DNA of 64,000 bases. Origin: Oscillospiraceae bacterium MB24-C1 (GTDB lineage: Bacteria; Bacillota; Clostridia; Oscillospirales; Ruminococcaceae). The translations under genes and the position numbers were made by a program. This document shows positions 1 to 64,000 of the stretch, in pieces (positions within the stretch are counted from its first letter, which is position 1; each line of letters begins with the position of its first letter). Below the pieces are notes generated by a model. The model was not told the origin of the DNA, ran no database searches, and was given only the letters and a program-made list of their open reading frames with translations. Where the stretch lies: contig CP133187.1 in the NCBI GenBank assembly GCA_030913685.1, forward strand, positions 2,670,001-2,734,000, in the 5' to 3' direction.

Positions 1-557
1 GAAGCCGTCTGCTGTGTCTGCTGCACTTGCTGTGCATGGGGCTGTTGCGGCTGTGCAGGACGCGGCTGTGCAGGACGCTGCTGTGCGGGACGTTGTTGTG
101 CGGGACGTTGTTGTGCAGGGCGCTGCTGGCCGTTGTGCGGGCGCTGCTGCTGTGCGGGGCGACCCTGACGGTTATTGTTATTATTACTGTTATGGTTATT
201 ATGCTGCTGCGCAGGGCGGTTCTGACCCTGTGCAGGCGCGGGCGCGGCGGCCCTTTGCTGCTGCGGGGCTGTTGATGCAACTGCGGCAGGTGTCGCAGGC
301 GTTGCGGGTGCGGCGGGCGCTGCAGGCGCGGCGGCCTGTGCTTTCCGCTGCTGTGCCAGCGCAAAATAATTGTCAAGGCTCTTCGCGTTATTTTTCTGGG
401 TGTAGTGGTCGAACACCAGATTCAACTCGGCATCCGAGAGCGCCGTCATATATTTACGGTTCTCATCAGGATAATATTGACCTAAAAGCGCAAGGATATC
501 CTTGTTCGATACTCCTAAATCCTTAGCCACCTCATGTACGCGGTATTTGTCCATCAT
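1..557 (-). CDS. infB: Translation initiation factor IF-2, N-terminal part (cut by window edge)
   Basis: Reading leftwards from position 557 gives an open frame to the window edge, about 185 residues. The first 60 residues form an IF2_N-type helical domain (VHEVAKDLGVSNKDILALL). Then comes a long linker made almost only of Ala, Pro, Gln, Arg and Asn, with PAQQR-like repeats, as in bacterial IF-2. The GTPase part lies outside the window. IF-2 brings initiator tRNA to the 30S subunit. Two ATGs are adjacent (557 and 554); an AGGAGG at 568-573 serves either. It is the last visible gene of the rimP-nusA-ylxR-ylxQ-infB operon but is separated from ylxQ by 230 bases. The G+C-rich repeats make opposite-strand frames look open; those are shadows. 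Confidence 0.9.
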   Translation of the reverse strand, partial: MMDKYRVHEVAKDLGVSNKDILALLGQYYPDENRKYMTALSDAELNLVFDHYTQKNNAKSLDNYFALAQQRKAQAAAPAAPAAPATPATPAAVASTAPQQQRAAAPAPAQGQNRPAQQHNNHNSNNNNNRQGRPAQQQRPHNGQQRPAQQRPAQQRPAQQRPAQPRPAQPQQPHAQQVQQTQQTA

Positions 558-787
558 AAATTAGAATCCTCCTCGTGTAGTTCTCAGCTTGCGGCGTCCT
601 GCAGGCTGAGAACCGCCTGCGGGCGGGTGATTCGGTACGACATGCGCACCGTATGCAAAAGCTTAATTTTTTTAATATAAAGACGGCTACCCGTTATCGG
701 TACTGCCGGTCTTTGAATGCCCTTGCGTGTATTGTTCCCCCGTGCCTCGTTTAAAACGAATGGGTGTTGGCGCTTGTGCGACAGTTT
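558..787 (-). other. ylxQ-infB intergenic leader with hairpins
   Basis: No gene seen in these 230 bases. Read on the minus strand, 605-613 and 580-588 are exact 9-base complements (GTTCTCAGC) and form a hairpin whose base is 6 bases from the AGGAGG of infB. A second stem pairs 622-626 with 613-617, so the two cannot form fully together. Around 683-718 an imperfect hairpin (AAAGAC...GTCTTT on its outside) is followed by an A-rich, not U-rich, tract, so it is not a standard terminator. No convincing sigma-A promoter was seen. The region may be an infB-specific leader or a processing site. Confidence 0.45.
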
Positions 788-1129
788 TTAGCCGCTGACG
801 GCATCATCGCTGTGTTGAGTTGCGTGCTGTCCGGTGTTGTGCAGTGCGGCCGCACGTTCCGCCAGTCCCTTGTCGGTAACCGCCATGACGGCGACACGCT
901 TTCCGATGGCGTAATACACCGCGTCGGAAGTTTCGGCCATATCCAACGACTTGACCGAGAGACCTTCCGCTTTCTTGAGCATGCGCATTCTCGTTTTAGG
1001 CGAAATATCGGCGGTGAACAGCAAAAGCTGCGCGTCGCGTCCTAAACTTGCGGCTGCAGGGTCAAAGCCAAGCTTTAACTTTCCGGCCTTGCGGCAGATG
1101 CCCAGAAGCCCTAGCAGATTACTCTTCAC
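788..1129 (-). CDS. ylxQ: YlxQ, L7Ae/L30e-family RNA-binding protein
   Basis: A 113-residue protein of the L7Ae/L30e/S12e/Gadd45 family, which binds kink-turn RNA. Visible features are the start LLGLLGICRKAGKLKLGFD, the glycine/lysine-rich first helix typical of the family, and the later segment AQLLLFTADISPKTRMRM. I chose the GTG at 1129 because everything upstream in the same frame is out-of-frame reading of ylxR, and AAGGAG lies about 11 bases before it. The start overlaps the end of ylxR by 11 bases, so the two are translationally coupled. Role in the nusA operon is not firmly known. Confidence 0.85.
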   Translation of the reverse strand: MKSNLLGLLGICRKAGKLKLGFDPAAASLGRDAQLLLFTADISPKTRMRMLKKAEGLSVKSLDMAETSDAVYYAIGKRVAVMAVTDKGLAERAAALHNTGQHATQHSDDAVSG

Positions 1130-1391
1130 TGTCAGCCAGCTCCTTTTCCATCGCGTCGTAAACGGCGTCCGGAATCTGGCAAGAAAAAGCCCGTTCCAGT
1201 CTGCGCGCCTTTCGTGTCTTTTGCAGGCATTCAAGTGCAGGACAGATATAGGCGCCGCGACCAGGCTTCCTGCCCGAAAGGTCGAGCGAAATCTCGCCTT
1301 CGGGGCTTTTGACCACCCGCACCAGCTCTTTTTTCGGTTTATGTTCACCGCAACCCGAGCACATGCGCAGCGGTATTTTTTTCTGCTTCAT
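1119..1391 (-). CDS. ylxR: YlxR family RNA-binding protein (RnpM-type)
   Basis: A 90-residue basic protein of the YlxR (DUF448) family. It carries the family's opening RMCSGCGEHKPKKELVRVV and the GRGAYICPALECL core. In B. subtilis the YlxR protein has been renamed RnpM, an RNA-binding modulator of RNase P; that role is family knowledge, not shown here. Four cysteines (two in CSGC, two near CPALEC) are visible. The gene lies 32 bases after nusA and overlaps ylxQ, matching the conserved nusA-ylxR-ylxQ-infB order. Confidence 0.9.
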   Translation of the reverse strand: MKQKKIPLRMCSGCGEHKPKKELVRVVKSPEGEISLDLSGRKPGRGAYICPALECLQKTRKARRLERAFSCQIPDAVYDAMEKELADSEE

Positions 1392-1423
1392 TCCATTTCA
1401 CCTCCGATAGCACGCGATACAAA

Positions 1424-2533
1424 TTAATCCTCAGTTTCCTCGGTGTCAGCTGCATCCTCAATATTGGGGGCAGGGGCTTCATCCTCGCCGAAGAATCCGC
1501 TTTCGGGGCGGATGTCAATTTTCCAGCCGGTCAGACGTGCTGCCAAGCGGGCGTTGTGGCCCTTGTTACCGATAGCCAGCGAAAGCTGGTGGTCGGGCAC
1601 CGTCACGCGGCAGGTTTTTGCCTCCTCGGGGTCGATTTCCACCGAGAGGACGTTGGCCGGAGAAAGCGCTGCGGCAACAAACTCCGCAGGGTCTTCAGAA
1701 TAACGAATAACATCTATCTTTTCACCGCCGAGCTCGTCGACGATGGTATTCACACGCGCGCCCTTCGGGCCGATGCAAGCGCCCACGGCGTCGACATTGT
1801 CGTCGCGGGAGGAGACAGCCACCTTGGAGCGGGTGCCGGCCTCGCGTGAGATGGCCTTGATCTCGACGGTGCCGTCGTAAACTTCGGGGATGTTCATCTC
1901 GAACAAACGCTTGATCAGGCCGGGATGAATGCGCGAGATCATGATCTTGGGACCCTTCTCGCTGTTGATAACATCCGAGACATAGACCTTGATGCGGCTG
2001 CCGTCTTTATACTCTTCGCCCGGCACCTGCTCGGCCTTGGGCAGCACCGCTTCGCTGTGGCCGATCTCGACCGTCACGCTACCGCGCTTGGGGTCGGTTC
2101 TGATGACGGTTGCGGTGACGATGTCGCGCTGCTTGGATTGGTATTCTGCCAACAGCTGTCCACGTTCGGCTTCTCTGATACCTTGGCGGATAACATGCTT
2201 GGCGCTCATGGCCGCGATGCGACCGAACTGCTTGGGCTCAAGCGGAATTTCAATGATATCGCCGATTTTAGCGTTGCTTTTAACACCCTGGGCTGCGCCT
2301 ACGCCGATCTCGATGGCGGGATCCTCCACCTCTGCGACCACCTGCTTGCGCACAGCGACAAAAAAGCGTGCGGTCACCGGGTCTATCTCCACAATGTTGT
2401 CCTCTCCGCCATTGGCGTCGCGCTTTACAGCAATGGAAACGGCATTTTTAATCTTTTCCACCATGTATGCAACGGGAATACCCTTTTCCTTTTCGAGAAG
2501 CGACAGTGCCTCGAAAAACTCACGGTTAATCAT
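1424..2533 (-). CDS. nusA: Transcription termination/antitermination factor NusA
   Basis: A 369-residue NusA of the short Gram-positive type. In order: an RNA polymerase-binding N-terminal domain (MINREFFEALSLLEKEKGI), an S1 domain about 135-200 (GSVTVEIGHSEAVLPKAEQ), and two KH domains about 205-345 (DAVGACIGPKGARV and LSLAIGNKGHNARLAARL, both GxxG loops). It ends in a short acidic tail rich in Glu, Asp and Ala without the extra C-terminal repeats of E. coli NusA. It binds RNA polymerase and affects pausing, termination and antitermination. Its ATG overlaps the rimP stop as ATGA. Confidence 0.97.
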   Translation of the reverse strand: MINREFFEALSLLEKEKGIPVAYMVEKIKNAVSIAVKRDANGGEDNIVEIDPVTARFFVAVRKQVVAEVEDPAIEIGVGAAQGVKSNAKIGDIIEIPLEPKQFGRIAAMSAKHVIRQGIREAERGQLLAEYQSKQRDIVTATVIRTDPKRGSVTVEIGHSEAVLPKAEQVPGEEYKDGSRIKVYVSDVINSEKGPKIMISRIHPGLIKRLFEMNIPEVYDGTVEIKAISREAGTRSKVAVSSRDDNVDAVGACIGPKGARVNTIVDELGGEKIDVIRYSEDPAEFVAAALSPANVLSVEIDPEEAKTCRVTVPDHQLSLAIGNKGHNARLAARLTGWKIDIRPESGFFGEDEAPAPNIEDAADTEETED

Positions 2534-3027
2534 TGTCCTGCTCCTTTGCTGTAATCAAAATCGTCCTGCAAGCGGATATAGGCCGCTTCGCCCTTGGCGA
2601 CGGTTTGCTCGGTTTCGCTTTCGGTCTCGCGGATGACCGCAGTGCCTTCGTGATACGAAACGAGCGTACCTGCAATTTCGCGCAGACCGTTGCGCGCGCG
2701 AATAAGCCGCGCTGTAACCGGCCGCCCGATGTTCTCTTCAAAATGCCACGGCTTTGTCAGCTCACGTTCGATGCCGGGGGAAGAAACTTCCAGACTGTAG
2801 GAACCGTCAATAGGATCCGCTGCATCGAGAATGGGGTCGATGAAACGCGAGAACTGCTCGCAGTCATTGATGTCAACCCCGCCATCTTTGTCGATAAAAT
2901 AGCGCAGAAACCATGCGCCGCCCTCTTTTTCAAAGCGGACGTCCCACAGCCGCAAGCCCATTTGCAACAGCACCGGCTGGGCCAGCTTTTCCGCTGTCTG
3001 CGCGGTGTTTTGTTTAGCTTTTGCCAT
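2530..3027 (-). CDS. rimP: Ribosome maturation factor RimP
   Basis: A 165-residue RimP, needed for maturation of the 30S subunit. It shows the N-terminal domain with GLRLWDVRFEKEGGAWFLRYFIDKDGG and the family signature YSLEVSSPGIERELTKPWHF, followed by the small beta-barrel C-terminal domain. The ATG at 3027 is chosen over an upstream in-frame ATG at 3051 because a G-rich ribosome site (GGGGG) lies 7 bases before it and the upstream codons fall inside the leader hairpin. It is the first gene of the nusA operon and overlaps nusA by 4 bases. Confidence 0.94.
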   Translation of the reverse strand: MAKAKQNTAQTAEKLAQPVLLQMGLRLWDVRFEKEGGAWFLRYFIDKDGGVDINDCEQFSRFIDPILDAADPIDGSYSLEVSSPGIERELTKPWHFEENIGRPVTARLIRARNGLREIAGTLVSYHEGTAVIRETESETEQTVAKGEAAYIRLQDDFDYSKGAGQ

Positions 3028-3052
3028 AGTTAACCCCCTATACATAAACAAA

Positions 3053-3074
3053 AGAGCGGGTTATTACCCACTCT
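3053..3074 (-). ncRNA. rimP leader hairpin / attenuator
   Basis: Read on the minus strand, a 9-bp stem (AGAGTGGGT with ACCCGCTCT, one G-U pair) and a 4-base loop are followed by UUUUG. It lies between the operon promoter and the rimP ribosome site. A small hairpin of this kind in front of rimP (ylxS) is a described leader motif in Firmicutes (rimP leader). It looks like a short intrinsic terminator, so attenuation of the operon is an inference. Confidence 0.7.
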
Positions 3075-3103
3075 CCTGTCAATACTTCATTCTTACTAAA
3101 AAT

Positions 3104-3132
3104 ACAATAGCACATTCTTTATAAATTGGCAA
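3104..3132 (-). promoter_or_regulatory. Sigma-A promoter of the rimP-nusA-infB operon
   Basis: On the minus strand TTGCCA (3132-3127), a 17-base spacer and TATTGT (3109-3104). This matches 5/6 and 4/6 of the consensus. It would start RNA near 3097, just before the rimP leader hairpin. Confidence 0.6.
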
Positions 3133-3379
3133 GGGAAAAATAGAAATGTTCCAATATAAGGGTTTTAAGTGGGTTTAATTTTTAAAAAGTTACTAAAGGC
3201 ATCTGTTTTTCAATAACCTGCGTGTCGATTTTCACGCTAAAGCGCACAAGGTGTGCCAAATTGTTTACTCGTTGGCGACAAAACAGGCGCAAATTGCCCG
3301 TTTTGCTTTTTTCGGTAAGCTGTCTGTTCTTTGAGCAGCGGCATATGATTTTATTATACCCGCTGTGGCGCGGTTCTTC

Positions 3380-3408
3380 TTGAAAAAGCAGCTGCCAAAT
3401 GCTACTAT
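3380..3408 (+). promoter_or_regulatory. Probable promoter of the glutamine synthetase gene
   Basis: TTGAAA at 3380-3385, 17-base spacer, TACTAT at 3403-3408, about 65 bases before the ATG of the gene. The 250 bases between this and the leftward rimP promoter hold no gene that I can support. Confidence 0.5.
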
Positions 3409-3473
3409 ATACCTTATCATATTTAATGGGCAATAATGCTAATTGTTTAACAGGAAAGCTGGGAGAGGAAAAG

Positions 3474-5546
3474 ATGACTATTCAGGAGAGATTCGGAATT
3501 CACGTGTTTCATGACGAAATCATGGAGCGCATGCTGCCCGCCGAGGTGTTTTTGAGCTTGCGTAAAACGCGAAAAGAAGGCGGAAAGCTTGACGAAAGCA
3601 TTGCAGGTCCGGTGGCCGAAGCCATGCTCAAATGGGCGGTTGAGCAGGGGGCGACCCATTATCTGCACTGGTTTCAGCCGCTGACCAACGCTGCCGCCGG
3701 CAAGAGTGAGGGCTTTTTAGAGCCTTGCGGCGACGGCACCGCTATTTTGGAATTCAGCTCACGTGCGCTGGTGCAGGGCGAGCCGGACGCGTCGTCCTTT
3801 CCCTCGGGTGGCATTCGAAACACCTTCGAGGCCAGAGGCTATACGGCGTGGGATCCGACTTCCTCGGTGTTTGTCAAGGATAAAACACTTTATATCCCCA
3901 CGGCATTTTGTGGGCCGAGTGGCATTTCGCTCGACCAAAAAACGCCGCTGCTGCGCTCGATGGAAGCGCTGTCAACTCAGGCGGTTCGCATTCTTCGGCT
4001 TCTGGGTGACACAGAAACCACGCGTGTCATCACGATGGTCGGTGCCGAGCAGGAATATTTCCTCGTCGACCGCGAGCGTTACGAGCAGCGCCTCGATTTA
4101 AAGCTCTGCGGCAGAACGCTCATCGGCGCGCCGCCCCCAAAAAGCCAGGAGCTTGATGACCACTATTTCGGCCGTGTGCGGCTGCGCATTTCGTCGTTCA
4201 TGCACGAGCTGGACGAAAGACTTTGGGAGCTTGGTGTGGCCGCCAAGACCAAGCACAACGAGGTGGCGCCCACTCAGCACGAGTTGGCGACGGTATATGA
4301 TTCGGCCAACGTCACCTGCGACACTAACCAACTGATCATGGAGACCATGAAGGAGATCGCCAAGCGCCACAACCTGGCCTGCCTGCTTCATGAAAAGCCG
4401 TTTGCCCGCGTAAACGGCTCGGGCAAGCACAATAACTATTCGCTTTGTACCGATAAAGGAAAGAATCTGCTGTCCCCCGGCGAGCATCCTGAGAACAACC
4501 TGACATTTATCCTGTTTCTTGCTGCTTTTGTGCGCGGGGCGGACCGCTATGCGGCGCAGCTTCGCCTTTCGACCGCGACGCCGGGCAACGACCACCGCTT
4601 AGGCGGTTTTGAGGCCCCGCCAGCCATTATCTCGATGTTTTTGGGCGAGCGTTATACCAATCTGCTGGCCGCGTGCAGCCGCGACGATACCGGCGCGCAC
4701 GTACGCCCGGTGTCGGTGGGCGTCAACACCATCCCCAGCGTACTGGCTGACGACGCCGACCGCAACCGCACCTCACCCTTCGCCTTCACCGGCAATAAGT
4801 TTGAGTTCCGTATGGTCGGCTCGGCACAGTCGATTGCATTGGCCAACATCGTGTTAAACGCCATGATTTGTGACAGCCTCGACGCCTTTGCGAACCGGCT
4901 TGAAAACAGCACCGACATCGATAAGACCGTGCGTGAGATCGCCTGCGAGACCTATGTCAATCACGGCCGCATCATCATGAACGGCAACAATTATTCTGAG
5001 GACTGGAAGATTGAAGCTGCTCGACGCGGCTTGCCGATACTCTCCAACGCGCTGGACGCCGCTGCCGTCTGGAAGCAGCCGGACACCGTTGACCTGTTCG
5101 GGCGCTTTGGCATCTTCTCGCCGGTCGAGTGCAGCTCGCGCCATGAAATCATGCTGGAAAACTACAGCAAAATTACGCTGATTGAAGCCAACACGCTGCT
5201 GGAGATGATGCAGCGCGAGGTGTTGCCGGCAGTGATCGCCTACACCGGAAAAACCGCCGAGAGCCTGCGGCAGCTGCGTTCCGTTGGGCTTGACAACGCC
5301 GAGCTGTTTAATTATATCGAAACGCTGTCCGACTCGATCAGCAAACTGACGCAGCGCACCCAAAAGCTGCGCGACAACGTTTTGGCGCTACCCGACGAAA
5401 GCCACGAGCGTGCGACCCTTTATATCCGCGACGTAATTCAGAAGGATATGCAGAACATTCGCGAAGTGTCGGATTTTGTCGAGCGGATGATGGATAAGAC
5501 CTGCTGGCCGATGCCGACCTACACCGATCTGATGCACCGCGTTTAA
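3474..5546 (+). CDS. glnN: Glutamine synthetase type III (GSIII/GlnN)
   Basis: A 690-residue glutamine synthetase of the long type III class (usual length about 700; types I and II are 350-470). It joins ammonia and glutamate with ATP to form glutamine. It starts near TIQERFGIHVFHDEIMERML and contains the GSIII N-terminal block (THYLHWFQPLTNAAAGKSEGF is its hallmark region), the glutamate-binding NEVAPTQHELATVYD stretch and the ATP-site segment KPFARVNGSGKHNNYS. The ATG at 3474 follows GAGAGG by about 7 bases; the frame is open further upstream but overlaps the promoter. It stands alone with its own promoter and terminator; no PII gene is next to it. Confidence 0.95.
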   Translation: MTIQERFGIHVFHDEIMERMLPAEVFLSLRKTRKEGGKLDESIAGPVAEAMLKWAVEQGATHYLHWFQPLTNAAAGKSEGFLEPCGDGTAILEFSSRALVQGEPDASSFPSGGIRNTFEARGYTAWDPTSSVFVKDKTLYIPTAFCGPSGISLDQKTPLLRSMEALSTQAVRILRLLGDTETTRVITMVGAEQEYFLVDRERYEQRLDLKLCGRTLIGAPPPKSQELDDHYFGRVRLRISSFMHELDERLWELGVAAKTKHNEVAPTQHELATVYDSANVTCDTNQLIMETMKEIAKRHNLACLLHEKPFARVNGSGKHNNYSLCTDKGKNLLSPGEHPENNLTFILFLAAFVRGADRYAAQLRLSTATPGNDHRLGGFEAPPAIISMFLGERYTNLLAACSRDDTGAHVRPVSVGVNTIPSVLADDADRNRTSPFAFTGNKFEFRMVGSAQSIALANIVLNAMICDSLDAFANRLENSTDIDKTVREIACETYVNHGRIIMNGNNYSEDWKIEAARRGLPILSNALDAAAVWKQPDTVDLFGRFGIFSPVECSSRHEIMLENYSKITLIEANTLLEMMQREVLPAVIAYTGKTAESLRQLRSVGLDNAELFNYIETLSDSISKLTQRTQKLRDNVLALPDESHERATLYIRDVIQKDMQNIREVSDFVERMMDKTCWPMPTYTDLMHRV

Positions 5547-5611
5547 ATGGGCTGCAAAACCCAATCGCTTGTTAAAGCGATGCTTTATAAAATTTACTTT
5601 ATCGAAACTCT

Positions 5612-5637
5612 GGGGCGGCTTTTGCCGCCTCTTTTTT
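5612..5637 (+). terminator. Intrinsic terminator after glnN
   Basis: An 8-bp GC stem (GGGCGGC with GCCGCC core, one G-U), a TTTT loop, then six T. It lies 65 bases after the stop. Confidence 0.85.
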
Positions 5638-5886
5638 ATGGGACGGTCTTTGATAGAAACGGGGTTAACGCAGATTATCATCGCGCCTTGTCACTGCTTA
5701 ATTTGGAGCTATTTATCGCTGTAACTTACAAAAAAAGTCTAATTATGTCAAAACACCCAGTAATTTGATGGGGATAAAAATGAAAATTTATTGTGTAAAA
5801 TGATCTATACTTGAATGGCTTTGTTGTGGGATAGTCTGAAAATGAAACAAATTTTAATAATTATGCCATAATTTTAAGAAAGTCTA
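5638..5886. other. AT-rich intergenic stretch, no gene seen
   Basis: About 250 bases between the glnN terminator and the promoter of the cstA pair. Only very short frames occur (for example a 7-codon ATG frame near 5780). I see no hairpin or repeat that I can support. Confidence 0.5.
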
Positions 5887-5915
5887 TTAACAACTCGAAG
5901 TAAAAGGTATATAAT
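5887..5915 (+). promoter_or_regulatory. Sigma-A promoter of the 5996-cstA operon
   Basis: TTAACA at 5887-5892, 17-base spacer, and an exact TATAAT at 5910-5915. RNA would start near 5922, about 75 bases before the first ATG. Confidence 0.7.
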
Positions 5916-5995
5916 AAGGCCGATAGAAAACTGGAAATTGTATATCCGTTGGGCTGTGTGCCTTTTTATCACAGATTTTTATAAGGAATAGAAAA

Positions 5996-6511
5996 ATGAC
6001 GACAGAAGACAGACTGACCAAACTTGATACGCTGCTGAGTGCCTACACCAATTATTTTGATATTCAGCGCGACGTTACAGCCGGAGACGTGACCTTTGCA
6101 GCGCTGGCGCAGTACCATTCCAGATCGGGCAAATACATTCTGGTTAAATCTGCAAAGATATGGTCCATCGAAATGAACGAGTACGTCTATTTCGCTGTGG
6201 TTGATCATCTCGACGTGAATAGGTTGGAAGCCCTGTACAAAGCGGCTCGAGACGCCGGTCTCGCACTGATAAAACCGCACAGTGAACATATGCGTTCCTA
6301 TGTGTCGCTGGCGATCATCGCGGATTCGATTGACCCAGAAGCGCAAAAGGCGCTTTGCAAAATCAGGTTCCGCAAAAGTTTTTGGCTTGCACTCCATGGC
6401 TGGATGGAGTTTCGCATTGCGGCAATAGACCTTTCGGCGGGGCAGGTTTTTTCAAACCCTGCAGGAAGGGACGTTCGGGCGACGCTCGAACGCAATTTGC
6501 AACCCAAATAA
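5996..6511 (+). CDS. Uncharacterised protein encoded with CstA (possible DUF8052-like)
   Basis: A 171-residue soluble-looking protein with no signal peptide or membrane segment. Recognisable blocks are YFDIQRDVTAGDVTFAALAQY, KYILVKSAKIWSIEMNEY, IKPHSEHMRSYVSL and KSFWLALHGWMEFR. From memory this pattern resembles a family of unknown function (I believe DUF8052) found in Bacillota; I could not check this. It is 15 bases upstream of cstA and shares its promoter, so it probably works with the transporter or its regulation. No catalytic motif is evident. Confidence 0.65.
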   Translation: MTTEDRLTKLDTLLSAYTNYFDIQRDVTAGDVTFAALAQYHSRSGKYILVKSAKIWSIEMNEYVYFAVVDHLDVNRLEALYKAARDAGLALIKPHSEHMRSYVSLAIIADSIDPEAQKALCKIRFRKSFWLALHGWMEFRIAAIDLSAGQVFSNPAGRDVRATLERNLQPK

Positions 6512-6526
6512 GAGAGGAGAAAACAC

Positions 6527-8230
6527 ATGAACTCACTGGTTATTCTGGTAATTGGTATCGCGGTGTTGTTTGCGGGCTATGTTACATATGGCAGCTGGCT
6601 TAGCAAGCAGTGGGGAATTGACCCCAAAAAGGTAACCCCGGCCCACACATTGACGGATGGAAAGGATTATGTCCCCGCCAAGTCTCCTGTGCTTCTCGGA
6701 CATCACTTTGCTTCTATCGCGGGCGCGGGCCCCATCAACGGACCGATTCAGGCCGCTATCTTCGGTTGGGTTCCGGTTCTGCTGTGGATCCTGATCGGCG
6801 GCATTTTCTTTGGTGCGGTTCAGGACTTTTCGGCACTGGTCGCTTCTATCCGCCATCAGGGCAAGTCGATTGGTCACGTCATTGAAGTGAACGTCGGCGC
6901 AAAGGCAAAAAAACTGTTCCTGATATTCTCGTACCTGACGCTGCTTCTGGTTGTTGCCGCGTTTGCCAGCATCGTGGTCAGCACCTTTGCAGGCTTCAGT
7001 GCAGATGGTGCGCTTAACACGCCTAATGGCCGTACAGCCTCCACTTCAATGCTGTTTATCGTGATTTCCATCGTTTTTGGTGCAATGGTTTATCGCAGAA
7101 ATGCGCCGCTTGGAATTTCAACCGCTATTGGTGTTGCTGGGATTCTCGCCTGTATGTATATCGGGTATAAATTACCCATTTATCTTGCTGGTAACGTTTG
7201 GCTTGGAATCGTTCTTGCTTATATTTTTGTCGCTTCTGTCACCCCGGTCTGGATTCTACTCCAGCCGCGTGACTACTTAAACTCTTTCTTGCTTTACGGC
7301 ATGATGATTGCCGCCGTTCTCGGCATTCTGGTTGCGCATCCCCCGATCGCCCTACCGGCTTTCAATGGCTTCATGGTAGGCGGCGTCAAGGGTTATGCCA
7401 GCGGCTATCTCTTCCCGACGCTGTTCATCACTGTGGCCTGCGGCGCTATTTCGGGTTTCCACAGCCTAGTCGGCTCCGGTACAACGTCCAAGCAGCTCGA
7501 TAGAGAGACCGACGCCAAGCTGATCGGCTACGGCGGCATGCTCATCGAGTGCGCACTGGCTATTATTGCACTGATCTGTGTAGGTGTTCTCTTTAAAGAT
7601 GGCGCATTTCCCACCGGTTCTCCTCCTGCAATTTTCGCAACCGGTATTGCTTCCATGCTTGAAGTTGTCGCGGGTCCGGCTTCCCGTGAAATCGCTTATT
7701 CCACCATTATTCTGGCGGTTTCAGCTTTCTGCTTAACTTCGTTAGATACCGCGACGCGCCTGGCCCGTTACATGTTCCAGGAATTCTTCATCGCTGAGGG
7801 CGAGGACCCTGCAACACTGACTGGCTATAAGAAGTTTTTCGCTAATCCCTACGTTGCCACCGCAATCACTGTCGCTATCGGCGGCGCAATGGCATCCGGT
7901 GGTTACACCAAGATCTGGCCGTTGTTCGGCGCTGCTAATCAGCTGCTTGCTGCGCTGGCTCTGTTAGCTGCCGCTGCTTGGCTGGGCAACATCGGCAAGA
8001 ACAACAAAATGTTCCTGTTCCCGATGGGATTCATGCTCTGCGCCACCATCAGCTCGCTACTGCTTACCCTTAAAACCAAGATTGGCGTACTCGCAGCCGG
8101 CAATGGCTCCATCGGCGCCGAAGGCCTGCAGGTTTTCTTTGCCGCTTTGCTGGTCATTTTGGCGGTTGACCTCACTATCGAAGGTGTCAAGACCCTCAAT
8201 AGCAAAAAGCCCGCTAAATCTAGCAAGTAA
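6527..8230 (+). CDS. cstA: Carbon starvation protein CstA, peptide/pyruvate transporter
   Basis: A 567-residue, very hydrophobic membrane protein with roughly fifteen or more predicted transmembrane stretches. It carries the family block HHFASIAGAGPINGPIQAA near residue 59 and the GAVQDFSALVASIRHQGKSIG segment. CstA proteins import peptides, and some relatives take up pyruvate, during carbon limitation; which substrate is used here cannot be read from sequence. The Gram-positive form is shorter than E. coli CstA (about 700), which fits. A GAGAGGAG ribosome site precedes the ATG. Confidence 0.93.
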   Translation: MNSLVILVIGIAVLFAGYVTYGSWLSKQWGIDPKKVTPAHTLTDGKDYVPAKSPVLLGHHFASIAGAGPINGPIQAAIFGWVPVLLWILIGGIFFGAVQDFSALVASIRHQGKSIGHVIEVNVGAKAKKLFLIFSYLTLLLVVAAFASIVVSTFAGFSADGALNTPNGRTASTSMLFIVISIVFGAMVYRRNAPLGISTAIGVAGILACMYIGYKLPIYLAGNVWLGIVLAYIFVASVTPVWILLQPRDYLNSFLLYGMMIAAVLGILVAHPPIALPAFNGFMVGGVKGYASGYLFPTLFITVACGAISGFHSLVGSGTTSKQLDRETDAKLIGYGGMLIECALAIIALICVGVLFKDGAFPTGSPPAIFATGIASMLEVVAGPASREIAYSTIILAVSAFCLTSLDTATRLARYMFQEFFIAEGEDPATLTGYKKFFANPYVATAITVAIGGAMASGGYTKIWPLFGAANQLLAALALLAAAAWLGNIGKNNKMFLFPMGFMLCATISSLLLTLKTKIGVLAAGNGSIGAEGLQVFFAALLVILAVDLTIEGVKTLNSKKPAKSSK

Positions 8231-8234
8231 CCTG

Positions 8235-8263
8235 TTGTTAATTACTCTGAATTAGTATAGAAT
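8235..8263 (+). promoter_or_regulatory. Possible promoter of the EamA transporter gene
   Basis: TTGTTA at 8235-8240, 17-base spacer, TAGAAT at 8258-8263. It lies directly before the cstA terminator, so transcripts would begin inside that hairpin; this makes it tentative. Confidence 0.4.
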
Positions 8264-8265
8264 AA

Positions 8266-8293
8266 AAGACGCTGCATGAGCGGCGTCTTTTAT
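8266..8293 (+). terminator. Intrinsic terminator after cstA
   Basis: A 10-bp stem (AAGACGCTGC with GCGGCGTCTT, one G-U) and ATGA loop, followed by TTTTATT. It is flanked by A on the left, so it may act in both directions. Confidence 0.8.
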
Positions 8294-8319
8294 TATGTTC
8301 AGATAAGGAATGAGCTTTT

Positions 8320-9234
8320 ATGAACGGTTATTTAAAGGGGTGCCTTTACGTTATTTTATCGGCGATTATTTTCGGGTGCATGCCCCTGATGGCCAAAAAT
8401 ATTTACGCTGAGGGTGTCAATGCCATCAGCCTAGTTTTGTTGAGAAATGTTTTGGCGATTCCGGTGCTTTATCTGCTGTTGCGTATTAAAAAGATCAATA
8501 TACGACCCGCTAAAGAGGGGGCGCTTAAACGCATCGCGTTGCTCGGTCTTTATGGGACGGTTTTGACCCCTGCTCTATTGTTTTCTTCCTACAACTACAT
8601 ATCCTCAGGCACGGCGACAACGCTGCATTTCGTTTATCCTGTTTTTGTGCTGTTGGGCTGCGCTGTATTTTTTCATGACAAAATCGGCCTGGTCAAGGGT
8701 TGCTCTGTGCTGCTTGGCAGCATCGGCATGTTGTTTTTCTATACGCCCGGAGAAAATGCGCAGTTTTTTGGTATGGCATTGGCGATTGCCTCGGGCATTA
8801 CCTATGCGGCTTACATCGTCTATCTTGATAAAAGCGGGTTGGGGAATGAACATCCCTTTAAAATTGGATTTGGTATGGCAGTCAGCTGTTTTTTCTTACT
8901 AGGACCCTGTGTCACGCTAGCCGGTGGTCTAACGTTGCCCAAATCTTTTTTGGGCTGGGCGTTGTGCTTGTTCTTTTCCATAGTTATTATGGTGGGGGCG
9001 GTGGTGCTGTTTCAAATGGGCGCGGCGATTGTCGGGCCGCAGCGCGCTGCAATACTTAGCACTTCTGAGCCGATTACTGGAATCGTAGTCGGAATCATAG
9101 CTTTTGGTGAACCGTTTGGTTTAAAAACCGCGCTGGGGTCGGTACTAATTATCGCCTCAGTGGTGCTGCTTACCGTTTTTGATAAAAAGACGGAGCAACA
9201 GCTTTCGGCTGTCAACGCTGAGCGGCAATTATAA
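8320..9234 (+). CDS. EamA/DMT-family permease
   Basis: A 304-residue membrane protein with ten hydrophobic segments in two similar halves, the layout of the EamA (drug/metabolite transporter) family. The first half has the typical SLVLLRNVLAIPVLYLL and the second ends with IVGPQRAAILSTSEPITGIV and GSVLIIASVVLL. Family members export amino acids, nucleobases or other metabolites; the substrate here is unknown. The final 15 residues are cytoplasmic and charged. It stands alone between the cstA terminator and a new promoter at 9242. Confidence 0.88.
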   Translation: MNGYLKGCLYVILSAIIFGCMPLMAKNIYAEGVNAISLVLLRNVLAIPVLYLLLRIKKINIRPAKEGALKRIALLGLYGTVLTPALLFSSYNYISSGTATTLHFVYPVFVLLGCAVFFHDKIGLVKGCSVLLGSIGMLFFYTPGENAQFFGMALAIASGITYAAYIVYLDKSGLGNEHPFKIGFGMAVSCFFLLGPCVTLAGGLTLPKSFLGWALCLFFSIVIMVGAVVLFQMGAAIVGPQRAAILSTSEPITGIVVGIIAFGEPFGLKTALGSVLIIASVVLLTVFDKKTEQQLSAVNAERQL

Positions 9235-9241
9235 GCTGTTC

Positions 9242-9270
9242 TTGACGGTGAATCGGGTTTATATTATCAT
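9242..9270 (+). promoter_or_regulatory. Promoter of the NusG_II protein gene
   Basis: TTGACG at 9242-9247, 17-base spacer, TATCAT at 9265-9270 (5/6 and 5/6). It lies about 45 bases before the ATG. Confidence 0.65.
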
Positions 9271-9315
9271 TAAGTTCAACACAACCAAAATCAAAAGCCA
9301 GAAAGGGCGTATGAT

Positions 9316-9699
9316 ATGAAGCGACCGGCATCTAAAGCACAGTTTGTTGCAGTAGTGATTATTGCATTGATGGTGCTGGCCTCCGTTGGATTTTTGATCT
9401 ATCAGCAGCTTCAGCCGAAGCAACCGGCTGTGAGCGCCGTCGTGTCAATTGATGGTATCGAGGTTTGTACTGTTGATCTTTCTAAAGACGTCGAACCTTA
9501 TGACATTGACCTCGACGCGTTATTCGGTGTGGGTGTGGTGCTGGAGGTCAAAGAGCATGAAATTCATTTTAAATCTTCCACCTGCCCGGACCAGATCTGC
9601 GTGCATGCAGGGTGGCTCTGGCGCGATATGGATATTGCCGTCTGTATGCCCAACAAGGTTTCGGTGATGGTTGTTCCGACGGCTGACCTGCCCGGATAA
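9316..9699 (+). CDS. Membrane-anchored NusG domain II (DUF1312-type) protein
   Basis: A 127-residue protein with an N-terminal membrane anchor (VAVVIIALMVLASVGFLIY, residues about 12-30) and an extracytoplasmic NusG_II domain. The domain signature is clear: HEIHFKSSTCPDQICVHAGW followed by AVCMPNKVSVMV, with three conserved cysteines. Such proteins occur widely in Clostridia, often near cofactor or FMN-related genes; their function is not established. It ends 19 bases before the promoter of the thiamine operon and is probably not part of it. Confidence 0.85.
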   Translation: MKRPASKAQFVAVVIIALMVLASVGFLIYQQLQPKQPAVSAVVSIDGIEVCTVDLSKDVEPYDIDLDALFGVGVVLEVKEHEIHFKSSTCPDQICVHAGWLWRDMDIAVCMPNKVSVMVVPTADLPG

Positions 9700-9717
9700 A
9701 CACCGGTGCGGATATGT

Positions 9718-9746
9718 TTGACAACCGACGCGGAAAGTGCTACCAT
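9718..9746 (+). promoter_or_regulatory. Sigma-A promoter of the thiamine salvage operon
   Basis: Exact TTGACA at 9718-9723, 17-base spacer, TACCAT at 9741-9746. The start would fall about 9753, at the beginning of the TPP riboswitch. Confidence 0.75.
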
Positions 9747-9749
9747 GAA

Positions 9750-9843
9750 CATTGCAAGGGAGCTTTCTTTTGGAAGGCTGAGAGGAGGGGCATAACCCCT
9801 CGACCTTACCTGATTTGGATAATGCCAACGTAGGGATGCGGTG
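9750..9843 (+). ncRNA. TPP riboswitch (THI element)
   Basis: The conserved aptamer signals are all present: GGCTGAGAGG at 9776-9785, a GAGGGG...CCCCTC stem (P3) around 9784-9802, ACCTGATTTGGATAATGCCA at 9808-9827 and GTAGGGA at 9830-9836. The closing P1 stem pairs 9750-9756 with 9837-9843 using two G-U pairs. It binds thiamine pyrophosphate. With the terminator at 9889-9921 downstream it most likely stops transcription of the thiamine genes when TPP is high. Confidence 0.96.
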
Positions 9844-9888
9844 CAATCAAAATTTTTTAGAGTGGAGTTTTCGCTCGATAAGATGATG

Positions 9889-9921
9889 AAAAAGGTATCC
9901 CAGAAAGGGATGCCTTTTTTT
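9889..9921 (+). terminator. Riboswitch-controlled intrinsic terminator
   Basis: A 13-bp stem (AAAAAGGTATCCC with GGGATGCCTTTTT, one G-U), loop AGAAA, and a run of T. It sits between the TPP aptamer and thiD, where an expression platform is expected. Confidence 0.9.
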
Positions 9922-9962
9922 AATGCCGTCACCGCTTGCCCAGAAAGAAAGGAATGAATTAT

Positions 9963-10757
9963 ATGAAAAAGGTTCTCACCATTGCGGGCTCAGACTGCAG
10001 TGGCGGCGCCGGAATTCAGGCCGACATCAAGACGATGACGGCGCACGGCGTTTACGCCATGAGCGCCATCACAGCGCTAACTGCTCAAAACACCACGGGG
10101 GTTTACGGCGTGATGGAAGCGACACCTGAGTTTGTCGCGCAGCAGCTCGACTGCATCTTTCAGGATATCCGCCCCGACGCGGTTAAGATCGGCATGGTTT
10201 CCAATGCCGGTATCATTGAGATGATTGCGAGAAAGCTTGGCGATTACCGCGCGGAAAACATCGTGGTCGACCCGGTTATGGTCTCGACCAGTGGCAGCCG
10301 CCTGATCTCGGACAGTGCGCTCGATACGCTTAAAACCAAGCTGTTGCCGATGGCGACAGTCATCACTCCGAACATCCCCGAGGCGGAATGCCTTTGCGGC
10401 TTTGCGGTACATAACACCGACGACATGCTACGCGCCGCCAGAGCGATGGAAAAGCTACTGGGGGGCGGCATCATCATCAAGGGCGGGCATCTGTCTGATT
10501 CGGCCGACGACCTGCTGCTCTATCAGGGCGAGTCGCACTGGTATCGCTCAGAGCGTGTGGCAAACCCCAATAACCACGGCACCGGTTGCACGCTTTCTTC
10601 CGCTATTGCCTGCAACCTTGCGTTGGGGCATCCGCTGCCGGAAGCTTTTAAACGTTCCAAGGACTACATCACCGGCGCTTTATCTGCCATGCTGAACTTA
10701 GGGCAGGGCAGCGGTCCCTTAAACCACTGCTTTAACATTAAGGAGGCGGCACAGTGA
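9963..10757 (+). CDS. thiD: Hydroxymethylpyrimidine (phosphate) kinase ThiD
   Basis: A 264-residue ribokinase-family enzyme. It phosphorylates HMP and then HMP-phosphate to HMP-pyrophosphate, the pyrimidine half of thiamine. It starts KKVLTIAGSDCSGGAGIQAD, has VDPVMVSTSG in the middle, and the anion-hole/catalytic block NNHGTGCTLSSAIA near residue 205. The ATG at 9963 is chosen because AAAGGA lies 9-10 bases before it; an in-frame ATG at 9954 is too close to that site. First gene of the TPP-controlled operon. Its TGA overlaps the GTG of the next gene. Confidence 0.95.
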   Translation: MKKVLTIAGSDCSGGAGIQADIKTMTAHGVYAMSAITALTAQNTTGVYGVMEATPEFVAQQLDCIFQDIRPDAVKIGMVSNAGIIEMIARKLGDYRAENIVVDPVMVSTSGSRLISDSALDTLKTKLLPMATVITPNIPEAECLCGFAVHNTDDMLRAARAMEKLLGGGIIIKGGHLSDSADDLLLYQGESHWYRSERVANPNNHGTGCTLSSAIACNLALGHPLPEAFKRSKDYITGALSAMLNLGQGSGPLNHCFNIKEAAQ

Positions 10758-11044
10758 ACGCAAGTGTCGCGATTCAGGTTCTGCCCAAGGTGGAAGGCGA
10801 CGAGACGCTCCGCATTGTGGATGCCGTGATTGCCTATATCAAGTCCAGCGGTCTGCACTATGTGGTCGGGGCCTTTGAAACCACCATCGAGGGCGACTAT
10901 GATCAACTGATGGAGATTGTCAAACAGTGTTCGCTCATATGCATTCGCGAAGGCGCACCCAGCGTCATGAGCTATGTCAAAATCAGTTACAGTCCTGATG
11001 GCGTCTGGACGATAGACGAAAAGATCCAAAAGCATCAACAATAA
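10754..11044 (+). CDS. Thiamine-binding protein of the MTH1187/YkoF family
   Basis: A 96-residue single-domain protein with the MTH1187/YkoF-type ferredoxin-like fold. Key blocks are SVAIQVLPKVEGDETLRIVD, an SGLHYVVGAFETTIEGDYD segment and SYVKISYSPDGVWTIDEKI. YkoF of B. subtilis binds thiamine; the single-domain relatives are thought to bind thiamine or its pyrimidine part. It starts at GTG within a GTGA overlap with thiD, so it is translationally coupled. Its place in a salvage operon suggests it helps thiamine uptake or acts as a carrier; the role is inference. Confidence 0.82.
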   Translation: MNASVAIQVLPKVEGDETLRIVDAVIAYIKSSGLHYVVGAFETTIEGDYDQLMEIVKQCSLICIREGAPSVMSYVKISYSPDGVWTIDEKIQKHQQ

Positions 11045-11066
11045 AAATGGACCGAGGCATGAATAA

Positions 11067-11567
11067 ATGAATGCAATTAAAATCCGAAAAATGGTGCTCA
11101 CTGCAATGTTCGCTTGTCTAAGCTTTGTGCTGTGTACCTTTGTTTATTTTCCGTCGATGGCACCGTTTCAGCATTTTGTCAACGTGTTGGCTGCGGTCTT
11201 TCTTGGGCCGTGGTACGGCCTGGCCGCTGCATTTTTGACCGGTGTCATGCGCATGATGAGCGGACGTACCATTCAGGCGTTGATAGGCGCTGTTTTTGGC
11301 GCTTTCCTATCGGGTCTGCTCTACCAAAAGACAAAAAAACTCTGGGCCGCCGTCGTTGGCGAGGTGATTGGAACCGGTATCATCAGTGCGATGGTTGCCT
11401 ATCCGCTCATGAAAATGTGGTACGGGCTTGACGCTCAGTCACCGTTTTATTACATTCCGTTCTACACACCGTCCTCGATGATGGGGGCGTTTCTCGCGGT
11501 GCTGGTGCCCGGTGTGCTCAAGCGGTCCGGTATGTTGCAGCGCCTGCTCGACGATATCAACCGCTAG
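11067..11567 (+). CDS. thiW: ThiW, ECF transporter S component for thiazole
   Basis: A 166-residue membrane protein with about five hydrophobic segments, the size of an ECF-type substrate-binding (S) component. It has the ThiW hallmark FPSMAPFQHFVNVLAAVFLG and a GLAAAFLTGVMRMMSGRT region. ThiW is assigned to uptake of hydroxyethylthiazole because it co-occurs with thiM and TPP riboswitches, and thiM is indeed the next gene here. No ECF ATPase or T component is encoded in the window, so it must use a shared module elsewhere. Confidence 0.88.
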   Translation: MNAIKIRKMVLTAMFACLSFVLCTFVYFPSMAPFQHFVNVLAAVFLGPWYGLAAAFLTGVMRMMSGRTIQALIGAVFGAFLSGLLYQKTKKLWAAVVGEVIGTGIISAMVAYPLMKMWYGLDAQSPFYYIPFYTPSSMMGAFLAVLVPGVLKRSGMLQRLLDDINR

Positions 11568-11577
11568 GGGGCACACG

Positions 11578-12393
11578 ATGAAACAGACCATACAAAACAT
11601 ACGCGATAAAAAACCACTCGTGCACTGCATCACCAACTTTGTCACCGTCAACGACTGCGCCAACATCATCCTCGCTGCGGGCGGTACGCCGACCATGGCG
11701 CACGACATCCGCGAGGTCGAAGAGATTGTATCCATCGCTTCTGCGCTGGTTCTAAATCTTGGCACGGTGGGGGATATCGACGCGATGATCGCTGCCGGAA
11801 GACGCGCCAACGCACTGGGTAAGCCGATTGTGCTAGACCCCGTCGCGGCGGGGGCTTCCCGCCTGCGCAACGAAAGCTGTGCGCAGATATTAAAGGAACT
11901 GAAGCTGTCGGTCATTCGCGGCAATATCTCAGAGATCAAGTCGCTGGCGATCGGTCATGCCGATACCCGCGGCGTCGACGCGGGCGAAAAAGACGTCGTC
12001 ACCGAAAAAAATCTCGAGGCTGTCTGCAAGATGGCTAAGAATTTTGCCAAGGCCACCGGCTCAGTTATCGCCATTTCGGGTCGGTTGGACATTATCGCCG
12101 ACGCCGAACACGCCTGCGTCATAACAAACGGCTGTGGCGAGATGGCTCAAATCACCGGCAGCGGATGCATGCTCACTGCGCTGATCGGAACATTTGCGGG
12201 CGCACAACCCGACGATCTCTACACTGCCACCTTCGAGGCTGTTTCAGCCATGGGGCTGTGTGGGGAGCTGGCACGCGAAAAGATGCTGGTCAACCACGCA
12301 GGGACGGCGTCGTTTAGAACCTACCTGATTGATGCCGTAAGCCTGCTCACCGACCACCAGTTAGAAGGAGGACAACGCATTGAAAATAGATAA
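11578..12393 (+). CDS. thiM: Hydroxyethylthiazole kinase ThiM
   Basis: A 271-residue ribokinase-like enzyme that phosphorylates hydroxyethylthiazole for thiamine salvage. Visible motifs are LVHCITNFVTVNDCANIILA at the start, VLDPVAAGAS in the middle, and the ATP/active-site segment AQITGSGCMLTALIGT near residue 195. The ATG at 11578 follows a GGGGG site by about 8 bases and lies 10 bases after thiW; a longer reading upstream would run through thiW. It overlaps thiE by 14 bases. Confidence 0.95.
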   Translation: MKQTIQNIRDKKPLVHCITNFVTVNDCANIILAAGGTPTMAHDIREVEEIVSIASALVLNLGTVGDIDAMIAAGRRANALGKPIVLDPVAAGASRLRNESCAQILKELKLSVIRGNISEIKSLAIGHADTRGVDAGEKDVVTEKNLEAVCKMAKNFAKATGSVIAISGRLDIIADAEHACVITNGCGEMAQITGSGCMLTALIGTFAGAQPDDLYTATFEAVSAMGLCGELAREKMLVNHAGTASFRTYLIDAVSLLTDHQLEGGQRIENR

Positions 12394-13021
12394 AAGCACG
12401 ATGTTGCTCTACGCCGTCACCGACCGCACCTGGTTAAACGGTGCAACGCTTGAAAGTGTGGTAGAAAAAGTACTGGCGGCCGGGGCGACCTTTTTACAGC
12501 TGCGCGAAAAGGGCTTGTCTGACGACGCATTTCTGGCCGAAGCCAACAAAATGAAGCCACTCGCCCAAAAATATAACGTTCCGTTTGTGATAAATGACAA
12601 TATTGAGGTTGCTGTCAAATGCGGCGCAAATGGCGTTCACGTTGGCCAGTCGGACATTGTAGGGCGTGATGTCCGCGCGCTTGTCGGGCCGGACATGATT
12701 CTTGGCATCTCGGCCAACACGGTGGAGACGGCAAAACGTGCTGAGGAGAGCGGTGCGGATTATATCGGTGTCGGTGCGGTGTTTGGCACAGCCACAAAAA
12801 AGGATGCCCAGGCCATCAGTGTCGAACGTCTGCGCGAAATTTGCGCGGCAGTCAGCATTCCGGTTGTGGCCATCGGCGGCATCAACGAACATAACATCTT
12901 ACAGCTTGCGGGCAGTGGTATTGACGGCGTGGCGGTCATTTCTGCTATTTTTGCAAAGCCGGACGTCGCCACCGCCACCCGCGAGCTGCGAAAGCTCAGT
13001 GAGAAGGTGGTGAACGGCTAG
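12380..13021 (+). CDS. thiE: Thiamine-phosphate synthase ThiE
   Basis: A 213-residue TIM-barrel enzyme that joins HMP-pyrophosphate and thiazole phosphate to thiamine monophosphate. Clear blocks are ATFLQLREKGLSDDAFLAEA, PFVINDNIEVAVKCGANGVH with the following VGQSD, and PVVAIGGINEHNI. It starts at TTG (12380), with AGGAGG 8 bases upstream, inside the end of thiM. Here it joins the two salvaged halves made by ThiD and ThiM. Confidence 0.95.
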   Translation: MKIDKSTMLLYAVTDRTWLNGATLESVVEKVLAAGATFLQLREKGLSDDAFLAEANKMKPLAQKYNVPFVINDNIEVAVKCGANGVHVGQSDIVGRDVRALVGPDMILGISANTVETAKRAEESGADYIGVGAVFGTATKKDAQAISVERLREICAAVSIPVVAIGGINEHNILQLAGSGIDGVAVISAIFAKPDVATATRELRKLSEKVVNG

Positions 13022-13024
13022 GCT

Positions 13025-13687
13025 ATGAATAAACACTTTGCAATTTTTGATATGGATGGCACACTGATAGACTCCATGCCAGCGTGGCGCGGGCTGGGCA
13101 AGAATTTTCTTCTTTCCCGTGGTATCACACCGCCGGACGACCTGCGCAAAATCATTGCGCCGATGACGTTGCAGCAGTCGGCGGAATATTTTAAGACACT
13201 GGGCGTCAAAGGTAAGACCGACGCAATTGTCAAAGCGCTAAACAGCTATATGCGCACACAGTATGAGACGGCCATCGAGCCGCGCGAAAATGTTGCGCAA
13301 TATCTTGAGGCTATCAAAGCCGCCGGCGTGCGCTGCTGCGTGGCGACTGCCACCGACGAGGCGCTGGCGCGCACCTGTTTAGGGCGGCTGGATTTGCTCA
13401 AATACTTTGAATTTATCGTCAGCTGTGAGGATATCGGCGTGGGCAAGACCAGCCCGGCGGTTTACCACGCAGCGGCAGAGCGGTTGGGCGCAGCACCGGC
13501 CGACATCGCCGTTTATGAGGACGTTCCCTATGCCGCCGAAACGGCGAAACAAGCGGGTTATTACGTCGTTGGCGTCTATGACCCTTCGGCAGAACGACAT
13601 CAGGAACGCCTGAAGCTGACTATCGACGAATACATCGCGGATTACGCCGCAGCTGCTGTGGCGCTGACAGGGGAGGTATCGGTATGA
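13025..13687 (+). CDS. HAD-family phosphatase in the thiamine operon
   Basis: A 220-residue HAD hydrolase of the beta-phosphoglucomutase-like class. Motif I is FAIFDMDGTLIDS (nucleophile and general acid aspartates at the DxD), an alpha-helical cap follows (about 20-85), then motif II CVATATD, motif III lysine near GVGKTSPAVY and motif IV YEDVPYAAETAK. It lies between thiE and tenA and overlaps tenA as ATGA. The plant protein TH2 is a TenA-HAD fusion whose HAD part removes phosphate from thiamine monophosphate, so a thiamine-phosphate phosphatase role is a reasonable inference but is not proven; HMP-phosphate is another possible substrate. Confidence 0.85.
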   Translation: MNKHFAIFDMDGTLIDSMPAWRGLGKNFLLSRGITPPDDLRKIIAPMTLQQSAEYFKTLGVKGKTDAIVKALNSYMRTQYETAIEPRENVAQYLEAIKAAGVRCCVATATDEALARTCLGRLDLLKYFEFIVSCEDIGVGKTSPAVYHAAAERLGAAPADIAVYEDVPYAAETAKQAGYYVVGVYDPSAERHQERLKLTIDEYIADYAAAAVALTGEVSV

Positions 13688-14343
13688 CTTTCACCGACCG
13701 CTTACATAAAAGCACAGAATCGATCTGGGCGGGTTTTCACGCCCACCCGTTCGTCAAAGGTATCGGAGACGGCACCCTTAACATTGACCGTTTTCGCTTT
13801 TTTCTGGTTCAGGATTATATCTATCTTTTTGAGTATGCCAAAGTTTTCGCGCTTGGCGTAGCAAAGGCAAAAAAACCCGCACATATGTGCCGCTTCGCCA
13901 AAAGTGTGGAGGCTGTACTCAATGGCGAAATGACCATCCACAAAGCCTATATGAAGCGTCTGGGCATCGATGAGCGGGACGCCGAGACAGCAAAGCCTGC
14001 ACTGGCGAACAGCTCTTACACAAACTACATGCTGTCGGTGGGCTTTACCGGCGATGTGGCCGCCATCACGGCGGCGATATTGGCCTGCTCGTGGAGCTAT
14101 GCCGAAATTGGTCTGCGCTTGAATCAAATTTCGGGTGCGGCGGCGCATCCGCTTTATGGTGAGTGGATTTCGGGCTATTGCCAAGACGCCTATCAAGAAG
14201 AGAATAATGCGCTGATTGAGCTAATGAATACGCTGGCCGAGGGGCGCAGCGAAGAAGAACTGACCTATCTCGAAGAGGTGTTTATCAATTGCAGCCGGCA
14301 CGAGGCGCAGTTTTGGGATATGGCATGGAAGATGGAGGATTAG
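13684..14343 (+). CDS. tenA: Aminopyrimidine aminohydrolase / thiaminase II TenA
   Basis: A 219-residue all-helical TenA protein. It hydrolyses aminomethyl-aminopyrimidine from degraded thiamine to HMP, and can split thiamine. All catalytic residues known from B. subtilis TenA are in register: Asp44 and Tyr47 (FLVQDYIYLFEYA), Tyr112 (SSYTNYML) and the nucleophile Cys135 (AAILACSWSYAEIG); the late glutamate lies in SRHEAQFWDMAW. So this is the TenA_C class with an active cysteine. With the ABC importer that follows it fits a route that recovers pyrimidine from thiamine breakdown products. Confidence 0.95.
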   Translation: MTFTDRLHKSTESIWAGFHAHPFVKGIGDGTLNIDRFRFFLVQDYIYLFEYAKVFALGVAKAKKPAHMCRFAKSVEAVLNGEMTIHKAYMKRLGIDERDAETAKPALANSSYTNYMLSVGFTGDVAAITAAILACSWSYAEIGLRLNQISGAAAHPLYGEWISGYCQDAYQEENNALIELMNTLAEGRSEEELTYLEEVFINCSRHEAQFWDMAWKMED

Positions 14344-14345
14344 CA

Positions 14346-15101
14346 ATGCTTTCGCTTCGAGAGGTGACCTACCAATATCCGAAGGAATCGGCCCCGACCG
14401 TTGAAGGGCTCTCCTTTGATATGCAAAAAGGCGAGTTTGTTTCACTCGTCGGGGTCAGCGGCTGCGGTAAAAGCACTATTTTTCGGTTAATTAACGGCCT
14501 GATCCATGCTCATGCGGGAGAAATTCTCGTCGGCGGAGAAAACGTTCGCGGTAAGCGCCACTACTGCGGCTATATGCCACAGCGCGATCTTTTGTTTCCG
14601 TGGCGCACGGTGGAAGCGAATTTAAAGCTGCCGCTTGAGATTGTAGGTGGACTGACTAAGCAGGAGATGCGGCAGCGCGCCGACAAAATGCTTGAGCAGG
14701 TGGGCCTGGCGGGCTGTGGGGACAAATACCCCGCCGAATTGTCGGGCGGCATGCGGCAGCGCGCTGCGTTTGGACGCACGGTGCTTACCGGATCCGATTT
14801 GCTGCTGCTTGACGAGCCATTTTCGGCGCTGGACTTTTTAACCCGCGTCTCCATGCAGGAGTGGCTGCTCACACAATGGGCACAACAGAAAAAAACCATC
14901 CTGTTTATCACGCATGATGTGGACGAGGCGGTTTTCCTTTCAAAACGCATACTGGTCGTAGCACAGACGCCAATTAAAACGCTTATCGATATCCCCGTGC
15001 CGCTGCCATATCCGCGCACCCGCGACATGTTGGCACGGCCTGAGATCATTAAACTGCGTGAACAGTTGGTCGCGCTGCTAAGAAAGCAGGTGGCGCTATG
15101 A
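14346..15101 (+). CDS. thiZ: ABC transporter ATPase for a thiamine pyrimidine precursor (ThiZ-like)
   Basis: A 251-residue ATP-binding subunit of the nitrate/sulfonate/taurine-type importer family. It shows Walker A GVSGCGKST, a Q-loop (GYMPQRDLLFPW), the signature LSGGMRQRAAFGR, Walker B LLLLDEPFSALD and the switch histidine in FITHDVDEA. The ATG at 14346 is preceded by GGAGG 9 bases away. It is followed by the permease with an ATGA overlap. In Bacillus the ThiXYZ system imports formylaminopyrimidine, and the operon context supports the same class here. Confidence 0.87.
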   Translation: MLSLREVTYQYPKESAPTVEGLSFDMQKGEFVSLVGVSGCGKSTIFRLINGLIHAHAGEILVGGENVRGKRHYCGYMPQRDLLFPWRTVEANLKLPLEIVGGLTKQEMRQRADKMLEQVGLAGCGDKYPAELSGGMRQRAAFGRTVLTGSDLLLLDEPFSALDFLTRVSMQEWLLTQWAQQKKTILFITHDVDEAVFLSKRILVVAQTPIKTLIDIPVPLPYPRTRDMLARPEIIKLREQLVALLRKQVAL

Positions 15102-15880
15102 AAAGGCTAAAGACTCACTCTAAAGAACAGCTCGTCCGCGCCACAAACCTGCCTGCCGCCGGGTTGGTGTTTTTACTGCTCATCCTTTGGCAGGCTATCG
15201 CCATGAAAATTAATGCCGCCTATATCATCCCGTCGCCCACGCAGATTCTTGTGCGGCTATGGGAGCTGCGCGAGACGCTGTTTTTGGTACATCTGCCCGC
15301 AACCATGCTCGTGACCTTTGTCGGCCTGCTCATTTCTATCATACTGGGGTTATCGCTTGCTGTGGCGATGGATTTAAGCCCGCTGGCCGAAAAGTCGTTT
15401 TACCCCATCATCATCGCATCGCAGACCATTCCCACCACCGCAATCGCACCGCTGTTCGTGCTGTGGTTCGGTTACGGAATCTGGAGTAAGGTGCTCGTCA
15501 CGGTGCTCATCACCTTTTTCCCGATCACCATTTCGGTGTTCGATGGCTTCCGCTCAGCCAAAACCGAGATGGAAGAGCTGTTGCTGACCTATGGCGCGGG
15601 CAAAAAAGACATCTTTTTAAAACTCAAGCTGCCCGGCGCACTGCCCTATTTCTTTTCGGCGATCAAAATGGCCATTCCGCTGTCGATCATCGGCGCGGCA
15701 ATAGGTGAATGGCTTGGCGCGCAAAGCGGGCTGGGTTATTTCTCACGACGGATGATGACCCAGCTCGACGGCGCGGGCGTGTTTGCCCCCATTGTGCTGC
15801 TATCCATCGTGGCAATGCTCATCGTCGGATTGATTAGTATCATCGAGCGGGCGGTTATCCGCTGGCGCAAAGAAATATAA
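15098..15880 (+). CDS. thiX: ABC transporter permease for a thiamine pyrimidine precursor (ThiX-like)
   Basis: A 260-residue inner-membrane permease with about six transmembrane segments and the BPD_transp_1 fold. The ATPase-coupling EAA-like loop is visible around TYGAGKKDIFLKLKLPGALP. The region IIIASQTIPTTAIAPLFVLW is typical of SsuC/TauC/ThiX permeases. It overlaps the ATPase gene by 4 bases and is followed 20 bases later by the binding protein. Confidence 0.87.
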   Translation: MKRLKTHSKEQLVRATNLPAAGLVFLLLILWQAIAMKINAAYIIPSPTQILVRLWELRETLFLVHLPATMLVTFVGLLISIILGLSLAVAMDLSPLAEKSFYPIIIASQTIPTTAIAPLFVLWFGYGIWSKVLVTVLITFFPITISVFDGFRSAKTEMEELLLTYGAGKKDIFLKLKLPGALPYFFSAIKMAIPLSIIGAAIGEWLGAQSGLGYFSRRMMTQLDGAGVFAPIVLLSIVAMLIVGLISIIERAVIRWRKEI

Positions 15881-15900
15881 AGATTTAAGGAGATACAATT

Positions 15901-16911
15901 ATGAAGAAGCTATTTTCCGTTTTGCTGGTGGCGTTTATGCTGCTTGTCGCTTCCGGCTGCGGTGCAAAGACCTCGTCTGCCCCCGCCGAATCGAGCGAGG
16001 CGCCTGAACTGCAAGAAATTGACGTCGTGCTCGACTGGTACCCCAACGCGCTGCACGCCTTTATGTACACTGCCATTGAAAAGGGCTACTACGCCGACGA
16101 GGGCATAAAGGTCAATATCCGCTTCCCCTCCAACGCCAACGATGCTATGTCGCTCGTCGCGGCGGGCAAGGCACAGGTGGGGCTTTACTACCAGCAGGAT
16201 GTCATCATGGCGCGCGCCAACCAGAATGTACCGGTGCGCTCAATCGGCGCGGTGGTTCAGTCGCCGCTGAACATCGTTCTGAACCTTAAAAGCGCCAATA
16301 TCAGCTCCCCGAAGGATCTGGTCGGCAAAACCATTGGCTACGCCGGAACGGAACTCAATGAAGCGCTTATTCGCAGCATGATGGAAAACGTCGGCGCCGA
16401 TTACAGCGACGTTCAGATGATCGACGTCGGCTTTGATCTCATGAGCTCGATGACCACCGGCAACGTTGACGCAACCATCGGCTGCTATGTCAACCATGAG
16501 GTGCCGCAAATGATCGAAGAGGGCTTTGAGGTCGATTACTTCACTGTGGACGAATATGGCGTGCCGACCTATTATGAGGGCGTGTTCATGTCCAACGACG
16601 AGATGATCAAGAATGACCCCGAGACGCTCAAAGCGTTTCTGCGGGCGAGCACCAAGGGCTTTGCCGACATGAAGGCCGACCCCGAAGAAGCGCTGGCCAT
16701 TCTTTTGAAACACCAGAACACCGAGAATTTCCCGCTATCTGAATCGGTGGAGCGCCAGAGCATGACCATGCTGCTGCCGATGATGGAAACTGAGACCGCG
16801 TCGTTCCTCTCGCAGACGGATGAAGTCTGGCAGAAGAACATCGACTGGCTGTACGACCAAGGGCTGATTACCGAAAAACCAGCCGTTTCGGATTTAAAAG
16901 CTACGTTGTAA
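15901..16911 (+). CDS. thiY: Pyrimidine-precursor-binding lipoprotein, NMT1/THI5-like (ThiY-like)
   Basis: A 336-residue lipoprotein: signal peptide MKKLFSVLLVAFMLLV, lipobox VASGC with Cys20 as the lipidation site, a short Ser/Ala/Glu linker, then an NMT1/THI5-type periplasmic-binding domain. The opening VVLDWYPNALHAFMYTAIEK and the YYADEGIKVNIRF segment are typical of ThiY. ThiY of Bacillus binds formylaminopyrimidine. Last gene of the TPP-regulated operon, with a terminator 20 bases after the stop. Confidence 0.9.
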   Translation: MKKLFSVLLVAFMLLVASGCGAKTSSAPAESSEAPELQEIDVVLDWYPNALHAFMYTAIEKGYYADEGIKVNIRFPSNANDAMSLVAAGKAQVGLYYQQDVIMARANQNVPVRSIGAVVQSPLNIVLNLKSANISSPKDLVGKTIGYAGTELNEALIRSMMENVGADYSDVQMIDVGFDLMSSMTTGNVDATIGCYVNHEVPQMIEEGFEVDYFTVDEYGVPTYYEGVFMSNDEMIKNDPETLKAFLRASTKGFADMKADPEEALAILLKHQNTENFPLSESVERQSMTMLLPMMETETASFLSQTDEVWQKNIDWLYDQGLITEKPAVSDLKATL

Positions 16912-16931
16912 TAATACTATAAGGATATAAT

Positions 16932-16971
16932 AAAGGTTGCCACACGTTATTTGTGTGGCGACCTTTATTTT
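16932..16971 (+). terminator. Intrinsic terminator of the thiamine operon
   Basis: A 14-bp stem (AAAGGTTGCCACAC with GTGTGGCGACCTTT, one G-U), 7-base loop, followed by ATTTTG. Confidence 0.88.
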
Positions 16972-17133
16972 GAAAGGTAGCAAAAACTAAATTTGCTAAG
17001 AATCTAGCCTGTGGGGTTGTGGTAAAACCCTAGCGTTGATTAATTTAAAAGCCCAGGAGCGGTATCGGTATGCGTCCTTTATTCACCCAGAAAGTTTGTA
17101 AAGTTTGCGTACGTTAGATGCCCCAGCGCACAA

Positions 17134-17163
17134 TTGACAAACCGCGTCCCCACGCCCTATACT
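17134..17163 (+). promoter_or_regulatory. Orphan sigma-A-like promoter pointing into the 3' end of ltaE
   Basis: Exact TTGACA at 17134-17139, 18-base spacer, TATACT at 17158-17163. It faces right, into the antisense side of the leftward threonine aldolase gene. No plus-strand gene follows until 18303. It could make an antisense RNA or be a chance match. Confidence 0.4.
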
Positions 17164-17171
17164 TTTAGCAG

Positions 17172-18215
17172 TTAAGCGGTGTATGCTTTGAGCTTTTCGA
17201 GGAATTTTTCCACCATATCGGCGTCGGTTGCCCACGAAGTGCAAAGGCGGATCATATCCTGCGTATCGTCGACAGCGCTTTGAACCGAGAAGACGAAATC
17301 CTCTTCCAAACGTGTTAGCACCGCCTTTGGCAGAATGGGGAAGAGCTGATTGGTCACCGCCTCGGCGGCAAAGGAATAGCCCAGCGCCGCAATGCCGCTT
17401 GCCAACCGTTCAGCCATGTCGTTGGCGTGCTGCGCCAGCTTATAATAAAGGCCATCGGTGAAAAGCGTCTCAAACTGAACTCCCAGAAGGCGGCCCTTGG
17501 CTAGCAACCCGCCGCGCTGCTTGATAATGGAGCGAAAATCGGCGCCCATCTCCGGACGGTTGATCACCAGCGCTTCGCCGAACAGCGCGCCCATCTTGGT
17601 GCCGCCTATGTAAAACAGGTCGGTCAGCGCTGCGATGTCGGTCAGCGTCAGGTCGTTGCCGCGGCAGGTCAGTGCGCAGCCTAAGCGTGCGCCGTCTAGG
17701 TAAAGCGGAATGTGATACCGCTTACAAACCTCTGCCAATTCTACCAACTCTTGTTTGTGATAGACCGTGCCCAGCTCGGTCGGCTGCGAGACATACACCA
17801 TGCCGGGCTGCACCATATGTTCGGCCGTAGGGTCGTCGTAGTGGGCTTTTATCAGCGCCTCCACCGCCTTGGCAGTCAGCTTGCCGTCGAGGGACGGAAT
17901 GGTCAGCACCTTGTGGCCAGTGGCCTCAATCGCGCCCGATTCATGCACGCTGACATGTCCGCTTTCAGCCGAAATCATGCCCTGATGCGGACGCAGCAGC
18001 GCGGCGGCAACGGTAAGATTCGTCTGAGTGCCGCCCACCAGAAAGTGAATGTGGCTGTCGGGCCGTTTGATCTCGGTCGCAATTAGACTGCGGGCGCGGT
18101 CACAGAATTCGTCGGTACCGTAGCCCGTCGTCTGCACCAGATTAGAGGCAGCCATGGCCGTCATAATACTTTCGTGTGCACCCTCGCTGTAATCGTTTAA
18201 AAAGCTGTATTTCAT
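17172..18215 (-). CDS. ltaE: Low-specificity L-threonine aldolase
   Basis: A 347-residue PLP-dependent fold-type I enzyme that splits threonine or allo-threonine into glycine and acetaldehyde. It opens with FLNDYSEGAHESIMTAMA, has the family blocks HFLVGGTQTNLTVAAALL and PLYLDGARLG, and the PLP-binding lysine lies in FYIGGTKMGALFGEA. The ATG at 18215 has AAGGA about 9 bases upstream. It is convergent with the thiamine operon and divergent from the glucokinase gene, so it is transcribed alone. Confidence 0.92.
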   Translation of the reverse strand: MKYSFLNDYSEGAHESIMTAMAASNLVQTTGYGTDEFCDRARSLIATEIKRPDSHIHFLVGGTQTNLTVAAALLRPHQGMISAESGHVSVHESGAIEATGHKVLTIPSLDGKLTAKAVEALIKAHYDDPTAEHMVQPGMVYVSQPTELGTVYHKQELVELAEVCKRYHIPLYLDGARLGCALTCRGNDLTLTDIAALTDLFYIGGTKMGALFGEALVINRPEMGADFRSIIKQRGGLLAKGRLLGVQFETLFTDGLYYKLAQHANDMAERLASGIAALGYSFAAEAVTNQLFPILPKAVLTRLEEDFVFSVQSAVDDTQDMIRLCTSWATDADMVEKFLEKLKAYTA

Positions 18216-18249
18216 CAGGCACAGTCCTTTCGGGAAAAAATATATAATC

Positions 18250-18277
18250 AGTATAGCACATTTTGAGCCTTGATCAA
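18250..18277 (-). promoter_or_regulatory. Promoter of ltaE
   Basis: On the minus strand TTGATC (18277-18272), 16-base spacer, TATACT (18255-18250), about 35 bases before the ATG. Confidence 0.55.
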
Positions 18278-18302
18278 TGCTAACTGTAAAGAGGATGTTA
18301 TT

Positions 18303-19265
18303 ATGTTAAATCAATCATATGCTTTCGGGGTAGATATCGGTGGAACATCGGTTAAAATGGGCCTCTTTTCAGTGGAGAGCGGCCTTTTGGAAAAGTGGCA
18401 GATCCCTTCGCATACCGACGGGGATAGCGCCGCCATGCTCGCCGAGATTGCCGACAGTATTCTAAAAAAGACGGCGGAAAAGGGGATTACACCGGCGGAT
18501 GTCTGCGGTGTTGGCGTGGGTGCGCCCGGCCCGGTTGATGCGCAGGGCGTCGTGCACGGCTGCGTGAACCTCGGCTGGGGAGAAGTAGCGCTAAAAACTG
18601 ATCTTGAAGCGCTATGTGGTTTTGTCGTCCGTGCAGAAAACGATGCTAACGTTGCCGCGCTCGGCGAACTTTGGCAGGGCTCGGCAAAGGATTGCGACAG
18701 CATGGTGCTGCTGACATTGGGCACCGGCGTGGGCGGTGCGGTAATCTTGGGCGGTAGGCTGTTAAAAGGTGCGCACGGCTGCGCCGGAGAGGTGGGGCAT
18801 ATCGCTGTCTGTCCCGATGAAACGGTGCCGTGCAGCTGTGGCAGACGTGGCTGTCTTGAGCAGTACGCCTCCGCTTCGGGGCTGGTGCGGCTTGCAAAAA
18901 AGATCGTAGACTCTGGGACAGAGTCTACGCTGGTAGGACAACAGGTTACTGCCGAAGAGATATTTTTAGCGGCTCAATCGAATGATGTTGCTGCACTGCT
19001 GGCAATCGACTGTCTTGCAAAATTCCTGGGGGGCGCGCTTGCGGACATTGCTGCGGTCTGCGACCCGCAGGTTATTGTGATCGGTGGCGGGTTATCACAG
19101 GCAGGCGAACTGTTGTGTGCTACCGTGACGCGGCATTATCGTAGCATGGCCTTCGGCGATATGGCCAATACCCCCATTAAAATTGCTACGCTGCAAAATG
19201 ACGCTGGCATATGGGGTGCCGCTGGCTTGTTGCTGAACAACTACCCTAATCACATGGCAAAATGA
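18303..19265 (+). CDS. glcK: ROK-family glucokinase
   Basis: A 320-residue ROK (repressor, ORF, kinase) sugar kinase, most likely glucokinase. The phosphate-binding FGVDIGGTSVKMGLF lies at the start, the sugar-site ENDANVAALGELW in the middle, and the zinc-binding CSCGRRGCLEQYASASG begins near residue 177. No N-terminal DNA-binding domain is present, so it is a kinase, not a repressor. The ATG at 18303 has GAGG about 7-9 bases upstream; the frame is open a little further but has no better site. Confidence 0.9.
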   Translation: MLNQSYAFGVDIGGTSVKMGLFSVESGLLEKWQIPSHTDGDSAAMLAEIADSILKKTAEKGITPADVCGVGVGAPGPVDAQGVVHGCVNLGWGEVALKTDLEALCGFVVRAENDANVAALGELWQGSAKDCDSMVLLTLGTGVGGAVILGGRLLKGAHGCAGEVGHIAVCPDETVPCSCGRRGCLEQYASASGLVRLAKKIVDSGTESTLVGQQVTAEEIFLAAQSNDVAALLAIDCLAKFLGGALADIAAVCDPQVIVIGGGLSQAGELLCATVTRHYRSMAFGDMANTPIKIATLQNDAGIWGAAGLLLNNYPNHMAK

Positions 19266-19372
19266 TGGCGTTTGGTATTGAAGCGGGTAATTTGCAGTAG
19301 TTTTAGTAGTCGCGTTCACTTTGCGTTGCATATAGTGTTTATGAGAAGCCATTTTTAAAGGAGAGAGCACTT

Positions 19373-20623
19373 ATGCCACAAAAGAGCATTGAGCAGTATG
19401 AACGCGAACTAATGCAAATGTACCGCCTGGCACTCGCCAAGGATCCCAACTATGCGGCGCTGGCTCGACGCCAGAGCGAAGCAATGGTACGAGACCGCAT
19501 TTCTCAAGAGGAGAAGATTGATGTTGAAATACCGGCGCCGAGTGTGGAGGAGTCCGTGCCGCTGCCGGAGGGTATCGCTCCGGTTGCAGAGACGCCCGCC
19601 ATGCCGATGACGCCCGCCATGCCGATGCTGCCCGCCATGCCGGAGACGCCCGCCATGTCGGAGACGCCCGCCATGTCGGAGACGCCCGCCATGCCGGACA
19701 CACCCGATATGCCCGAAGAAGCAACAATGCATGAAGAAATCATCATGACTGAAAAATCTATTGAGTTGTCAGAATCTGGCGTGCCCGAGCTATCCATCGC
19801 ATTCGAAGAGCTATTAGAGCCCGAGGAACCCACCTTGCAGCCAGAACCTGCCGAAGCTCCCGTTCTGGCTGTCGTTCTGCCCGTTCCAGACATCACCTCG
19901 CAGCCCGGGGCAGAAGTACAAACCCAAGTGTTGATTGGTACAGAGACTGACGACGAGAACGAAACCGAGATGGAAGCCGGTGCTGGTACAGTGGCGGCTG
20001 TCCCGCCCGAGCAGCAGGCTCCACCCGAGCAGCAGGCTCCACCCGAGCAGCAGGCTCCACCCGAGCAGCAGGCTCCACCCGAACAGCAGGCTCCACCCCA
20101 GCAACAGGGCCCCGCCGAGCAATCGGTCCCAACCGAAAAGCAGCAGGCACCGTCTGTTTCAACAATGCCAATGATGCCCATGCCCGCAGAAATGCGCCGC
20201 ACCACAGCGACACCTAATCTGGGCGCAGGCAACTTGATTGTCAACGTGACGACACAAAATCGAACAAAACCGGTTAAAGATGCTGTTGTCACGGTCAGCC
20301 ACCCCGAAGAGAGCGGAAACAAGGTGGTTGCTGAGGTTGTAACCGACAGCTGTGGTAAAACAGAGCTGATTCGCCTTCCTGCACCGATACGTGAAATTCC
20401 AATATACCCCCAGCCGATGATCGGTGGCGATTTGAGCGCACAATATCTTGTCACCGTTAAAGCGCCGGGCTATAAATCAGTGGTCGATGAGGAAATCTCG
20501 ATCTTTGACGGTGTGACCTCGGTCAAGCGCATCGATTTAGAAAGCGAAATGGGGAGTGAAATTAGTGAGGCCAGTGAGGCTAGTGCTTCTGATGAAAACT
20601 GCGCTGATATTCAGAGGGAATAG
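19373..20623 (+). CDS. Repeat-rich acidic protein with C-terminal carboxypeptidase-regulatory-like domain
   Basis: A 416-residue protein of unknown function. Residues 1-45 form a charged helical head (YERELMQMYRLALAKDPNYA). Then come TPAMPE-type repeats (about 74-113), an acidic stretch, PPEQQA repeats (about 211-246), and a folded beta-rich domain (about 285-390) with GNLIVNVTTQNRTKPVKDAV and VVTDSCGKTELIRLPAP, like a carboxypeptidase-regulatory or PEGA-like domain. No signal peptide. It ends 2 bases before the SpoIID-like gene, so the two form an operon and probably work together, perhaps in the spore envelope; that is inference. AAAGGAGAG precedes the ATG. Confidence 0.75.
   Translation: MPQKSIEQYERELMQMYRLALAKDPNYAALARRQSEAMVRDRISQEEKIDVEIPAPSVEESVPLPEGIAPVAETPAMPMTPAMPMLPAMPETPAMSETPAMSETPAMPDTPDMPEEATMHEEIIMTEKSIELSESGVPELSIAFEELLEPEEPTLQPEPAEAPVLAVVLPVPDITSQPGAEVQTQVLIGTETDDENETEMEAGAGTVAAVPPEQQAPPEQQAPPEQQAPPEQQAPPEQQAPPQQQGPAEQSVPTEKQQAPSVSTMPMMPMPAEMRRTTATPNLGAGNLIVNVTTQNRTKPVKDAVVTVSHPEESGNKVVAEVVTDSCGKTELIRLPAPIREIPIYPQPMIGGDLSAQYLVTVKAPGYKSVVDEEISIFDGVTSVKRIDLESEMGSEISEASEASASDENCADIQRE
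19592..19711 (+). repeat. 18-base tandem repeats encoding TPAMP(E/M)-type hexapeptides
   Basis: About six to seven in-frame 18-base units (ACGCCCGCCATGCCGGAG and close variants) inside the repeat-rich gene. Units differ mainly at the last codons (CCG/TCG, ATG/GAG/GAC). Confidence 0.85.
20003..20110 (+). repeat. Six 18-base tandem repeats encoding PPEQQA
   Basis: Units of CCACCCGAGCAGCAGGCT; five read PPEQQA and the sixth reads PPQQQG. DNA identity between units is nearly complete, so the array is young or kept uniform. Confidence 0.92.
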
Positions 20624-20625
20624 CC

Positions 20626-22329
20626 ATGCAAAAGAGCCGGTATGTCCAAATTCCAGAGGTTATAACAATTCATCTTGGTGACAAGGACGCCGATGCCCCG
20701 AATATTACCATGCCGTTTGCGGAATATGTAAAAGGTTGCGCCAGTTGTATTATTTGCCCAACATGGCCCGAAAACGCACAGCGCGCGAATATTTACGCCA
20801 TAACCTCCTTTGCGCTTTATCGTGTCTGTAACAAGTGGTACCGCGCGCGCGGCTATGCTTTTGACATCACAACCAGTGAGGAAGATTTGCCGTTTAACGG
20901 TCAAGGCTGCCTGTTTTATAACACAAGCTGCCTTGTGGAGGAACTGTTTAATAATTATCTGACCCGTCAGGGTAGCGGCGATCCGCTACCGGCGCAAATT
21001 TGCCAAAGCTGCCAAGCATCGGGGGTCAGCGGTGCATTGTGTCAGCTCGGGGCAATCGAAATGGCCGAAAACGGCAATACTGTCTATGATATTTTGAGAA
21101 AATATTACGGAGAGGATATTGTAATGGTGCAAAACGTACCACAAAAAGGTGGACGTGAGCGTTTTTTAGGCACCCCGTTGATGTGCGGCGCAGTTGGGGA
21201 TGATATCTGCACCATCAAGCGGGAGCTCAACTGCATCGGTCAGAACTATCCGGCCATTAAGCCGCTCGACGACGACTGCCCCAATTTTGACGCGCCTTGT
21301 GAGCGGGCGGTACGCACCTTTCAGTACATTTTTGACCTGCCTATTACCGGTGTGCTTGACAAAGCTACCTGGTATAAAATCAAACAGACCTCGGCCGACA
21401 TAGCGCAGGGCGACGCCGACCCGTTTGCACAAAAGTCTGTAGCGAATTTAAAACCTGCTTCGGGCAGTGTCTTAGCGGGCAACACAGTGGGGAATAACCC
21501 GATTTTTGACAGCAACGAGCGGGGAGATGCTGTGCAAAAGGGTGTTGTATCGAGCAGCGGCATGCCAAACATCGTCGTGCCGAGCCGCACAATACCGGGG
21601 GCAACCTCAAGCACCATTATCGTGCCGGGCGATATGACAGTAAACCCTGTAATATCCGATAGAGGTATAGCGGAAAAAGCCGCGCAGGATTACAGGCCGC
21701 CGGCGCACACAGCGTTAGAAAATGTGGCGGAATGGAACGCCATACGCGAAAGTATTATGCAAAGTGAAAATCCGCCGGACAGTATTATATCGGACCGGGG
21801 GATAGCGGCGCGTGCAGAATCTGAAAGCGCGATACCGGAAGAAGCGATCCCGGGTATCATGCCGGAAGAAGTTGTACAAAGTGAAAATCCGCCGGACAGT
21901 ATTATATCGGACCGGGGGATAGCGGCGCGTGCAGAATCTGAAAGCGCGATACCGGGTGAAGCGATCCCGGGTATCATGCCGGAAGAAGTTGTACAAAGCG
22001 AAATTCCGTCGGACAGTATTATATCGGACCGGGGGATAGCGGCGCGTGCAGAATCTGAAAGCGCGATACCGGGTGAAACAACTCCGGGCGTCATGCCGGA
22101 AAGCATTGCATACAGCAAAACCGCCCAGGGGGAAGCAGTACAATGGAATGCTGCGCGGCAAAACATACCGTCGGAGAGCATTATTCCAGAAAGCCCAGTC
22201 ACAGCACCCAAAAGTCCGACCGACCATCTTGTCAAAATAGGCCCCAGTGTCAGCACGGCACTGCCGGATGAGGGCGGTGTGAGCTCCGGCCACGCTGTGG
22301 AGTGGCTTAAAAAATATTATGGCCTTTAA
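20626..22329 (+). CDS. SpoIID-like plus peptidoglycan-binding domain protein with C-terminal 39-residue repeats
   Basis: A 567-residue protein. Residues 1-170 match a SpoIID-like domain: PEVITIHLGDKDADAPNITM, YVKGCASCIICPTWPENAQR and the WYRARGYAFDITTSEED block. Residues about 185-255 form a peptidoglycan-binding type 1 domain (GAVGDDICTIKRELNCIGQNYP, ending FDLPITGVLDKATWYKI). A long linker follows with three 39-residue repeats at about 380-496. No signal peptide is visible, as in related clostridial proteins. SpoIID itself cuts septal and spore-related peptidoglycan; here the catalytic role is not proven. It has many cysteines (several CxxC). Operon partner of the preceding gene. Confidence 0.82.
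   Translation: MQKSRYVQIPEVITIHLGDKDADAPNITMPFAEYVKGCASCIICPTWPENAQRANIYAITSFALYRVCNKWYRARGYAFDITTSEEDLPFNGQGCLFYNTSCLVEELFNNYLTRQGSGDPLPAQICQSCQASGVSGALCQLGAIEMAENGNTVYDILRKYYGEDIVMVQNVPQKGGRERFLGTPLMCGAVGDDICTIKRELNCIGQNYPAIKPLDDDCPNFDAPCERAVRTFQYIFDLPITGVLDKATWYKIKQTSADIAQGDADPFAQKSVANLKPASGSVLAGNTVGNNPIFDSNERGDAVQKGVVSSSGMPNIVVPSRTIPGATSSTIIVPGDMTVNPVISDRGIAEKAAQDYRPPAHTALENVAEWNAIRESIMQSENPPDSIISDRGIAARAESESAIPEEAIPGIMPEEVVQSENPPDSIISDRGIAARAESESAIPGEAIPGIMPEEVVQSEIPSDSIISDRGIAARAESESAIPGETTPGVMPESIAYSKTAQGEAVQWNAARQNIPSESIIPESPVTAPKSPTDHLVKIGPSVSTALPDEGGVSSGHAVEWLKKYYGL
21763..22113 (+). repeat. Three tandem 117-base repeats (39 residues each)
   Basis: Units start at 21763, 21880 and 21997, an exact 117-base period. 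The core reads SIISDRGIAARAESESAIPG in each copy. Copies one and two differ by only a few bases; copy three diverges at its ends. A degenerate earlier half unit (VISDRGIAEKA) lies near 21650. Confidence 0.95.
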
Positions 22330-22347
22330 ACCGAATGGAAAGAAGAA

Positions 22348-22370
22348 GGCGGGCGGGTTTACCGCCCGCC
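22348..22370 (+). terminator. GC-rich hairpin after the SpoIID-like gene
   Basis: A perfect 9-bp stem (GGCGGGCGG with CCGCCCGCC) with loop GTTTA, 18 bases after the stop codon. There is no U-run after it, so termination is likely but not certain. Confidence 0.55.
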
Positions 22371-22395
22371 CCAGAGTGTTGACAAGATGAATTGT

Positions 22396-22506
22396 GTAAA
22401 ACATAGCAATGGGGGCGCAGTGCGAAAGGACGGTGGAGTCGCAGCAGGTATACATGCCGCTCGCCAGACCGCGCGAACCAACTAGAAGCTCATTATATGG
22501 TTTTAC
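22396..22506 (+). ncRNA. Candidate structured RNA upstream of purB
   Basis: A gene-free, G+C-rich block in an AT-rich gap. Bases 22396-22405 (GTAAAACATA) pair with 22496-22506 (TATGGTTTTAC, one bulged G) to close the element. Inside, CGGTGG (22431-22436) pairs with CCA and CCG at 22464-22471 around a 2-base bulge, and a small hairpin spans 22443-22461. TTGACA lies at 22379-22384 but a good -10 is not seen. I do not recognise the family; it is not SRP RNA, tmRNA or RNase P by their signatures. Confidence 0.4.
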
Positions 22507-22589
22507 CCTTGACATTGGGTGGGCGTGGTGATGAACTTTTGCATCAGCGTGTATATCTTTTGCCGAATCGGTAAAATTTTATGCAAATG

Positions 22590-22618
22590 TTGCTGTCAGA
22601 GTCATTTTGTAGTAAAAT
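22590..22618 (+). promoter_or_regulatory. Probable promoter of purB
   Basis: TTGCTG at 22590-22595, 17-base spacer, TAAAAT at 22613-22618 (weak -35, 5/6 -10). It would give a leader of about 115 bases. No purine riboswitch signature seen. Confidence 0.45.
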
Positions 22619-22741
22619 CTTTATGCAGTGATATCAGGGTAGTTTTTAAAATCGAATCTGCGGCTTTAATATAAGTGCCAGCAGTAAAAAATATGTTTGA
22701 TCGCTTTGTTTAAAAACAAGCCCAGGAGGAGGACAATAGAA

Positions 22742-24172
22742 TTGTACGAAAAGTTTGAAAGCCCTTTTTCTACCCGCTATTCCAGCGTGGAGATGCAGTA
22801 TCTCTTTTCGGCTGAAATGAAATTTCGCACATGGCGCCGGCTGTGGATTGCACTGGCTAAGGCTGAGAAGGCCGAGGGCCTGGACATTACCGACGCACAA
22901 ATCGCCGAGCTTGAAGCTAACAAGGACAATATCAACTACGAGGTGGCCGAAGAGCGCGAGCGTTTGGTGCGTCACGACGTCATGAGCCATGTCTACGCCT
23001 ACGGCGTTCAGTGCCCAGATGCAAAGGGAATCATCCATCTGGGGGCGACCAGCTGTTATGTCGGCGACAACACCGACATCATCGTCATGCGCGAGGCGCT
23101 ACGTCTGGTGCGTTGCAAGCTCATCAATATTATTGCACTACTGGCTGATTTTGCCGAGCAGCACAAAGGCCAGCCCGCACTGGCTTACACGCATTTACAG
23201 CCTGCCCAGCTGACCACCGTCGGCAAGCGTGCCACGCTGTGGATGAATGAGTTGATGATGGACCTCGCCGAGATCGAGCACCGGATTGGCAGCCTAGAGC
23301 TGCTGGGCAGCAAGGGGACAACCGGTACGCAAGCCAGCTTTGTCGAACTGTTTGGCGGCGACTCGGAAAAAATAAAGCGGGTGGACAAGTTCATCGCACA
23401 CGAAATGGGCTTTGAGGGCATTGTTCCGGTGTCGGGTCAGACCTATTCCCGAAAGGTGGACGCGCAGGTGATGGACGTGCTGTCCGGCGTCGCACAGTCG
23501 GCGTCCAAATTCGCCAATGACATGCGCCTGTTGCAAAGCTTTAAAGAAATGGAAGAGCCGTTTGAAAAACAGCAGATCGGCTCGTCTGCTATGCCGTATA
23601 AGCGCAACCCCATGCGGTCTGAGCGCATCTGTGCGTTGGCGCGCTATGTGATTGCCAACAGCACAAACCCAGCGCTGACTGCATCGGTACAATGGTTTGA
23701 GCGTACGCTTGACGATTCTGCCAACAAGCGCATCGCCATCAGCGAGGCGTTTTTGGCGGTGGATGCTATTTTACAGATTATGCTCAACGTCTGCGACGGA
23801 TTGGTGGTCTACCCCAAGGTTGTCGAGGCTAGAGTCATGGCTGAGCTGCCGTTTATGGCCACCGAGAACATTATGATGCAGGCGGTTAAAAAAGGCGGCG
23901 ACCGACAGGAGCTGCACGAGAGACTGCGGTCACACTCGCTGGCGGCGGCACGCGTCGTCAAGGAAGCGGGCGGCAAGAACGACCTGCTCCAGCGCATTGC
24001 GGCCGACCCCGCGTTCGGTCTGACGATGGACGAGCTATCGCAGGTGATGCACCCCGCCTTGTTTGTTGGACGTGCACCCGAGCAGGTGGCGGAATATCTG
24101 AAAGACTATATCCAGCCGATGCTAAAAGCCAACGCGTCTATCTTGGGGGTTAAGGCCGAGCTGAGAGTTTAA
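22742..24172 (+). CDS. purB: Adenylosuccinate lyase
   Basis: A 476-residue member of the fumarase/aspartase superfamily. It removes fumarate from SAICAR and from adenylosuccinate in purine synthesis. Features are the start YEKFESPFSTRYSSVEM, the histidine-bearing LGATSCYVGDNTD and THLQPAQLTTVGKRA segments, and the family signature SSAMPYKRNPMRSERI near residue 280. I chose TTG at 22742 because AGGAGGAGG lies 9 bases upstream and homologues begin at this point; 15 codons upstream are open but unlike the family. Transcribed alone. Confidence 0.94.
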   Translation: MYEKFESPFSTRYSSVEMQYLFSAEMKFRTWRRLWIALAKAEKAEGLDITDAQIAELEANKDNINYEVAEERERLVRHDVMSHVYAYGVQCPDAKGIIHLGATSCYVGDNTDIIVMREALRLVRCKLINIIALLADFAEQHKGQPALAYTHLQPAQLTTVGKRATLWMNELMMDLAEIEHRIGSLELLGSKGTTGTQASFVELFGGDSEKIKRVDKFIAHEMGFEGIVPVSGQTYSRKVDAQVMDVLSGVAQSASKFANDMRLLQSFKEMEEPFEKQQIGSSAMPYKRNPMRSERICALARYVIANSTNPALTASVQWFERTLDDSANKRIAISEAFLAVDAILQIMLNVCDGLVVYPKVVEARVMAELPFMATENIMMQAVKKGGDRQELHERLRSHSLAAARVVKEAGGKNDLLQRIAADPAFGLTMDELSQVMHPALFVGRAPEQVAEYLKDYIQPMLKANASILGVKAELRV

Positions 24173-24355
24173 TACGCACTCTCGTTTGAAAGCGTGATAA
24201 ATGCGGCTGACTTTATGCTTTTTGGTTTTTGCTGTTTGAGGTGCCATCCCGCCTTGCGCCAGCGAATCCATGCGATATAATCAGTCCGGAAGTTTTGATC
24301 TGCTCAAATATGAAGGCGAGCGTTGCCAAAATGCACTGAAGCGGTGTGGGCAGCG
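24173..24355. other. purB-secD intergenic stretch, no gene seen
   Basis: Before the secD promoter I see no supported gene. A weak imperfect inverted repeat lies right after the purB stop (24175-24200). The SCIFF peptide gene often found before secD in Clostridia is not present here. Confidence 0.4.
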
Positions 24356-24384
24356 TTGACATTCACGTGGCATTATTCTATAAT
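24356..24384 (+). promoter_or_regulatory. Perfect-consensus sigma-A promoter of secDF
   Basis: Exact TTGACA at 24356-24361, 17-base spacer, exact TATAAT at 24379-24384. Transcription should begin near 24391, about 140 bases before secD. Confidence 0.88.
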
Positions 24385-24412
24385 GAAAGTTATTGACGTC
24401 GTAAGGAAAACG

Positions 24413-24512
24413 GTGTTTTAAGGGGCTTAATTCTGCATGAAATGCAGGGGGCCGGTGAGGGAAACCCGAGTTCCCGTCGGCCGTTATTTACGGCGCGGAC
24501 CGACTAAAACAC
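24413..24512 (+). ncRNA. Folded leader RNA of secDF
   Basis: GTGTTTTA (24413-24420) and TAAAACAC (24505-24512) are perfect 8-base complements that close a multi-stem fold ending 5 bases before the GGAGG of secD. Inside are a perfect hairpin CTGCAT-GAA-ATGCAG (24433-24447), a two-part stem pairing GGCCG (24450-24454) with CGGCC (24478-24482) and GGGAA (24459-24463) with TTCCC (24471-24475), and a competing hairpin GCCGT/ACGGC (24480-24484 with 24490-24494). The last two share bases, so they could switch. I know no described motif that matches. Confidence 0.5.
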
Positions 24513-24529
24513 GAACTGGAGGCAAGATT

Positions 24530-25927
24530 GTGAAAAAGGTTGGAAAACCGGTATTTTTCATCATCGTGTTGTTGATCGCAGCAATGGGCTATCTGACCGT
24601 TGTTGGCGTTTCAAGCACCTATGGTGACATCACCACAACCCAAATCAAAGGCATTGATGACGTGCGCTGGGGTATTGATATCCGCGGCGGCGTTGACGTC
24701 ACCTTCTCCCCGCCCGAGGGTGTGACAGCAACCAAGGAAGAGATGGCTGCCGCCGAGTCGATCATACAGATCAGACTGGTGAGTCAGAACATCACCGACA
24801 GCGAAGTCTACACCGACTACGACAAGAACCGCATTATTGTGCGCTTCCCGTGGAAGGCGGACGAAACCGAATTCAACCCCGAGCAGGCGATTGCCGAACT
24901 GGGTGCCACTGCAAACCTGACCTTCCGTGAACTGGACGAGGTCGATTCGTTGGGACTTCCCACTGGAGACACCAAGGAAAACATCGTGATCACCGGCGCT
25001 GACGTCGAATCAGCTTCTGCGGTTTATACGCAGGACCAAAGCGGCGCCAGAGTCCATATGGTTGAGCTAAAGCTCAAGGAGTCCGGTAAGGAGAAATTCT
25101 CCGCCGCAACCAAAAAGCTGGTTGGCAAGCCGATTTCTATCTGGATGGATGACACCCGGATATCCGCGCCGCTAGTCAAGGATCAGATTGTCGATGGTGT
25201 CGCCACCATTTCGGGCAATTTTGATGCCAAGAGCGCGATGGATCTTGCCAATAAGATCAACGGTGGCGCGCTGCCCTTTGCGCTGGTTACCGAGAATTAC
25301 AACACTATTTCGCCGACGTTGGGTCTTGGCGCCAAGGATGCCATGTTGATGGCGGGCGCGATTGCGTTTGCGATTGTTGGCCTGATCATGCTGTCCTTCT
25401 ACCGCCTGCCGGGCTTTGTCGCCATGATTGCGCTGTTTGGACAGGTCATTCTGATGGTCGCATCCATCACCGGGTTCTTCGCGGTATTCCCGTCGTTTAC
25501 GCTGACCCTGCCCGGTATCGCTGGTATCATTCTGGCTATCGGCTTCGGCGTTGACGCCAACATCATCACTGCCGAGCGCATCAAAGAGGAGCTTATCAAC
25601 GGCCGTTCTATCGACGCCGCAATCGACTCCGGCTTCAAGCGCGCTTTTTCGGCTATACTTGACGGCAACGTGACGGTTATTATCGTTTCGATCATTCTGA
25701 TGGGCGCCTTCGGCCCGCCGGACAGTCTGTTTACCCGCATGCTTTCACCGCTATTCTTCATGTTCGGTGTTTCGGCTTCGGGTCCAATTTACTCGTTTGG
25801 CTACACGCTGCTCGTGGGCGTTATCCTGAATTTGTTTATGGGCGTGTTCGTCTCCAAGCTTCTGCTTAAGTCGGTCTCACGCTTCAGCGCTTTTCGTAAT
25901 CCTGCGCTGTACGGAGGTAAGAACTGA
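24530..25927 (+). CDS. secD: Protein translocase subunit SecD
   Basis: A 465-residue membrane protein of the Sec translocon that, with SecF, uses the proton gradient to pull secreted proteins across. It has one N-terminal membrane segment (VFFIIVLLIAAMGYLTVVG), the signature WGIDIRGGVDVTFSPP, a large extracytoplasmic domain (about 45-290), and five C-terminal membrane segments including LPGIAGIILAIGFGVDANI. The GTG at 24530 has TGGAGG 8 bases upstream; an ATG-started extension from 24437 would run through the folded leader and its residues do not look like SecD. It overlaps secF by one base. Confidence 0.94.
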   Translation: MKKVGKPVFFIIVLLIAAMGYLTVVGVSSTYGDITTTQIKGIDDVRWGIDIRGGVDVTFSPPEGVTATKEEMAAAESIIQIRLVSQNITDSEVYTDYDKNRIIVRFPWKADETEFNPEQAIAELGATANLTFRELDEVDSLGLPTGDTKENIVITGADVESASAVYTQDQSGARVHMVELKLKESGKEKFSAATKKLVGKPISIWMDDTRISAPLVKDQIVDGVATISGNFDAKSAMDLANKINGGALPFALVTENYNTISPTLGLGAKDAMLMAGAIAFAIVGLIMLSFYRLPGFVAMIALFGQVILMVASITGFFAVFPSFTLTLPGIAGIILAIGFGVDANIITAERIKEELINGRSIDAAIDSGFKRAFSAILDGNVTVIIVSIILMGAFGPPDSLFTRMLSPLFFMFGVSASGPIYSFGYTLLVGVILNLFMGVFVSKLLLKSVSRFSAFRNPALYGGKN

Positions 25928-26847
25928 TGAAAAAGTGGAATATTAATTTTTTCAAACATCGCAAAATTTATTTTGCATTTTCTATTACGATGATTGCCTT
26001 AATGCTGGTAGGTTCCGTGATGTTTGGCGTTGACCTTGACATCCAGTTCAAGGGTGGTGCGCTTATCACCTATTCCTACACGGGCGACCTTGACCAGACT
26101 GAGTTTCAACAGTCGGTAGAATCGGTTCTGGGGCAGAAGGTTTCACTTCAAAAGTCGACTGATATTGCAACCGGTACGCAGAGGTTTGTTGTTTCGTTGC
26201 CCACCAGCGAAGGACTCAACGCCGACAAGCAGGCCGAGCTGGCCACGGCCCTTGATGAAAAATACAAGGACAACAATCTGGCCACCGCCTCTATCAGTGT
26301 TGTCAACCCCACCATCGGTAAGGAATTCCTCGTCAAGAGCCTCACCGCTGTGGCCTTTGCATCGCTGCTTATGGTGGTTTATATCAGCCTACGGTTTAAA
26401 AAGATCGGTGGCTGGGCGGCGGGTATCACTGCGGTTATCGCGCTGATACACGATTTGTTGATGGTGTTTGCAGTTTTTGTGCTGTTCCGCATATCGATCA
26501 ACGCGAACTTCATCGCGATATGCCTGACCATTTTGGGCTATTCTTTGAACGACACTATCGTTATCTACGACCGTGTCCGTGAGAATAAGCGTGTTTACGG
26601 GGATTCGATGCCGATTGAGCAGCTAATGAACCTGAGCCTCAACCAGTCGTTTACCCGTTCTTTGATGACCAGTATCACCACGGCTAGCGCAATGACCATT
26701 GTATCGATCATTGCCATGATGTATAACGTCACTTCCATTCTCTCATTTTCCTTCCCCATGATCATCGGCATGATATCCGGTTGCTATTCTTCGCTGTGCA
26801 TTGCAACCATGCTTTGGGTAATGTGGCAGAAGAAAAAAGAGGCTTAA
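25927..26847 (+). CDS. secF: Protein translocase subunit SecF
   Basis: A 306-residue SecF with six membrane segments. It opens WNINFFKHRKIYFAFSI, has the SecF signature GVDLDIQFKGGALITYSY at the start of the extracytoplasmic domain, and the later FIAICLTILGYSLNDTIVIYD segment. The start overlaps the secD stop (TGATG), so the two subunits are made together. YajC is not encoded nearby. Confidence 0.95.
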   Translation: MKKWNINFFKHRKIYFAFSITMIALMLVGSVMFGVDLDIQFKGGALITYSYTGDLDQTEFQQSVESVLGQKVSLQKSTDIATGTQRFVVSLPTSEGLNADKQAELATALDEKYKDNNLATASISVVNPTIGKEFLVKSLTAVAFASLLMVVYISLRFKKIGGWAAGITAVIALIHDLLMVFAVFVLFRISINANFIAICLTILGYSLNDTIVIYDRVRENKRVYGDSMPIEQLMNLSLNQSFTRSLMTSITTASAMTIVSIIAMMYNVTSILSFSFPMIIGMISGCYSSLCIATMLWVMWQKKKEA

Positions 26848-26915
26848 CACCTTTTAATCGAATCCATAAAAACTGCCCTAATATGGTTTAGGTCGATTTT
26901 TGTGAAATAAAGGAA

Positions 26916-26962
26916 AAATCGGCAGGGTTGCGTTTGAATTTGTCGCAGCTCTGCCGATTTGT
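26916..26962 (+). terminator. Hairpin terminator after secF
   Basis: A 17-bp stem (outer AAATCGGCAG with CTGCCGATTT, inner GTTGCG with CGCAGC) with an 11-base loop. The tail GTCATT is a poor U-run, but the stem is preceded by A5. Confidence 0.7.
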
Positions 26963-27027
26963 CATTAGCAATACCAATCCCGAGAGCATAAGCTAACATG
27001 AAAAGCTTTATGTTCGGAGGGATGACT

Positions 27028-27816
27028 TTGTCTTGGCTTGCTTCGCTGCACCCGGTTTATCAGGGGCTTTTGGCCACGTTGTTTACATACGGTGTCACCG
27101 CCCTTGGGGCATCTCTGGTTTTCTTTTTCAAGTCGGTTAATCAGAAAATGCTCGATATGATGATGGGCTTTGCTGCCGGTGTCATGATCGCCGCTTCGTT
27201 CTGGTCGCTGTTGTCGCCGGCTATTGAGCTTGCCACCGAGCTAGGCCGAAATGCTTGGCTGACGGCAGCCATCGGCTTTGCGGGGGGCGGCGTGTTTGTT
27301 ATTTTATCAGACGTTTTTTTGTCCAAAGTGCGTTTTGCCAATTGCGACGGTGGCAAGGTGCGGCGTTCAATCCTGATTGCCTCGGCGGTCACGCTGCATA
27401 ATATACCTGAAGGGTTGGCGATTGGCGTGGCGTTTGGCAGCGTTGCATTGGGCATTGAGGGGACCTCTCTGCTCTCCGCTGTGATGCTGGCGCTGGGAAT
27501 TGGATTGCAGAATTTTCCTGAGGGCACCTGTGTCGCAATGCCGCTGCGCCGCGACGGTGCAACCAGGCTGAAAAGCTTCATGGTCGGGCAGGCTTCCGGC
27601 CTTGTGGAGCCGATTGCGGGTGTTCTGGGCGTACTTTTCTCTATCACGATGCGCTCGGCGCTACCGATTGCACTGGCCTTTTCAGCAGGCTCCATGATAT
27701 CGGTGGTGTGCTCTGAGCTGATTCCTGAGTCGTTTCAAGATAACAAACGGGTTGCGACCATCGGCGTGCTGATGGGCTTCATTGTCATGATGGTGCTCGA
27801 CGTGGCGCTGGGATGA
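27028..27816 (+). CDS. ZIP-family divalent metal transporter (GufA/ZupT-like)
   Basis: A 262-residue membrane protein with about eight membrane segments. The metal-site motifs of the ZIP family are both present: TLHNIPEGLAIGVAFG near residue 125 and GIGLQNFPEGTCVAMPLRRD near residue 160. It probably imports zinc, iron or manganese. The start is uncertain: TTG at 27028 has GGAGGG 6 bases upstream, while ATG at 27022 directly abuts that site and ATG at 26998 has no clear site. It lies after a terminator and is probably transcribed on its own or with the next gene. Confidence 0.88.
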   Translation: MSWLASLHPVYQGLLATLFTYGVTALGASLVFFFKSVNQKMLDMMMGFAAGVMIAASFWSLLSPAIELATELGRNAWLTAAIGFAGGGVFVILSDVFLSKVRFANCDGGKVRRSILIASAVTLHNIPEGLAIGVAFGSVALGIEGTSLLSAVMLALGIGLQNFPEGTCVAMPLRRDGATRLKSFMVGQASGLVEPIAGVLGVLFSITMRSALPIALAFSAGSMISVVCSELIPESFQDNKRVATIGVLMGFIVMMVLDVALG

Positions 27817-27872
27817 TTTCCACAAAAGCGTAAAACGGTTTTGCGCATATGGATTTGAAAGGGAGAATGACT

Positions 27873-28646
27873 ATGAAAACAGGGGCATCGACATCCTGCC
27901 TGTTTCCCATGTTGACCGAAGATGCACTCACGGTGCTGACCGGTATGGGAGTTCATACGGTGGAGGTGTTTTTGAATTCTCCCTCAGAAAAGACCCCGGA
28001 ATTTGCCGACTGCCTTAACCAAATTACAGGTGCGACCGACACACAGATCGTCTCGGTACACCCCTATTCCTCAGAAGCGGAGGGCGTCAGCTTTTTTAGT
28101 GGCTATGGCCGTCGGTTCGATGACGAAGCGGAGGAATATCGCCGATATTTTGAGTTTTGCAACCGGGTGGGGGCGCAGATATTGGTCTTTCACGGGGCGC
28201 GCAGCTTCATGCCGATTGAGCCGGATTTTTATTTTGAACGCTTTGCCCGGCTGCGCGATATTGCCCGTGGTTTTGGGGTGCGCCTCTGCCAGGAAAATGT
28301 GGCACGATGCCACAGTGGAACGCCAAAGTTTATCGAGCGCATGATACACGCCATACCGGATGTTGAATTTGTACTGGATGTTAAGCAGGCGGTTAGAGCT
28401 GGGGTAACGCCCTTTGAGATGCTCGACGCCATGGATGGCCATCTGGCGCACCTGCATTTAAGCGACCATCGCTGCGACTGCGACTGCTTGGCGCTGGGCG
28501 AGGGTGAATTTGATCTCACGGGTCTGGCGCGGCGCCTTAAAACAATGGCCTACGGCGGCGCGGTGCTGCTGGAGCTGTATAGCTGGAACTTCTCTCGGCA
28601 AGAACAGCTTGCCGAGGGCGTTAGGCTGTTTGAAAGCTTGTTGTGA
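27873..28646 (+). CDS. Sugar phosphate isomerase/epimerase-like TIM-barrel protein
   Basis: A 257-residue protein of the xylose isomerase-like/AP endonuclease 2 superfamily. Metal-site positions look kept: VEVFLNSPSE, VSVHPYSSEAEG, LVFHGARSF, CQENVARCH, FVLDVKQAV, HLHLSDHRCDCDCLALGEGE and LLELYSW. Substrate cannot be told. The ATG at 27873 has GGGAG about 8 bases upstream. It follows the ZIP transporter by 56 bases and may share its transcript. Confidence 0.82.
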   Translation: MKTGASTSCLFPMLTEDALTVLTGMGVHTVEVFLNSPSEKTPEFADCLNQITGATDTQIVSVHPYSSEAEGVSFFSGYGRRFDDEAEEYRRYFEFCNRVGAQILVFHGARSFMPIEPDFYFERFARLRDIARGFGVRLCQENVARCHSGTPKFIERMIHAIPDVEFVLDVKQAVRAGVTPFEMLDAMDGHLAHLHLSDHRCDCDCLALGEGEFDLTGLARRLKTMAYGGAVLLELYSWNFSRQEQLAEGVRLFESLL

Positions 28647-28828
28647 TCGTGTCATGGTTCAGTGGCGATTGGGCTTTAGTAGAAATCCCCAAAATTGGAG
28701 ACATTTCAAGATTGATTTTGCCAAAGCCTGCGACACATAATGTTTTGGTATGGCAAAAAAATTGACCTGCGCTGTCAAACGGCGGCGGGCGCCGGGGAAA
28801 GCGGCATGCGGTTGTCGAATGGATATAA

Positions 28829-28857
28829 TTTCCAAATTACGGTTTTTAGGGTAGAAT
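28829..28857 (+). promoter_or_regulatory. Promoter of the small gene at 28886
   Basis: TTTCCA at 28829-28834, 17-base spacer, TAGAAT at 28852-28857. It lies about 30 bases before the ATG. Confidence 0.55.
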
Positions 28858-28885
28858 AGAAAAAAACCGCAAGGAGGACTAAAAT

Positions 28886-29173
28886 ATGACGCCGCTGGAG
28901 TTGTTTTTGGTAAAAAATCTGCCGCTGACTTATCATGTTACCTTCACCGTTGTGCGCAACGAGAAAGGTGCATCAATCGTAGGTGGGTTGGCCGCATGCG
29001 ACGCTTGTGATCAAGTGGTGGCGGTGGTGTGTGACCTTGATTGTGACCACCGTGAGCTTGAGGCTCTGGCGCTGCGCTTTAATTTTGAGCAACCGCCGCT
29101 CGAAGCGCTTGAAGAAAAAATTGCACAGTCGCTGGGAACAGCTGGTGCAGGGCGAAAGGTTATCTTTACCTGA
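28886..29173 (+). CDS. Small uncharacterised protein
   Basis: A 95-residue protein that I do not recognise. It is real by its strong AGGAGG site 8 bases before the ATG, its own promoter, and a balanced composition. It reads like one alpha/beta domain: a strand TYHVTFTVVRNEKG, an acidic DACDQVVAVVCDLDCDHREL segment and a helix PLEALEEKIAQSL. There are four cysteines in residues 33-53 region. No membrane segment or signal. It lies upstream of nrdR, which has its own promoter. Confidence 0.65.
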   Translation: MTPLELFLVKNLPLTYHVTFTVVRNEKGASIVGGLAACDACDQVVAVVCDLDCDHRELEALALRFNFEQPPLEALEEKIAQSLGTAGAGRKVIFT

Positions 29174-29176
29174 GCG

Positions 29177-29204
29177 TTGCATTTTGGCTCTGGCGTGGTA
29201 TACT
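29177..29204 (+). promoter_or_regulatory. Promoter of nrdR
   Basis: TTGCAT at 29177-29182, 16-base spacer, TATACT at 29199-29204, giving a leader of about 135 bases. Confidence 0.5.
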
Positions 29205-29256
29205 TTTATTATTCAATTGCGATGGTCATGGTGCCAAAGGCTCCCCAGATGACCAT

Positions 29257-29289
29257 ATACGAATCCTTGTTTTAAATAGAGATTCGTAT
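29257..29289 (+). promoter_or_regulatory. Inverted repeat upstream of nrdR
   Basis: ATACGAATC (29257-29265) and GATTCGTAT (29281-29289) are perfect 9-base complements around a 15-base AT-rich loop, 58 bases before nrdR. It could be a leader hairpin or an operator. It does not look like an NrdR box. Confidence 0.45.
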
Positions 29290-29347
29290 AAAATGCGCCT
29301 CGCACTCATGATGACGATGGCGCTGTCGCGTTAAGGAGGTTCATTTG

Positions 29348-29803
29348 ATGAAATGCCCGTTTTGCTCCTACACCGAAAGCAAGGTTATTGATTCTCGCCC
29401 AGCGGACGATGGCGAACGAATCCGCCGCAGGCGCGAATGCCTCTCTTGCCAGAAGCGCTTTACCACCTATGAGGCGGTGGAGACGATTCCGATAATGGTG
29501 ATTAAAAAGGACGGTGCGATGGAGCCGTTTTATCGCGACAAGCTCTTAAACAGCATGCTGCGTGCCTGCGAAAAACGACAGGTCTCACTCAGACAGATTG
29601 AGAAGGTCGTTGATGAAATTGAGGCGATGCTGCAAAATGCCATGGAGCGCGAGATTCCTACCAGCCGCATTGGCGAATTGGCGATGCAAAAACTCAGGGA
29701 TATTGATGAAGCAGCCTATGTGCGCTTTGCATCGGTTTACCGTCAGTTTAAGGACATCGGTTCATTCATGGATGAACTCAAGCTGTTGCAGGATAAAAAG
29801 TAG
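29348..29803 (+). CDS. nrdR: Transcriptional repressor NrdR
   Basis: A 151-residue regulator of ribonucleotide reductase genes. It has the four-cysteine zinc ribbon at exact family positions (Cys3, Cys6, Cys31, Cys34; start MKCPFC), then an ATP-cone domain ([20 protein letters not shown]) that senses ATP and dATP. Length is normal. The ATG at 29348 has AGGAGG 8 bases upstream; a TTG one codon before is less likely. No nrd gene is in the window. Confidence 0.96.
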
Positions 29804-29866
29804 TTGTATATTTGGAGAAGGGGATTTTTGCTTCTAATCATCCCAATTTTAAATTTCTGTAAAATG

Positions 29867-29910
29867 AAAATCGCCCGCAGGACTTGATAGGTCTTGTGGG
29901 CGATTTTTTT
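29867..29910 (+). terminator. Intrinsic terminator after nrdR
   Basis: A 17-bp stem (AAAATCGCCCGCAGGAC with its partner, two G-U), 7-base loop, then seven T. A-rich on its left, so it may also stop the leftward DUF4363 transcript. Confidence 0.9.
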
Positions 29911-29996
29911 ATCTATTAAAGTGCTGCATATTGCGCGTTTTATAAATTTTTCATCATATTTCTTTTTACATGCAAAGCGCGCACAAGCGACGGCTT

Positions 29997-30377
29997 TTAA
30001 AAAAGATTTTTCGGGTGTATTGCTTGCGTATCCCAAAGCTGATCGATACGAGCATAAAGCTCTGCAAGCTCTGCAAATAGTTCATTCTCTTCTTTCTGCC
30101 CAAGCCATACCTCTGAGCGATCCAACGCACTTTCAAAAGGGTCGCAATAATTGCTGCCCGCAAGGGCGTGGAAAAGATATTTTTCCTCCTCCCAATGGAG
30201 TACGAGCTGCTGCATTGCTTCGTCAGCGCGAGATTGGTTATTGGCGGCAACCGCATCCTTGATCTGATTGATTTCATCTTTTATTGCCAAGGTATTTTTG
30301 TCGAGATGGTTGACCAAAAATAAGCAGGAAGCCGATAAGGCTATTAAAAAAAAGATGGCAATAAAAAAACGCTTCAT
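29997..30377 (-). CDS. DUF4363 family membrane-anchored protein
   Basis: A 126-residue protein with an N-terminal membrane segment (RFFIAIFFLIALSASCLFLV) and a helical extracytoplasmic part (EINQIKDAVAANNQSRADEA). This matches the DUF4363 family, which in Clostridia is commonly encoded right after a DUF421 gene, as here. The ATG at 30377 overlaps the DUF421 stop (ATGA) and has AGGAG upstream. Function unknown. Confidence 0.82.
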   Translation of the reverse strand: MKRFFIAIFFLIALSASCLFLVNHLDKNTLAIKDEINQIKDAVAANNQSRADEAMQQLVLHWEEEKYLFHALAGSNYCDPFESALDRSEVWLGQKEENELFAELAELYARIDQLWDTQAIHPKNLF

Positions 30378-31054
30378 TGCTTTTTCTCCTTTTTGATCAG
30401 AATATACTGTGCTGAACGGTCGCAGCTCATGGCAAAAATATCTTTTTCGGTTAACTCCTTCTCCTTGAGAACCTTGCTTAGCCATGCTTTGTCAAGATTG
30501 CAATATTTAAGCGCCTGCACATCTATATCACCATCATTTATAACAATGACTGGCGGAGATTCACACCCGGGTAAGGGAATGAAAAGCGCTTCATTTGTAA
30601 CTGGCCGATTCTTGAATTTCGGATAGACAGAAAGGCTGCCATTGGTCTCCACGATGGCAAAAAGCACCTCGTCAATGTCAAAGATACCGTTGCCGCGCAG
30701 TAACTCGGTCAGGTCATCCAGAGACCACCGTAGGTTTGCCAGCTCTTTCTGGTCGAGTTTTCCGTCTCTAATGACACAGCGTGGGTGCCCCAAAACAACA
30801 CCGCGCAGCTTGCGTGATTTTAAAATTGCGACCGAAAGTACAACCTCAAGACAGGCCAGCAGCACGATGGACAAAACACCATTTATCATAGGTGAGCCGA
30901 TATTTTCGATCGGAATTGCGGCGATATTAGAAATCATAATGGTTGTCGCTAGCTCTGAAGGCTGAAGCTCGCCCAACTGCCGTTTACCCATAAAACGCAG
31001 TACAATAGACACTGTCAAAAAAAGGATAAAAGTGCGCCAAAGTGAAATAAACAT
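30374..31054 (-). CDS. DUF421 (YetF-like) membrane protein
   Basis: A 226-residue protein with three membrane segments at the start (residues about 5-95) and a two-part cytoplasmic or surface domain. Family marks are LRFMGKRQLGELQPSELATT, the PRCVIRDGKLDQKELANLRW block and PLPGCESPPVIVINDG. YetF-type proteins occur in spore formers; their job is not well known. Operon: DUF421-DUF4363, leftward, back to back with spoIVB. Confidence 0.9.
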   Translation of the reverse strand: MFISLWRTFILFLTVSIVLRFMGKRQLGELQPSELATTIMISNIAAIPIENIGSPMINGVLSIVLLACLEVVLSVAILKSRKLRGVVLGHPRCVIRDGKLDQKELANLRWSLDDLTELLRGNGIFDIDEVLFAIVETNGSLSVYPKFKNRPVTNEALFIPLPGCESPPVIVINDGDIDVQALKYCNLDKAWLSKVLKEKELTEKDIFAMSCDRSAQYILIKKEKKQ

Positions 31055-31347
31055 AAAAAAAACGCCTCATTCAAAGTTTTTATTATTAAATATAGTTTGC
31101 CTTTTTAGCACATAATAAAAACGTCTGAAACGATGCAAAGCGTGCCAAATATTGGCGTTTTTATTTCTACATCAGCGTTAACGCCAAAAGAGGCGATTAT
31201 GAGGCAGGATTGATTGGAAACAGACACAGTCGTTGCCTTGGCGTCAACTTTTTGCCGCTGTTAATCGCACCGTTGCCTGACATGATATAAGGGAGAACAA
31301 ACAAATTGTTCTCAAAAAAGCACAGGCAAAGGAGGTGTAACGGTGTG

Positions 31348-32574
31348 ATGAAGAGGATTTTTAAAGTATCGGCGACCATCGTGTCTGTCGTAATGCTCGG
31401 GCTGTTGGCAATTTTACTCTGTTTGCAAATTATGTTGCCCGACCGTTATTATGTGACGCAAGGCGAACATTTTTCGCTAAATGGCGGTTGGCTGGGCATA
31501 AAAAGCAGCAGTTGGGTGGATAATATGCCCCCCGAATTAGTTTCGCGTCCGGGTAATGAATATGCGATGCGGCTTTCACTGCCGGGCGGTGCCGTTATTA
31601 AGACGGTTAACGTCAAGGTAGTCGAAAGAGACATGGTGATTCCCGCCGGAACGCCGTTCGGCATTAAAATGTTTACCGACGGCGTAATGGTAGTGGGTTT
31701 GAGCGATCTTGACCTACAAGGCAAGGCGATGAACCCCGCAAAAAATGCGGGCATCCGTACTGGTGATATTATTCTTTCCATCGACGGCAGGAAAATTTAT
31801 TATAATGAAGATGTCGGAAAGATTGTCAGTCAAAGTAATGGACGTGAGATGCAGGTGACACTACGGCGGGACGGGAATATCAAACAGGTTAATCTGAAGC
31901 CGATTCAGTCACCCTCTGACGAAAGCTATCGCGCGGGAATGTGGGTGCGCGACAGCTCAGCCGGTATCGGCACAATGACCTATTACGATCCTCAAGAAAG
32001 GATTTTTGCAGGTCTTGGGCATGCAATCTGCGATGTGGATACCGGCGACATCATGCCGCTGTCAAGCGGTGAAGCGGTTGAAGTAACCATTACCGGCGTC
32101 AACCGTGGCTCAAGCGGATTCCCAGGTGAGTTGCGCGGTGTGTTTGGCAGCAATAAGGTTATAGGCAGTTTGATAAAAAATAACGTAACGGGCATATATG
32201 GTGAATGCAGCATGCCGCCTGTGCAGTGTGAGCCGGTTCCTTTAGCAACAAGGGGCGAAATTCACACGGGCGCTGCGACCATCTATACCACTGTTGAGGG
32301 CAAGCAGCCACAGGCTTATGACATTCAAATTGAACGCATTGCGACAACCGACACAAACCCTACAAAGAATATGGTTGTTAAGGTGACGGATCCCCGACTG
32401 CTGGAAGTAACGGGTGGTATTGTGCAAGGTATGAGTGGTTCTCCAATTATTCAAGATGGAAAATTGGTTGGCGCTATCACGCATGTATTTGTCAATGACC
32501 CTGCGCGAGGTTATGGCATCTTTGCTGAAAATATGCGCAACTCTTATTCAACTGGTGAAAAAATGGCTTCTTAA
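31348..32574 (+). CDS. spoIVB: SpoIVB peptidase (S55), sporulation signalling protease
   Basis: A 408-residue protease. It has one N-terminal membrane segment (SATIVSVVMLGLLAILLCL), a PDZ domain around residues 110-190 (AGIRTGDIILSIDGRKIYY) and the S55 serine protease domain. His225 (AGLGHAICD) and Ser365 (QGMSGSPII) match the catalytic positions of B. subtilis SpoIVB, which is made in the forespore and triggers pro-sigma-K processing. GGAGG upstream fits either ATG 31348 or GTG 31345. A CATGATA at 31281-31287 resembles a sigma-G -10, but I find no good -35. Spo0A, normally adjacent, lies 1.9 kb on. Confidence 0.92.
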   Translation: MKRIFKVSATIVSVVMLGLLAILLCLQIMLPDRYYVTQGEHFSLNGGWLGIKSSSWVDNMPPELVSRPGNEYAMRLSLPGGAVIKTVNVKVVERDMVIPAGTPFGIKMFTDGVMVVGLSDLDLQGKAMNPAKNAGIRTGDIILSIDGRKIYYNEDVGKIVSQSNGREMQVTLRRDGNIKQVNLKPIQSPSDESYRAGMWVRDSSAGIGTMTYYDPQERIFAGLGHAICDVDTGDIMPLSSGEAVEVTITGVNRGSSGFPGELRGVFGSNKVIGSLIKNNVTGIYGECSMPPVQCEPVPLATRGEIHTGAATIYTTVEGKQPQAYDIQIERIATTDTNPTKNMVVKVTDPRLLEVTGGIVQGMSGSPIIQDGKLVGAITHVFVNDPARGYGIFAENMRNSYSTGEKMAS

Positions 32575-32630
32575 TAACGTTTTTTTGTGAACAAAAAATG
32601 GCTTCGGGTAAGCGTTTGCGGTTCGCTCAT

Positions 32631-32683
32631 ATCCAAAACAAGAATGGCTCTCCCTATTCGGGAGAGCCATTCTTGTTTTGGAT
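32631..32683. terminator. 24-bp perfect hairpin between convergent spoIVB and oxidoreductase gene
   Basis: Bases 32631-32654 and 32660-32683 are perfect complements around the loop TATTC. The middle of the arm is AAGAATGGCTCTCCC. It lies 56 bases after spoIVB and 20 bases after the leftward gene's stop. No U-run follows on either side, though the arm itself ends in a TTGTTTTGG stretch. Bidirectional terminator is the simplest reading. Confidence 0.65.
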
Positions 32684-32703
32684 TAAGAAGTGAATCGAAG
32701 TTT

Positions 32704-33876
32704 TCAAAATTCAACAGGCCTGCCTTCTTCGGCGGACAGGTACGCCGCATAAATGACCCGGGTGGTCTGATATGCGAGCTCGAAGTCGCTCGAGGGTGTT
32801 TTATCAAAATAAACGGTTTCGGCAAAGTCCTGTAATTCGCCCATATAACCGCGGATAATTTCGTCCGAAACAAAGGCTTTATTCCAGCCCAGCTTTGCGG
32901 GCAACATCTCGGAAATCTCGACGTCCTCCATGCCCTCTTCATCAAGAAAATAAGTATTAAGCAAGTCGGTCGGGGTAATATTACAGGTCATTGCATTGTC
33001 GTTACAGTAGATTTCAATATAATTTTTTGTTCCGCCTAGCACGGTGTCGGAGGCGAGTACAACCGCTTTGCTACCGTCAGAAAAGGTGACGGTGACGTTG
33101 GCGAAATCCTCAACATCCTGCGGCTTAGCGCTGATATGGCGATGTTCATGCGCATTGAGACAAGCAGTGGTGCGACCGGTGTCGGCAAGAACGCTCTTAA
33201 TGGTGATACGCTCACCACGCGCCTTGGCTTCCTGCTGTTTTAGCCAGAGCATACCCGCCAATGGATGACAGCCGACGCGAATCAGCGAACCACCGCCGGT
33301 ATATTTCCATTCACCTGCCACGGGAGAACTTGAGCCCTTTAGGCTTTCCTCTCCTTTTAAAAACAAAATTTTACTTTTGCGTTTTGTAATGATATCCGCA
33401 GCGCGGCGTACAGGCGTGCTATAAACAAAATTCTCTGCGTATAAAAATTTGGCGTCGCTTTTTTCTACCACGTCGCGAAGACTGTCGATAGCTTTAAGCA
33501 CCTCTGCATACATTTTACTTTTAGGAACTTTTTCGCCGATCGGCTCCGGGTCACCCGGCATGCCAAAGTATCCAGTTAAGGGCTTTTCACAGATGACATT
33601 CTTGCCGGCTGCCAGCGCCTTTGCGACCATATCGGGGTGTAAGAACGGAGGTGTTACGATATCAACAAGGTTTATTTCTGGGTCTTTAAGCAGTGCGTCA
33701 AAATCTGTGATAACCTGTTCAAATCCATAACGCTCTTTTACAGCAGTGGCCTTTTCAAGGTTTGTGTCCACAACGGTCTTTAGCCGTAGCGGTACACCAG
33801 AAACTTTTTCATAACCGTTTCCATGAAGATAGGCGGCATAACCGGCGCCAACCAATCCTACGCAAACTTCTTTCAA
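32704..33876 (-). CDS. Gfo/Idh/MocA-family oxidoreductase
   Basis: A 390-residue NAD(P)-dependent sugar-type oxidoreductase. The N-terminal Rossmann domain has EVCVGLVGAGYAAYLHGNG, and the family EKP motif is in NVICEKPLTGYFGMPGDPEP. The C-terminal domain includes GGSLIRVGCHPLAGM with the typical catalytic-region histidine. Substrate unknown; relatives act on inositol, glucose or other sugars. TTG at 33876 is the start, with GGAGGGG 8 bases upstream; the open frame above it is AT-rich and unlike the family. It sits in the opposite direction between spoIVB and spo0A. Confidence 0.87.
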   Translation of the reverse strand: MKEVCVGLVGAGYAAYLHGNGYEKVSGVPLRLKTVVDTNLEKATAVKERYGFEQVITDFDALLKDPEINLVDIVTPPFLHPDMVAKALAAGKNVICEKPLTGYFGMPGDPEPIGEKVPKSKMYAEVLKAIDSLRDVVEKSDAKFLYAENFVYSTPVRRAADIITKRKSKILFLKGEESLKGSSSPVAGEWKYTGGGSLIRVGCHPLAGMLWLKQQEAKARGERITIKSVLADTGRTTACLNAHEHRHISAKPQDVEDFANVTVTFSDGSKAVVLASDTVLGGTKNYIEIYCNDNAMTCNITPTDLLNTYFLDEEGMEDVEISEMLPAKLGWNKAFVSDEIIRGYMGELQDFAETVYFDKTPSSDFELAYQTTRVIYAAYLSAEEGRPVEF

Positions 33877-34361
33877 TTGAGTCCCCTCCAATGTTAATTT
33901 TACACAAGATTGCCCAAGCAACACCCATGTAATATTAATTATCTGTTAAACATTAAAGGAAAACAATTCAAATTTTCGATTGGATTTTAGATTTTTTCGA
34001 TCAATGATTGTATGGCTACACCAGCAAAGATCGAAAGACCGATTTTATAGCTTAGGTATCTTCAGGAGACAAATAAAATCATAACACTAATCGCGCATTA
34101 AGAAAACGAACGATTTTTTACATTATACATATATATTAACAAAAACCGTAAAAATGGTTAGAAAATCGGCTCAATGTCAATATTTGTTTCCTTCAAACTG
34201 CGTTAAAATATTATAAAGGCAAGAAAATCAAATAAAAATCGCGGTTTTTTTAATGAAATTATAAAAAGTGCTGTAAATCACCAATCTATACCGAAACTGC
34301 TCGGGGTGTACGGCATTCTGTTAAATTTGGAAAAAAATAGAATTTATATAAACGAAAAGGG
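33877..34361. other. AT-rich intergenic region before spo0A, no gene seen
   Basis: About 485 bases, clearly richer in A+T than its neighbours. An exact leftward TATAAT lies at 34127-34122 with no good -35, a possible start for the oxidoreductase gene. Several short inverted repeats (for example AACC...GGTT near 34149-34165) occur. No clear 0A box or sigma-H promoter was seen. Confidence 0.45.
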
Positions 34362-34390
34362 TTGCAATCGTTGGCATAATATGGTAATCT
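34362..34390 (+). promoter_or_regulatory. Probable vegetative promoter of spo0A
   Basis: TTGCAA at 34362-34367, 17-base spacer, TAATCT at 34385-34390, 50 bases before the ATG. Confidence 0.5.
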
Positions 34391-34439
34391 ATGGGAGTCA
34401 AGCAGCGCAACCAATATTATAACAGGAGGTAAGTGACCC

Positions 34440-35219
34440 ATGGCAGAAAAAATGAAGGTACTCATCGCAGACGATAATAAGGAATTTTGCGCACAGGCTG
34501 CGGCACTTTTGCACACCTACGGTTATGAGACTGTTTTTGTGGCGAAGGATGGCATAAAGGTGACCCAGGCTATTCTTGACCAGCGACCGAATGTGGTACT
34601 GATAGATGTATTTATGCCACGCTTGGATGCCATTGGTGTAATGAAGGCCGTGCGGGAGGACGAGCAGGCTTATAAGCCGCTGTTTATGATGATGTCCACC
34701 TTTGACAACGGTATTTTAGAAAGAGAGTTACTTGCCGCGGGCGCTGCCTATTATTTTTTGCGCCCGTTCGATGTCAATATGATGGTGGAGCGCGTCGTAC
34801 AGCTTTCGGGGGCCAAACGTCCTGATAATGTCTCGCGAATTACCGATTCCAGGCGGTCGCCCAGTCTTGAAGTCACCGTCACCGACATCATTCATCAAAT
34901 CGGTGTTCCCGCCCACATCAAGGGTTACCATTATCTGCGCGAGGCCATCATGATGGCGGTCAACGACCCCGAAATCATCAATTCGGTGACCAAACAGCTT
35001 TATCCTGCGGTGGCAAAACGGTTCTCAACAACCTCCTCACGTGTGGAGCGTGCTATCCGTCACGCCATTGAGGTGGCGTGGGATCGCGGTGATGTTGACG
35101 TACTTACCTCCTACTTTGGTTATACCATCCATAATACCAAGGGCAAGCCGACCAACAGCGAGTTTATCGCGATGATCAGCGACAAGCTGCGCCTGAAGCT
35201 TCGCCAAGAGGCCAGGTAA
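34440..35219 (+). CDS. spo0A: Sporulation master regulator Spo0A
   Basis: A 259-residue response regulator. The receiver domain has the acidic pair Asp11-Asp12 and the phosphate acceptor Asp56 (VLIDVFMP), at the same number as in B. subtilis. The C-terminal DNA-binding domain is nearly canonical: [20 protein letters not shown] and [18 protein letters not shown], ending [16 protein letters not shown]. It controls entry into sporulation by binding 0A boxes when phosphorylated. Odd point: the receiver's conserved lysine before PFD is arginine (FLRPFD, Arg108). AGGAGG lies about 10 bases before the ATG. Confidence 0.97.
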
Positions 35220-35246
35220 CAGTTTTCGTCCGCCTCAAGTGCATAT

Positions 35247-35291
35247 GAGCTTCGTCTTCCTTATAGACAGGATGGCGGAGCTCTTTGTTTT
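35247..35291 (+). terminator. Intrinsic terminator after spo0A
   Basis: GAGCTTCG (35247-35254) pairs with CGGAGCTC (35276-35283, one G-U); an inner CCT/AGG extends it. TTTGTTTT follows. Confidence 0.75.
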
Positions 35292-35355
35292 GTGGTAAAA
35301 TGACGGAAGATAAATTATGACTAAGCCGCAGTATGACATAGAAAAGGGGAATGAC

Positions 35356-38300
35356 ATGCTTCATATCATAGCCGGCGTTGCCCAAAGCGGCAAAACGACG
35401 CTGATTAAGCAGCAGATTAAAGCCAGAGTCGAATCGGGCGGTCGCGCGGTACTCATCGTACCCGAGCAGGCCTCTTTTAATAATGAGCGCGCGTTACAGC
35501 AACTTTTGGGCCAAAGCGCTGCCAAAGCAGAGGTGTTGAGTTTTTCACGCCTGGCCGAACGGCTGCTGCGCCAGCTGGGCGGGCGCGACCGGCAGCCGGT
35601 GACGCCTGCCGCACAGGTTTTTTTTATGAGTGTTGCGCTCGACGAGCTCTCCGACTTGTTGACTGTTTATGGCCGCCACTACCGCAGCCGCGGCTTTATT
35701 GAACAGACGCTCTCAGTGGTGGAGGAATGCAAAAATGCTGGGCTTTCTCCTGAACGGCTCTCAACCTTTTCACAGGCTTTGCCAGCAGGTGCGCTGCGTG
35801 ATAAGGTGCGGGAGCTTTCGCTGATATTTGACGCCTATGAGGCGATTTTGCACCGCGGTTGCCTGTCGCCACAGGATGTGTTGGATCTCGCTGCCGAGAG
35901 GCTGGCGGATAGTTCGGTTTTAAAAGATGCCGAGATTTTTATAGATGATTTTGGTGGGTTCACCGCCCCTGAATTGTCGCTGATTTCAGCGCTGTTGTCT
36001 CAGGCGCGGCAGGTGACCGTTGCGTTGTGCTGCGATAACCCCCGAACCAAACAGCCCGCCTTTGCGCTGGCGGCCGACACGGCGCGACGCCTTTTGCATC
36101 TGGCACAAGAGAGGGGCGTTGAGGCTGTACAGACTGTTTTGCCTGAACCAAACTGGCACCCAGCCGCGCTGTGCGCACTCGAACGCGCCACCCGCGCCGA
36201 AGCGTTGCCGGATAAGGATACCATCGGCGGTGGGGTAGTCAAGGCCGTCTTTTGCGCCAACCCCTACGATGAGCTGGAAACCGTCGCTGCCGAGATTGCG
36301 CAGCTGGTGCGGCAACAAGGTTATCGCTACCGCGATATCGCAGTGATCGCCCGCGATATGGGGCGCTACCAAACGGCGCTACCGTCGGTTTTCACCCGCT
36401 TTGACCTACCTTTTTTCTGGGACATGCGCCATGACGCGCGTTGCTCGGCACTCACTCAAGGGGTGTTGGCGGCGGTGTTGGTTGCCTGCGGAATGCGTGA
36501 GGGCGACTGGCTTGACATCGCGCGTTCCCCGCTGTTCGGGCTGGAGTCTGAGTTGGTTGGTGCGCTTGAAAACTACAGCTTTGTCTGGTCATTGCGCCGG
36601 CCAGAGTGGGAGCGCCCATTTTACAAAAACCCCGACGGCATGGTCGAGCTTTTAAGCCCGCGCGCCGCCAAAACGCTGCAAATGCTCGAGAAAGCCCGAG
36701 AAAACATCACCGCACCGGTTCTGTCGCTGCGACAAACTTTTGAAAGCGGTCAGGGCAGCCAGGTGGCCAAGGGTCTGTGGCGGTTTTTGCAGCAGATCGA
36801 CGCGGCCAAGCATATGGCTGATTTTGCCGAAGCCATGCCTGCGGATGAGAAGAATGCTTTCTTAGAAGAGCAGTCGCTGCTCTGGCAGCAGCTTGTCGGA
36901 TTATTAGAGCTGTTTGACGCGATCCCCGACGAAATAACCGTGACCAAAGAGCGGATTGCCGAGTTGGTCGAGCTGTCGTTTGGTGGGTTCGAGGTGGCGA
37001 CAGTGCCGCGCACGCTCGACGAAATCGCGGTGGGCACCGCCGACCGAATCCGATGTGAGAATGTCCGCGCCGTATTTTTGCTTGGCGCAATAGAAGGGGA
37101 ATTCCCCTCCGCCGCCATGCCGGGTGGGTTGCTATCGGAAAACGAGCGGCGGCAGCTGGTCGAGGGCGGGCTTGATCTGCTCACTGAGGGCGACCGCTCT
37201 CAGGCCACCGAGCGGATGTTTTGCTACCGCGCCGTCACCGCGCCCGCTGAGCATCTGGTGGTTTGCTGTCCACGCACCGATGCGGCAGGTTCGGCGCTGC
37301 TGCCCTCCGCTATCTTTTTGCGTGCCGCGGCGCTGACCACCGAACAGAGCCGCCCTGAGTTCTGGCACGTTTGGACGGTGTCAGGGTTGGAAAAGGCCAT
37401 TGCTGAATATCGTGACATATCCGACGCCCGTCTTTCGACACTCGTTGCGTTGGGCGAAAAAACGTTGGGCGAACAGCGGGTGACGCGGCTGTTACGCGTC
37501 GACGACAAGCGGGTTCATGCGCTGATTGATCCGGCTATCCCATCCGCGCTGTTTGGTGGACGCTTAAAGCTTTCGCCCTCGCGTTTAGAACAATACTATC
37601 GCTGCCCGTTTAGCTATTACATACAAAAGGGACTTGGCGCTCGTAAACGCCAAAAGGCCGAGCTGTCGCCGATTCAGGCGGGCGTACTCATCCACCGCGT
37701 ACTGGAACGGCTCTTGTCGCAACACGGAGGTAAGGGGCTTTCTGCCGTGCCGCCCGAGCAGCTCCGGCAGCAGATTGCCGCCGAGACAGTGGGCTATCTC
37801 ACCGAGTGCGCAGGTGACCCGGCGCTACTTCCTGCACGGCTGCTGCGCAACTTTGAGCGCCTTGGCGAGTGGCTTTTCGACATGGTGTGCCATCTGGCAC
37901 AGGAGCTTTTACAAAGCGAATTTGAACCGGTGGCTTTCGAGCTTGAAATCGGCGAGGGGAAAGAAGTCTGCCCGTTGGTGTTTAAAATAGGATCGGACAC
38001 CGAAATTCTCATTGAAGGCACGGCCGACCGCGTCGACACGGCGGTCATCAACGGAAAAAAATATCTACGTGTGCTCGATTATAAATCTGGCAAGAAAAGT
38101 TTTCTACTCGACGAGGTCTATTATGGGCTGAATTTGCAGATGCTCATTTACCTGTTTTCCATCTGTCAAAACGGTGCAGGCCCACTGGACGGGGCGACTC
38201 CAGCGGGTGCGTTGTATGTACCGGCACAAGGGGGATATGTTTTAAGCGCGCGCGGCACCGACCCCTATCAGCTTGAAAAGCAAAGGCATAAGCAATATGT

Positions 38301-38652
38301 TATGAATGGGCTGCTGCTGTCGGATGAAGACGTGCTACGCGGGATGGAGCGGGATTTAAACGGCGATTACATCCCCTATGCCCAAGGCGGAAAAAAGATT
38401 GATGCGCTTTATTCTATGGAAGAACTGGCGAAGCTATGGCGTCTGGTCGAGCAAAAGATAGAAGGGATGGCGCAGCAGCTTTATTCCGGCGATATTGCGG
38501 CGCTTCCCAGTTGCCGCGGCGCGGATTCGCCCTGTAACTTTTGCGATTACCGCACGGCCTGTGGCTTTGAAGCGGGCGACCCGGTGCGCGAGCTGCTAAA
38601 GCTCGACCGCGCCGCCATTCTAAAGGGGGAGGGGAGCGCCGATGGCGAATAA
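35356..38652 (+). CDS. addB: ATP-dependent helicase/nuclease subunit AddB
   Basis: A 1098-residue AddB (usual length about 1150). With AddA it unwinds and trims DNA ends for RecA loading. It starts LHIIAGVAQSGKTTLIKQQI (Walker A) and has a RecB-type nuclease domain with RVLDYKSGKKSF near residue 910. The iron-sulfur cluster cysteines are present: one in YYRCPFSYY and three in SPCNFCDYRTAC at the C-terminus. The ATG at 35356 follows AAAGGGGA; 13 codons upstream are open but lack a site. It overlaps addA by 11 bases. Confidence 0.95.
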   Translation: MLHIIAGVAQSGKTTLIKQQIKARVESGGRAVLIVPEQASFNNERALQQLLGQSAAKAEVLSFSRLAERLLRQLGGRDRQPVTPAAQVFFMSVALDELSDLLTVYGRHYRSRGFIEQTLSVVEECKNAGLSPERLSTFSQALPAGALRDKVRELSLIFDAYEAILHRGCLSPQDVLDLAAERLADSSVLKDAEIFIDDFGGFTAPELSLISALLSQARQVTVALCCDNPRTKQPAFALAADTARRLLHLAQERGVEAVQTVLPEPNWHPAALCALERATRAEALPDKDTIGGGVVKAVFCANPYDELETVAAEIAQLVRQQGYRYRDIAVIARDMGRYQTALPSVFTRFDLPFFWDMRHDARCSALTQGVLAAVLVACGMREGDWLDIARSPLFGLESELVGALENYSFVWSLRRPEWERPFYKNPDGMVELLSPRAAKTLQMLEKARENITAPVLSLRQTFESGQGSQVAKGLWRFLQQIDAAKHMADFAEAMPADEKNAFLEEQSLLWQQLVGLLELFDAIPDEITVTKERIAELVELSFGGFEVATVPRTLDEIAVGTADRIRCENVRAVFLLGAIEGEFPSAAMPGGLLSENERRQLVEGGLDLLTEGDRSQATERMFCYRAVTAPAEHLVVCCPRTDAAGSALLPSAIFLRAAALTTEQSRPEFWHVWTVSGLEKAIAEYRDISDARLSTLVALGEKTLGEQRVTRLLRVDDKRVHALIDPAIPSALFGGRLKLSPSRLEQYYRCPFSYYIQKGLGARKRQKAELSPIQAGVLIHRVLERLLSQHGGKGLSAVPPEQLRQQIAAETVGYLTECAGDPALLPARLLRNFERLGEWLFDMVCHLAQELLQSEFEPVAFELEIGEGKEVCPLVFKIGSDTEILIEGTADRVDTAVINGKKYLRVLDYKSGKKSFLLDEVYYGLNLQMLIYLFSICQNGAGPLDGATPAGALYVPAQGGYVLSARGTDPYQLEKQRHKQYVMNGLLLSDEDVLRGMERDLNGDYIPYAQGGKKIDALYSMEELAKLWRLVEQKIEGMAQQLYSGDIAALPSCRGADSPCNFCDYRTACGFEAGDPVRELLKLDRAAILKGEGSADGE

Positions 38653-41600
38653 TACAAACTGGACCGATGAACAGCGCCGCGCCATTGAAGCGCGCGGCCA
38701 CACAATTTTAGTCTCCGCCGCGGCGGGCAGCGGCAAGACCGCCGTGCTCACCGAGCGGGCGGTGCGCCGCATGTTGGATGGTGACACGCCGATTGACGCC
38801 GACCGGCTGCTGGTTGTCACCTTTACCCGCGCCGCCGCACAGGAGATGAAGCAACGCATGCTGAAAAAGCTGACCGAGTACATCGCTGAGCATCCGCTGA
38901 ATATGGCAGCGCGTCGCCAGCGGCAGCTGTTGGATCGCGCGGTGATTGGCACGATCGACTCACTTTGCCTGAACCTGCTGCGTGAGAACTGGCAGCTGCT
39001 GGGCCTTCCGGCAGCCTTTCGTGTTGGTGACACGCAGGAGCTGGACGCCATGCGCGAACAAGCGGTGGATGCTGCGCTCGAAGCTGCCTATGCCGATCGC
39101 GACGATGCAGCGTTTAGTGCGCTGGCTGAGTTGCTCTCGCAAAAGCGGGGCGATCAGAGTCTGGCAGGTACCGTTTTGCGCGTGCTCGATTTTGCCCGTA
39201 CCCATCCATTTTATATTGACTGGTTGGATGAAAAGCTCAAGGTTTATGAAAACTGTGCAAACCCCGCCCAAAGCGTGTGGGGGGATATTCTGCTTCAATT
39301 CGCGCGCGAATCGGCGCAGCGTTGCAAGACTGATGCCCAAGCGGCACTTATAGAATTGCGCGACGAGCCGGATTTTGCCAACTATCTTCCGGCGTTTGAA
39401 GGTGACGCTGCGTTTTTTGCCGCCTTATGCCCGGCGCTTGAACGTGGTAATTGGGATGAGGCGGTTACCCTGCTGCGTGGTTACAGTGCGGTGCCGCTAA
39501 AGGCGGCAAAACGCAGTGCCTGCCCCGAACGCAAGGTGCAGCTTCAGCGCCTGCGCACCCGCCATAAAGCGATGGTTCAAACGCTTCAAACCAAGGTGCT
39601 TTCAGCAAATCTTTCGGAATTTTCTGAGGATGTTGCCGACCTTCTCCCCAAGCTGCGTAGGCTTTTTGCACTGGTCAAGGATACCGATAGCCGCCTTCTG
39701 GTACAAAAGTGCGCGGCGGGCATCTTCGACTTTTCAGACCTTGCACAGTTTGCGGCCAGCCTACTCATGACGCGGGACGAAGAGGGGAATTTACATAAAA
39801 CCCCGCTGGCGGAATCTATAGGTGCGCGCTTTGACGAAATCATGGTCGACGAATATCAGGACGTCAACGCCGTGCAGGATATGATTATCACAGCGCTCTC
39901 AAATGGCAAAAATCTGTTCATGGTTGGCGACGTTAAGCAGAGCATCTATCGTTTTCGGCAGGCTCAGCCCGAGATTTTTCTGCGCCGAAGCGAGGAATAC
40001 GCCCAAAACAGCGCGCCGGATGAACCGGAATTGATTACGCTCAGCGGCAATTTCCGCAGCCGGAGCGAGATTACTCAGGCGGTTAACCGTGTCTTTGAAC
40101 CGTTGTTTTCCAAGCGAGTCGGTGAACTTTTTTACGATGAAAAACACAAGCTCAATGCGCTGGCAACCTATCCGCCGGTCGACGGCGCAGGGGTACAATT
40201 CCACTTTTTAGAGCAGGGGAGCCTCAATGCTGCTGATGCCGCCGAGGCCGAGGCGCTCTATACAGCCGGCGAAATTAAGCGCCTGATAGACAGCGGCACA
40301 CTCGTGACCGAAAAAGGTGTGCTGAGGCCGGTGTGCGCGGGAGATATCGCCATTTTGCTGCGATCGCCCAAGGCTCAGGCGGAGGTTTACCGCCGCGCGC
40401 TCGAACAGGTGGGCGTCGAGGCGTTTGCACAGATCGAGAGCGGCTTTCTGGATAGCTTTGAAATCACGGCGGTACTCAATCTTTTGCGTGCGCTGGACAA
40501 CCCCACGCTAGATATCGAACTGATTGGCGCAATGCTTTCGCCAATGTTCGGCTTTAGCGATGACGCGCTTGCAAAAATCCGCCTGATGGTGCCCAGTGGG
40601 CATTTTTACCCCGCTGTCAAAAAAGCAGCCGAAACCGACCTGCAAGCCCGTGCGTTTTTAGAGGTTTTTGAACATCTGCGGCGCCGAGCGCTGACGATAA
40701 GTGCCGCCGAATTGATTACCGAATCGGTTGAAACCACCGGGTTCGACCTGCTATGCCGCGCGATGCAGGGAGGTAAGCAACGGTTTGCCAACTTGCTTTT
40801 GCTCGCGCAGTACGCCGAGCAGTACCACCAGAACGGGCATCGCGGATTGTCGGGACTTCTAAAGATGATCGACCGTGCGATGCAAAGTGGCGATCTTGCC
40901 CCGGCCTATGTCGGTGAGCAGACCAACGCCGTGTTTATCACCAGTATTCATAAATCCAAGGGTCTTGAATGGCCGGTTGTGTTCCTGTGCCAGGCGGGGC
41001 GCGACCATAGTTTTTACCGCAACGATTTAATCCGGCCGACGCTGCTGCACTCCGAGCTGGGCTTCGCCTGTGTTCGGCGTGACCCTGCGCTGCGGCAGCA
41101 GTTTGTCGCTGTGCCGCTTGAGGCGGTGCGGGTAGAAAGCGAGCGCGCTATGCTATCAGAGGAGCTGCGTATTCTCTATGTAGCCGCTACCCGCGCCAAA
41201 GAACGGCTGGTTATCACTGCCGCAATGAAAAAGGCACTGGAAACAGCTGAGGCACTCTCGCCTGACGGCAACAGGCCCGCCCCCGCGCAGGTGCGCGAAT
41301 GCCAGAACTACGCCGAGTGGTTGTTACTGGCGCTAGGTTGTTATGGCGACGCTGCACAAGCGCTGCGTCTGGGCAACCCGCTGGGGCAGATTGGGCTGTA
41401 CTTCGACTTCTTAGAAGAGCAAACCAGCGTGGATGCATTGCCGCAGACCGATCAGGATGGCCAGCAAAGCTTGTTCGATGACGCTGCTGCTGTGTTGCCG
41501 CCCGCCAATCAAGAACTGGCCTCAGAACTTTCTTGGCGGCTGGCGTTTGAATACCCCTTTGCTAAGGCAGCCAAGACACCGTCAAAACTGGCCGTTTCAC

Positions 41601-42175
41601 AACTGACGCACCCTGCAAGCAATGAATTTCGCTTCGCAAAAAAGCCTACCTTCGCGCTAGAATCGGCCTCATCGGGCAGCGAGCGCGGTACAGCTGTGCA
41701 CGCCTATATGCAGTATTGTGACTACACTGCGGCGCGCAAAGATGCCGCTGCCGAACTGGTACGTCTTAAAAACGTGGGCATTCTCACCGCACGGCAGGCC
41801 GAACTGGTAGCGCTGGACAAGATCGAGCGCTTTTTTGAAAGCGGTTTAGCGCAGCGCGTTTTTGCTGCTGACGAGGTGCTGCGCGAATTCGCTTTTATGG
41901 TCAGCGCCGCCGACTGTGCTTCTACCCGTGAGCTCGTGGCTGAAAACGACGAAGCGCCGATGCTGCAGGGCATCGCCGACTGCATTTTAATTGAAAAAGA
42001 TCGCGCGGTGGTTATTGATTATAAAACTGACCGCGTAAAAGATGCACAAACACTGCGCGAACGTTATGCCGGACAGTTGGGACTGTATCGCGAGATGCTG
42101 GCTTCGGCCCTGACGGTGCCGGTCACCGAATGTATCATCTGGTCGTTTGCACTCGATTGCGAGATTGTGGTTTAG
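38642..42175 (+). CDS. addA: ATP-dependent helicase/nuclease subunit AddA
   Basis: A 1177-residue UvrD/RecB-type helicase and nuclease. Walker A is SAAAGSGKTAVLTERAV, motif Ia VVTFTRAAAQEMKQRM, Walker B FDEIMVDEYQDVN, motif VI ILYVAATRAKERL, and the C-terminal nuclease has AVVIDYKTDRVKDAQ. It moves 3' to 5' and supplies one of the two nuclease sites of AddAB. GGAGGGGAG lies before the ATG inside the end of addB. Together they replace RecBCD in Firmicutes. Confidence 0.96.
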   Translation: MANNTNWTDEQRRAIEARGHTILVSAAAGSGKTAVLTERAVRRMLDGDTPIDADRLLVVTFTRAAAQEMKQRMLKKLTEYIAEHPLNMAARRQRQLLDRAVIGTIDSLCLNLLRENWQLLGLPAAFRVGDTQELDAMREQAVDAALEAAYADRDDAAFSALAELLSQKRGDQSLAGTVLRVLDFARTHPFYIDWLDEKLKVYENCANPAQSVWGDILLQFARESAQRCKTDAQAALIELRDEPDFANYLPAFEGDAAFFAALCPALERGNWDEAVTLLRGYSAVPLKAAKRSACPERKVQLQRLRTRHKAMVQTLQTKVLSANLSEFSEDVADLLPKLRRLFALVKDTDSRLLVQKCAAGIFDFSDLAQFAASLLMTRDEEGNLHKTPLAESIGARFDEIMVDEYQDVNAVQDMIITALSNGKNLFMVGDVKQSIYRFRQAQPEIFLRRSEEYAQNSAPDEPELITLSGNFRSRSEITQAVNRVFEPLFSKRVGELFYDEKHKLNALATYPPVDGAGVQFHFLEQGSLNAADAAEAEALYTAGEIKRLIDSGTLVTEKGVLRPVCAGDIAILLRSPKAQAEVYRRALEQVGVEAFAQIESGFLDSFEITAVLNLLRALDNPTLDIELIGAMLSPMFGFSDDALAKIRLMVPSGHFYPAVKKAAETDLQARAFLEVFEHLRRRALTISAAELITESVETTGFDLLCRAMQGGKQRFANLLLLAQYAEQYHQNGHRGLSGLLKMIDRAMQSGDLAPAYVGEQTNAVFITSIHKSKGLEWPVVFLCQAGRDHSFYRNDLIRPTLLHSELGFACVRRDPALRQQFVAVPLEAVRVESERAMLSEELRILYVAATRAKERLVITAAMKKALETAEALSPDGNRPAPAQVRECQNYAEWLLLALGCYGDAAQALRLGNPLGQIGLYFDFLEEQTSVDALPQTDQDGQQSLFDDAAAVLPPANQELASELSWRLAFEYPFAKAAKTPSKLAVSQLTHPASNEFRFAKKPTFALESASSGSERGTAVHAYMQYCDYTAARKDAAAELVRLKNVGILTARQAELVALDKIERFFESGLAQRVFAADEVLREFAFMVSAADCASTRELVAENDEAPMLQGIADCILIEKDRAVVIDYKTDRVKDAQTLRERYAGQLGLYREMLASALTVPVTECIIWSFALDCEIVV

Positions 42176-42541
42176 TGGTAGACCCAAGCGCAAAAACTGC
42201 CGCAACAGAATGTGAACTCTTGCGGCGGCGCATAATGGGGCGAAGCTTGTCTCTATGTGCGTATACTTAAAGTTATTAATGAGGTCTAATAACCTATAAG
42301 TATATGACAAAATCCTTTTAAGTAAGTTTTTTGATTAACTGATATTCAAAGTTTGTGGTGTGAGGGGCAAAGCCCCTAGCCTTACCACTTAAAAGCGATA
42401 AGCATTTGCTCTATGTATTTGTCCAATTAATAATCAAGGGCCCGGCTATTAATGCCGGGCCCAATTCTCTGTGCGGTTTTAAGTCTTGGTTTGGCTTGGT
42501 TTGGCTAAAATGCGTTGTCGTTTTGTTTGCGGCGGCCATGC
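42176..42541. other. Gene-free hairpin-rich region between addA and the LysR gene
   Basis: No gene seen. Four hairpins in a row: GCCGCAA (42199-42205) with TTGCGGC (42220-42226); TATACTTA/TAAGTATA (42262-42269 with 42297-42304) with an inner TTATTA/TAATAA stem; GTGGT + AGGGGC (42355-42368) with GCCCCT + ACCAC (42372-42388); and the GGGCCCGGC stem at 42438-42462. A 10-base direct repeat CTTGGTTTGG lies near 42485-42504. Confidence 0.55.
42438..42462 (-). terminator. Strong GC hairpin, probable terminator of the LysR gene
   Basis: A perfect 9-bp stem GGGCCCGGC with GCCGGGCCC and 7-base loop. On the minus strand it is followed by TTGATTATT; on the plus strand by AATTCTCT. It likely ends the leftward LysR transcript and perhaps addA read-through. 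Confidence 0.65.
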
Positions 42542-43474
42542 CTATTTCTGGGTTAGGCATTTGAAGCGACGGGTGACAATCTTAATAAATTCGCCCAGCG
42601 TGCCGGTCTGCTCGGCGTGCTGTGGCAGAATGACGCCAAATTGCAACAGCTCACAGCTGCCTTCAACCGGAACCGAAACAACGTTATACTTTGAGCTTTG
42701 TGCATCGAAGGCCTGTATGCCGATGGTATAAAAATTGCTGTTAGAAATCAGGTGTAACAGTGCGGAACGCCCGGCTACATAAACGATTTTAGGTGAGGAG
42801 TTGAGGTCGAACTGAAGACTTTCGGTTGCTACGTGGTAGATAAAATCCTCATACTGGTCGATATAGCGAACAAAGCCGTAGTTGCGCAGCGCGTTGAGCG
42901 TCACTTTTTCGCCACGTTTGATCAGTTCGTGCTTGCCCGAAACACAGATGTGCGGACAGAGATTCACCAGCGAAATAAAGGTCAACTCCTTTTTTCGGAA
43001 CAGCTTCATCAAATCTTCACTTTGTTCGCTGGCAAAGTGGATCACCCCGACATCAGCTGCACCCGACTCAACGTCGCCGATGACATCGATGGTACTTCCT
43101 TCATTTAGCTTGTACGAAAAGCTTTCAAGGCTTTCGTGGTTTTTGCATAGCTCAATAAAGCTTTCCATCGTGTGAGAAAACTTGGTCATAGATATACTAA
43201 TGGTATCGGCGTGACGTTTGGGTTTTTTGGCAATCTGCTTTAAACCTTCCATTTCTTGCATGATGGCGTTGGAATGCTTCAAAAAACGCGCGCCGGATGT
43301 CGTAAGAACCACACCCTGTTTGGTGCGTAAAAACAGCTCAAATCCAACATCATCCTCAATATCCTTGATGATATGGCTTAAATGGGGCTGCGATATGTAT
43401 AAGGCCTGAGCGGCTTTATTAATGGAGCCGTATTTTGCGACTGCCACAAAATATTCTAAATGTTTAAGATTCAT
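42542..43474 (-). CDS. LysR-family transcriptional regulator
   Basis: A 310-residue regulator: an N-terminal winged helix-turn-helix (LKHLEYFVAVAKYGSINKAA then ALYISQPHLSHIIKDIEDDV) and a substrate-binding effector domain from about residue 90. GGGAGG lies before the ATG. It is divergent from glutaminase glsA, 284 bases away; LysR proteins often control the divergent neighbour, so control of glsA by a nitrogen or glutamine-related signal is likely but inferred. Confidence 0.9.
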   Translation of the reverse strand: MNLKHLEYFVAVAKYGSINKAAQALYISQPHLSHIIKDIEDDVGFELFLRTKQGVVLTTSGARFLKHSNAIMQEMEGLKQIAKKPKRHADTISISMTKFSHTMESFIELCKNHESLESFSYKLNEGSTIDVIGDVESGAADVGVIHFASEQSEDLMKLFRKKELTFISLVNLCPHICVSGKHELIKRGEKVTLNALRNYGFVRYIDQYEDFIYHVATESLQFDLNSSPKIVYVAGRSALLHLISNSNFYTIGIQAFDAQSSKYNVVSVPVEGSCELLQFGVILPQHAEQTGTLGEFIKIVTRRFKCLTQK

Positions 43475-43702
43475 GTTCTGCCTCCCGATGCTTTATCATG
43501 CGATGCGACGAAACGATCCTTATTTAATTATGCATACTTTTGCACGAAAATCATCAAAAATTTTTTCCTTTTAAGATATTTTGTTAAACCTGTTGCAAAG
43601 AAAAACAAAATACAGGTGACTATTAATATACACTAAAAGGTATATCGGATATAAGGAACACGTATTGGCAAAAAAATGATCAAGCATATAAAATATGAAA
43701 GG

Positions 43703-43730
43703 TGGACAAACACTTTGTTATAATTATAAC
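43703..43730 (+). promoter_or_regulatory. Promoter of glsA
   Basis: TGGACA at 43703-43708, 16-base spacer, TATAAC at 43725-43730; TSS about 22 bases before the ATG. The gap to the LysR start (43475-43702) is A+T-rich and could hold the LysR site; I could not point to one with confidence. Confidence 0.55.
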
Positions 43731-43758
43731 TTTTCTTTAAACACAAGGAGATAATTAA

Positions 43759-44706
43759 ATGATACAGCAGGTACTCGACGAGGCAGTGGCATACGCTGCT
43801 CGCTTTACACATTTGGGCAAATCGGCGGGTTACATCCCGGAGCTGGCAAAGACAGATCCGGCGCAGCTGGGTGCATGCATCGTCACTGTGGACGGCACGC
43901 ACTATCATGCGGGGGACTGGAACCAGCCCTTCACCATCCAGAGCATCTCAAAGACCATCTCGCTGATTCTCGCGCTACAAACCGCAGGGACGGACCGCGT
44001 TTTTTCAAAGGTGGGCGCAGAACCCACCGGAGATGCTTTTAACTCGATCAGCAAACTGGAGGCAAGGGAAGGCCGACCGCTAAACCCGATGATAAATGCC
44101 GGTGCCATCGCGGTGATGAGTTGCATTGCAAAAGAGGACTGCTGGCCGCAGCTTTTAGCTCTGACGCGTAAACTTTGCAGGCGCGACAGCATTGATATTG
44201 ATCAGGCGGTATATCGTTCAGAAAGCGCCACCGGTATGCGCAACCGGTCTCTGGCTTATTTTATGCAAAGTGCGCATTTGATTGATGGTGACGTTGAAGC
44301 AGCGCTTGATGTTTACTTTAAAATGTGTTCGCTGCGTGTGACAACCGAAGATCTAGCCAACTACGGCATGATTCTGGCAAACGGCGGCATCGACCCTGAC
44401 ACCGGCGAATGCCTTGTGGAAAACGACATTCTGCGTATTGTCAAAACACTGATGGTTACTTGTGGGCTTTACGACGGCTCGGGCGAGTTTGCTGTCAATG
44501 TTGGCCTCCCGTCAAAAAGTGGCGTGGGCGGCGGTATCGTTTCGGCGGCAGAGGGCAAAATGGGCATCGGTGTCTTTGGCCCCGGCCTCGATTCAAAGGG
44601 CAACAGCATCGGTGGGTGCCGGATGCTCGAGTACATTTCCAAGCATTTGAACCTGCACTATTTTGCGGACCACCCTTTGCAAAGCGCTACTTCCAATAAG
44701 CGGTGA
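43759..44706 (+). CDS. glsA: Glutaminase
   Basis: A 315-residue serine-dependent beta-lactamase-fold glutaminase. It hydrolyses glutamine to glutamate and ammonia. The catalytic SxxK is in FTIQSISKTISLILAL (near residue 64), and family blocks RPLNPMINAGAIAV, ATGMRNRSLAYFMQS and KSGVGGGIVSAAEGKMGIGV are present. A short helical C-terminal tail follows; no STAS or ankyrin domain. AAGGAG lies before the ATG. Divergent LysR gene suggests dedicated control. Confidence 0.95.
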   Translation: MIQQVLDEAVAYAARFTHLGKSAGYIPELAKTDPAQLGACIVTVDGTHYHAGDWNQPFTIQSISKTISLILALQTAGTDRVFSKVGAEPTGDAFNSISKLEAREGRPLNPMINAGAIAVMSCIAKEDCWPQLLALTRKLCRRDSIDIDQAVYRSESATGMRNRSLAYFMQSAHLIDGDVEAALDVYFKMCSLRVTTEDLANYGMILANGGIDPDTGECLVENDILRIVKTLMVTCGLYDGSGEFAVNVGLPSKSGVGGGIVSAAEGKMGIGVFGPGLDSKGNSIGGCRMLEYISKHLNLHYFADHPLQSATSNKR

Positions 44707-44723
44707 GCAGCCAGATATCCCAC

Positions 44724-44746
44724 GTAAAAATACAAACTATTTTTAC
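44724..44746 (+). terminator. AT-rich hairpin after glsA
   Basis: GTAAAAATA (44724-44732) and TATTTTTAC (44738-44746) are perfect complements around CAAAC, 18 bases after the glsA stop. It is weak thermodynamically and lacks a U-run, so terminator activity is uncertain. Confidence 0.4.
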
Positions 44747-44753
44747 AAAAGGG

Positions 44754-44782
44754 TTGACATCTATAACGACAACTGATAATAT
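44754..44782 (+). promoter_or_regulatory. Sigma-A promoter of infC-rpmI-rplT
   Basis: Exact TTGACA at 44754-44759, 17-base spacer, TAATAT at 44777-44782. RNA starts near 44789, leaving a leader of about 165 bases. Confidence 0.75.
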
Positions 44783-44789
44783 ATATCAG

Positions 44790-44931
44790 TACAACAAAGC
44801 AGAACATGCAATGTTCTCACCTGTGCGTGACAGATACGTACATGGTCAATAGCAACCACCGCAGCTTTAAAGCTGTTTTTGTTGTCATTGATTGGGTGTA
44901 GAACAACTGCGTTCTGCACCCACTTTTTTTT
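44790..44931 (+). ncRNA. infC operon leader with intrinsic attenuator (L20-leader-like)
   Basis: The leader holds a palindromic hairpin CAGCTTTAAAGCTG followed by T5 (about 44868-44886) and then a strong terminator: TGGGTGTAGAAC (44893-44904) with GTTCTGCACCCA (44911-44922, one G-U), followed by CTTTTTTTT to 44931. This is the layout of Firmicute infC-rpmI-rplT leaders, where L20 protein stops its own operon by favouring termination. L20 control here is from family knowledge. Confidence 0.75.
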
Positions 44932-44952
44932 AGGTAACGGAGGTGCTTGAAC

Positions 44953-45474
44953 ATTAGCGTTAAGGAACTACTCATAAATGAGGATATCAAGGATAAAGAA
45001 GTTAGAGTGATCGGCGTAGATGGGGAACAGCTGGGCATTATGGATACCCGTGAGGCACAGCGGCTTTCTGTTGAGCAAAATCTTGATCTGGTGAAGATTG
45101 CCTCACAGGCCACGCCGCCGGTTTGCCGCATTATGGACTACGGCAAATACCGTTTCGAGCAGGCCAAAAGAGAAAAGGAAGCCCGTAAAAACCAAAAGAT
45201 CATTGAAACAAAAGAAATCCGCCTTTCGCTTAATATTGATATCGGGGATTTCAACACGAAGGTTAAACAGGCGACCAAGTTCCTTGCCGAGGGCAACAAG
45301 CTGAAGGTTTCCATTCGTTTTCGTGGACGCGAAATGGCGCATCCCGAAATTGGGCACGAAGTCATGTCGCGTTTTGCGAAGGCCATTGTCGATTGCGGCA
45401 ATGTGGAAAGGGCCTCCAAGCTTGAGGGACGACACATGCTGATGTTTGTAGCCCCAAAACAACCTGCGAAGTAA
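44953..45474 (+). CDS. infC: Translation initiation factor IF-3
   Basis: A 173-residue IF-3 with the normal two-domain layout: N-terminal domain ([20 protein letters not shown]), a lysine-rich linker (about 70-85) and the C-terminal domain ([20 protein letters not shown]). I place the start at ATT 44953. GGAGG at 44939-44943 is 9 bases before this ATT but only 3 bases before an in-frame TTG at 44947, too close to work well. IF-3 genes are known for AUU starts, through which IF-3 limits its own synthesis. If TTG were used the protein would gain two residues. Confidence 0.9.
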
Positions 45475-45497
45475 AATTATTTGGGAGGAAATATAAG

Positions 45498-45695
45498 ATG
45501 CCGAAGATCAAGACCCATTCGGGCGCAAAAAAGCGTTTTAAGCTTACCAAAAACGGAAAGGTCAAGCGTGCATGCGCCAACAAGCGCCACATTCTGACCA
45601 AAAAGCCCACCAAGCGCACCCGCAGACTGCGCCAGGGCGCTATGACTGATGTGACCAACGTCAAGGCTGTCAAGCTTCTGATTCCTTATATGTAA
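45498..45695 (+). CDS. rpmI: 50S ribosomal protein L35
   Basis: A 65-residue basic protein with the L35 pattern [20 protein letters not shown] and [27 protein letters not shown] precedes the ATG. It sits 23 bases after infC and 38 before rplT, the conserved order. Confidence 0.97.
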
Positions 45696-45733
45696 ACCAC
45701 TACAACAATTACAACCCAACGGAGGTATAAAAT

Positions 45734-46087
45734 ATGGCTCGTGTTAAGGGCGCTACGATGACAAAAAAGCGCAGAAAAAAGGTATTAAAGCTTGCTAAGG
45801 GCTATTTTGGTGGCAAGAGCAGACTGTTTAAAACCGCAAAACAGGCGGTTATGAAGTCCGGCAGATATGCATACATCGGCAGAAAGCAGAAGAAGAGAAA
45901 CTTCCGCCAGCTGTGGATTACCCGTATCTCGGCTGCCTGCCGCATGAATGACATGAACTACTCCACCTTCATGAACGGACTGAAAAAGGCCGGCATTGAG
46001 CTCAACCGCAAGATGCTTTCTGAGATCGCTATTGCAGATCCGGCTGCGTTCACCTCCCTTGTCGAAAAGGCAAAGGCTGCCCGTTAA
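45734..46087 (+). CDS. rplT: 50S ribosomal protein L20
   Basis: A 117-residue L20, an early assembly protein that binds 23S rRNA and, in Firmicutes, represses its own operon through the leader. It shows [40 protein letters not shown] and [25 protein letters not shown] precedes the ATG. Last gene of the operon before a terminator. Confidence 0.98.
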
Positions 46088-46100
46088 TCAGAACCCTAAA

Positions 46101-46133
46101 AACGTCCGGCTGATTATCAGACCGGACGTTTGT
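46101..46133 (+). terminator. Intrinsic terminator after rplT
   Basis: AACGTCCGG (46101-46109) pairs perfectly with CCGGACGTT (46122-46130), followed by TGT. The loop itself can form CTGAT/ATCAG. Confidence 0.75.
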
Positions 46134-46180
46134 GCTAGGAATACATTGGATAAAATGACCATAGAGGCAGCCGGGTATAT

Positions 46181-46209
46181 TTGACATCATAGTAAGCACG
46201 CTTTAAAAT
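46181..46209 (+). promoter_or_regulatory. Promoter of the TrmH-family methyltransferase gene
   Basis: Exact TTGACA at 46181-46186, 17-base spacer, TAAAAT at 46204-46209. About 85-base leader before the ATG at 46301. It probably also reads dprA and topA. Confidence 0.7.
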
Positions 46210-46300
46210 GCATCTTGAGCGGGCTTGTCTACGCGACCTTATGCGCCCGCTGTTTTTAGCGCAGATGCGCGTTTTTCGACGCTATTTTCATGGAGGCGCC

Positions 46301-47113
46301 ATGTTGGAAATCACCTCTAAAGATAATTCTAGAATCAAAGAATTCAGAAAGCTTTGCACCAGCCGGAAGTACCGTTTGCAATCGCAACGGTTCGCTCTGG
46401 AGGGCGTAAGGCTTGTACGTGATTCTCTGCAAAGCGGTGTCGAACTACTGACGCTGATGGTGACGAATGTCGGCATGCAGCGGCTGGGCGACGATTTTGA
46501 CAGGCTGGCGATCAAGGCGCGCGAAACCTTGCTGATTTCCGACCCATTGGCGGCTACCCTTGCCGAAACCGAATCGCCGCAAGGGGTGTTTGCCATCTGC
46601 GAGGGTCGGCTGTTTTTGCCGGGGCTGCCGCAAGCCGCGTCAAATGGCGCGCTGCTACTTTGCTCGCTTCAGGACCCTGGCAACGTCGGGACGATTCTGC
46701 GTTCTGCCGATGCTTTTGGTCTCTCTGCCGTTGTGATGACCGCCGACTGCCCTGATCCCGCGGCACCTAAAGTTTTGCGTGCATCGATGGGCGCCGCGCT
46801 GCGCGTAGCCATTTACTGCGCGGACAGCGCCGAGATCGCCGTAGATGCCCTGCGCCAAAGCGGCATAGCGGTTTATGCCGCTGCATTGGATAGCGAAAGT
46901 GTCCCGGTGGACGCCGTATCGCTTGAGAATGCCGCTGTCGCCATCGGCAACGAGGGTGCAGGACTGACCCCGCAGGTGCAGGCCGCCTGTACGGGACGGG
47001 TGATCCTGCCTATTTCTGAACAGAGCGAATCGCTTAATGCCGCAATGGCGGCCACTGTTTTTGCGTGGGAGCTGTCGCGCTGCGCACGAGGTGCGAAAGG
47101 AGCGTTGATCTGA
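46301..47113 (+). CDS. TrmH-family RNA 2'-O-methyltransferase
   Basis: A 270-residue SpoU/TrmH (SPOUT) enzyme that methylates ribose in rRNA or tRNA. An N-terminal substrate-binding domain (ITSKDNSRIKEFRKLCTSRK) is followed by the knotted methyltransferase domain with LCSLQDPGNVGTILRSADAF, AIGNEGAGLTPQV and LPISEQSESLNAAMAATVFA, the three SPOUT motifs. The ATG at 46301 has GGAGG 5-6 bases upstream; the longer frame from 46208 overlaps the promoter. Target unknown. One-base overlap with dprA. Confidence 0.9.
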   Translation: MLEITSKDNSRIKEFRKLCTSRKYRLQSQRFALEGVRLVRDSLQSGVELLTLMVTNVGMQRLGDDFDRLAIKARETLLISDPLAATLAETESPQGVFAICEGRLFLPGLPQAASNGALLLCSLQDPGNVGTILRSADAFGLSAVVMTADCPDPAAPKVLRASMGAALRVAIYCADSAEIAVDALRQSGIAVYAAALDSESVPVDAVSLENAAVAIGNEGAGLTPQVQAACTGRVILPISEQSESLNAAMAATVFAWELSRCARGAKGALI

Positions 47114-48315
47114 TGACCTATAAGCATCATGCGCGGGAATGGCTGTGGATGCAACAGACCTTCGGCATCGGGACAACCCGCGCGCACGAGGTACTGACGC
47201 GTTACGGCTCGGTGACCGAGCTGCTGGCGCTTTCAAAATCGCGCATCGTCTCAGACAGATTCTTTACCGATACCGAAAAATCCGCCCTGATAACACCTTG
47301 CTTTGCCGAGGCGGAACGGATTTTATCGGCCACCGAGGTATTCGGGGCAGCCGTGTTGACTCCCGACTCCCCCGAATACCCCGAGGGCTTTAAGCATATT
47401 CATTCGATGCCGCTGGTTTTATACGCGCTTGGCGATATTTCGTTGTTGCGCGACCATTATCTAATTTCAATGGTTGGAACGCGTTCGCCTGATGAATATG
47501 GTATTGCTGTGGCGAAAAAACTAAGCGGAGAAATTGCTTCTCTCGGCGGTGTTGTTGTCAGCGGCATGGCGCACGGCATCGATGCTGTCTGCCACCGTTC
47601 TGCGCTGGAAGCAGGCGGCAAGACCATCGCGTTTATCGCGGCAGGGCTGGATATTGACTACCCCAAGCGCAATCGCGCGCTGCGTGGTTTGGTCGAGCGT
47701 GCGCAAAACGGACTGGTGCTCACCGAATACCCGTTGGAGACGCCGGCCTTTGCCTCACATTTTCCGCTGCGCAACCGGCTGATTTCGGGCGCGTCGATGG
47801 CGACGGTTGTTATACAGAGCAAGCGAAGAAGCGGCACTATGCTCACGGCTGGGCATGCGCTCATACAAAACCGCGACCTTTATGCGGTGCCGGGCAGCAT
47901 TTTTTCGCCTCTTTCCGAAGGGGGCAACTACCTGCTGTCGCAGGGGGCGGAACCGGCACTTTCGGGTGCTGACATCCTGCTGCGGTATGTTTCAATTTAT
48001 GGCTATGTGCTGACGCCGCCGCCGGCACGGCAGACCTCGTTGTTTTCGGACAATGCACCAAAGTTGCCAAAGCCCCCGCGGCCGCAAAGGGCGAGATGCG
48101 GCGAAAAAAAGGACGAGGTCAAGCTGCCGGATTATCTAACCACGCAGCAGATTGCGGTGATAAACTGCCTTGAAAACGGCCCCGCGGCAATAGAAATGCT
48201 TTGCGAGGCACTCGCCCTGCCGGCGGGGACGATATTGACGCTCATTACCGGCCTCGAGATTTTTGGTTTAGTCAAAATGCTACCGGGACGAAAGGTAATG
48301 AGTTGCATATCATAA
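47113..48315 (+). CDS. dprA: DNA-processing protein DprA
   Basis: A 400-residue DprA, which loads RecA on incoming single-stranded DNA during transformation. It has an N-terminal helical region (LWMQQTFGIGTTRAHEVLTR), the Rossmann-like core SGMAHGIDAVCHRSALEAGG with AAGLDIDYPKRNRALR, and a C-terminal winged-helix (about 340-400, TTQQIAVINCLENGPAAIEM). It overlaps the previous gene by one base (TGATG) and lies 40 bases before topA, a common clostridial order. Confidence 0.93.
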   Translation: MTYKHHAREWLWMQQTFGIGTTRAHEVLTRYGSVTELLALSKSRIVSDRFFTDTEKSALITPCFAEAERILSATEVFGAAVLTPDSPEYPEGFKHIHSMPLVLYALGDISLLRDHYLISMVGTRSPDEYGIAVAKKLSGEIASLGGVVVSGMAHGIDAVCHRSALEAGGKTIAFIAAGLDIDYPKRNRALRGLVERAQNGLVLTEYPLETPAFASHFPLRNRLISGASMATVVIQSKRRSGTMLTAGHALIQNRDLYAVPGSIFSPLSEGGNYLLSQGAEPALSGADILLRYVSIYGYVLTPPPARQTSLFSDNAPKLPKPPRPQRARCGEKKDEVKLPDYLTTQQIAVINCLENGPAAIEMLCEALALPAGTILTLITGLEIFGLVKMLPGRKVMSCIS

Positions 48316-48354
48316 AGTAAAATTCTTTGAAAGACGAAATTGAGGAACATGTGT

Positions 48355-50451
48355 ATGTCTAATCTGGTTATCGTAGAGTCGCCTGCCAAGGCTAAAACGA
48401 TTCAAAAATATCTGGGCAAGGACTATTCGGTCATTGCCTCAATGGGGCATGTCCGTGATTTGCCCAAGTCGAAGCTTGGCGTGGATGTTGAAAATGGCTT
48501 TGAGCCGCAGTATCAGGAGATCAAGGGTAAGGAATCGCTGGTGTCAGAATTAAAAGCGGCGGCAAAAAAAGCCGACGCTGTTTATCTCGCAACTGACCCT
48601 GACCGCGAGGGCGAGGCGATTTCGTGGCACCTTGCGCAGATGCTCGGGTTACCTCTGAGCGAGAAAAACCGCGTTACCTTTAATGAAATTACCAAGACCG
48701 GCATCAAAGGCGGTATGGATACCCCGCGCGAAATCAATCAGAGCCTTGTTGACGCGCAGCAGGCGCGCCGCATCTTAGACCGAATCGTCGGTTACAAGCT
48801 TTCGCCGTTTTTGTGGAAGAAAGTGCGCCGCGGGCTTTCCGCGGGGCGTGTGCAGTCGGTGGCGGTTCGGCTGATTGTCGACCGCGAAGAGCAGATTCGC
48901 GCCTTTGTTGCCGAGGAATATTGGACGGTGGATGCCAAGCTCTCTGCCCATTCCGCTAAAAAGGGCTTTGATGTTCGGCTGGCGCTTAAAGATGGCGGAA
49001 AAATTGAACTGCACGACGAAGCCGCTGCGAATGCGGTTTTGGAGGATATCAAAAGCGCCACATGGCAAGTAACAAAGGTTAAAAAGAGCGTCCGGCGCCG
49101 TCTGCCTGCGCCGCCGTTCATTACGTCGACTCTGCAACAGGAGGCTTCGCGCAAGCTGGGCTTTCAGGCGCGCCGCACCATGAAAGTGGCCCAGGAGCTG
49201 TACGAGGGTATTGAGCTCGAGGGTCACGGCGCGGTCGGTCTGATCACCTACATGAGAACCGACTCGCTGCGCATCTCAGAAGAAGCGCAGCAGGCTGCTG
49301 AGGACTACATTAAGTCCCATTATTCCAAAGAATATCTGCCCACCACCCGCCGGGTGTATAAGACTAAGAACAACGCACAGGACGCGCACGAGGCCATTCG
49401 TCCTTCGATGCCTGAAATTACGCCCGAGGAGGCCAAAAAGAGTCTGACCGCCGAGCAGTATAAGCTTTATAAGCTCATCTGGGAGCGCTTTATCGCCAGC
49501 CAGATGGCCAACGCCATGTTGGACACCATGTCAGTGGATATTTCAGCTGCGGACTACACCTTTAAGGCGTCGGGCTATGCGATTAAATTTGACGGCTTCA
49601 CCGCGCTGTATGAAGAAAGCCGTGACGAAGAAAACGAAAAATCCACTGCACTGCCGCCTCTTGCCGAAGGCGATGTGCTCGCCATGCAAAAGGTGGACGC
49701 CAACCAGCATTTCACCCAGCCGCCTGCACGCTTTTCTGAGGCGTCGCTGATTAAGGCGCTTGAAGAAAACGGCATCGGTCGTCCGTCGACCTATGCGCCG
49801 ACCATTTCCACCGTCATCGACCGTGGCTATGTCGAGCGCAATGCCAAAACGTTGATTCCCACCCCGCTGGGCGAGACGGTCACGGGGCTTTTGCGCGAAC
49901 AGTTTAAGCACATCGTCGACGTCAAATTTACTGCGGGGATGGAAGGTAACCTTGACCGTGTGGAAAGTGGCGAGGACGACTGGGTCAAAACCCTAGACGT
50001 GTTTTATAACGATTTTGACACCACACTGAAAACTGCCGAAAAACAGATGGAGGGCATCCGCGTCAAGGTTCCGGACGAAGAAACCGAAGAGGTTTGTGAG
50101 CTTTGCGGACGCAAGATGGTAATTAAATCCGGGCGTTTCGGCAAGTTTTTGGCTTGCCCGGGCTATCCGGAGTGCAAAAATACCAAGAAAATTGTTCAGA
50201 AGACCGGCGGCTTTTGCCCCAAGTGCGGTGGTGAGATGCTGACCAAAAAGTCCAAGAAGGGTCGCAGCTTCTTTGGGTGTGCAAACTTCCCGAACTGCGA
50301 CTTTATGACCTGGGATAAGCCGCTGCCCGATAAATGCCCCAGTTGCGGCGCTTCGCTCTTTAAAAAAGCCGGCCGCAACGGCGGCATCGTCTGCCACAAG
50401 GAAGGCTGCGATTATGAGCGCGCTGCCGACAAGACGGAGAAGGCGGAATGA
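48355..50451 (+). CDS. topA: DNA topoisomerase I
   Basis: A 698-residue type IA topoisomerase that relaxes negative supercoils. It opens with a Toprim domain (NLVIVESPAKAKTIQKYLG, then ATDPDREGEAISWHLAQ); the active-site Tyr299 lies in GLITYMRTDSLRIS. Three C-terminal zinc ribbons follow (CELCGRKMVIKSG, CPKCGGEMLTKKS and CPSCGASLFKKAG). The ATG at 48355 has GAGG 9 bases upstream; TTG at 48340 and ATG at 48349 are alternatives with poorer spacing. It overlaps trmFO as ATGA. Confidence 0.96.
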   Translation: MSNLVIVESPAKAKTIQKYLGKDYSVIASMGHVRDLPKSKLGVDVENGFEPQYQEIKGKESLVSELKAAAKKADAVYLATDPDREGEAISWHLAQMLGLPLSEKNRVTFNEITKTGIKGGMDTPREINQSLVDAQQARRILDRIVGYKLSPFLWKKVRRGLSAGRVQSVAVRLIVDREEQIRAFVAEEYWTVDAKLSAHSAKKGFDVRLALKDGGKIELHDEAAANAVLEDIKSATWQVTKVKKSVRRRLPAPPFITSTLQQEASRKLGFQARRTMKVAQELYEGIELEGHGAVGLITYMRTDSLRISEEAQQAAEDYIKSHYSKEYLPTTRRVYKTKNNAQDAHEAIRPSMPEITPEEAKKSLTAEQYKLYKLIWERFIASQMANAMLDTMSVDISAADYTFKASGYAIKFDGFTALYEESRDEENEKSTALPPLAEGDVLAMQKVDANQHFTQPPARFSEASLIKALEENGIGRPSTYAPTISTVIDRGYVERNAKTLIPTPLGETVTGLLREQFKHIVDVKFTAGMEGNLDRVESGEDDWVKTLDVFYNDFDTTLKTAEKQMEGIRVKVPDEETEEVCELCGRKMVIKSGRFGKFLACPGYPECKNTKKIVQKTGGFCPKCGGEMLTKKSKKGRSFFGCANFPNCDFMTWDKPLPDKCPSCGASLFKKAGRNGGIVCHKEGCDYERAADKTEKAE

Positions 50452-51743
50452 GTGTTGCGGTAATTGGCGCTGGGCTGGCGGGCTGCGAGGCAGCTTGGGC
50501 GTTGGCACAGCGCGGCATCGCAGTGACGCTATATGAAATGAAGCCGCAGAAATTTTCTCCGGCGCATCATAACAGCGGCTTTGCCGAGCTGGTTTGCTCA
50601 AACTCGCTTAAAGCCGCGCGGCTGGAATCGGCCGCTGGGCTGCTCAAAGCTGAGATGCGTAAAATGGGCTCGCTCATTCTCGCGTGTGCCGACCAATGTG
50701 CGGTCCCTGCGGGCGGCGCGCTGGCGGTGGACCGTGACATTTTCTCCGCGCTTGTCACCGAAAAAATTCGCGCACATCCACTGATTACGGTGATAGAAGG
50801 CGAAGTGACAAGCCTGCCGGGAACGGGCGCCGTCATCGTGGCGACGGGGCCGCTGACCTCCGACGCGCTCAGCGATGCCATCGCCCAAAAAACAGGTGCC
50901 GAGCGTCTGAGCTTTTATGACGCAGCCGCACCCATCGTTGAGTTTTCTTCAATAGATATGACCAAGGCGTTTTTTGCCGCGCGTTACGGTCGTGGCGAGG
51001 ACGACTATATCAACTGCCCGATGAATAAAGTGCAGTATGAGACCTTTTTAGAAGCGCTGACAAAGGCTGAGCGCGCCGAACTGCACAGCTTTGAAAAGCT
51101 GGCGGTCTACGAAGGCTGTATGCCGGTCGAGGTGCTGGCCTCACGCGGTAAAGACGCCATCCGCTATGGCCCGATGAAGCCGGTGGGGCTCACCGACCCC
51201 GCAACCGGCCACCGCCCATGGGCGGTGGTGCAGCTTCGGGCAGAAAACCGCGAAGGCACGCTCTATAACCTCGTCGGCTTTCAGACTAACTTAAAATTTG
51301 GTGAACAAAAGCGGGTTTTCTCGCTGATTCCGGGTTTGGAGAACGCAGTTTTTGCACGCTACGGCGTCATGCATCGCAATACCTTTATCGACTCCCCCCG
51401 TCTGCTGGATATACAGCTTCGGTTGCTTGCCGAGCCGCGCCTGCGCTTCGCCGGGCAGATCACCGGCGTGGAGGGCTATATCGAATCGGCAGCCAGCGGC
51501 ATCTGGGCGGGTATTTCGCTGGCAAGAGAGATTAATGGGCAGACGTTGTTTACGTTGCCCCGCGTCTCAATGCTGGGCGCGCTGCTTTGTTACATCACCG
51601 ACAGCACCGTCAAGCACTTCCAGCCGATGGGCAGCAATATGGGGATTTTGCCACCGTTGGAGGAAAAAATCAGAGACAAGCAGGCGCGTTATCTCGCTTT
51701 GGCAGAGCGCTCGATGCAAGCGCTTGAAACCACGACATTTTAA
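50448..51743 (+). CDS. trmFO: Methylenetetrahydrofolate-tRNA-(uracil-54-C5)-methyltransferase TrmFO
   Basis: A 431-residue FAD enzyme of the GidA-related family. It makes ribothymidine at position 54 in tRNA from methylenetetrahydrofolate. The FAD-binding start is VAVIGAGLAGCEAAWALAQR, followed by the TrmFO-specific FAELVCSNSLKAARLESAAG and the CPMNKVQYETFLEAL block. Length is typical. The start is coupled to the topA stop; the topA-trmFO pair is a normal Firmicute neighbourhood. Confidence 0.96.
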   Translation: MSVAVIGAGLAGCEAAWALAQRGIAVTLYEMKPQKFSPAHHNSGFAELVCSNSLKAARLESAAGLLKAEMRKMGSLILACADQCAVPAGGALAVDRDIFSALVTEKIRAHPLITVIEGEVTSLPGTGAVIVATGPLTSDALSDAIAQKTGAERLSFYDAAAPIVEFSSIDMTKAFFAARYGRGEDDYINCPMNKVQYETFLEALTKAERAELHSFEKLAVYEGCMPVEVLASRGKDAIRYGPMKPVGLTDPATGHRPWAVVQLRAENREGTLYNLVGFQTNLKFGEQKRVFSLIPGLENAVFARYGVMHRNTFIDSPRLLDIQLRLLAEPRLRFAGQITGVEGYIESAASGIWAGISLAREINGQTLFTLPRVSMLGALLCYITDSTVKHFQPMGSNMGILPPLEEKIRDKQARYLALAERSMQALETTTF

Positions 51744-51767
51744 GCTATCATAAGGGGAGGGCTTTGC

Positions 51768-52781
51768 ATGAACATTGTTATCGACGGCTTTGGCGGAGAT
51801 CACGCGCCGCTCGAGCCACTGCGCGGTGCGGCCGCCGCGGTTGCCGAACTGGGCGTATCGGTCACGGTGACCGGCGATGAAGCCAAACTGCACGAATGTG
51901 CCAAATCGAACAATATTTCTTTAAATAATATCACCTTTGTCCATGCGCCCACCGTCATCCCGGTGGACGAGGAGCCGACAAAGATTTTAAAAGCTTATGC
52001 CGACTGCTCGTTGGCTGTCGCGCTGGGGCTTGTCGCCCAGGGCAAGGCTGATGCGGTTGTTTCGGCGGGGTCGACCGGTGCGCTGCTAGCGGGGGCCACC
52101 TTCATCGTCAAGCGTGCCAAGGGCGTCAAGCGCCCCGCTATCGGCACGCTTGTTCCAACGGCTGGCGGCAAGTTCTATTTGCTGGTGGATGCAGGCGCTA
52201 ACCACGACTGCCGCCCCGAGATGCTTTGCCAGTTTGCGGTGATGGGTACAGCCTATTACGAGAAGATCATGGGCGCTGCATCCCCTCGCGTGGGGCTCAT
52301 CAATATCGGTACCGAAGAACACAAGGGCACCGAGCTGCAGCAGCAGACCTACGCGATGCTCAAAACAGCAGATGCGCTTAACTTTGTTGGCAATGTTGAG
52401 GCGCGCGATTTGCCCAATGACGGCTGCGAAGTTGCGGTGTGCGACGGTTTTACCGGCAATGTCATCTTAAAACTAACCGAGGGTTTTGCAACCTTTTTTG
52501 GCAGCGTGTTAAAAGGCATATTCATGGCGAACGTCGCCACCAAGCTCGGTGCGCTGCTTGTTTCCAAACAGATACGCGTATTCAAACGCTCGATGGATTA
52601 TAAAGAATATGGCGGCGCGCCGATTCTGGGCACCGCCAAACCGGTGATCAAAGCGCATGGCAGCTCGGACGCCAAGGCATTTAAAAACGCCATACGTCAG
52701 GCGAAGTTCTGTGTCGAGCGCGACGTTTGCCAGAGCATTGAGCAGGGCGTTGCCCGTTTAAAAGGCGAGGGGAAGGAATAA
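51768..52781 (+). CDS. plsX: Phosphate acyltransferase PlsX
   Basis: A 337-residue PlsX, which makes acyl-phosphate from acyl-ACP for phospholipid synthesis at the membrane surface. Family marks are NIVIDGFGGDHAPLEPLRGA, AVVSAGSTGALLAGATFIVK, and GTEEHKGTELQQQTYAML. GGGGAGGG precedes the ATG. Usually acpP lies between plsX and rnc; here rnc starts 3 bases after the stop and no acyl carrier protein gene is present. Confidence 0.95.
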   Translation: MNIVIDGFGGDHAPLEPLRGAAAAVAELGVSVTVTGDEAKLHECAKSNNISLNNITFVHAPTVIPVDEEPTKILKAYADCSLAVALGLVAQGKADAVVSAGSTGALLAGATFIVKRAKGVKRPAIGTLVPTAGGKFYLLVDAGANHDCRPEMLCQFAVMGTAYYEKIMGAASPRVGLINIGTEEHKGTELQQQTYAMLKTADALNFVGNVEARDLPNDGCEVAVCDGFTGNVILKLTEGFATFFGSVLKGIFMANVATKLGALLVSKQIRVFKRSMDYKEYGGAPILGTAKPVIKAHGSSDAKAFKNAIRQAKFCVERDVCQSIEQGVARLKGEGKE

Positions 52782-52784
52782 ACC

Positions 52785-53462
52785 ATGGAGCAGCTCCAAA
52801 AGGTTATTGGCTATCATTTTAAAGAACTGAATTTTCTGAAAATAGCGCTCACCCATTCTTCCTACGCCAACGAGAGCCGCCATGCTTCGGCAAACAACGA
52901 GCGGCAGGAGTTTTTGGGCGATGCGGTGTTGTCGCTGATTGTCGCAGACTATATCTTCCGCCACCGCAAGGTGCCGGAGGGTGAGTTGACTAAAATCCGT
53001 GCGTCGCTGGTGTGTGAGGCAGCGCTGGCCGGTTTTGCCCAGCAGATTGAGTTGGGCAAATACCTGTTGCTGGGGCGTGGCGAAGAGCACAACGGTGGGC
53101 GCACACGTCCCTCTATTCTGGCGGACGCCTTCGAGGCGCTGATTGCCGCAATCTATCTCGACGGCGGTATGAATGCTGCGCGCGATTTTGTTTTGCCGTT
53201 TATTTCCGATGCGGTTGAGCACGCGGCGGGTACCGATCTGCACGATTACAAGACCCAGCTTCAGGAGATTATCCAAAAAAACCCTGAAGAGCGCGTGGCC
53301 TATATTTTGGTCGATGAGCGCGGACCCGATCACGACAAGTGGTTTTCGGTGCAGGTGCACTTAAACTCCAACGTCATCGGCTCGGGCGAGGGCAAAAGCA
53401 AAAAGATCGCCGAACAACAAGCGGCAAAAGAGGCGCTGTTGCTCATGGGCATCAAACTATGA
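52785..53462 (+). CDS. rnc: Ribonuclease III
   Basis: A 225-residue double-strand RNA endonuclease that processes rRNA and mRNA. The catalytic domain has the RNase III signature NERQEFLGDAVLSLIVADYI, with the second acidic site in ILADAFEALIAAIYLDGG. The dsRNA-binding domain covers about 155-225 (DYKTQLQEIIQKNPEERVAY, ending SKKIAEQQAAKEALLLM). It follows plsX by 3 bases and overlaps the radical SAM gene as ATGA. Confidence 0.96.
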   Translation: MEQLQKVIGYHFKELNFLKIALTHSSYANESRHASANNERQEFLGDAVLSLIVADYIFRHRKVPEGELTKIRASLVCEAALAGFAQQIELGKYLLLGRGEEHNGGRTRPSILADAFEALIAAIYLDGGMNAARDFVLPFISDAVEHAAGTDLHDYKTQLQEIIQKNPEERVAYILVDERGPDHDKWFSVQVHLNSNVIGSGEGKSKKIAEQQAAKEALLLMGIKL

Positions 53463-54454
53463 GTAATAAGCACGGCAATCTCGCTGTGTTTGTGCCGCAT
53501 ATCGGTTGCCCGCACCGGTGCAGCTTCTGCGACCAGCGCATCATTTCGGGCGCTCAAAATGCGCCCACCCCGCAAGACGTGACGGCGCTTTGCGAATCGG
53601 CGCTGGCGCGAAATACCGGCAGAGATTTAGAGCTGGCGTTTTTCGGTGGCAGCTTTACGGCAATTGACCGCGATTATATCTGCGCGCTGCTGGAAGCGGC
53701 CGGTGCGTTTGTCGGCAAGGGGATTTGTGGCATCCGCCTTTCTACCCGTCCCGATGCGGTGGGGGAAGAAGTGCTTTCACTGCTTAAAACCTACCCTGTC
53801 ACCGCGATTGAGCTTGGCGCACAGTCGATGAACGACGCGGTGCTGCTCAGGAACGAGCGGGGGCACACGGCGCAGGATGTCGTCGACGCGTCGGCACGCA
53901 TCCGTCGCTTTGGGTTTGAACTGGGATTGCAAATGATGATCGGCTTAGACGGTGAAACTGAGCAGGATTCTTATGGCACCGCCCAAAAACTGATGGCTTG
54001 TTACCCCGACACGGTGCGCATCTACCCCGCATTGGTACTCAAAGGTACCGAACTAGCCAAACGGCTGGCGGTGGGGGCATACCGTCCGCTGACCCTTGAG
54101 GAGGGCATACAGCGCACCGCGCGCGTGATGGAGCTGTTTGAGAAAGAGAACTCAGACATCCGCATCATCCGCGTAGGGCTGCACCCCTCAACAGAACTGG
54201 AGCAAAAACTGGTGGCGGGGCCGTATCATCCCGCTTTCCGAGAGCTGTGCGAAAGCCGATTGATGCTCGGTCGACTACTCAAGGCGCTAGAAGGTGTCCC
54301 CACGGGCAACATTACCGTTGGTGTACATCCGCAGGACATTTCACGTATGACAGGGCAGCGCCGGTGCAACCTTATTGCGCTTGCCGAACGCGGCTATATT
54401 GCGCGGGTGATACCGGAAGAAACGGTAACCCGGCTGCGCCCGGAACTTTTATGA
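53459..54454 (+). CDS. Elp3-like radical SAM protein
   Basis: A 331-residue radical SAM protein related to the Elp3 radical domain, without the acetyltransferase half. The cluster motif CxxxCxxC is in HIGCPHRCSFCDQR; then ELAFFGGSFTAIDRDY, RLSTRPDAVGEEVLSLL, IELGAQSMNDAVLLRNERGH and LGLQMMIGLDGETEQDS match the family order. Its substrate is unknown. The ATG at 53459 is coupled to the rnc stop; a frame reading upstream overlaps rnc. Placement between rnc and smc is conserved in Clostridia. Confidence 0.88.
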   Translation: MSNKHGNLAVFVPHIGCPHRCSFCDQRIISGAQNAPTPQDVTALCESALARNTGRDLELAFFGGSFTAIDRDYICALLEAAGAFVGKGICGIRLSTRPDAVGEEVLSLLKTYPVTAIELGAQSMNDAVLLRNERGHTAQDVVDASARIRRFGFELGLQMMIGLDGETEQDSYGTAQKLMACYPDTVRIYPALVLKGTELAKRLAVGAYRPLTLEEGIQRTARVMELFEKENSDIRIIRVGLHPSTELEQKLVAGPYHPAFRELCESRLMLGRLLKALEGVPTGNITVGVHPQDISRMTGQRRCNLIALAERGYIARVIPEETVTRLRPELL

Positions 54455-54506
54455 CTGGTATTAAGATATTCCACGTTTTCAAACTTGCAGGAAGGAAGGT
54501 GCTGCT

Positions 54507-57500
54507 TTGCGACTGAAATCACTCGACATTCAGGGGTTTAAGTCCTTTGCCGACCGCACAACGCTTGATTTTAATGACGGCATCACTGCCGTTATCGGGC
54601 CCAACGGCTCGGGCAAAAGCAATATTGCGGATGCGGTGCGCTGGGTTTTGGGTGAGCAGTCCACCCGTACACTGCGCGGCGGCAAGATGGAGGATGTCAT
54701 CTTTGGCGGCACGCAGGCGCGTAAGGCGCAGGGCGTCGCTTCGGTCACCTTAAATATTGACAATACCGACCGCGCCATGGTGGGCATGGATTGCGATGAG
54801 GTCGCCATCACCCGTAGGCTCTATCGCTCGGGCGACAGCGAGTATCGCATTAACGGCGCGCAGGTGCGTTTAAAAGATATCAACGAGCTGTTTATGGATA
54901 CCGGTTTGGGGCGCGACGGCTATTCGATCATCGGACAGGGCCGCGTTGCTGAGATCGTGTCGGCACGTTCCAAAGAACGCCGCGAGATTTTTGAGGAAGC
55001 CGCTGGTATCTCGAAGTTTCGTTACCGAAAAACCGAGGCAGAACGCCGCCTGGCACTGGCCGAGGAGAACTTGTTGCGCCTGCGCGACATTCTCGCCGAG
55101 CTGGACGGGCGTTTAGCGCCTTTAAAGCAACAGTCTGAAAAGGCGCAGAAGTTTTTAGAACTGGCCGGTGAAAAAAAGCAGCTCGAAGTTTCGGTGTGGA
55201 TGCACACATTGGCTCAATTGAGCACCAAGGCGGCTGTACTTGAAGACAAGCTGCTGCTGGCACAGGCTGATTTTGATGCGGCTGACAGCGCCGTCACCGG
55301 CTTTGAGCAGGAATTTGCCGAAGAGATGGAGCGGGGCCGTGCGCTGATGGTTGCGATTGAGACGCAGCGCAATGAAATCAACCGCCATACTGAACTGGCC
55401 GCGTCGTTTGAATCGCAGTCGGCGGTGCTTCAAAACGATATTAGCCACCACGAGCGGTCGATTGCCGAAATAGAAGCGCAGATTGCACAGGCTGGGCGCT
55501 CGCAGAGTGAAATTGAGGCCGGACTTGAGGCTGCGCGACAGGCGCTTTCACAGCGACAGCAGGCGTTGCAAGAGCTGGTGGCGCAGAAAGAAGCACTTCT
55601 ACAGCAGCTCAATGCATTGGCGGTGGAGCAGCAAAACTGCACCACCGAGCTGAATGTGATGAGAACCCGCCGTGCGGGCGCGTTTGAGGCGATTGAGAGT
55701 GCCCGGCTCGATTCCGCCGCAGCCGCCACGCTTTTAGGCGAAAGCGCAGAGCGCATCGCAGCTATATCTCAGGCGCAAGCTGCCCGGGAGCAGGCGGTGG
55801 TCGACGCACAAAATGAGAAGCATGAGTGCGAACAGCTGCTGACGGCAATAGAAGAATCACTCGTCTCGCTGGATAATGAGGCGAAGGGTTATCTGCTAAA
55901 GCAGGGCAACCGCAGGCAGAAGGTGGAGGAGCTGGACAAGCAGCTCAATGATCTTAGGCAGAAAATAGGCGAACGCCGTTCACGCGCGCGCTTGCTTTCC
56001 GACATGGATAAGAATATGGAGGGCTTTGGCCAATCCATTAAATACATCATGAATCAGGCGCGTGCCGGGGCCGTCAAGGGGCTGCATGGGCCGGTATCGT
56101 CTCTCATTGGCGTCACCGATGAACACACCGTCGCAATTGAAACTGCGCTTGGCGGCGCGATGCAGAACATTGTCACCGACAGCGAGGAAACTGGTAAGCG
56201 AGCCATCGGGCTGTTGAAATCCGCTAAGTCGGGTCGTGCGACCTTCTTGCCGCTGACGTCGGTTCGGGGCAACCGCCTCGATCTGCGCGGCGTCGACACC
56301 ATGTACGGCTTTGTTGGTCTGGCGTGTGATTTAATCCGGTATGACAAACGATATGATGGTGTGATGACCTCGCTGCTTGGGCGCGTTGTGGTGGCAGAGG
56401 ATTTGGACGCCGCCGTCACCATCGCCAAAAAACACGGCTACCGTTTCCGCATTGTCACGCTCGATGGACAGGTTGTCAACGCGGGCGGTGCCATGACCGG
56501 TGGCTACACTGTCAAATCGGCGGGCATTCTGGGACGTCAGGGCGAAATTGACCGACTAAATCAGCAGTGTGAAACGCTGGAAGCGCAGGGCAAGGCTCTC
56601 GCGGAGCGGCGCGAGGCCGCAGCAGTTGAACTGGCTGCTGTCGAAGCCGAACTGGCCGCCATTGCCGCCCGGCGCAGAACCTGCGAGGAGGATAAAGTCC
56701 GCGGCACAGCCGAGCTTTCTGCCGCTGTAATCCGCTTAAAAGAGGCTGAACGTCAGGTGCGCGAAACCGCCGCCGAGCGCGAGGCGTTAACTTTACGTAT
56801 CGAAGAGATGAAGCAGAAAAGCGGCAGCGCCAAGACGCTGACCGAAACGCTTTCTACCGAGTTGGAGCAGCTTCAAAGCGATATTGCCAAAGTGAGTGCG
56901 CGCAGCGCAGAACTCAACACGCAACGCGACGCACTGCTGGGCGCACAAAATGAAAACGCCACCCAAACGGCGCTGTGTGAGCGCGACATCGCCGCATCAA
57001 ATGAAGAAATCAACCGCTTGACCGAGCAGGTCGGTGCAACCCGCGCATTAAGCGGCGAGAATACACAAAAAATTACGCAGTTGCGCACACAGATTGAAGA
57101 AGCCCACGCGCAGATCGAAGCGCTTTCACAAAAGCTGGAAGCTGGCCGTACACACGCGCAGCAGGCGCAGGCATTGGTGGCACAGACCATGCGAGAGCGG
57201 GAAGAAAGCGAACGCCGCTGCGCCGAACTGCGGGCTAAAGAGCGCGAAGAAAGCGCCAGACGCGACGGGCTTTACCGCGAGGTTGTCCGTCTGGGCGAAC
57301 AACAAAATGCCGTTCGGGGCGAGCGCGATACCCTTGTGGCAAAGCTGTATGACGAATACGAGCTGACCCAGTCCGCCGCTGAGGACATTGCCGAACGGAT
57401 TGAGGACATCGCCGCCGCGAACCGCCGACTCTCCGAACTGCGTAGTAAAATCAAGGCGCTGGGCTCGGTGAACGTCGACGCCATCGAGGAATATAAAGAA

Positions 57501-58079
57501 GTGTCCGCCCGCCATGGCGAACTGTCCCGACAGCTTTCCGACGTCGAGCGGTCAAAGACCGAGTTGGGCAAGCTAATCACCGAGCTCACCAGTCAGATGT
57601 GCGAGATTTTCACCGAAAAGTTCGAGGCGATCAACCGCAATTTTGGCAAGACGTTTAGAGAATTGTTCGAGGGCGGCAGCGCGTCGCTGTCTCTCACCGA
57701 TCCTAACGATGTGTTGGAAAGCGGCATTGAGATAACGGTGCATCCGCCGGGCAAGCTGATTAAGAACCTGGCTGCGCTCTCGGGCGGTGAGCAGGCGTTC
57801 GTGGCAATCGCTATTTTCTTCGCTATCTTAAAGGTCAACCCCTCGCCGTTTTGTCTGATGGACGAGATTGAGGCGGCACTCGACGACGTTAATGTCTCGC
57901 GTTTTGCCGCGTACTTACGCACCCTCACCGAAAAGACGCAGTTTATCACCATCACCCACCGCCGTGGCACGATGGAGGAAGCTGATGTGCTTTATGGCGT
58001 CACAATGCAGGAGGAGGGCGTTTCAAAGCTTTTGATGCTCAATGTTTCAGAAATTGAAAAGAGCTTTAATATCAAATAA
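54507..58079 (+). CDS. smc: Chromosome segregation protein SMC
   Basis: A 1190-residue SMC ATPase, core of condensin. N-terminal head: LDIQGFKSFADRTTLDFNDG and Walker A GPNGSGKSNIADAVRWVLGE. Two coiled-coil arms (about 170-500 and 670-1010) rich in Glu, Gln and Ala flank a hinge around residues 515-640 (GLHGPVSSLIGVTDEHTVAI). The C-terminal head has signature ALSGGEQAFVAIAIFFAIL and Walker B FCLMDEIEAALDDVN. Start is TTG 54507 with GGAAGGAAGG upstream. ScpA and ScpB are not in the window. Confidence 0.96.
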   Translation: MRLKSLDIQGFKSFADRTTLDFNDGITAVIGPNGSGKSNIADAVRWVLGEQSTRTLRGGKMEDVIFGGTQARKAQGVASVTLNIDNTDRAMVGMDCDEVAITRRLYRSGDSEYRINGAQVRLKDINELFMDTGLGRDGYSIIGQGRVAEIVSARSKERREIFEEAAGISKFRYRKTEAERRLALAEENLLRLRDILAELDGRLAPLKQQSEKAQKFLELAGEKKQLEVSVWMHTLAQLSTKAAVLEDKLLLAQADFDAADSAVTGFEQEFAEEMERGRALMVAIETQRNEINRHTELAASFESQSAVLQNDISHHERSIAEIEAQIAQAGRSQSEIEAGLEAARQALSQRQQALQELVAQKEALLQQLNALAVEQQNCTTELNVMRTRRAGAFEAIESARLDSAAAATLLGESAERIAAISQAQAAREQAVVDAQNEKHECEQLLTAIEESLVSLDNEAKGYLLKQGNRRQKVEELDKQLNDLRQKIGERRSRARLLSDMDKNMEGFGQSIKYIMNQARAGAVKGLHGPVSSLIGVTDEHTVAIETALGGAMQNIVTDSEETGKRAIGLLKSAKSGRATFLPLTSVRGNRLDLRGVDTMYGFVGLACDLIRYDKRYDGVMTSLLGRVVVAEDLDAAVTIAKKHGYRFRIVTLDGQVVNAGGAMTGGYTVKSAGILGRQGEIDRLNQQCETLEAQGKALAERREAAAVELAAVEAELAAIAARRRTCEEDKVRGTAELSAAVIRLKEAERQVRETAAEREALTLRIEEMKQKSGSAKTLTETLSTELEQLQSDIAKVSARSAELNTQRDALLGAQNENATQTALCERDIAASNEEINRLTEQVGATRALSGENTQKITQLRTQIEEAHAQIEALSQKLEAGRTHAQQAQALVAQTMREREESERRCAELRAKEREESARRDGLYREVVRLGEQQNAVRGERDTLVAKLYDEYELTQSAAEDIAERIEDIAAANRRLSELRSKIKALGSVNVDAIEEYKEVSARHGELSRQLSDVERSKTELGKLITELTSQMCEIFTEKFEAINRNFGKTFRELFEGGSASLSLTDPNDVLESGIEITVHPPGKLIKNLAALSGGEQAFVAIAIFFAILKVNPSPFCLMDEIEAALDDVNVSRFAAYLRTLTEKTQFITITHRRGTMEEADVLYGVTMQEEGVSKLLMLNVSEIEKSFNIK

Positions 58080-58096
58080 TTAAAGGAGGGGTTAAA

Positions 58097-58978
58097 ATGG
58101 GCCTTTTTTCAAATATCAGCGCAGGGTTACGAAAAATTTCTTTTACCGCGCGCATCGATGACGAATATTTCGAGGAGCTTGAAGAACAGCTCATCATGGC
58201 GGATGTCGGGGTGCAGACCTCTGAACTAATCGTCTCAAAATTGCGTGAACGCGCAAAGAAAGAACGTCTGACCGAAGCTTCCGCACTGCGTCCGGTCATT
58301 AAAGAGGTTGTCCGCGGAATTTTGGACGTCAATTGCCCGGACAACATTACCGAGTCGCCGCGCGTGTTACTGATGATCGGCGTCAACGGCGTGGGCAAGA
58401 CCACAAGCATCGGAAAATTAGCTGCACGCTATACTGCCGAAGGCAAAAAAGTGCTGTTAGCCGCGGCCGATACCTTCAGAGCGGCGGCAATCGAGCAGTT
58501 GACTATCTGGGGTGAGCGCACCGGGACGCCGGTTGTCGCCCATACGCAGGGCTCCGACCCCGCCGCCGTTGTGCACGACGCGCTGCAGGCAGGCAGTGCG
58601 CGCGGTGCCGACGTGATCATCTGTGATACCGCCGGGCGGCTGCACAACAAGCAAAACCTGATGGATGAGCTTTCTAAGATTCGCCGTGTTGTCGCCAAGG
58701 AGCTGCCTGATTGCGTGCCGGAGGTGCTGTTGGTGGTGGACGCCACGACGGGGCAGAATGCGCTTTCTCAGGCGCGGCGCTTTAAAGAGGCCGCCGGCGT
58801 CAACGGCATTATTCTGACCAAGCTTGACGGCACCGCCAAGGGTGGTGTGGTTATCGCCATTGCCAACGAGGTATCCGTGCCGGTGCGGTTTGTCGGCGTG
58901 GGTGAGGGGGTTAACGACCTCTATCCCTTTGACGCCACCGAGTTTGCCGAAGCGATTTTCGGTGACGCCGATGAGTAA
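58097..58978 (+). CDS. ftsY: Signal recognition particle receptor FtsY
   Basis: A 293-residue SRP-type GTPase that docks SRP-ribosome complexes at the membrane. It has the four-helix N domain (about 1-85) and the G domain with G1 [21 protein letters not shown]3 [20 protein letters not shown] and G4 [18 protein letters not shown]. The acidic A domain of E. coli FtsY is missing, as usual in Firmicutes. AAGGAGGGG precedes the ATG. It overlaps rdgB by 8 bases. Confidence 0.96.
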
Positions 58979-59558
58979 AACACTTGTTGCCGCCACCCAC
59001 AATATAGGCAAGTTGGCCGAGTTTGCCCGCATGCTAAAACCAAAGGGTGTCGACGTCATTTCGCCCGAGAACCCCGAGCTGGTCAAAAGCATTGTCGAAG
59101 ATGGCGAAACCTTCGCCGACAACGCGCTGATAAAAGCACGTGCGGTGTTCGCTGCCACCGGTCTGCCCACCATGGCGGACGATTCTGGGCTTTGCATTGA
59201 TGCACTCGATGGCCGCCCCGGCGTCTATTCGGCGCGGTATTTGGGTGAGGACACGCCCTACGCGATCAAAAATGCCACTATTATCAAAGAACTTGACGGT
59301 GTGCCGGATTCCAATCGCACTGCCCGCTTTGAATGCGCTATCGCGCTGGTCACAGCGCAGGGCGAGCATGTGTTCAAAGGCACTTTTGAGGGCAAAATAG
59401 GCTATAAGCCCAGCGGTGAGAATGGTTTTGGCTACGACCCCATTTTTTACGTCGGGGACGAGAGCAGTGCAGACATGTCCAACGCCGAAAAGGACGCGGT
59501 CAGCCACCGAGGCAAAGCGCTGCGCGCTATGCTGGCAGAAATAGATAAATTGTTGTAA
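58971..59558 (+). CDS. rdgB: XTP/dITP diphosphatase (RdgB/HAM1)
   Basis: A 195-residue pyrophosphatase that removes non-standard purine nucleotides (XTP, ITP) before they enter DNA or RNA. Family marks are TLVAATHNIGKLAEFARML, ADDSGLCIDALDGRPGVYSA, GENGFGYDPIFYV and SHRGKALRAM. The ATG at 58971 is inside the last codons of ftsY; an earlier in-frame start at 58824 would lie wholly inside ftsY and adds no family-like sequence. Confidence 0.94.
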   Translation: MSKTLVAATHNIGKLAEFARMLKPKGVDVISPENPELVKSIVEDGETFADNALIKARAVFAATGLPTMADDSGLCIDALDGRPGVYSARYLGEDTPYAIKNATIIKELDGVPDSNRTARFECAIALVTAQGEHVFKGTFEGKIGYKPSGENGFGYDPIFYVGDESSADMSNAEKDAVSHRGKALRAMLAEIDKLL

Positions 59559-59672
59559 GAATCGCCGCTATATTAAAGTTCTGATCAATATCGACTACAC
59601 AGGCTAAAAAGTCTTATTCATTTAACAGATCATATAAACAAATCGGGCACTGCCTACTTCTAAGGAGAAAAC

Positions 59673-59966
59673 ATGGAGATAACATCCAAACAGCGCGCCA
59701 AGCTCAAAGGGCTGGCGCAGAATTTAGAAACGATTGCACAGTTCGGTAAAAACGAGCTGTCACCTGAACAAATCACGATGGTTGACCAGATGCTCACCAA
59801 GCGCGAGCTGATTAAATGCGCGGTACTTGAATCGTCGCCCTACACGGCGCGTGAATTAGCCGAGCTGCTGGCGCAGGAGACAAACGCCGTGTCAGTTCAG
59901 GCGATTGGGCGACGTTTTGTTCTGTATCGCCGCAACCCAAAGGACCCGGTCATTACGCTAGACTAA
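59673..59966 (+). CDS. yhbY: YhbY family CRM-domain RNA-binding protein
   Basis: A 97-residue CRM-domain protein associated with the 50S subunit during assembly. It has TSKQRAKLKGLAQNLETIAQ, the LTKRELIKCAVLESSPYTAR core and the ending QAIGRRFVLYRRNPKDP. The classical GxxG loop region is present as QFGKNE. AAGGAG precedes the ATG. It commonly sits before nadD, as here. Confidence 0.92.
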   Translation: MEITSKQRAKLKGLAQNLETIAQFGKNELSPEQITMVDQMLTKRELIKCAVLESSPYTARELAELLAQETNAVSVQAIGRRFVLYRRNPKDPVITLD

Positions 59967-60002
59967 GCGTATCCATCACACACGGCAAAGAGGTAGATCA
60001 GC

Positions 60003-61178
60003 ATGAGGGTAGGCATTTTTGGTGGAACTTTTAACCCCATTCACAATGGGCATCTCTCGCTTATCGCGCATCTTATCGAAGCGCTTGCGCTCGACGAGCT
60101 GTTGCTTATTCCAACGGCGGTACCACCGCATAAGGAAAGCGACTGCGTCGTCGACGCCGAGCATCGTCTAGCGATGTGCCGCCTTGCGGTGCAGGATAAT
60201 CCCAAGGTTCAGGTGAGCGACATCGAAATTATGCGCGGCGGCAAAAGCTACACCGTTGATACACTGCGCTTGCTAAGCGTTGAGCGCCCCCAGGATGAGC
60301 TGATTCTGCTGGTGGGTAGCGATATGTTTTATACGGTCGGTGAGTGGCGCTGTGCCAACGAAATTATGCGGCTGGCCAAAATTGCCGCAATCCCGCGTGA
60401 AATGGGTGAGCATGAAAAGCTGCTGGCCCAGCGCGACCGGCTCAGTGCGGCGGGCGCGCAAGCTGAGGTGGTGGAGGTTGATCCGCTCATCGTCAGTTCC
60501 AGTGATTTACGCGCGCAGATGTGCGCTTCTGAAAATCTCCCGCCGCTTGTCGAACGCTACATCGTTCAAAATGGTCTCTATGGCCGAACGCAAAAGCTGC
60601 TGGTCGATCTCGACCAGCTCACCGTATGGTTGCGGGGCATGCTTTCGCGTGAGCGGTTCATCCATTCGCTCAATGTGGCTAGCGAGGCGCTACGTCTCGC
60701 CCAGACCTGGGACGAAAACGGTGATATGGCCTATTTGGCCGGCCTTCTCCACGATTGTTGCAAAGAGCGGACGAGGGAGGAAATGTTGAATCTTCTGGCA
60801 GGTTCTGATATAATTAAAGACCCGATATTTCTGCAAAGTTTGCCTATTTGGCATGGTTTTGCGGCAGCAATTTACATTCAGCGTGAATTATCGGTGCTAA
60901 ACGCCCAAATAATAGATGCGGTAAGGTATCACACCACGGGACGTGGGGAGATGACACGCATCGAGGAGATTATCTATCTGGCGGATCTGATTTCTGCCGA
61001 CAGAGAGTATCCGGGTGTTGAGGCGCTCAGAGCCAAGGCTCACCGCTCCATCGAAGCCGCGATGCTGGAGTCGTTGCAATTTTCGATTAAAAAACAGCTC
61101 GAAAATGGGGCGCCCGTGCTGACTGATACCCTAAACGCCTATAACCGTTATCTGCTGCAATTGGGGCAGGAGGGTTAA
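60003..61178 (+). CDS. nadD: NadD-YqeK fusion: nicotinate-nucleotide adenylyltransferase with HD-domain Ap4A hydrolase
   Basis: A 391-residue single frame that joins two enzymes usually separate in Firmicutes. Residues 1-195 are NadD: MRVGIFGGTFNPIHNGHLSL with the nucleotidyl-transferase HxGH, and VSSSDLRAQ near the end; it makes NaAD in NAD synthesis. Residues about 200-385 are YqeK-like with the HD metal site: RERFIHSLNVASEA, LLHDCCKE, AVRYHTTGRGEM and IIYLADLISADREYPGV. YqeK cleaves Ap4A symmetrically. No stop or start-like gap separates the halves. The ATG follows AGAGG. No independent yqeK follows. Confidence 0.92.
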   Translation: MRVGIFGGTFNPIHNGHLSLIAHLIEALALDELLLIPTAVPPHKESDCVVDAEHRLAMCRLAVQDNPKVQVSDIEIMRGGKSYTVDTLRLLSVERPQDELILLVGSDMFYTVGEWRCANEIMRLAKIAAIPREMGEHEKLLAQRDRLSAAGAQAEVVEVDPLIVSSSDLRAQMCASENLPPLVERYIVQNGLYGRTQKLLVDLDQLTVWLRGMLSRERFIHSLNVASEALRLAQTWDENGDMAYLAGLLHDCCKERTREEMLNLLAGSDIIKDPIFLQSLPIWHGFAAAIYIQRELSVLNAQIIDAVRYHTTGRGEMTRIEEIIYLADLISADREYPGVEALRAKAHRSIEAAMLESLQFSIKKQLENGAPVLTDTLNAYNRYLLQLGQEG

Positions 61179-61201
61179 GGCTCGAAAGGGAGCTGTGTCG
61201 G

Positions 61202-62329
61202 TTGTCGCAAAAATCCAGGGTGTTGCTTTCGGTTTTAACTTGTGTGGGGCTTTTTGCCGCTTCGGCGCTGGTCACCTCGGCACTTATTGCACAGAGAAGG
61301 CGACAGGTTTCGCCGCTTGATCTGCGGCAGAATACGACGGTCTCCCGCCAGCCGCAGCTGGTGGTGGAGCCGGAACAGGACGTGGATTATTCCGCAGAGT
61401 TGCCTGTGCAGCTGAAAAACGACGAGCGTTATGGTCTGTTGCTTTGTGGCATAGACCACACCCGATCTCTGGCGGATGTGATTATTTATGCGCAGCTTGA
61501 CCTGACCAACCGACGTGTTCAGGTGCTGCAAATTCCGCGTGACCTGTTTGTCGGCACGCAATATACCACAGGCAAGATCAATTCGGTCTGCCTGAACTTT
61601 AATACCGACGACCCGGCTAAAAATATCCGGAGCATCGTATCTTCCCAGCTTGGGTTAAAGGTTGACGGCACGGCCGTCATCACGCTGGCAGGGGTGCGGG
61701 CACTGGTCGATTCGGTGGGCGGCGTTACTGTCAATTTAGAACGCGCCATCGAGTTTTTGCCCGGGAAAACGATTCCCTCCGGCTCTCAGACGCTCTCGGG
61801 CGAACAGGCCGAATGGCTGCTGCGTTATCGCAAGGGCTACGAAATGGGGGACTTGGACCGGCTCAAGGTGCAAAAGCAGTTCATGCTGGCCGCCATGCAG
61901 TCGGTCAAAAATCTTGGCAAATTTCAGGCGCTTAAAATTGCGGCCAAGAATTTTGGCCACGTTAAGACGACGATACCGTTTTCTGAGATACGTTCGCTCA
62001 TCGATGTCAGTATGGGGCTGTCAACCGACAGCATCACCATACAGACGTTGCCGGTTTACGGCGTGACCTATCACGGCTATTCCGTGCTTTGCATCAACCG
62101 GTTTAAGCTTGCTGAAATGCTCAATGCGAGCGTGCGTGCAGCAAATCCGGTCGACCCGTGGGCGCTGCAACTGGCTTATCCGCCCGAAGGAAGCGAGCAG
62201 CCGCCGTCTGACGCGCCCCCGCAGGAAGAAATCGACCCGCTGTTCGATTTTAGCTGGGATTATGAAGACCCATACAGCGAATATAATGATAATGACGCCG
62301 AAGGCGTTGTAATACGCAATAATAATTGA
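61202..62329 (+). CDS. LytR-CpsA-Psr (LCP) family protein
   Basis: A 375-residue LCP protein. It has an N-terminal membrane anchor (VLLSVLTCVGLFAASALVTS) and an extracytoplasmic LCP domain (about 75-250): LLLCGIDHTRSLADVIIYAQ, QVLQIPRDLFVG, KINSVCLNFN, DSVGGVTVNLERAI and the RYRKGYEMGDLDRLKVQKQF block. LCP enzymes transfer glycopolymers to peptidoglycan. The last 45 residues are unusually acidic, rich in Asp, Glu and Tyr. The start is TTG 61202, with GGGAG 9 bases upstream. It sits between yqeK and rsfS, where Firmicutes often carry an LCP gene. Confidence 0.9.
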   Translation: MSQKSRVLLSVLTCVGLFAASALVTSALIAQRRRQVSPLDLRQNTTVSRQPQLVVEPEQDVDYSAELPVQLKNDERYGLLLCGIDHTRSLADVIIYAQLDLTNRRVQVLQIPRDLFVGTQYTTGKINSVCLNFNTDDPAKNIRSIVSSQLGLKVDGTAVITLAGVRALVDSVGGVTVNLERAIEFLPGKTIPSGSQTLSGEQAEWLLRYRKGYEMGDLDRLKVQKQFMLAAMQSVKNLGKFQALKIAAKNFGHVKTTIPFSEIRSLIDVSMGLSTDSITIQTLPVYGVTYHGYSVLCINRFKLAEMLNASVRAANPVDPWALQLAYPPEGSEQPPSDAPPQEEIDPLFDFSWDYEDPYSEYNDNDAEGVVIRNNN

Positions 62330-62341
62330 GGAGGTTTGTTA

Positions 62342-62686
62342 ATGACAGCATTGGACAGGGCTAAAGAGGTTGCGCAGCTGATTGACACCAAAAAAGGGGA
62401 CGATGTGCGGGTACTGCACATTGGCACACTAACCAGCATCGGTGATTATTTTGTCGTTGCCACCGGCAATTCGGTCACACAGGTCAAGGCGCTGGCGGAT
62501 GCGGTGGACGAAAAGCTTTCGGCGCAGGGCCTTGAGCCCAGACGCATTGAGGGTTATAACTCTGCGTCGTGGATTTTAATGGACTACAACGATGTGATCA
62601 TTCACATTTTTTTGAAAGAGGCAAGAGAATTTTACTCGTTGGAACGGCTTTGGGGGGATGCACCCGAGGTTGAATGGAATGAATAA
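62342..62686 (+). CDS. rsfS: Ribosomal silencing factor RsfS
   Basis: A 114-residue RsfS (YbeB/Iojap). It binds L14 and keeps 50S from joining 30S when nutrients fall. Typical blocks are GTLTSIGDYFVVATGNSVTQ, RIEGYNSASWILMDYNDVII and FLKEAREFYSLERLWGDA. GAGGAGG lies about 8 bases before the ATG at 62342. Last gene before the leuS leader. Confidence 0.96.
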   Translation: MTALDRAKEVAQLIDTKKGDDVRVLHIGTLTSIGDYFVVATGNSVTQVKALADAVDEKLSAQGLEPRRIEGYNSASWILMDYNDVIIHIFLKEAREFYSLERLWGDAPEVEWNE

Positions 62687-62708
62687 TTAGAACCTGAAAC
62701 TCAAGAAA

Positions 62709-62819
62709 CCTTCGCTGCGCCTTGGTAACGGAGGTGGAAGCCGCAACGGGCATTCATACCGCCCGCAGTGATCAGCGGCTAAATGCAACATTCGGCACAT
62801 AAGCCGAGCAAAGCGAAGG
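62709..62819 (+). ncRNA. Candidate structured leader RNA of leuS
   Basis: CCTTCGCT (62709-62716) and AGCGAAGG (62812-62819) are perfect 8-base complements enclosing about 95 bases. Inside: CGGGC/GCCCG (62747-62751 with 62761-62765) capped by CCGC/GCGG (62741-62744 with 62775-62778), and TCGGC/GCCGA (62792-62796 with 62803-62807). It ends 46 bases before the leuS start. I see no T-box sequence (no AGGGUGGNACCGCG) and no U-run terminator. The family is not one I know. Confidence 0.45.
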
Positions 62820-62865
62820 AAGTTTAAATAAAACGGCAGAGATGTTGATTGGAGAGTGAGTCACC

Positions 62866-64000
62866 TTGAAGTACGATTTTAAGTCGATCGAAAGTAAGTG
62901 GCAGCGCATCTGGGATGAGAAAAAAGCGTTTGCAGCTCTTGAAGATTATTCTAAGCCCAAATTTTACGCGTTGGTGGAGTTTCCGTACCCTTCCGCACAA
63001 GGGTTGCATGTCGGGCATCCGCGCTCGTACACCGCGCTTGACATCATCTCGAGAAAGCGCAGAATGCAGGGCTACAACGTGCTCTACCCGATGGGCTGGG
63101 ACGCATTCGGCCTTCCGACCGAAAACTTTGCGATAAAAAACCACATCCACCCCGAGATTGTAACCAAGCGCAACGTGGCAAATTTTAAGGCGCAGTTAAA
63201 GGCTTTGGGGCTTTCGTTTGACTGGGACCGCGAGGTTAACACCACCGACCCCGAATACTACAAGTGGACGCAATGGATATTCCTTCAGCTCTTCAAAAAG
63301 GGTCTCGCCTATAAAAAGGAGATGGCCGTCAACTGGTGCACCTCCTGCAAGGTGGTTCTGGCTAACGAAGAGGTCGTCAACGGCAGTTGTGAGCGTTGCC
63401 ACGGCGAGGTCATCCACAAGGTTAAAAGCCAGTGGATGCTTAAGATCACCGAATATGCGCAGCGACTGATCGACGATCTTGACCTTGTCGACTACATAGA
63501 CAGAGTCAAGGTTTCGCAGAAAAACTGGATCGGTCGTTCCACCGGTGCCGAGGTCGACTTTAAAACAACCGCCGGCGATGTGATGACCGTTTTCACCACC
63601 CGACCCGACACACTCTTCGGTGTGACCTACATGGTCATGAGCCCCGAGCATCCCTTTCTCAAAAAGTGGGAGGGCAACATCAAAAATCTCGACGCCGTTC
63701 ACACCTACCAAGAAGAAGCGGCGCATAAATCCGATTTTGAGCGCAGCGAACTGGCCAAAGACAAGACTGGCGTACGCTTAGAGGGCGTTGCGGCAATCAA
63801 CCCGGTGAACAACGCCGAAATTCCGATTTTTGTCTCGGATTACGTCCTCATGAGCTACGGTACCGGCGCGATCATGGCGGTTCCGGGGCACGACACCCGC
63901 GACTGGGAGTTTGCCAAGAAGTTTGACCTTCCCATCATCGAGGTCGTCAAGGGTGGCGACGTTGAAAAAGAAGCCTTTGTCGACTGCGCCACTGGCATTA
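62866..64000 (+). CDS. leuS: Leucyl-tRNA synthetase, N-terminal part (cut by window edge)
   Basis: The first 378 residues of a class I synthetase that charges tRNA-Leu. It starts [20 protein letters not shown], with the ATP-site HIGH motif as HVGH in [18 protein letters not shown]. The zinc ribbon [13 protein letters not shown] with CERC is present, and the CP1 editing domain begins after 225 ([14 protein letters not shown]). The start is TTG 62866 with GGAGAGTGAG upstream; no other in-frame start is close. The KMSKS part is outside the window. Confidence 0.96.

Follow-up and report, generated by a model that had tools for sequence, protein, structure and literature searches.

A conserved 5' element in the secDF leaders of one Oscillospirales family

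The secD gene of Oscillospiraceae bacterium MB24-C1 is preceded by a consensus promoter and a leader of about 139-145 nt, and the question raised by this locus is whether the leader contains a cis-regulatory RNA. The original prediction had proposed such an RNA, closed by an 8-bp stem that would hide or free the secD ribosome site. The observation was correct and a conserved RNA element is present, but it is a different one, located at the 5' end and built on a different helix; the proposed stem and switch are unsupported.

The window, which is the whole 64-kb stretch of DNA analysed, was taken from a complete genome of 2.95 Mb, with relatives in the genus including Yanshouia hominis and Ruminococcaceae bacterium D5 (NCBI Oscillospiraceae). 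secD (24530-25927, + strand; Pfam SecDF_P1_head and SecD_SecF_C) starts with GTG and is 79-80% identical to its orthologues within the genus. secF lies at 25927-26847 (+ strand; Pfam SecD_SecF_C, 1.8e-47) and purB, near secD, at 22697-24172. The Shine-Dalgarno (SD) GGAGG of secD was read from the sequence at 24518-24522 (+ strand). Elsewhere the window contains a TPP riboswitch at 9746-9854 (Rfam RF00059, 61.6 bits) and two adjoining ORFs, 19373-20623 and 20626-22329, whose translations carry the internal amino-acid repeats PPEQQA and DSIISDRGIAARAESESAIP.

Promoter and leader of secD

The sigma-A promoter of secDF (24356-24384, + strand) consists of TTGACA at 24356-24361, a 17-nt spacer and TATAAT at 24379-24384, matching the consensus at 12/12 positions as the original prediction had described. 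It is the sole 12/12 match in the 64-kb window, where shuffles expect 0.01, and from its position transcription is expected to start near 24391. The consensus promoter is rare in the host genome, since the combination of a near-perfect sigma-A promoter with an SD and an ORF occurs twice (secD and one other gene) in the 464 kb sampled.

Upstream regions of secD were compared across 111 genomes of the family, mostly from different genera. A TTGACW-17-TATA[A/C]T promoter precedes secD in 97/111, which is the fair figure for its conservation; within the 97, each position of TTGAC is kept in 98-99%, all have TATA[A/C]T and the spacing is 17 nt as a rule, these frequencies being biased upward because the 97 were themselves picked by promoter score. 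TTTT directly follows TTGAC (TTGACTTTT) in 48/97 secD promoters compared with 4/55 other exact promoters, the latter drawn as controls from other genomes by pattern search. secD often has the same promoter in other families of the order, and TTGACTTTT also stands before it there.

All of the structures drawn in the original prediction within the leader of about 140 bases were recovered. GUGUUUUA at 24413-24420 (+ strand) is a perfect 8-bp complement to UAAAACAC at 24505-24512, which ends 5 nt before GGAGG; the perfect hairpin CUGCAU-GAA-AUGCAG spans 24433-24447 with its GAA loop included; and the two overlapping hairpins, GGCCG 24450-24454 with CGGCC 24478-24482 and GCCGU 24480-24484 with ACGGC 24490-24494, have 24480-24482 in common. 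The single window leader sequence is nevertheless without sign of selected structure, because its fold energy is no better than that of shuffled sequence: 24390-24530 folded to -41.1 kcal/mol compared with -39.4 ± 3.9 kcal/mol for shuffles (z -0.44), with 61/200 shuffles equal or better.

The 8-bp stem was tested on an alignment with the three same-genus leaders for which alignment was possible. These keep the promoter and the 30 nt directly preceding secD, but their middle is replaced and the leader length differs. Three of its eight pairs (24413/24512, 24414/24511 and 24415/24510) are broken in 3/3 of these leaders, and the compensatory changes that were named as support for the stem did not accompany the losses. 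The A/T half survives in the relatives because the pre-SD AAAACAC and the T run are kept. The stem was rejected as a conserved element: its pairs are not kept within the genus, and the leader folds no better than shuffles. A search of the window leader against Rfam gave no family above the gathering threshold and none even at E up to 10. In two of the same-genus secD leaders (L031 and L032), GCGCCGCUUUUU follows a GGCUGCCGUU..AACGGCGGCC hairpin, a terminator-like arrangement, and the L031 leader is lengthened by an internally repeated segment.

The 5' motif and the P1 helix in the family

An EM search of the 30 nt after the -10 element located TGAnTGYCG at the expected transcript start in most of the 97 leaders, with a log-likelihood of 148 compared with 19-27 for shuffles. 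The motif core begins a median of 6 nt after the assumed +1, with the start inferred from the promoter. A motif score >6 was obtained for 53% of secD leaders and for 0 of the control leaders of 24 other genes. The exact combination TTGACWN16-18TATAATN4-9TGANTGYC gave 25 matches in 197 whole genomes, 20 of them directly upstream of secD, and a reversed-pattern control across the 197 genomes gave 0 matches. The five matches away from secD compare with roughly seven expected by chance, an estimate that rests on about 50 exact promoters per genome. TGAnTGYCG is strongly linked to secD in the family; it was not found at secD in the other families of the order examined, though the promoter is often kept. 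Leaders in the family range from 35 to 346 nt (median 85) and show no conservation of their interior, even among same-genus leaders.

Two further patterns were tried and rejected. A search for TGYCG 3-10 nt after the -10 element had too short a spacing and returned mostly unrelated genes, and the co-occurrence of AAUG in the motif with a pairing CAUU before GGAGG was unconvincing. Outside secD, the strict motif also matched an rplJ leader (L160) and a looser pattern matched rplM leaders (L304 and L305). A similar UGYC..GRCA hairpin was seen right after the expected start of rplJ, an rny-like gene, tRNA-Lys precursors and other transcripts (L160, L206, L212, L315 and L316); the numbers of these hairpins are near chance, though the structures look alike.

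The second half of the motif pairs with a segment upstream of the SD, forming the helix termed P1. The 3' arm mostly ends about 22-35 nt upstream of the start codon, irrespective of whether the leader measures 57 or 346 nt. Pairing of the motif arm with the pre-SD segment was stronger within each leader (-7.59 kcal/mol) than when segments were swapped between species (-5.27 kcal/mol; z -10, n = 68), and stronger than with dinucleotide-shuffled segments (-7.62 compared with -5.74, p = 5e-12, n = 85), with little signal from adjacent 10-nt arms (p = 0.02-0.04); the p-values for P1 are optimistic, as related species are not fully independent. When leaders >95 nt were searched whole, the best 3' arm fell 18-45 nt before the start in 26/36 (72%; expected 30%, p = 1.5e-7). 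The effect may be partly generic, because the ends of control leaders of other genes also tend to pair, if more weakly (z -2.7, n = 16), and P1 is weak or missing in some family leaders. The overall fold z-score was discarded as evidence because control leaders score alike (mean -1.49 for secD leaders, -1.44 for 24 controls) and it is not specific to secD. P1 is thus predicted to close the leader into a single domain, the inside of which can vary freely (50 to 346 nt).

P1 in the window

The window carries a diverged copy of the motif, TTATTGACGTCG, at 24390-24401 (+ strand), with a score of 5.8 and outside the strict pattern; same-genus copies read GTATTGATGCCG and GTACTGATGTCG. The 5' arm of P1, assigned from the family-wide pairing tests, is CGUCGUAAG at 24397-24405 (+ strand), a 9-bp complement to 24487-24495. 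The latter segment, UUUACGGCG (+ strand), is the strongest 3' arm in this species by folding; it ends 34 nt before the GTG and fits the family geometry. Minimum free energy folding of the growing transcript, a single-sequence result, extended P1 by AACGGU at 24409-24414 (+ strand) pairing with GCCGUU at 24480-24485.

In the alignment, the same-genus 3' arm falls instead on CGAC at 24501-24504 (+ strand), which pairs with GUCG at 24398-24401. At this aligned arm 4/8 P1 pairs persist in the window, one of them compensatory: the pair 24399/24503 is UA, CG, CG and UG in four genomes. From the alignment, 24501-24504 is a putative relic of an older P1 partner. The motif has diverged here, and the case for P1 is weaker in the window than across the family.

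Function of the leader and comparison with known systems

The most likely reading, at about even odds, is that P1 is a constitutive architectural closing helix, which fixes how the leader folds and leaves the ribosome site downstream of it open. P1 would engage the 5' region shortly after its synthesis and would keep the leader apart from the ribosome site, so that the leader fold would not depend on the drifting interior; the 5' end would be kept structured and the SD free, with a long-lived, well-translated secDF message as the likely outcome, and neither ligand nor switch would be needed. The original prediction suggested that the leader may hide or free the ribosome site, yet shuffling the leader left the SD less open (0.41, compared with 0.50 for the natural leaders, p = 7e-5), and in the window the SD region was predicted to be 74-90% unpaired once the gene start was included. 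Gating of the SD by P1 was also rejected, blocking the 5' arm in silico having had no significant closing effect on the SD (p = 0.10). Transcription attenuation was set aside, with no terminator-like site found in the window leader and many family leaders too short to hold one.

In B. subtilis-type decay, mRNAs are stabilised by an occluded 5' end and by a strong SD (PMC3997798). P1 would in this respect resemble the stabilising 5' stem leaders of bacteria that rely on RNase J and RppH. The secD leaders share 5' structure, a strong SD and the lack of a ligand with the stabiliser leaders of ermC, atpE and cryIIIA (PMC3997798), and paired structure near the mRNA 5' end was found computationally both across the 85 leaders tested and, over 9 bp, in the window. 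They differ in that the secD 5' arm pairs beside the SD across a variable interior, is conserved in sequence and has about 6 unpaired nt in front of it. The last point counts against a stabiliser: with P1 beginning about 6 nt downstream of the expected 5' end, several bases 5' of it stay unpaired and access of RppH is not obviously blocked. Conservation of the motif sequence beyond the need of pairing likewise counts against a plain stem.

The same excess conservation is what would be expected if the 5' motif and helix formed a secDF-specific cis-regulatory RNA bound by a trans factor (an RNA-binding protein or small RNA) through which secDF expression is tuned, a possible but less probable reading. 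Strong secD linkage across the family and retention of the motif while the interior is scrambled agree with it; against it, there is no candidate factor and no consistent second structure or switch, and the other families of the order lack the motif at secD although they keep the promoter. It is somewhat less probable still that the factor couples secDF expression to the demand for export, with no leader peptide involved, through a previously undescribed RNA element particular to this one gut Oscillospirales family.

Improbable, though compatible with the nearly fixed distance of the motif from the -10 element and with the excess of TTGACTTTT in secD promoters over controls, is a DNA-level element, in which an extended promoter or initially transcribed sequence would act on RNA polymerase or a DNA-binding regulator and the pairing would be incidental. 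Such an element would not predict species-specific complementarity up to 340 nt downstream at a fixed distance from the start codon.

It is very doubtful that P1 and the 24413-24420/24505-24512 stem toggle to control secD translation in this species. The two folds are mutually exclusive and lie within about 2-3 kcal/mol of each other for several transcript ends, and P1 can form first, its partner being transcribed before the 3' arm of the 8-bp stem. Which of them wins depends on the length of gene included in the fold: P1 and the stem gave -36.8 and -39.3 kcal/mol, respectively, to 24515, and -49.7 and -47.8 kcal/mol to 24560. Against a toggle, the stem is not conserved within the genus, neither fold alone is clearly beyond shuffles (z -1.55 and -1.96) and the SD is mostly open in longer folds. 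Two exclusive helices that both covary, as in a riboswitch, were not found, P1 being supported and the 8-bp stem not; a leader fold acting as a switch has no support so far.

The original prediction mentioned secretion-sensing leader peptides as a mode of secD control in some bacteria. A translated leader peptide of this kind, like VemP or the uDF arrest peptides, is scarcely credible here: the motif often holds ATG, GTG or TTG at the transcript start and a 2024 survey includes secDF upstream arrest peptides, a small Clostridia group among them (PMC10987492), but frames starting in the motif are open no more often than others (27, 28 and 25 in frames 0, 1 and 2), no peptide is shared, early stops are frequent and the window frame has only 3 codons. 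The known secDF leaders are arrest peptides (PMC10987492). VemP, uDF_RQH and uDF_DGMK-stop (PMC10987492) resemble the family leaders in lying 5' of secD(F) with structure near the ribosome site, whereas the family leaders show neither a conserved reading frame or peptide, such as the uORF with signal sequence and arrest motif that marks the arrest-peptide class, nor an SD hidden by a stem.

Structured leaders such as those of ribosomal-protein genes (L10 and L13, for example) also place a 5' hairpin close to the transcription start; secDF, however, has no known RNA-binding protein among its products, and the leaders have no ligand-binding core in common. The riboswitches of Rfam share the 5' UTR location with the secD leader, which differs in having no Rfam match and no conserved core. 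Among the open-licence papers searched, which give weak evidence of absence, no secDF leader RNA was described for Clostridia.

Control of SecDF in Gram-positive gut anaerobes appears to have received little attention, and the cases known from elsewhere rely on arrest peptides. An RNA element conserved at the 5' terminus and linked to secDF across scores of genera would provide a concrete, testable handle on it. Even if the element were a plain stabiliser, it would be a clear case of selection acting on the two ends of a leader only, while the middle drifts.
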